Source of the DNA: a virus
DNA: 20,821 nt
Virus record (IMG/VR): IMGVR_UViG_3300010885_034643
Location: 1 to 20,821 of that record
Direction: 5' to 3' (one strand)
The translations under genes and the position numbers were made by a program. The notes beneath the pieces are model-generated. The model was not told the DNA's origin. It saw only the letters and a list, made by a program, of their open reading frames with translations, and made no database searches. The first letter of the stretch is position 1, and each line of letters starts with the position of its first letter. Positions 1 through 20,821 of this stretch are shown piece by piece.

Positions 1-1148
1 CCTTGAGTAAGCAATTCGATTTCTTCTGTGGTGAGACTAGAAGTATCAAAATCGGAAACGTGCAAGTAAGCCACAGAATTGGTGGCCCTGCCCCAAGCCA
101 TTCCTTCCTTTTCTTGAATCATTGACTTGATATTGTCTGGCATAAAAGCATAAGGATTTTTCAATGATGAGTACTCCTCATCACCAGCTTCTCCAAAGGC
201 TATCTGCGCTGTCCGCCTCACATTCCCAGCTACAACGCACTTTCCGATATAATTCATCAGATCGACAATATCACCACTGCTCAGTGTCTTGCCGATCTTC
301 CTATCCAAATGACTTCTGAACATTTGGTGCATATCAGATAGGATATTAGCTCCAGCAGCAGTTCCACCAAACCCGCCGATTTGTGAACCAGCTGGTCTGA
401 TCTTCTCATAATTAAAGACCACTTCACCATTGCCCGCCTTCTTGGTGTAAGAATGCAGCAAGGTTCTCAGTGAGTCGACCCAGCCTTCACGGCTATCGTG
501 TACTTCATATTCCACATATTTGGCTGGATTTGGCCGTTGTATCTCTACTTGGCCAGCGCCTTTGGTGTCGAAACCGATACCGACACCAAGCATACTCATG
601 TCCATCATGAAGCAGTACGGTTCGGCTGGGTCTGTATGGCGTTTCATGTCTGTGGATGTCATCCCACAGTTGTTTAGAGCGGCTGAACCTCTGGCAAACA
701 TGAAATCTGTGCCCATCATCCATAGGCCGCGACCAGGTGGAAGGAATTTGAATGACCAAATTCTTTCGAACATTTCTTGGGCACTATCTTGTGCTCGCTC
801 ATAGTCCCATGGGATGTGTATTGAGAGGCAGTGTCGTCGCTGTATTTCATAGCATCCTTCTACTACTCTTTTTGCTACGTCTAAGAAGGATTCTTTCCCG
901 CCTTCTGCTTTATCTCTGGAGTATGTGCGGTAGAATACGAATTCACCTAACCCGTTGAATCCGAAGTTTGGTTTTTTGTTATTATATTGTTCTAAAAATG
1001 TGCTTGCGAGCTTAAATGGTTTACATTCTTTGTGGGCTGAACCAAAGTAGGTTTCACCTATGTTGACTATTTTGGGCGTTGGTTTTAGTAGTTTACTGCG
1101 GGTGCTTGATTTTGATTCTGGCATGTTGGGTTCAACCACTATCGACAT
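1..1148 (-). CDS. nrdJ: Adenosylcobalamin-dependent (class II) ribonucleoside-triphosphate reductase, N-terminal part, runs off the left edge
   Basis: The minus frame from the ATG at 1148 stays open to base 1, giving 382 residues with no stop; the C-terminal part lies outside the window. The protein would reduce ribonucleotides to deoxyribonucleotides with coenzyme B12 as radical source, supplying phage DNA synthesis. Residues 137-146 read PPGRGLWMMG, followed by ALNNC with Cys161, which corresponds to the first redox cysteine of the monomeric Lactobacillus-type enzyme. GNVRRTAQIAFG at about 308-319 is another family signature. The thiyl-radical cysteine and its partner should lie further downstream and are not visible. 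The start is supported by AGGAG seven bases upstream. The family assignment is firm; choosing class II rather than class I rests on the combined PPGR/ALNNC/GNVRR pattern. A nucleotide-metabolism gene directly downstream of baseplate genes is unusual but known in phages. Confidence 0.88.
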   Translation of the reverse strand, partial: MSIVVEPNMPESKSSTRSKLLKPTPKIVNIGETYFGSAHKECKPFKLASTFLEQYNNKKPNFGFNGLGEFVFYRTYSRDKAEGGKESFLDVAKRVVEGCYEIQRRHCLSIHIPWDYERAQDSAQEMFERIWSFKFLPPGRGLWMMGTDFMFARGSAALNNCGMTSTDMKRHTDPAEPYCFMMDMSMLGVGIGFDTKGAGQVEIQRPNPAKYVEYEVHDSREGWVDSLRTLLHSYTKKAGNGEVVFNYEKIRPAGSQIGGFGGTAAGANILSDMHQMFRSHLDRKIGKTLSSGDIVDLMNYIGKCVVAGNVRRTAQIAFGEAGDEEYSSLKNPYAFMPDNIKSMIQEKEGMAWGRATNSVAYLHVSDFDTSSLTTEEIELLTQ

Positions 1149-1291
1149 AGAACTGCTCCTGACCAGTCTAAGACTGGTTTTTTTGTGTGTGCTCTAGGAT
1201 ACCATCCTGGGATGCTTGAAAGCATCGACAGTGTAGCTACTGGGCCAGCGCCAATTAAAATTTTGAGGAGAATCGTTATATGCGACGACAT
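1139..1291 (-). CDS. Possible small hydrophobic protein (50 aa)
   Basis: This short frame is reconstructed by hand. ATG at 1291, stop TAG at 1141-1139, 50 residues. It starts MSSHITILLKILIGAG, so the N-terminal half is hydrophobic enough for one membrane segment, and the C-terminal half is polar and basic (PRAHTKK). It begins 8 bases after the stop of the preceding minus-strand gene and its stop overlaps the reductase start by 10 bases. That tight fit argues for a coupled gene. AGGA lies only three bases before the ATG, closer than ideal, with GAGGG further up. No family is recognised. It could equally be a non-coding leader of the reductase gene, so confidence is low. Confidence 0.35.
   Translation of the reverse strand: MSSHITILLKILIGAGPVATLSMLSSIPGWYPRAHTKKPVLDWSGAVLCR
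1162..1184 (+). terminator. Hairpin with T-tract beside the reductase ribosome-binding site
   Basis: ACCAGTC (1162-1168) and GACTGGT (1172-1178) form a perfect 7-bp stem with a TAA loop, and a run of seven T ends at 1184. On the plus strand this has the form of an intrinsic terminator, but no plus-strand gene lies directly upstream. It would stop antisense transcription out of the reductase 5' end. In the minus-strand mRNA the same hairpin lies one base upstream of the AGGAG of the reductase gene, where it could influence translation or mRNA stability. Which role applies, if either, cannot be decided here. Confidence 0.4.
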
Positions 1292-1299
1292 AATTCCTA

Positions 1300-1932
1300 T
1301 CATCCCTCGAGCGCTCTGATCACTACCTCTGAGCTATTATATAGCTCGAATATCCGTCTCCGACACAAATACATCGCAGCATCCGTAGGGAGCATGTCTC
1401 GCTCATGCGGGTGAGTGATCTCTAATGAATTCAAAATCGAAATAGCCGACTTATTTATGGATAGGAATTCTAATGATATTTTCTTCGCAAAAAATAGGGA
1501 CGTTAAATTTGTAAAAGCCTGTTTGGTGGGCCTCTTTAAGAGATAGACCTTGACATCCGTAAGATTCAATGAATCCAAAAATTCAATAGTTGACTCAAGC
1601 CTTTTAATCATATGAATGCTATTATCTGCTTCATTCTTCAGTTTCTTATAACATATGGTCATCATATTTTGCTGGTGAAGGACTGCTAAACCTTTATTAA
1701 TAACTCCTAGCTCTTTAGCATGATTTATCGCGATATCGATAAACCTTTGGCATGTGTCTGGGTCGAAATCCCATTCTTTGAATTTTTTGGTTATTGATTT
1801 TATGAATCTCCACTGGTATGTCTTTGTGTGGTCTTTTGCATTTGGCAGCTTTAACTTTATGCCTTGCCGTAGATATGATTCGAAACAGTATTGCCATACT
1901 TCCTGTTCTGACAGAACAATTTCGCATATCAT
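1300..1932 (-). CDS. Conserved-looking helical protein of unknown function (210 aa)
   Basis: I chose ATG 1932 over the longer frame from 2007. The extra 25 residues are unlike the rest, and ATG 1932 has AGGTGG seven bases upstream. The protein is predicted mostly alpha-helical, rich in Lys, Asn and Ile, with no signal peptide or membrane segment. Residues about 35-60 carry an aromatic/basic stretch (TYQWRFIKSITKKF), followed by CQRFIDIAINHAKELG and a helix with HQQNMMTICYKKL. The helical, basic character and its place beside replication-type genes would suit a nucleic-acid-binding or loader protein, but that is only inference. It is transcribed divergently from the plus-strand gene at 1945 with 12 bases between the two start codons. 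Confidence 0.75.
   Translation of the reverse strand: MICEIVLSEQEVWQYCFESYLRQGIKLKLPNAKDHTKTYQWRFIKSITKKFKEWDFDPDTCQRFIDIAINHAKELGVINKGLAVLHQQNMMTICYKKLKNEADNSIHMIKRLESTIEFLDSLNLTDVKVYLLKRPTKQAFTNLTSLFFAKKISLEFLSINKSAISILNSLEITHPHERDMLPTDAAMYLCRRRIFELYNSSEVVIRALEG
1904..1918. repeat. Inverted repeat TGTTCT-N3-AGAACA
   Basis: A perfect 6-bp dyad with a three-base spacer (GAC) lies just inside the 5' end of the minus-strand gene that starts at 1932, and 27 bases upstream of the plus-strand start at 1945. Its shape fits a dimeric repressor operator acting on divergent genes. Such short dyads occur by chance several times in a window this size, so only the location makes it notable. Confidence 0.2.
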
Positions 1933-1944
1933 TGGGCACCACCT

Positions 1945-2229
1945 ATGTCTGAAAATCCTGAAGAATCGACAGTTCAACAACACACTGGCATTTTTGATGA
2001 AAATCATCCAGATGTCTTAGAGGTATTTGGCAGTATGTGCGAACAAGTTAACATTAACACATCAATAGCCATTATACAAGACCCAACAGATGGCAAACCT
2101 AAGGTTTTTGTACGAGGCCATCTATATGACGTTGGGCATTTAGTGACAAAAGTCGCCAACCATATCAAAAAAGAGCTAATGCAAGGATTATCACTTCTCG
2201 TAATAGTAATTGGTCTCTCTGGAATCTAA
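1945..2229 (+). CDS. Small plus-strand protein of unknown function (94 aa) nested in the minus-strand series
   Basis: ATG 1945 begins an acidic N-terminus (MSENPEESTVQQH), followed by a central region with IAIIQDPTDGKPKVFVRG and a helical basic stretch (VTKVANHIKKEL). The last 15 residues are hydrophobic (LSLLVIVIGLSGI) and are encoded over the 3' end of the converging baseplate J gene, with a 39-base overlap. The gene fills a 258-base stretch that has no minus-strand frame, which supports its reality. No good ribosome-binding site precedes ATG 1945; an alternative ATG at 2035 has AGAGG upstream. No family is recognised. Its promoter would have to lie inside the divergent gene at 1300-1932. 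Transcription would produce RNA antisense to the baseplate J 3' end. Confidence 0.6.
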   Translation: MSENPEESTVQQHTGIFDENHPDVLEVFGSMCEQVNINTSIAIIQDPTDGKPKVFVRGHLYDVGHLVTKVANHIKKELMQGLSLLVIVIGLSGI

Positions 2230-3777
2230 AACTACGATCTCATTGGTGCCAATTCTATTAACAGCAGTAGGACTGCTTTCCGAAGCAATGGTAGGCTCCG
2301 ACAAGATATTATTGGCTGGACTGAACACATCTACATACAACACACCATCCACACTCTGAATAGCCTCGACCAAGCTACTAATGTAAAATGACTGGCCCAT
2401 CTCCCAATTAGCGATATCAAAATACGCAGTAATCATTGCCTCTGTTTTTTCCTTCACTACCGACGCCTCAGCGCCCCTATTTAAAATGACATTAGCTTTT
2501 AAAGACACCTTTTTCATGCTACCATCATGAATAACAACAGTATCGGTCATCACATTTAGAGTATTCACATAGGTCTCAAGACCCTTCTTAAGACCAGCAC
2601 TGGGGCTTGATAAGCCATTTGAACCAAGAGCCAGAATATAAAGATCAACAATGCTAGCTCTTAAACCAATCCTGGCTCCAGCAACAGCTTTAGCAACCGT
2701 TCCAAATGCAGGGTGCGAAAAAGACTTGGCAGCTTGAGCGTAATCCGCAGCTGTCACGATAGATCTTTGTAAAGCATAGTCTTTTGGTGCCCTTCTCTTT
2801 GCGTCAGCTAAACTCTCGCGATCAGTACCACCGACAGCTGCCGTAATGTTCCTGAATCTTACGGATACCGGCGCGCTAGCTGGAGGATTAGCTCTCATCT
2901 GCTTCATAGTATCAAGCACAAAAGCACCAATCCGACCTCTCACACCACCGCCTTTACGATAAGTCACAGTAATAACAGAGCCAATCTTTGGAGAACGACC
3001 AGTAATGTCATCACCGAACTGAATGGTTATACCCGTCGAACTAACAGTAACCTCAGCGACAGAATCATTCGGACCATATCTCTCAATAGGATCAAAAATC
3101 GGGGTGTAAAAAGAAGCGACATTACCATAAACCACCTTGATAGTGATAGGGCTATCAAGAATGTTAGTATCAGCAATGTTTAAAACCTGATTTGGGCCGC
3201 CAGCACTAATAACCGAATCACTAGTGCCAGTTACACCCTCGATACCATAAGCTATCACACCACGTTTGCCAGCTGGTATAACAATATCACCAGTAAAATC
3301 AAAAGGCGATTTGAAGACCTCATAATTAAGCAGTGTATTATTAGGGCCGTTGATGCTTAACATCAGACCACCCTGAATCTGAATATCAGTGAAAGACGGG
3401 TTGTCTATAGATACTTCAACATCAGTTATAGCAGGAGTGGCATTTCTAATCTTTTGGTTTATCAGAGCAAGATGGTTTATAACTGCCTGTTCTGTCCTTG
3501 CAGTTGGTAAAGTCGATTCATTTGCTAGCAAATCCGCCCGAAGTGAAAGCTTAGCCACTATAGACGCCACGATTTCAGTTATCATCACAATGCCGTTACT
3601 AGCGACAAAGTCATTAAACTGATCAGGAAAATACGTAGCAATATACTCATATATCGCTTTGCGAGAAGTATCGAAATCTAAGCCACTAAAATCGATCTTC
3701 CGAAGCGACGCTGGTGTTAAAGCAACGCCAAACTGCTCTGGATTTGTGGGAAGATCAAAGTAAGTCATATCAGCCAT
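2191..3777 (-). CDS. Baseplate wedge protein, gp6/baseplate J family
   Basis: 528 residues. This is the wedge protein that joins neighbouring wedges around the hub and transmits the baseplate conformational change to the sheath. Family signs are the central FGDDITGRSPKIGSVITVTYR stretch near residues 254-274, then a Gly-rich turn, and later GGTDRESLADAKRRAP (316-331) leading into a helix with LQRSIVTAADYAQAA. The latter two are typical of the J/gp6/gp47 family. The gene starts three bases after the gp25 stop with a G-rich ribosome-binding site, so it is co-translated with gp25. Its last 39 bases are overlapped by the convergent plus-strand gene. Length agrees with the longer T4 gp6-like members rather than the roughly 300-residue P2 gpJ. 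Confidence 0.9.
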   Translation of the reverse strand: MADMTYFDLPTNPEQFGVALTPASLRKIDFSGLDFDTSRKAIYEYIATYFPDQFNDFVASNGIVMITEIVASIVAKLSLRADLLANESTLPTARTEQAVINHLALINQKIRNATPAITDVEVSIDNPSFTDIQIQGGLMLSINGPNNTLLNYEVFKSPFDFTGDIVIPAGKRGVIAYGIEGVTGTSDSVISAGGPNQVLNIADTNILDSPITIKVVYGNVASFYTPIFDPIERYGPNDSVAEVTVSSTGITIQFGDDITGRSPKIGSVITVTYRKGGGVRGRIGAFVLDTMKQMRANPPASAPVSVRFRNITAAVGGTDRESLADAKRRAPKDYALQRSIVTAADYAQAAKSFSHPAFGTVAKAVAGARIGLRASIVDLYILALGSNGLSSPSAGLKKGLETYVNTLNVMTDTVVIHDGSMKKVSLKANVILNRGAEASVVKEKTEAMITAYFDIANWEMGQSFYISSLVEAIQSVDGVLYVDVFSPANNILSEPTIASESSPTAVNRIGTNEIVVLDSRETNYYYEK

Positions 3778-3780
3778 CTA

Positions 3781-4161
3781 TCATCCCCCAGAAACAAGTC
3801 TATCAATTGTGATGTACAGATTCGGGCTAACCTTAATCTGAGCCACCAAAAAAATCCTGAGTTCGTTTGTATTATCGGTGGCGGTCAGATTTAGCTTAAC
3901 CACATTGACACGAGGTTCATGAGTCTTAATGGACTCACTGATACTATCTCTAATGGCTAAAATCTGACGACTATCTAGCTGCTCAAAAATCGAAGACCTC
4001 AATATCGTACCGAATGTTGGCCTGAAAACCCTCTCGCCAGGCACAGTCAGTAACAATTGAAGCAAGTCATTCTTAATTAGCTGCTGATCTTCTTGCCTTG
4101 ATAGAATACCACTAGGACCACCATAGAACGCTGGGTTAAACCCGTAGAGTATCGCACTCAT
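3781..4161 (-). CDS. Baseplate wedge protein gp25-like (gpW/gp25 family)
   Basis: 126 residues, the usual size for gp25. The family core is visible: EDQQLIKNDLLQLLLTVPGER at about 24-44, FRPTFGT at 46-52, and the conserved HEPRV motif at 81-85, followed by beta strands (VKLNLTATD, IFLVAQIKV). gp25 caps the wedge and starts sheath polymerisation; the family was once called lysozyme-like on weak grounds. The start overlaps the upstream gene's stop by four bases, and gp6/J follows after three bases. The gp25-gp6 order is the common arrangement in contractile tails. Confidence 0.92.
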   Translation of the reverse strand: MSAILYGFNPAFYGGPSGILSRQEDQQLIKNDLLQLLLTVPGERVFRPTFGTILRSSIFEQLDSRQILAIRDSISESIKTHEPRVNVVKLNLTATDNTNELRIFLVAQIKVSPNLYITIDRLVSGG

Positions 4162-4862
4162 TTTAATAACGCTCCTAATGATCTCAAAGCATCGGTTTCG
4201 GAAGACACTTGTAACTGAAGAGCAGCAATCTCGCTGTTTAGATTTCCCGCAATGATTATATTAGCAGACAGATCTGATTTCAGTTTATCGATGTAACTGG
4301 TCAGTGCACCGGTGCTATTTGCCAGCTCCAAGGCGGCTATAGCCTTGGTAGTATCGCTATTTTGTTTAGTCAAATTCAAGAGTGCAACGTTTTTGTTTGC
4401 TGCTTGTCTTTTCAGATCATTGATAGCTGTGGTCTTAAGATCAAAGCTTGATTGAATCGCTTGATTGATAACAGTAACGTCTGTTTCTTCTAGGCCAAGT
4501 TTTATAAAATCAAGATAATACAGATTGTGGCTGAGATCTGAGACATCTGACGTAATTTTATCAGCGTAAATCGCCGTGTCAATATCGCCAAATTCTAGTA
4601 TCTGCCCAACTTCGTATATCTTCTGACCAGACTGAACATTATTACCTTTGGCAGTTGAAATAGTGTAAACCAGATCACCCAATTTGGTCCTATTGATTTC
4701 TAAACCATCGATTTGCCTGATTTCTTCGCCAGTTGGTATGGTTATAAAAAAGATACTTGATCTAGATGGCGCATTGTTGCTAATATTATACGTTATATTA
4801 GTGCTAGCCAAAAATGTCGGCAACTGATCATAATATAATCCTGTTGGATACTTGATGATCAT
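4158..4862 (-). CDS. Baseplate-associated protein with C-terminal coiled coil, unrecognised
   Basis: 234 residues. The N-terminal 110 residues look beta-rich (YPTGLYYDQLP, SIFFITIPTGEEI, GQKIYEVGQI). From about residue 130 to the end it is nearly continuous helix with heptad-like spacing of Leu/Ile/Ala (INDLKRQAANKNVALLNL, LNSEIAALQLQV), suggesting a trimeric or dimeric coiled coil. The first base of its start lies just beyond the spike stop in an ATGA-type overlap, and its stop overlaps the gp25 start, so translation is coupled on both sides. Its place between spike and gp25 makes a structural baseplate or tail-tip role likely. No family is recognised. Confidence 0.75.
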   Translation of the reverse strand: MIIKYPTGLYYDQLPTFLASTNITYNISNNAPSRSSIFFITIPTGEEIRQIDGLEINRTKLGDLVYTISTAKGNNVQSGQKIYEVGQILEFGDIDTAIYADKITSDVSDLSHNLYYLDFIKLGLEETDVTVINQAIQSSFDLKTTAINDLKRQAANKNVALLNLTKQNSDTTKAIAALELANSTGALTSYIDKLKSDLSANIIIAGNLNSEIAALQLQVSSETDALRSLGALLK

Positions 4863-6979
4863 ATTGGGTGCTCTATATCTTCCCTTGGTGCTGTATCAAA
4901 AGGACTATTGTATGTTTTAGCACGATCACCAGGGGATAATTTAGTATACTCTGATTTACCCAGACCAAAGACATTGTTCGCACCGGGATCTCTTCGAAAC
5001 AACTCGGCATGAACCTCAGAATCAGTTCTTACAAAATCCTGTATAGTAACCCTGGCGCTGCTAGAAGACAGATTAATAGCGGCTCCTGACTTCAAATTTA
5101 GATTACCACCAGCCTGAAGATTTAAATCACCACCGGCAATAATATTGATAGTATTAGCGCAAAAAATCTCGACGGTACCATCTACCTCATTGTTTTGTAT
5201 GACTATCTTATGAGAAGTATCATCCAAAATCTGAAACATACTGCTGGACCTACCAGATCGCCAAACACCGAGAGATAGCTTCTTGCTAAACCAAAAACCA
5301 CGCTCCTGACAATCCACCAACTCAACCCACGGACCATCACCACTACTACCATCCCTAGCCTCAAGACCCTGATTCGCTTCACCAGCATCAACGCCAGAGA
5401 TCTCCACGGGCTTGTACGGAGCATTTCCCTTACCAGCTCTAGTTTTAAGCCTAATATACTCATTGTCAAGATCTAATTTTAGATGGTGCGATCCAGTCTC
5501 AGCATCGGTGGACATGATCGGTTTTCCGATAAATTCATTTTCTTTTATGCCTTGGTGTGACATTGGCCATTCCTGTCCAAGCCTTGTCGACATCATCATA
5601 TATTGGTGTTTATCATTGATCTCAATTGTTTGGCCTAGTGGAGAACCCCATGTGCTGTGATTCGTGCTATCGTTTTCATTGAATTCGAAATAATACCCTA
5701 TCTCTGTCGCATCGTCATTACCTCTTTGGCACCCTGCATATCTTCTGCCCTTCATTAGTATGCCATTACCGGTAGGATCTGGCTTTAGTTCAGATTCCTT
5801 AGAGTCGCTGCCACGGTCATCTAGGACTATTTTATAACCGTGTCTTGTGACGAGCCTCATGAATCTAGCGTCTTTGTCCTTCCAATATTCATCTTCTTTT
5901 TCAGTCTTAGTACCCACCTCATCCAGCAAGAATCTTTTCACATAATTGTCTTCTTGAGGATCGAAACCTTTATCATATGCTTGGAAAAGCATACCGCCTT
6001 TAGTTCTTATTTTTATCCAACGCTGGTCCTGCTCGGTCTCTCGTGAAACATAGGCAGCTTCACCATATTCTGGCCTACATTTAGAGTCTATGGGGCCGGG
6101 TTGAGCCCAACCAACATCGCGGCATTCTATCTTGTGACCGTACCTTGTTAGAGACTCTATGCGACGCTGGTCTGTTCCCGGCTCCCCAGTCTTTGGATGG
6201 TCTTCATTCAATAGCTTCTGCAGATACAAATATCGCTTAATCTCAGTTATTCTGTCTTTATCTTGATCGTTGGTGATTTCACCAAAGTCTCCGTCTTTCT
6301 TCCAGGTGTAACCCTGGTCACCCATTATATGAATATGACCGTACCGTGTGGCTCTCACAAGATACTTTTTGTCTGGGTCGTTTTCGATGGGCGCCGTGGT
6401 CGAAGTCGCCAATATTGATTTAGCGCCTGGGTCTAATTCAATTGGCGGCGGGGATATTTCATGTTCTTTTGGGAAGTATCCGATGCTCGATGAGTAATCG
6501 ATATTACCATATCTGTCTTGGTATCCATACGACATCGGCCTCCCGTCCTTAGGAAGATAGTCGACATCGTAGTCTTCAAAAGCCTTCCTCTGACCCCTAC
6601 TATCATATGATAATGGTGTTATACTTGAGACCCGTGCTAGCGGGTAATAGCCTCTTAATGTTGGTGTAGCATGTCCGATCCATACAGGACCGTATGGGTG
6701 CTGCTTTTCAAATTCGATCCAAACCCAGTCGCCTATACAAGGCATAGCGAACTCGCCAGAGTTTACCCCACCAAGCCTGGAAGCTGATGAAGCCCATGGG
6801 CATTCTTCTGGCTTTAAGTCAAAGTCATGCAGCTCTGGGCACTTGAATCTTATTCTGTTCATGCATAATGGATCGTTGGTCTCTGCTACCTGTGCTCTAT
6901 ATATGCCTGGGAATCTTACCCCTAGTGGCTTGTGTCTATCTTCGAAAAATCGACCCCAGACCACGCTTGCTACGTCCAT
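4859..6979 (-). CDS. Central spike protein, gp5/VgrG-like, without lysozyme domain
   Basis: 706 residues. The N-terminal part (about 25-105) has the gp5 OB-fold pattern: GIYRAQVAETNDP, then MNRIRFKCPEL and GDWVWIEFEKQHPYGPVWIG. The C-terminal end (about 578-640) has SMFQILDDTSHKIVIQNN followed by alternating short strands (INIIAGGDLNLQAGGNLNLK), the beginning of a triple-stranded beta helix. In T4 the middle of gp5 is a lysozyme. Here the 450-residue middle shows no lysozyme signature and instead carries about six degenerate copies of a strand-turn motif TRxGHxIxxxDxG, near 210, 278, 325, 378, 465 and 512. It would form the membrane-piercing needle at the baseplate hub. It follows gp53 with a one-base overlap. 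Confidence 0.85.
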   Translation of the reverse strand: MDVASVVWGRFFEDRHKPLGVRFPGIYRAQVAETNDPLCMNRIRFKCPELHDFDLKPEECPWASSASRLGGVNSGEFAMPCIGDWVWIEFEKQHPYGPVWIGHATPTLRGYYPLARVSSITPLSYDSRGQRKAFEDYDVDYLPKDGRPMSYGYQDRYGNIDYSSSIGYFPKEHEISPPPIELDPGAKSILATSTTAPIENDPDKKYLVRATRYGHIHIMGDQGYTWKKDGDFGEITNDQDKDRITEIKRYLYLQKLLNEDHPKTGEPGTDQRRIESLTRYGHKIECRDVGWAQPGPIDSKCRPEYGEAAYVSRETEQDQRWIKIRTKGGMLFQAYDKGFDPQEDNYVKRFLLDEVGTKTEKEDEYWKDKDARFMRLVTRHGYKIVLDDRGSDSKESELKPDPTGNGILMKGRRYAGCQRGNDDATEIGYYFEFNENDSTNHSTWGSPLGQTIEINDKHQYMMMSTRLGQEWPMSHQGIKENEFIGKPIMSTDAETGSHHLKLDLDNEYIRLKTRAGKGNAPYKPVEISGVDAGEANQGLEARDGSSGDGPWVELVDCQERGFWFSKKLSLGVWRSGRSSSMFQILDDTSHKIVIQNNEVDGTVEIFCANTINIIAGGDLNLQAGGNLNLKSGAAINLSSSSARVTIQDFVRTDSEVHAELFRRDPGANNVFGLGKSEYTKLSPGDRAKTYNSPFDTAPREDIEHPI

Positions 6980-7305
6980 CAGTCATTTTCTCCAGCAATG
7001 CCAGTCTGTACGACTGAGCGTATAGGGTACTTTAATTGCAGACCCGTTGGTGGCCAATTAAGTACGTCAGTCACGTTATTGAATGCGATTAGAACCCAAT
7101 CAAAGTATGGTGTGCCGTATAGCATATTACTTATTAGATCCGGCCTTCCATTGTGATTGGATTGGACCACATATGTTTTTACATAGTCACTAGGGAGAGT
7201 CTTAGACAAAAAACTCGGTGGTGTCCATGTATCAACTGTTTCTACGTTGTCAAATATGACCGTTTCTGTACGCTTGAAGCGTGAATAGCTATTGAATTTC
7301 ATCAA
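6979..7305 (-). CDS. Baseplate wedge protein gp53-like
   Basis: 108 residues. The C-terminal half has the gp53/LysM-like pattern GRPDLISNMLYGTPYFDWVL followed by IAFNNVTDVLNWPPTGLQLKYP: a short-lived lattice of YG...W..IA..N.......P..G..L..P. In T4, gp53 joins the wedge last and lets six wedges assemble around the hub. The start overlaps the upstream stop by four bases and its stop shares one base with the spike start, so the genes are tightly coupled. The protein is shorter than T4 gp53 (about 196 residues) but close to other phage homologues. Confidence 0.78.
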   Translation of the reverse strand: MMKFNSYSRFKRTETVIFDNVETVDTWTPPSFLSKTLPSDYVKTYVVQSNHNGRPDLISNMLYGTPYFDWVLIAFNNVTDVLNWPPTGLQLKYPIRSVVQTGIAGEND

Positions 7306-7862
7306 TACCAGCTTTCTTGTGTTCCTTCGTCATTCTCAAGACCGTTTTTGGGTTCGTTTCCTCCGGTTAGCGGCGAAAAATTCCACCATAGTACCAAGTC
7401 GAAGGACACGTCAGTTCTTAGTGGATGTACGTCACTACCTTCCCCGACATACCTGTCGCTATGCTTTATATTCAGATTTCTCATGAAGAAAGTCGTTTCG
7501 CCATCACCGCCCATATTCCAAAATTTAGCCAAAATCGCAGCCTTTTCATTAGAAAATAATTCTTTTAAATTAAAGTAATATGATCTGAAATATTGCACAG
7601 CTCTCCTAACAGATCCAACTGTCCACAAATCACCGTCCACAATATAGCTAGTCTCTATAGAATAATATCTCTCATTTGGCCCAGCATATGTAAAGGCAGG
7701 ATAGATTCCGATAATTTTCGCGCCCTCATCTCTGAAATCACCAGACATTGAATTAGCAGTGATTTTAGGTGGAAACTGGAACTCCTGCTGAGGACCTTCT
7801 GGCCACTTCAATACAAAAGATGATGCTAGCTCAAGATCTTGTGATGCATATCGCATTGCCAT
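7302..7862 (-). CDS. Probable tail-tube cap/baseplate initiator (gp48/gp54-type position)
   Basis: 186 residues. Residues about 25-95 run FQFPPKITANSMSGDF, then FTYAGPNERYYSIETSYIVDG and VRRAVQYFRSYYF. This Gly-Pro-x-x-Arg-Tyr strand followed by a helix ending in an FR motif resembles tube-initiator and tube-cap proteins of contractile tails (T4 gp48/gp54 and relatives). That match is by pattern only. The C-terminal tail is acidic and flexible (NEPKNGLENDEGTQESWY). The start is one base after the tape-measure stop and the gene overlaps gp53, the usual location for a protein joining tube to baseplate. It could instead be another baseplate structural protein. Confidence 0.55.
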   Translation of the reverse strand: MAMRYASQDLELASSFVLKWPEGPQQEFQFPPKITANSMSGDFRDEGAKIIGIYPAFTYAGPNERYYSIETSYIVDGDLWTVGSVRRAVQYFRSYYFNLKELFSNEKAAILAKFWNMGGDGETTFFMRNLNIKHSDRYVGEGSDVHPLRTDVSFDLVLWWNFSPLTGGNEPKNGLENDEGTQESWY

Positions 7863-7863
7863 G

Positions 7864-10800
7864 TTAGCTCACCCATGCGTTGTAACTGGTGGAGACACTT
7901 TGACGGTTTCTCAGCTCGATTAATTGCTCATCCATTAAACTGATCATTTTGTCACCTAAGATGCTGCTTTGTTTCTTCATCTCTGATAACTCGTAAAGCA
8001 TAGCAGCTAGAACGTCTTTCTCTCCAGAATTCTGAGAATCTGTCGTACCACCCTCAGTTCTGGTGGTCGTCTTAACATTCTTTATTGGCTCAGCTGCAGC
8101 ACCTAACTTAGGAGATAAGAAGCCAGCTAATATGGCTTTAAAAGGATTTGACGACAAGTCGAAGATAGCTGTGTTCAGCCTCTCTACTGAAGCTGTTATC
8201 CTGTCAATCGGGTCTATTATCAAACTAGCGGAATCAGTAAGACTCGTACTCCCCTCTGCCAACACCTGCGATAGTTGGCCAATAATGCTGGAGTCTACCG
8301 ACCCAAGGCTAGTGAACGCTGCAAATCCGGCAGTAATAGAGTCACCGGCACTCTTTAATGCATCACCTATAGCACTCAGCACAAGAGACTGTTGAAGCAT
8401 TACATTCAAGTCGAACGCATTGAGGAAGCCATCCAATGCCGTTAGTACGCTCCTGCTCGTCACTACGGCTTCAGCCGCCCCAGCTATATCAGCAACAGCA
8501 GCGACCATGATCTTGCTGCCCTCTGATATATCAGTCATTAACTTTCTGTATTTCTCTCCGAATTCGACTGGCACATTAGTCGCTGACAAGACACCCATGT
8601 CGCCGCTTATCTTATTGACATCAAGTTCAGTATCGCCACCAAGGCCAAACCATCCAGCTATTGTTTTTGCTGCACTAGCTATTAGCTTTGTCACTGGGTT
8701 ATTCATAAATCCTTCATATAATCCACTTATGATATTACCACCTATTTCCATCATTTTAGTTGATGGTGAAGCGATACCAAACATGCTCAAGATTCTGCCA
8801 GCTGTATTGTCCCAAATCCACTGGCCAATATCAGCAAGACCATTGATAACACTCTTAACACCCTCGATAAGACCATATATCATATTCATACCAAGATCAG
8901 CCATAACAGTGGACGGCGAAGCAACACCCAATAATCTGACAAGCCTTCCGAAGGTATTATCATATATCCAATAACCTATATCTATTAATTTAGATAATCC
9001 CCATTTTATGCCCATAACGAGCCCTTCAATGAGCGCAACCCCAAGATCAGTGAATGCTTTTCCTAGACCATATGCCAAGTCAGTTGTCCACTTCCAAATA
9101 TTTTTCTCAATGTACTCTATCGAACTCCACCAAAAATTAACGATATCAGCAAAAGAAAGTTTTGAGACGTCAGAGAAAAAATTCGAAATAGCCCTATAAA
9201 CCCTATCAAACGCATCACTTATGCCATTTATCACCCATTGTACAGTCTCAAAACTCATAAGCCAATCATATATTAGACCAAGACCTTCGATAAAAGGAGA
9301 GACCAATTCATCAATTATCCATGACATCCATTCATAAACTTTGGTTAAAACAACCACAAAAGCTTTAAAAGCGATATTAGCCAAATAAAATATCACTTTA
9401 GCGATCTCCATAAATCCAATAACCATTCTCTTAACAATCAAGTACACTGGGACAATCACAACAGTAAGTGCAATCATAATAACCTTAGCCAAAGTCTTGA
9501 ACGCTGTCCATAAAGCATCCACGACCTTACAAGCAGCGTTAAAACCGACCATAATATACCCACCAAGTACCTTTAGCCCACCATACACATAATCAACCAC
9601 ACTGCGCACCGACTCAAACCGCTCATATAGCTTATAAACAGCAGCAGCAGCAAGAATTAACCATCCTATAGGTCCAAAAAGAATACCAAGAGAAATAGCA
9701 AGCGCAGCCACAGCAACATCCATAATCTTCAAGTTGCTCACGAACTGCTTAATGGCCGGAATGATCTTATCAATAATGAACCTTACAAAAGTCAGACTCT
9801 CAGCCCATTTGATCAGCAGTTTTACCTGCTCCAAAACCTCCTGCCCATACGTGACCAGATAAGTCCCGAACACTTTTAACTTGTCATAAAGATACTGAAC
9901 TGCATCCCCAACACTGTCGAACTTATAATAAAGAATAGTAAGAACAGCAACCACCGCTATGACCACCAAGACATATGGGCTTAATAATGCGCTACCAAAA
10001 GCTAACGCCGCATTAAAAGCACCCAATGCAATAGTACTCAGACTTGTAGCCCCTGTAAAGATACCCATCACTGCACTAGCGGCACTAACTATAACGTTTC
10101 TAACGAGGATGGCTCTATTGTACAAAGCTGTCCTTATCGTAGCTAAACGTTCCGTTAATCCTAGCTTCTCCAAAGATGCCTTAAACGCGTAGACACTAAT
10201 CGCAGCTGAAATTAAAACGCTTACCAGAGAAAGTAGAGCGCCACCAGCCAGAACCAGCCCCGCCACAAAAATCCGGACCATCTTGGCTGTGACACCATTG
10301 CTTTCGCCAAATTTTCTTAATTGGTTTCCTAACCTCTCGACCACAGCAGTGATCGGTTTTAACACAAAACTTACAGCTTGGAATATATCATAAAGACCTT
10401 TGCCAAGAACACCATTAAGCAATCCAAAGAAAGCGTTAATCCTAGTTCTAAGCATGCCGATTTGGCCGGTCAAAGTCCCCATTGATTCTGTAAAATCGCT
10501 AGCAGCCTGCTTGGCCTGCTTGACCTTCATAAAATCTTCAACTGCTTTTAAATCGTTCTTATTTAGTTTTCCAGATTTCGCAGCCTTATCTAATTCAGCG
10601 TTCAGTCTCAATTGCGCGTTAACTTGCTTTTCCGTTATGCCAGTCATGCTGGCAACAGCTTTCATTTGCGCTTTGACACGAAAAGCTTCCATGGGATCGT
10701 TTTTAGCTTTTTCTAAATCCTCTAGCGTCAGCCCAGCAGTCTTGGCCGCTTTAGCAATGAGCATAGGCATAGCAGTTAATCTATCTTCCGGCGTTTTCAG

Positions 10801-11937
10801 CGTTAAGCCTAATTGCTTTGCAAATGAGTCAAATAATACCATCTTTTGAGGGTCTAAAGCCACTTTTAGTGACGCGGCCATTTCATCAGCATCAGCGCCT
10901 ATACTCTTAGCAAAACCCTTAAAAATAAGCTGAGACTGTTTAAATATTTCCATCGATGTGACAAGGTTGCCATTGGAATCCCTTGTACGCCCAGCAAGTT
11001 TACCAAAAGATATCTCTAAATCAACGACCGATACAGATGTATCATTTAAAACACTTGCTACATCTTCCGAATTGAGCCCATACTTCCTCATAGCATCAGC
11101 GCTATAACCCATTATACGGTTAAATGATTGAGTATCACCGCCAGCGAATCTGTTTTGTCTGCTGAATTCTGCTAACTGTGTGATACCGACACCAAGATAC
11201 TGATTGGCCTTTAAAATAGAGTCACCAAGTTCGACCATCTGTTCCTTCGGCATCGCCAAATTACCCAGCGCCTGAACTACTTCATATGCCTTCTCAGATG
11301 CAAGGCCAGTGGATAATGCTAATTGCCTTGAAGTGGCGACCAAGCCAGTTTGAGTGTCATATAGCCTAAAATTCGTAGTCACGAAATTCTGAGTCGCTTT
11401 ATCGGAATCTACAATATTTCTTAAAATTAACAGACCGACTTGGCGGAACCCATCAAAAGCAGCTCGTAGACGCATAGCGCCTTCAATCTGATCATCGATA
11501 GCTTCAACAGCCGATTTTAGATTAGAATTTACTTCTTTTGATATATCAACGTCATTCTGTAAGAGTTTATTCTGCTCTAAGTGGCCCTTGTTTTTAGACT
11601 TTACAGCGTCGTTTAAAATTACAGCTTCTTTGTTAATATCCTTAAATGTTTTTAAGTCTTTTTCTTCTAGCGATATGGGTTTTGACGTTTTCGCGATTTG
11701 GAGGTCTTTGGTCTGTTTACCGAATAGCGAAAATATCTTGTTAACATCTTTAAAAGTAGTCAGACTGTTGCTGCCCAAGTTTGCAATAGTACCAACAGCT
11801 TTTTTAACGCTACTAGAAACTGTTCCTTCTAAATTTATAAACTTCTTTGATATATCGTCAATCGCGTTATCAGCCAAACCGCGTTCAAGATTGAGTTGCA
11901 TTGTCAATGCAGCTACTGTCGGGTCAATCTCAGGCAT
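7864..11937 (-). CDS. Tape-measure protein
   Basis: 1357 residues, the longest gene here. It sets tail length and occupies the tube lumen. The N-terminal 160 residues are helical and coiled-coil-like. Residues about 180-450 resemble the tape-measure globular region (LALSTGLASEKAYEVVQAL, AEFSRQNRFAGG). From about 550 to 880 there are several hydrophobic segments (for example 556-585, 653-671, 741-767, 815-836) able to span or insert in membranes. Residues 981-1030 and 1031-1080 are a 50-residue tandem repeat built on DIGxWIxDNTxGR and GxASPSTxM, a motif common in tape measures. A second pair near 669-696 and 769-796 shares YxxFxSVxxxVxYxYxxLKVxGxY. AGGAG precedes ATG 11937 by nine bases. The C-terminus is helical. 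Confidence 0.92.
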   Translation of the reverse strand: MPEIDPTVAALTMQLNLERGLADNAIDDISKKFINLEGTVSSSVKKAVGTIANLGSNSLTTFKDVNKIFSLFGKQTKDLQIAKTSKPISLEEKDLKTFKDINKEAVILNDAVKSKNKGHLEQNKLLQNDVDISKEVNSNLKSAVEAIDDQIEGAMRLRAAFDGFRQVGLLILRNIVDSDKATQNFVTTNFRLYDTQTGLVATSRQLALSTGLASEKAYEVVQALGNLAMPKEQMVELGDSILKANQYLGVGITQLAEFSRQNRFAGGDTQSFNRIMGYSADAMRKYGLNSEDVASVLNDTSVSVVDLEISFGKLAGRTRDSNGNLVTSMEIFKQSQLIFKGFAKSIGADADEMAASLKVALDPQKMVLFDSFAKQLGLTLKTPEDRLTAMPMLIAKAAKTAGLTLEDLEKAKNDPMEAFRVKAQMKAVASMTGITEKQVNAQLRLNAELDKAAKSGKLNKNDLKAVEDFMKVKQAKQAASDFTESMGTLTGQIGMLRTRINAFFGLLNGVLGKGLYDIFQAVSFVLKPITAVVERLGNQLRKFGESNGVTAKMVRIFVAGLVLAGGALLSLVSVLISAAISVYAFKASLEKLGLTERLATIRTALYNRAILVRNVIVSAASAVMGIFTGATSLSTIALGAFNAALAFGSALLSPYVLVVIAVVAVLTILYYKFDSVGDAVQYLYDKLKVFGTYLVTYGQEVLEQVKLLIKWAESLTFVRFIIDKIIPAIKQFVSNLKIMDVAVAALAISLGILFGPIGWLILAAAAVYKLYERFESVRSVVDYVYGGLKVLGGYIMVGFNAACKVVDALWTAFKTLAKVIMIALTVVIVPVYLIVKRMVIGFMEIAKVIFYLANIAFKAFVVVLTKVYEWMSWIIDELVSPFIEGLGLIYDWLMSFETVQWVINGISDAFDRVYRAISNFFSDVSKLSFADIVNFWWSSIEYIEKNIWKWTTDLAYGLGKAFTDLGVALIEGLVMGIKWGLSKLIDIGYWIYDNTFGRLVRLLGVASPSTVMADLGMNMIYGLIEGVKSVINGLADIGQWIWDNTAGRILSMFGIASPSTKMMEIGGNIISGLYEGFMNNPVTKLIASAAKTIAGWFGLGGDTELDVNKISGDMGVLSATNVPVEFGEKYRKLMTDISEGSKIMVAAVADIAGAAEAVVTSRSVLTALDGFLNAFDLNVMLQQSLVLSAIGDALKSAGDSITAGFAAFTSLGSVDSSIIGQLSQVLAEGSTSLTDSASLIIDPIDRITASVERLNTAIFDLSSNPFKAILAGFLSPKLGAAAEPIKNVKTTTRTEGGTTDSQNSGEKDVLAAMLYELSEMKKQSSILGDKMISLMDEQLIELRNRQSVSTSYNAWVS

Positions 11938-11991
11938 ATCTACAGTCTCCTAATAATATATTTAAGCTTGAATCATCATCTTGCCAGACTT

Positions 11992-13311
11992 TCAGAACAC
12001 GGGAGGACCGGCTTTGACAGCACTAGCATCCTGGTCAGGCCGACTGATGAAGAGCTCCGTATACCACTTTCCAGCGTAGAGTTTTTGTCGGAACCCATAC
12101 ACAGTCCAATAACCATACATCCAATATTCAGTATCGTCATCGCTCCTGGAAATAGTCCGCTGCCAGTTCATGAAGATAACATCAGTGCCAAGACCATATG
12201 TGTCAATGTATTCACCGTGGCCCATCACTTTGACTCTCATTTTTACAACGGAGTAAAGCATATTCAGATATTGATTTTTACCACGACCATCAATGTAATC
12301 ACGGTAATCAAGCCCTAAATCACCAGAAGTGTAATACTCTGGTATTGGCATCACATGAGTACCACCGTATATTGGAGGACCATCGGGTGGCCCATCTAGC
12401 GGCTTTTTAAAACTATGGTCGACTTCTATAACTGGAATAATTTTCTGGGTGGTAGTTGCGTCTTTTGCTACTGTATAGACTTCTTTAGGATCTGTGATCT
12501 TATCAATATATTCACCGGTCGTAGCACTCGTACCGTATGAAAATATCTTCACAGCCGCAAGTTTGAGAGCATTATTGGTCTCTGTGACCGCTTCCATGAC
12601 CATCTCGTATTTTTCATCAGTCTGCCTCTTGTAAAAACCACGCAGTCTTGGTTTGATACTACCTTGGTCACTGATCTTTAATTTCTTCCCATCCACTTGT
12701 ACTATCCAGTTGGTCATTGTTTTATTCAGAGGCACAGACCATTCGAGGAGAGACATTATAAAGGTCTTTGCATCCTGCCTCATCATGTAGTGGCGGTTTG
12801 CTTCGCTGTCTTTGGTCTTGTCGATTTCTAATTTTATCTCTGGTGCGTATTTCTTAACGACTTGCTGAATTACTTGATCAACTCTGCCTTTGTATGATTT
12901 CCCGCTGGCATCTCCGAGATTCAAGTAGTAAGACGCTGGATCTATAGCTACGACTTTACAGTATATCCTATCATCTACAGGAGTAGTAAACTCAAAGTGG
13001 GTTATAATAGCTTCTTGTACTTTACTCATTTCTTCTGGGACACGCCAAGAATCTCCCGGTCCAGACCTGAATCTAAAATAGACATAAATCGGCTCTTTGC
13101 GAGCTGATTGCATATATTCAGTCTTTTGAAAATTCGACAACAATCTTTGCTCTGGGTCTGAGATGTTAGCTTCTAGAACGTACCCAGAGTTCATCATCCC
13201 CATCATTTCCATATTATTAACCGCGAACCCCCAATCTATGTTATCCGGATCGTTGCTAAATTTAAGATATACCGTTGGCATCGCTGCTGAATAAGGAACT
13301 GGTGCGGCCAT
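11992..13311 (-). CDS. Baseplate hub protein, gp27-like
   Basis: 439 residues. The N-terminal half contains beta-rich sequence with VLEANISDPEQRLL, then PIYVYFRFRSG and the pair TTPVDDRIYCKVVAIDPASYYL and YKGRVDQVIQQVVKKYAP. The last, a helix after a Gly-Arg pair, is a common trait of gp27/gpD-type hub proteins that form the trimeric ring around the spike. A second domain follows with SLLEWSVPLNKTMTNWIVQVDG. The C-terminus is rich in Tyr and Trp strands (EYWMYGYWTVYGFRQ). It lies just upstream of the tape measure, where hub genes commonly sit. AAGGTG is ten bases upstream of ATG 13311. The start codon overlaps that of the divergent plus-strand gene at 13310 within CCATGG. The fold assignment is by pattern and context. 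Confidence 0.6.
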   Translation of the reverse strand: MAAPVPYSAAMPTVYLKFSNDPDNIDWGFAVNNMEMMGMMNSGYVLEANISDPEQRLLSNFQKTEYMQSARKEPIYVYFRFRSGPGDSWRVPEEMSKVQEAIITHFEFTTPVDDRIYCKVVAIDPASYYLNLGDASGKSYKGRVDQVIQQVVKKYAPEIKLEIDKTKDSEANRHYMMRQDAKTFIMSLLEWSVPLNKTMTNWIVQVDGKKLKISDQGSIKPRLRGFYKRQTDEKYEMVMEAVTETNNALKLAAVKIFSYGTSATTGEYIDKITDPKEVYTVAKDATTTQKIIPVIEVDHSFKKPLDGPPDGPPIYGGTHVMPIPEYYTSGDLGLDYRDYIDGRGKNQYLNMLYSVVKMRVKVMGHGEYIDTYGLGTDVIFMNWQRTISRSDDDTEYWMYGYWTVYGFRQKLYAGKWYTELFISRPDQDASAVKAGPPVF

Positions 13312-13585
13312 GGAATTATTACACCTTAGATCGAATAGGGATCAAGTAGTTTTCCTATATTTATGCTTTAACGATTCAGCAACCAAAACATACGGACTAA
13401 AATCAGAGAAAGTGCCAGAAGATGAAGCTGATAAAATAAAACAATCATATGGCACATTAAGGAATATGAAAAAAGAATCACATATACTATGGCTTAAAGA
13501 AAACGCACCAATAGCTTATAAGCAAGCATATAGAGAACTAGACCTAGCTTCTTATACGCTTCTTGGAAGATATCAACTCAGATAA
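13310..13585 (+). CDS. Small plus-strand protein of unknown function (91 aa) nested in the minus-strand series
   Basis: 91 residues with mixed charge and mostly helical prediction: YLCFNDSATKTYGLKSEKV, then EDEADKIKQSYGTLRNMKK and ENAPIAYKQAYRELDLASY. No signal peptide, membrane segment or known motif is seen. Codons are A-rich and look protein-coding, and the 232-base gap it fills has no minus-strand frame. ATG 13310 overlaps the divergent hub-gene start by two bases. A possible AAGGA lies twelve bases upstream, which is far. The 3' end overlaps the converging primase gene by 42 bases. No function is assigned. The position inside a late operon suggests an independently expressed insertion (moron-like) or an antisense-regulating gene, as inference. 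Confidence 0.6.
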   Translation: MELLHLRSNRDQVVFLYLCFNDSATKTYGLKSEKVPEDEADKIKQSYGTLRNMKKESHILWLKENAPIAYKQAYRELDLASYTLLGRYQLR

Positions 13586-14599
13586 TTTTATGATCTCAGT
13601 AATGCTGATCTTTTTAATGTTCTTTTCGAATATGTTTCTGATCTGAGATTTTGTATGTCCATGCTTTTCATATAGCTCATTCCAATCTGTCTTATCGGCT
13701 TCGCTCGCTGGAGGGATCGAATAAAAGATCGGAAAATTTAAGCTTGCCAATAGGTGGTAGTTCTGGATGATACTTTTTATGCCAGCCGCATCACTGTCTG
13801 GGGCTAGAATAATACCTTTCTTGGGATTCAATATTCTTATCTTGATCAGCTGATCTGGAGTTAGTGCAGCCCCTCCGGACGCCAAGGTCTGCTCTCCTAG
13901 AGTGTGCTTATCGAAAATAGCCTCTGTGATGATGATATAACCGTTCATTTCTATATCATCAAAACCATATAAAAACTGGCCTTTGGATGCCGAGACTTTG
14001 CCGATCGTTTCGCCTTTATTATTCGTGATGTTCGGATTAGGGAAGGAGAAGCGTTTATTTAAATATGATCGGCTTTGCCAGTATACGACCGTCTCGAATT
14101 CGTAGTATGGCCATATCACTTCGGTTCCAAGAAATCGCAGATCGTTTTTATCGATATCATCGACAGTGTAAGATCTTCTTCCTAGCCATTTTATTAGCAT
14201 CTGGGCGAGTTCTTCATTTTGATAATCTACAAGCTTTTTATTTTCTGGCAGTGTGAGTTCATATTCTACGAATTCTTTTTTGTTATCTGTGTATTCTGCT
14301 TCTGCCCCGTCCAGAAGAATCTTTATAGCTTCTGCTGTGGAGCATTTTTCGTATAAACTAACAAACCTGATGATATTACATGATCTTTTGCCTGTTTTTG
14401 GGTTAGGCTTACCCGCCCAGCTATCGTCTCGCCAGTCGTGACAAACGCCTTTTTCTGGGTTTATGTTAAAATGGTAGCCGGTATCGCCATTCAGCGGGTT
14501 GCATATTATGAATTCTTCGCCTTGGCGACGTTCTCTATATTCGAATTTTTTCTTTATATAAGCTACTATTTTCTTTGGTGGTATTGATATCTTAGACAT
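13544..14599 (-). CDS. DNA primase, Toprim type, atypical zinc site
   Basis: 351 residues. The Toprim core is clear: YIIITEAIFDKHTL with Glu226, and IILAPDSDAAG with Asp268 and Asp270, the metal-binding acidic residues that catalyse primer synthesis. The N-terminal part resembles the CHC2 zinc region of DnaG-type primases (FIICNPLNGDTGYHFNINPE, then KGVCHDW) but keeps only Cys33 and Cys53, with Asn and Trp where His and Cys would be expected, so zinc binding may be lost or altered. It would make RNA primers for the phage replisome. No helicase domain is present. The upstream ribosome-binding site is weak. A replication gene between virion genes is unusual. Confidence 0.82.
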   Translation of the reverse strand: MSKISIPPKKIVAYIKKKFEYRERRQGEEFIICNPLNGDTGYHFNINPEKGVCHDWRDDSWAGKPNPKTGKRSCNIIRFVSLYEKCSTAEAIKILLDGAEAEYTDNKKEFVEYELTLPENKKLVDYQNEELAQMLIKWLGRRSYTVDDIDKNDLRFLGTEVIWPYYEFETVVYWQSRSYLNKRFSFPNPNITNNKGETIGKVSASKGQFLYGFDDIEMNGYIIITEAIFDKHTLGEQTLASGGAALTPDQLIKIRILNPKKGIILAPDSDAAGIKSIIQNYHLLASLNFPIFYSIPPASEADKTDWNELYEKHGHTKSQIRNIFEKNIKKISITEIIKLSELISSKKRIRS

Positions 14600-14612
14600 A
14601 GTTTTTAAATAC

Positions 14613-15437
14613 TTAGGAGACAGTAAAGGTGAATTTTCTGCTCACTCTTGAAGACCCGTCTGGAAGATTTAACTTAATGTTGTACAGGTATGTCCCTTTG
14701 AGGAGAGTCGAAGTATCCAAATCATACGCTACGACATAAGGGTTTGACCTGTAGGCACCTTGTCGTAGACCAATCCTACAGGGCTCATCTACCACCAACT
14801 GCTCGCAAAACCTAGTGGATATGCTTATCGTTGGTTTCAGATAAGGTATCATTGGATTTACTAGGTTAAAATTGTAGTCATAAAGCGGCAGAGGCATGAG
14901 CCCGACTTCCAATGGTCTTTGCTCTGGAGCGTAGAATCTCTGGTCAAGAGGCTCGAACCCGAACCTTATTGTCTGTAATTTATCGGCTGTGAACCAATCA
15001 TCTGGGTATACCCAAAACCGGTGGCATTCTGTCAGTATCTGCGGCGTGAAGGTAGGGTCATTTAAATCGCAGGCCGATGTGACTGTACCGTCTGTGCATG
15101 GTATAATTGGATAATATGACCAGACATCATAATACACTTCTGGTGCTACGAAGTCAGTCGGGATACTGAATGGTAGGTGATATCTGCCAGCTACAACCGT
15201 CGTGCCTAGCGTTTCTTGGCATAATGGTGCTGGATAAAGGTTATCTTCCGGGTCTACTATTGGAATAGTTGCCACTAAGTTATGCGGCGCGACTTGGCCT
15301 TGATATATTTCTACTTTTCTTACTGCGTATGGGTCTGTTAATACGCCATTATTGATGAAGTCTATATTTAAGTCTACGACCTTGCCTTTCCTTGCGGAAA
15401 TGCGTGGGTTCGCGTTAGTTAAATCGTTACAGCTCAT
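14613..15437 (-). CDS. Unrecognised beta-rich protein, probably virion structural (274 aa)
   Basis: 274 residues, beta-rich and aromatic, with seven or more cysteines (PAPLCQETLG, IIPCTDGTVTSACDL, TECHRFWVYPDDW, TRFCEQLVVDEPCR). The first 60 residues (GKVVDLNIDFINNGVLTDPY, VRKVEIYQG) and the last 40 (LLKGTYLYNIKLNLPDG) look like Ig-like strands. No signal peptide is seen. GGAGG lies seven bases before ATG 15437, a strong start. Its neighbours are a gp26-like tail protein and the primase, so a tail or head-decoration role is plausible but unproven. No family is recognised. Confidence 0.7.
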   Translation of the reverse strand: MSCNDLTNANPRISARKGKVVDLNIDFINNGVLTDPYAVRKVEIYQGQVAPHNLVATIPIVDPEDNLYPAPLCQETLGTTVVAGRYHLPFSIPTDFVAPEVYYDVWSYYPIIPCTDGTVTSACDLNDPTFTPQILTECHRFWVYPDDWFTADKLQTIRFGFEPLDQRFYAPEQRPLEVGLMPLPLYDYNFNLVNPMIPYLKPTISISTRFCEQLVVDEPCRIGLRQGAYRSNPYVVAYDLDTSTLLKGTYLYNIKLNLPDGSSRVSRKFTFTVS

Positions 15438-15461
15438 AATATCCTCCGTGATATATTTGTC

Positions 15462-15611
15462 TTATCGCATCTGCTTCTTCTCAGCTTCAGCTTTGTCTTT
15501 TAGCTCTTTATGGATACGATTGAGCATCCATGCTCTATCTTCAGAAACCATCTGGTCTTGTTCAAATAGCGACAGATGCCCATAATACTTGAGCTGGAAC
15601 TGCTGTTCCAT
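15462..15611 (-). CDS. Short frame downstream of the gp26-like gene, likely C-terminal frameshift extension
   Basis: ATG 15611 to TAA 15464-15462 encodes 49 residues (MEQQFQLKYYGHLSLFEQD, then an ERW-like DRAWMLNRIHKEL helix). The same frame is open back to 15717, so it overlaps the end of the upstream gene by 77 bases. The residues before the ATG (QYDRQYEHL) continue the same helical style. The ATG itself has only a weak GAG upstream. Short proteins with an R-W-x-x-x-R-x-x-K-E helix often accompany phage gp26-type and tail-assembly chaperones, either as separate genes or as frameshift products. I favour a ribosomal frameshift at 15655-15663 producing a long form with 64 extra residues. An independent small gene is the alternative. 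Confidence 0.6.
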   Translation of the reverse strand: MEQQFQLKYYGHLSLFEQDQMVSEDRAWMLNRIHKELKDKAEAEKKQMR

Positions 15612-15639
15612 CAGGTGCTCGTATTGCCTGTCATACTGC

Positions 15640-16599
15640 TCAGGACTTTGATGGGCGAAAAAATGTGTCTGTAATCGGAAGTTCGATTGAGAACTCCTGA
15701 TTACAGCTCGGGCATTCTATTTGGATACTGCTATCAATACCAGGTGTATTGTCTTTCATCCACTCACGAATAGCAGACGTATCCTGAGCATGCAGACGTT
15801 GCACGAAAGCCTTGATTTTTAAAGGATCGGTGCTGCCGAGAACACTGACGATTACCTTTTCAAGATTCTCTGTGACTGCTTCATCTAGTTCTTCGACCTT
15901 ATTCTTTCGATCGAATGGGTTGCGTTTGGTTGACTTAGCGACGGACTTAGTATTCTTTCGTTTGCTAAGGATCGCATTAGCATCACCAGCACGCAAGTAG
16001 CGTATTTCGACCCAAACATCGGCCCCAGTCATGTTTGACATGTATGGCAGATGTATCTTGAACGGTTCTGGTCCAAGGTCTGGATCTGCTGGAATGACCG
16101 TCGAGTTGAGTTCATTTAGATCATATGTGTGCATGCTCATCACTGCACAATTAGTATCTGGGCATGTTACGGAAAATTCGTAAAGATTACCGTATGTGAT
16201 ACCTCGCAGGAAGTATAGCAAGTAGACTCTGTCACCAAGCAGCAAGTCTACTGGATCAAACCCATTTGGGAATCTGCAGCATTCTTTGAATAGGTAGTCG
16301 ATTGACTGCCCTGTTGCTGCCAGTCTTTGTGTGGCTAGGACTTTTTCTGCTGTCTGTCCCATTGCTTTTACTTGGACTACACCGTCAGGCCATCCGTAAT
16401 ACAGTCCTTTGCTGGGAAGGGAGCATTCTTCCCATGGGATCAATTGTTCTTGAGGCGCATTTAAAATGGCATCTAAGATCGAGGCGTTATTTGTAATATC
16501 GCTCGGCACTACTTTACCATAGTGCGCGCTGAAATCGTTGTCAACTTGATTGACTTTTGGCTGATCTTCGCTACCATCCAACGAGATGTTTTCTGACAT
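15640..16599 (-). CDS. gp26-like baseplate/tail assembly protein with zinc-ribbon-like cysteines
   Basis: 319 residues. Core residues about 50-145 (IPWEECSLPSKGLYYGW, then LATQRLAATGQSIDYLFKEC and LLLGDRVYLLYFLRGITYG) match the T4 gp26 baseplate family by pattern. Two cysteine pairs, C146-C151 (CPDTNC) and C296-C299 (CPSC), would build a zinc ribbon across a long insert with a basic stretch (SKRKNTKSVAKSTKRN) and an acidic helix. The protein probably helps tail or hub assembly. AGGAG lies six bases before ATG 16599. The gene ends at TGA 15642-15640 shortly after TTT TTT CGC, a plausible slip site feeding the downstream frame. It may therefore exist in short and long forms, as tail assembly chaperones do. 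Confidence 0.75.
   Translation of the reverse strand: MSENISLDGSEDQPKVNQVDNDFSAHYGKVVPSDITNNASILDAILNAPQEQLIPWEECSLPSKGLYYGWPDGVVQVKAMGQTAEKVLATQRLAATGQSIDYLFKECCRFPNGFDPVDLLLGDRVYLLYFLRGITYGNLYEFSVTCPDTNCAVMSMHTYDLNELNSTVIPADPDLGPEPFKIHLPYMSNMTGADVWVEIRYLRAGDANAILSKRKNTKSVAKSTKRNPFDRKNKVEELDEAVTENLEKVIVSVLGSTDPLKIKAFVQRLHAQDTSAIREWMKDNTPGIDSSIQIECPSCNQEFSIELPITDTFFRPSKS
15655..15663 (-). promoter_or_regulatory. Candidate programmed +1 (or -2) ribosomal frameshift site
   Basis: On the minus strand six T (15663-15658) followed by CGC form codons TTT TTT CGC, six codons before the zero-frame TGA at 15642. A +1 slip of the Phe tRNA from TTT to TTC keeps, and even improves, its pairing, and enters the frame that is open to 15462. 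A -2 slip reaches the same frame. Nothing else marks the site, and no clear downstream pseudoknot was identified by eye. Confidence 0.45.
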
Positions 16600-16630
16600 A
16601 TAATGCTCCTAAAAGGCTGCCTTATCTACG

Positions 16631-16641
16631 TATAGTGAGTC
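16631..16641 (-). promoter_or_regulatory. Match to the T7 promoter core
   Basis: The 60-base gap upstream of the gp26-like gene contains GACTCACTATA on the minus strand, identical to the -11 to -1 core of T7-class promoters. The flanking bases differ from the T7 consensus (no GGG start). Transcription would begin about 31 bases before ATG 16599. No T7-like RNA polymerase is in the window, and an 11-base match can arise by chance, so this is a weak call. Confidence 0.25.
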
Positions 16642-16659
16642 TGCGTTTATACTTTAGTC

Positions 16660-17193
16660 TTATAGAGGATTTGGGTCGATTTCTTCGGCCCAATCATATG
16701 TGATAGTGAGATCAACGAATTTTAAGTCAGAACTGGTATACGTTAGATCTCCGTGCTTAATGACTGAAAGCCAGCTCCCTATCAATTTAAAGGTCTGCTG
16801 AATTTGGCCAGTTTGATCGTATACCTTTATTACTGATTCTTTTTTATAGTTGCTCGCAGTCTTTAGACCAGTCTCTTCCCAGACGGATTTACGCCATCTT
16901 ATTAGATATGGCAATAAATAATCAGTATCGTAAAAAGTCAGTCTAATATCATCGTATACAGCGCCACTTGCGAATTTATATTTTAAACTGGCACCGGTAT
17001 ATTCTTCTTTTTCGAATGTTATACTCGGCAGCGAAACGTCTTTTGCGTAGACTAAAGCTGTGCCTTTCGCTGCATTTTCCTCGAACAACGTTGCTACCTC
17101 CCAAGTGAAGGTTGGTATAAACGTGGTAAGTGACAGGGCTTCGTTATCACCAAACCCATTAAATTCGGTTCCTACAACATTAAATCCTGCCAT
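16660..17193 (-). CDS. Tail-tube-like protein, gp19 family, paralogue 3
   Basis: 177 residues. It begins MAGFNVVGTEFNGFGDNE, like its two neighbours, and has the gp19 tube pattern: an N-terminal strand, VSLPSITFEKEEYTG at about 53-67, IRLTFYD at 83-89, and a C-terminal strand pair VDLTITYDWAEE. T4 gp19 forms the hexameric rings of the inner tube. This copy diverges from the other two, has an aromatic/acidic character, and may be a tube-end or baseplate-adjacent variant rather than the bulk tube subunit. AGGAAAA precedes the ATG, one base after the upstream stop, so the two genes are expressed together. Confidence 0.75.
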   Translation of the reverse strand: MAGFNVVGTEFNGFGDNEALSLTTFIPTFTWEVATLFEENAAKGTALVYAKDVSLPSITFEKEEYTGASLKYKFASGAVYDDIRLTFYDTDYLLPYLIRWRKSVWEETGLKTASNYKKESVIKVYDQTGQIQQTFKLIGSWLSVIKHGDLTYTSSDLKFVDLTITYDWAEEIDPNPL

Positions 17194-17194
17194 T

Positions 17195-17719
17195 TTACTT
17201 TTCCTGTATGAATCTGTTATATCTTACGGACATTTTGACTTCTGATAATTCATTATCAGCATATGATAAGTCACCAGGATCGTATGATGCGATCGAACAA
17301 TCGAACAATGTGTACTTCAAATATGGCAAACCAGCACCATCTTCACGCTCTATAATAGTGATAAAACCGTAACCAGTGTTACCATTATCCTTGAATTTGC
17401 TACCAATCTTTCCGCCAAAAACATTTGGTAGTTTTTCAAATATCAGTCTGTTAACCACGCTGTCATTAGAAGCAGAAAGTACCTCGTAGAATACCACATC
17501 AATTGGTTTATACTTGTGTTTACCAGGTAGAGATATGTAGTCAGCGCCATTATGGGCTACCATCTCGTCGTATTCAATGGACGGTAAAGTTATACTCTTG
17601 ACATTAAGATTCATGTCAGTGTCTGCAAACGACATAGATACACTAAATCTATGCTTTCTACCGACTTCCATCATATTACCGGGACCGGTTCCACTACCGT
17701 TAATATTGAATCCTGGCAT
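17195..17719 (-). CDS. Tail-tube-like protein, gp19 family, paralogue 2
   Basis: 174 residues starting MPGFNINGSGTGPGNMMEV, then RKHRFSVSMSF, nearly the same opening as paralogue 1. ITLPSIEYDEM, KYKPIDVVFYEV and a closing VKMSVRYNRF strand complete the gp19 pattern. An insertion, GKIGSKFKDNGNTGYGFITI, is specific to this copy. It follows a terminator and therefore probably receives read-through or its own promoter. The ribosome-binding site (GAGAG) is weak, which suits lower expression than the main tube gene. A role as a tube variant (initiator, terminator or minor tube) is inferred. Confidence 0.78.
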   Translation of the reverse strand: MPGFNINGSGTGPGNMMEVGRKHRFSVSMSFADTDMNLNVKSITLPSIEYDEMVAHNGADYISLPGKHKYKPIDVVFYEVLSASNDSVVNRLIFEKLPNVFGGKIGSKFKDNGNTGYGFITIIEREDGAGLPYLKYTLFDCSIASYDPGDLSYADNELSEVKMSVRYNRFIQEK

Positions 17720-17734
17720 AGTTTTCTCTCATAT

Positions 17735-17760
17735 AAAAATGGGGAGCATTCCTGCTCCCC
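17735..17760 (-). terminator. Intrinsic terminator after the first tube gene
   Basis: GGGGAGCA (17741-17748) and TGCTCCCC (17753-17760) form a perfect 8-bp, GC-rich stem with a four-base loop. On the minus strand it is followed by ATTTTTA. It lies 12 bases past the stop of the tube gene at 17772 and before the next tube paralogue, so it should end most transcripts there. Confidence 0.85.
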
Positions 17761-17771
17761 TCACATTATTA

Positions 17772-18305
17772 TCAGCTAGCTGTACGCAGTGCTCTGTCGT
17801 ACTTCATTGTAGCTTGGCATGTCATCAATTCATTGGCGCTATAATCTAGCTCCTGCCAATTAATTGTTTCTGGCCATGTACCGTACATTGTCCATGCTTC
17901 AGAGACCCCACCCTGGCCGTTCAGCATCGTCAATTTGCCTTCTCTTTTATATTGAGAAGGAACTGCGACATTGATCGATCCTAAATCGCAGACTGTGTTT
18001 AACCACTGATAAAGACCAGCTGAGATGTCCGGTGATTGTTCAGCGTCATACCATGTCAATGTGACCGGTTCCCATTCTTGCTTACCAGCGTAGTAAATGA
18101 CTTCTTGGTTGTGGTGCTTATCAGCAGAAGTAAACTTGAATGAAGGTCTTGCGGCTGATTGCAAGTTTAAAAGCTCTTCTGGCCTCCAAGCTCCACTGCC
18201 GCGACCAAGAGTAGCGAATACCCAGCGGTGTTTTCTTCTGATTTCAAGCGTATTCGTTGGACCGCGTCCGTCCCCACCAGCACCGGTTACGTTAAAACCT
18301 GGCAT
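17772..18305 (-). CDS. Tail-tube protein, gp19 family, paralogue 1 (likely the main tube subunit)
   Basis: 177 residues. It starts MPGFNVTGAGGDGRGPTNTL, then EIRRKHRW, with the gp19-like core RPSFKFTSADKH at 53-64, EWEPVTLTWYDAEQSPD at 76-92, and a closing CQATMKYDRAL strand. It forms, by family, the stacked hexameric tube inside the sheath. TAGGAG lies seven bases before ATG 18305. The gene is bounded by terminators on both sides (after the sheath and 12 bases downstream), so it likely has its own transcript. That fits a high-copy protein directly beside the sheath, and is why I call it the main subunit. The alternative is that paralogue 2 is the main one. Confidence 0.82.
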   Translation of the reverse strand: MPGFNVTGAGGDGRGPTNTLEIRRKHRWVFATLGRGSGAWRPEELLNLQSAARPSFKFTSADKHHNQEVIYYAGKQEWEPVTLTWYDAEQSPDISAGLYQWLNTVCDLGSINVAVPSQYKREGKLTMLNGQGGVSEAWTMYGTWPETINWQELDYSANELMTCQATMKYDRALRTAS

Positions 18306-18350
18306 GTTAGTACTCCTAGAAAGGTTTACTTGATATTTGACTTGTTATAC

Positions 18351-18387
18351 TAAAATGCCCCTTAGAACAAGTGGTCCTAAGGGGCAT
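18351..18387 (-). terminator. Intrinsic terminator after the tail sheath gene
   Basis: ATGCCCCTTAG (18355-18365) and CTAAGGGGCAT (18377-18387) are a perfect 11-bp inverted repeat around an 11-base loop, followed on the minus strand by TTTA just past the arm. It begins 12 bases beyond the sheath stop. The T-tract is short (four T counting the arm end), so termination may be partial, allowing read-through to the tube genes. Confidence 0.78.
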
Positions 18388-18399
18388 CCGGAAGAATTT

Positions 18400-20821
18400 T
18401 TAGGCACCAGCAGCAGTAGCAACACCACCAGCGGCTAGAACAGCCTCTGATGAGAAGTTAGCACCAGTGTTAATCACAGCAATGTTCAACACAATGAATT
18501 CAACAGCACGAGTGGGTTTGATGAAGACCGAGACCCAAAGCTCGTTCCTGTCAATTCTCTCAGGAGTATTATTCGAAGCATCGCAAACAACCTTAAAGGC
18601 TGTTAAACCACGGCGGCTCTGAATATCACCAAGGAAAGGATTTACAGTCGTCACGACCTGATCCCAAAGAGCCTTGTCATTAGGTTCAAAAATGAACGAT
18701 CGCAGGGTCTGGGTAAGGACCTTCTTGATGTAAATCAAAAGCATCCTGACATTAACACGCGACAAAGACGTGTCAACTCTCTGCAACGTTCTTTGGCCCC
18801 AGACCACAATGCCATCTTGAGGGAACTTGATAAGCGGATTAACCGAATTACCAGAACCATAGAGCAATTCATTTTCACCCTGCGTCGGAGTGTACTCGAC
18901 TTCAAGAGCCGTCAGAACACGACCACGAGTCAGACCAGCCGGAGCAAACCATTGTTCAGTAGTACGAGATGTACGGCTAAATACAGCTGCAACGTGACCG
19001 CTAGGTGGAATATAAACTTCGTTAACATTGAACTGGTCATAATACTTGACCCAACCCCAGTAAAGAGCTCCATAGCTGCTATTAATGGCGCTGGCAAGAT
19101 CCGAGAAAAGCATACCGTTATGCCAATCGACCACCTGCTGTGGTCTCAGACCAAACGGTGGATCAATGATGTAAAGCACATCACCTCTAGCCTCACAGAT
19201 CGAAAGACCAGTCGCAATCACAGCACCGGATGAAAAGCCGGGGGTAAGCAACAGGTTTATGTCGTAAGTTTCCTTATTTTGGAGACCATACAAACCACTT
19301 GCCTGTGCAGCGTTACCAATCACAGCAGCATCGACAGCACCAGAATAAGCTGGATCAGTTGGAATGCCGTTTTGCTGACCTGAGAATGGAGCCTTATTCA
19401 ACGTGCTAGGATTACGAACTTCATAATCCGTCATCGTTGGATCATTACGGATGTAAGCAGGGCGCTCTTCCCAATTGATTGTCTTAGCACCCTGAGTTCC
19501 GCCGTACTTGGTACCTGGGTTCAGGTAGTTGCCCACGTAATTGTCGGCGGTCTTATCGAACACCACATCCCTGAAAACCTCAACTGCAATGCCGTTTTTG
19601 TCGATGACGGACACAACGTAACGGTTAGCAGATTCACCGACAGCATTAGTGAAGAGACTAACGTCTAACTTGTACTGGTCAACCCACGTTCCTGGGCTCG
19701 TCGCCACAAAATATCCAACGATATTGGCGTAGTAATCTGCATCGGCAATATCTTCAGGTGCGCCTGCATCTGTCGAGCTGCCGGGAGGCAAACTCGTTCT
19801 TACATCGATGAAGCCACGGAAATGGCCTTCATAAGGGTATGCTATGCCAAGAGTCTGTGCGAATTTAAGGGTCTTAACATTGCTGTAATTGGCAAGCATC
19901 ACCAATGCATCTTGATCATTATCAACGGTGGTCAGGATGAGCGTGTATTCACGTCCACCAGGTGCCGTTAATTTCAGAGCATTGAAGAGCGTACCACCTG
20001 GCACGACACCAGCAGCGTTAATAGCAGCCACAAGGCTATCGGTAGGAACAGCGTTAACGCCAGTTCCTAAGGGAACGTTAAATGTAACCGATGTGGTAGC
20101 GGTTTTGCCGACAACGTTGATCTTAACGCGATTGTTAGCATTGGTGATATTATAAGGACCGTTATCGGTGGCTAGGAGGTGAGCTCTTGGGATGTCATAG
20201 GCGTATTGTTGTGTGCCTACTTCGAGAGCGAACCCAGCCGTACCTACAACTTGAATCCATTGCCCGCCTTGATCGGTGATCAAAGAAGGAATATCAGTCA
20301 ATACATCGTTGATCAATACCTGATTTACTACGAAATCGAAATCTGCGACAAATGAATTGTCTTTAACCAAAGAGCTCATTGCAGTGACAAAGCTAGCGAC
20401 TGTCTCGAATCTTGCTGTGCTAGGCGTGGTCTGAGTAGCGACAATTGGCGTTGGGATGATGTATTCGTGTGAATTTACACCCTCGACCGAGATTGTAAAC
20501 CGCCTATTGTTTGGATTAGCATAGAACGTAAACGTGTCATTTACGTCCAGTACACCTGAATTAAGAGTGATAATACCGGTCAGGCCCGCACCTATTGTGA
20601 ACTGGCCGGAAATACCGCTTGCTGTCAACTCTGTCAGTGTGCCATTAGTCACAAGACCAGCTTTGTTATAGATGGAATATGTGGCACCTTCGATTTGGAG
20701 ACCTGGCGTGATACTGGTTGGTGCACCTGTTATCACAAGCAGGTAAGAGTCTTCCTCAGCTCCAGTGAACGTCCCGCTAATGTTTAATTCAGCGTCAGTA
20801 GCCCCATCTGTGAGGCTAAAA
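18400..20821 (-). CDS. Tail sheath protein, gp18 family, 5' end beyond the window
   Basis: 806 residues are visible and the frame is still open at the window edge. The GTG at 20736 is internal because 28 more sense codons lie upstream of it. The contractile sheath core is at the C-terminus: GHVAAVFSRTSRTTEQWFAP, then GRVLTALEVEYTPTQGENEL, LIKFPQDGIVVWGQRTL and an ERIDRNELWVSVFIKPTRA strand. These match the gp18 C-terminal domain that binds the tube and joins subunits. The N-terminal 400 residues are Thr/Ser/Ala-rich and beta-like (VTFNVPLGTG, YDIPRAHLLATDNGPY), probably an outer, surface-exposed domain. With over 806 residues it is longer than T4 gp18 (659). The Gly/Ala C-terminal tail (AAGGVATAAGA) is low complexity. 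Confidence 0.93.
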   Translation of the reverse strand, partial: FSLTDGATDAELNISGTFTGAEEDSYLLVITGAPTSITPGLQIEGATYSIYNKAGLVTNGTLTELTASGISGQFTIGAGLTGIITLNSGVLDVNDTFTFYANPNNRRFTISVEGVNSHEYIIPTPIVATQTTPSTARFETVASFVTAMSSLVKDNSFVADFDFVVNQVLINDVLTDIPSLITDQGGQWIQVVGTAGFALEVGTQQYAYDIPRAHLLATDNGPYNITNANNRVKINVVGKTATTSVTFNVPLGTGVNAVPTDSLVAAINAAGVVPGGTLFNALKLTAPGGREYTLILTTVDNDQDALVMLANYSNVKTLKFAQTLGIAYPYEGHFRGFIDVRTSLPPGSSTDAGAPEDIADADYYANIVGYFVATSPGTWVDQYKLDVSLFTNAVGESANRYVVSVIDKNGIAVEVFRDVVFDKTADNYVGNYLNPGTKYGGTQGAKTINWEERPAYIRNDPTMTDYEVRNPSTLNKAPFSGQQNGIPTDPAYSGAVDAAVIGNAAQASGLYGLQNKETYDINLLLTPGFSSGAVIATGLSICEARGDVLYIIDPPFGLRPQQVVDWHNGMLFSDLASAINSSYGALYWGWVKYYDQFNVNEVYIPPSGHVAAVFSRTSRTTEQWFAPAGLTRGRVLTALEVEYTPTQGENELLYGSGNSVNPLIKFPQDGIVVWGQRTLQRVDTSLSRVNVRMLLIYIKKVLTQTLRSFIFEPNDKALWDQVVTTVNPFLGDIQSRRGLTAFKVVCDASNNTPERIDRNELWVSVFIKPTRAVEFIVLNIAVINTGANFSSEAVLAAGGVATAAGA

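Follow-up and report, generated by a model that had tools for sequence, protein, structure and literature searches.

Does the gp26-like gene of this virus end at its own stop codon, or does a programmed frameshift join it to a C-terminal domain hidden in an overlapping frame? The question was raised by IMG/VR virus record IMGVR_UViG_3300010885_034643, of which positions 1 to 20,821 were analysed as a single stretch of 20,821 nucleotides, referred to here as the window. The features that bear on the answer are collected in Table 1. The locus is very probably that of a tail assembly chaperone pair, TAC-N/TAC-NC, in a contractile-tailed, jumbo-type phage, with the long form reached via a +1 slip. 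The frames and their conservation, the slip motif, the gene order and the homology of the extension in several groups are observed; the slippage, its rate and the chaperone function are what we infer.

The Junction and Its Two Reading Frames

The gp26-like gene matches the T4_baseplate family PF12322 (E=2e-9; 37.9 bits against a curated cut-off of 24.5) and phrog_150 (baseplate hub; E=9e-13). On the - strand its 0 frame runs to the stop as ...ACA TTT TTT CGC CCA TCA AAG TCC TGA, while the +1 frame at the junction reads TTC GCC CAT CAA AGT, or FAHQSPEQYDRQYEHLMEQQ... in translation. The original prediction held that the frame past the TGA is open from 15716 to 15462, overlapping the gp26-like gene, and that both frames share a run TTT TTT C. 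The sequence confirms both statements: the open frame is bounded upstream by a TAG at 15719-15717 and closes at a TAA at 15464-15462, and the shared run lies at 15663-15657, with the codons TTT (15663-15661) and TTT (15660-15658) followed by C (15657). The sequence of the long form was obtained by translating TTTC as one step.

Table 1. Features of the gp26-like locus and its neighbours (window coordinates).
Feature	Position	Strand	Remarks
gp26-like gene, short form (TAC-N)	15640..16599	-	319 aa, C-terminus FFRPSKS-stop
Putative slip site TTT TTT C	15657..15663	-	tRNA-Phe on UUU would re-pair on UUC (+1)
0-frame stop TGA, end of short form	15640..15642	-	7 codons past first TTT
+1-frame extension (TAC-C)	15462..15659	-	65 codons + stop, FAHQSPEQYDRQYEHLMEQQFQLKYYGHLSLFEQDQMVSEDRAWMLNRIHKELKDKAEAEKKQMR
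Predicted long form (TAC-NC)	15462..16599	-	378 aa via +1 shift at TTT_C
Three tandem tail tube paralogues	16660..18305	-	phrog_4542 tail tube protein, three matches; directly upstream
Tape measure protein	7864..11937	-	phrog_8462, phrog_58, others (tail length tape measure); downstream

Gene Order and the T4 Counterparts

The window carries, in order, the sheath gene, three tube genes, the gp26-like gene, a gene for a 274-aa protein, a primase-like gene, a gene for a 439-aa protein and the tape measure gene. The gp26-like gene is thus found between tube and tape measure, with three extra genes placing it farther from the latter than is usual. Relatives keep the first part of this order and have extra genes there too. 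Bacillus phage SP-15, LIS04 and Flavobacterium phage immuto show the succession sheath, tube, gp26-like gene and tape measure, with at most one tiny annotated ORF in between; the tube gene of immuto is annotated as a tail completion protein. The succession of tube, gp26-like gene and tape measure is the usual place of a tail assembly chaperone.

Several other features of the region were observed. The primase-like gene inside the tail module (13544-14599, -) carries a Toprim domain, and relatives have a gene of similar appearance in a corresponding location. The tandem tube paralogues are kept in relatives as well and recall the three tube clades that have been described for Vandenendeviridae. 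A gene for a B12-dependent class II ribonucleotide reductase is present with its first part at positions 6-1148 (-), where the window end truncates it.

Both T4 gp51 and T4 gp26 match PF12322 and so belong to the same protein family as the window gene. The C-terminus of gp51 also matches phrog_634, the gp51 family (E=1e-23), a piece that gp26 does not have. With gp51 comprising PF12322 plus a C-terminal domain and gp26 PF12322 alone, T4 possesses both forms as separate genes, and differs from the window in producing them from two genes, free of any frameshift. T4 gp51 therefore represents the naturally fused form that had been proposed as a check in some phages, and the tail-chaperone link drawn in the original prediction was correct, a short/long architecture being present in every gp26-family group examined. 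Vladimirov et al. in 2022 reportedly named gp26 and gp51 as the T4 tail assembly chaperones. A chaperone role for the gp26-like gene is suggested by its homology to T4 gp26/gp51 and its position, and it is because of gene order and this homology that the two products are assigned as TAC-N and TAC-NC.

By its title and by papers that cite it, Vladimirov et al. (2022) identified tail assembly chaperones of T4-like phages (PMC12846349; PMC10885494), and the same work is cited for poly-T signals of a -1 shift in the TAC-N genes of such phages (PMC12846349). A 2016 review considered G-T frameshifting to be widely conserved, T4 excepted (PMC5009743), and T4 gp51 has been reported missing from the particle (PMC3004832). 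The expectation that a frameshift in the gp26 family would be less familiar thus does not hold for -1 poly-T shifts in T4-like TAC-N genes (PMC12846349), but stands for the +1 shift, which seems to be new as far as the title and citing papers of the 2022 study reveal.

Conservation in Close Relatives

Eight relatives of the gp26-like gene came from an initial IMG/VR scan and 42 from a profile scan, one of the latter (L007) on a contig of 231,672 bases. Of the relatives, 40 extend to the junction, at 48-99% identity, and every one retains TTTTTTC and an open +1 frame; this conservation is far beyond chance. Where the +1 frame is complete the extension is 65-91 residues long, and the 0-frame stop falls 6-15 codons past the slip site. 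Both junction Phe codons are TTT in each of the 22 distinct relatives tabulated; elsewhere in these genes Phe is encoded by 139 TTT versus 122 TTC codons. Eight extension residues (E18, L23, K24, E33, E40, R42, W44, and R48) are invariant across 22 sequences. A DNA-level search of known phages gave no match. Across the 22 sequences, z values for RNA structure downstream ranged from -4.1 to +1.6, with no consistent signal, and no upstream Shine-Dalgarno stimulator is evident.

Alternatives to a +1 Slip

The extension could instead be a small gene of its own, started at the ATG at 15609..15611 (-) and perhaps coupled to the upstream stop. This ATG is present in 16 of 22 sequences, and in two members of another branch (L105 and L109) the domain does look like an ORF of its own, opening with an ATG shortly past the stop. 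The remaining six sequences, however, have TTG, CTG, CTC or CTT at the position of 15611, and one of them (L036) is devoid of any +1-frame ATG, GTG or TTG from the slip site to about 20 codons beyond the 15611 position. No Shine-Dalgarno sequence stands out before the ATG, and the +1 frame is conserved upstream of it: from the slip site up to the equivalent of the ATG, variability by codon position of this frame is 0.29/0.41/0.55, with the third position highest (permutation p = 0.0055). The original prediction had argued that this ATG lacks a good ribosome-binding site and ignores coherent codons before it, and both points were borne out; codons 15612-15657, on whose conservation in the second frame it had hinged, encode extension amino acids that are conserved, and the separate gene with a strong start that would have told against it is not carried by the relatives. 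The ATG was accordingly rejected as the start of the extension, and an independent small gene is very unlikely.

Two other routes would lead from the same junction into the same frame. In a -2 slip the second Phe tRNA would move back two bases on TTTTTT, adding one extra Phe. Phage Mu offers a precedent for a -2 shift (PMC5009743), and all six T are fixed in the window's group, where a -2 slip could therefore re-pair; their number includes the first Phe codon, dispensable for a pure +1 slip on the second codon. Re-pairing after a -2 slip is nevertheless impossible at 48 of the 111 distinct junctions of the +1 type (TTC TTT C, AGC TTT CTT and TTC TTT T among them), and +1 is favoured over -2 for this reason. 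Alternatively, RNA polymerase rather than the ribosome might change frame by slipping on the T6 run, which is homopolymeric and likewise invariant in the window's group; sister branches, however, reach the same frame with TTC TTT C or TTT CTT, where runs do not exceed 3-4 T. The -2 slip is thus improbable, though less so than a separate gene, and polymerase slippage is the least credible of the three. The frameshift that had been predicted as "+1/-2" is supported as such, with its -2 part less favoured, and a +1 slip, as the mechanism that the +1-frame junctions have in common, appears to fit them better.

A Family with +1 and -1 Branches

Relatives in annotated phages, retrieved by tblastn, include SP-15, LIS04, GXN1, immuto, RaK2, 121Q, PA5oct, and Atu_ph07, among others, and are usually labelled baseplate hub. 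At the junction, all true relatives inspected other than T4 have a hidden extension. With further IMG/VR scans the collection grew to 111 distinct +1 junctions and, annotated phages included, 89 distinct -1 junctions. The former fall into four groups and are nearly all UUU_C/U, with one small clade at CCC_A; the same UUU_C/U position recurs in the SP-15, immuto and LR756508 groups. In all 111 the +1 frame stays open beyond the stop for 25 codons or more, or until the contig ends. Each has a cognate +1 slip codon within the overlap (111/111), where 71 of 111 would be expected by chance; because a slip-capable codon has a fair chance of occurring somewhere in so long an overlap, what carries weight is that the position is fixed and the frame conserved. 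The -1 junctions, found in cyanophages, RaK2, 121Q, PA5oct, Atu_ph07 and others, are U_UUU_UUC/U in 89 of 89 cases.

The CCC_A sites belong to an SP-15-like clade (L078, L081-L083, L087, and L088) in which A follows the Phe codon and CCC_A is the sole cognate site. Here the site of slippage has apparently shifted downstream by two codons, from UUU_C to CCC_A. Neither L083 nor L087 allows a Phe slip at its junction. As for L105 and L109, the C-terminal domain seems to have an ORF to itself, whose ATG lies within about 10 bases of the gp26-like stop, possibly reflecting loss of the frameshift.

A tree of 58 short-form proteins has long branches and many deep forks left open; on it the -1 label must change three times, and well-supported branches force at least two of these changes. 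Homologous chaperones have probably switched at least twice between -1 (U_UUU_UUC) and +1 (UUU_C, UUU_U, CCC_A) slips, T4 having duplicated the gene instead, with the corresponding C-terminal domain kept throughout and the +1 branch widespread in large phages and missed in annotation.

The C-Terminal Domain

Searches with the extension on its own gave no Pfam or PHROG family and, by sequence, no relative in the PDB. In profile comparisons the window extension matches that of the SP-15 type (98.4% probability) and the cyanophage -1 extension (82.9%, E=9e-6). These alignments indicate that extensions reached by opposite shifts, +1 in the window group and -1 in cyanophages, are homologous. Matches to the immuto (10.9%) and LR756511 (24.8%) groups are weak, so that homology of the extension in these two groups is argued from position and architecture. 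Direct matches to phrog_634 were obtained for 3 of the 22 window-group extensions and are also weak (E=0.013 at best); the gp51-type C-terminal domain of the long form is linked through the cyanophage extension, whose annotated fragment matches phrog_634. In cyanophage S-SM2 this annotated downstream fragment, where the -1 site lies, does so with E=2e-26.

AlphaFold2 models the extension as three helices (pLDDT 92) and the fused long form with a mean pLDDT of 82.6. Among viral models, those of hub assembly proteins of the SP-15 and T4-like kinds match the fused model, and its top PDB match, a weak one, is the HK97 tail assembly chaperone 2OB9 (E=0.61, prob 0.28). A structure search with the extension alone gave weak matches only.

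Proposed Mechanism and Meaning

Most ribosomes would read the gp26-like gene to the TGA at 15642 and yield the short form. A minority would slip +1 at UUU UUU C, tRNA-Phe moving from UUU to the overlapping UUC, and read on to the TAA at 15464, giving TAC-NC with its three-helix C-terminal domain. The model is that of lambda gpG/gpGT, which along with other tail assembly chaperone frameshifts was described by Xu et al. (2004) and reviewed in PMC5009743. By this analogy many short and few long copies may coat the tape measure protein, the extra C-terminal domain may recruit tube subunits, and both forms would leave the finished tail. As in lambda, the gene lies between the tube and tape measure genes and would have a short and a long form, a slip near its 3' end at slippery homopolymer codons, and a small C-terminal domain. 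The lambda shift is -1 whereas that of the window gene would be +1, and the two are likened by architecture, the window short form being a 319-aa PF12322 protein.

Tail assembly chaperone frameshifts at -1 poly-T sites are known from Vandenendeviridae and Andersonviridae (PMC12846349). The slip of these and of the cyanophage chaperones is opposite in direction to that proposed for the window gene, although the C-terminal domain of the cyanophage -1 poly-T chaperones is homologous to the window extension. A +1 shift has been proposed for the tail chaperone of the haloarchaeal myovirus HSTV-2 (PMC5009743), also a contractile-tailed virus; it is of another lineage, and is likened to the window by slip direction. 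What looks new is a conserved +1 branch together with a switch of direction between homologues.

Many "baseplate hub" annotations in large phages may be read as tail assembly chaperones that are missing their C-terminal domain. Homologous genes that arrive at the same pair of products through a -1 slip, a +1 slip or duplication would form a natural series, in which the determinants of slip direction could be tested on a few bases (A TTT TTT C versus T TTT TTC).
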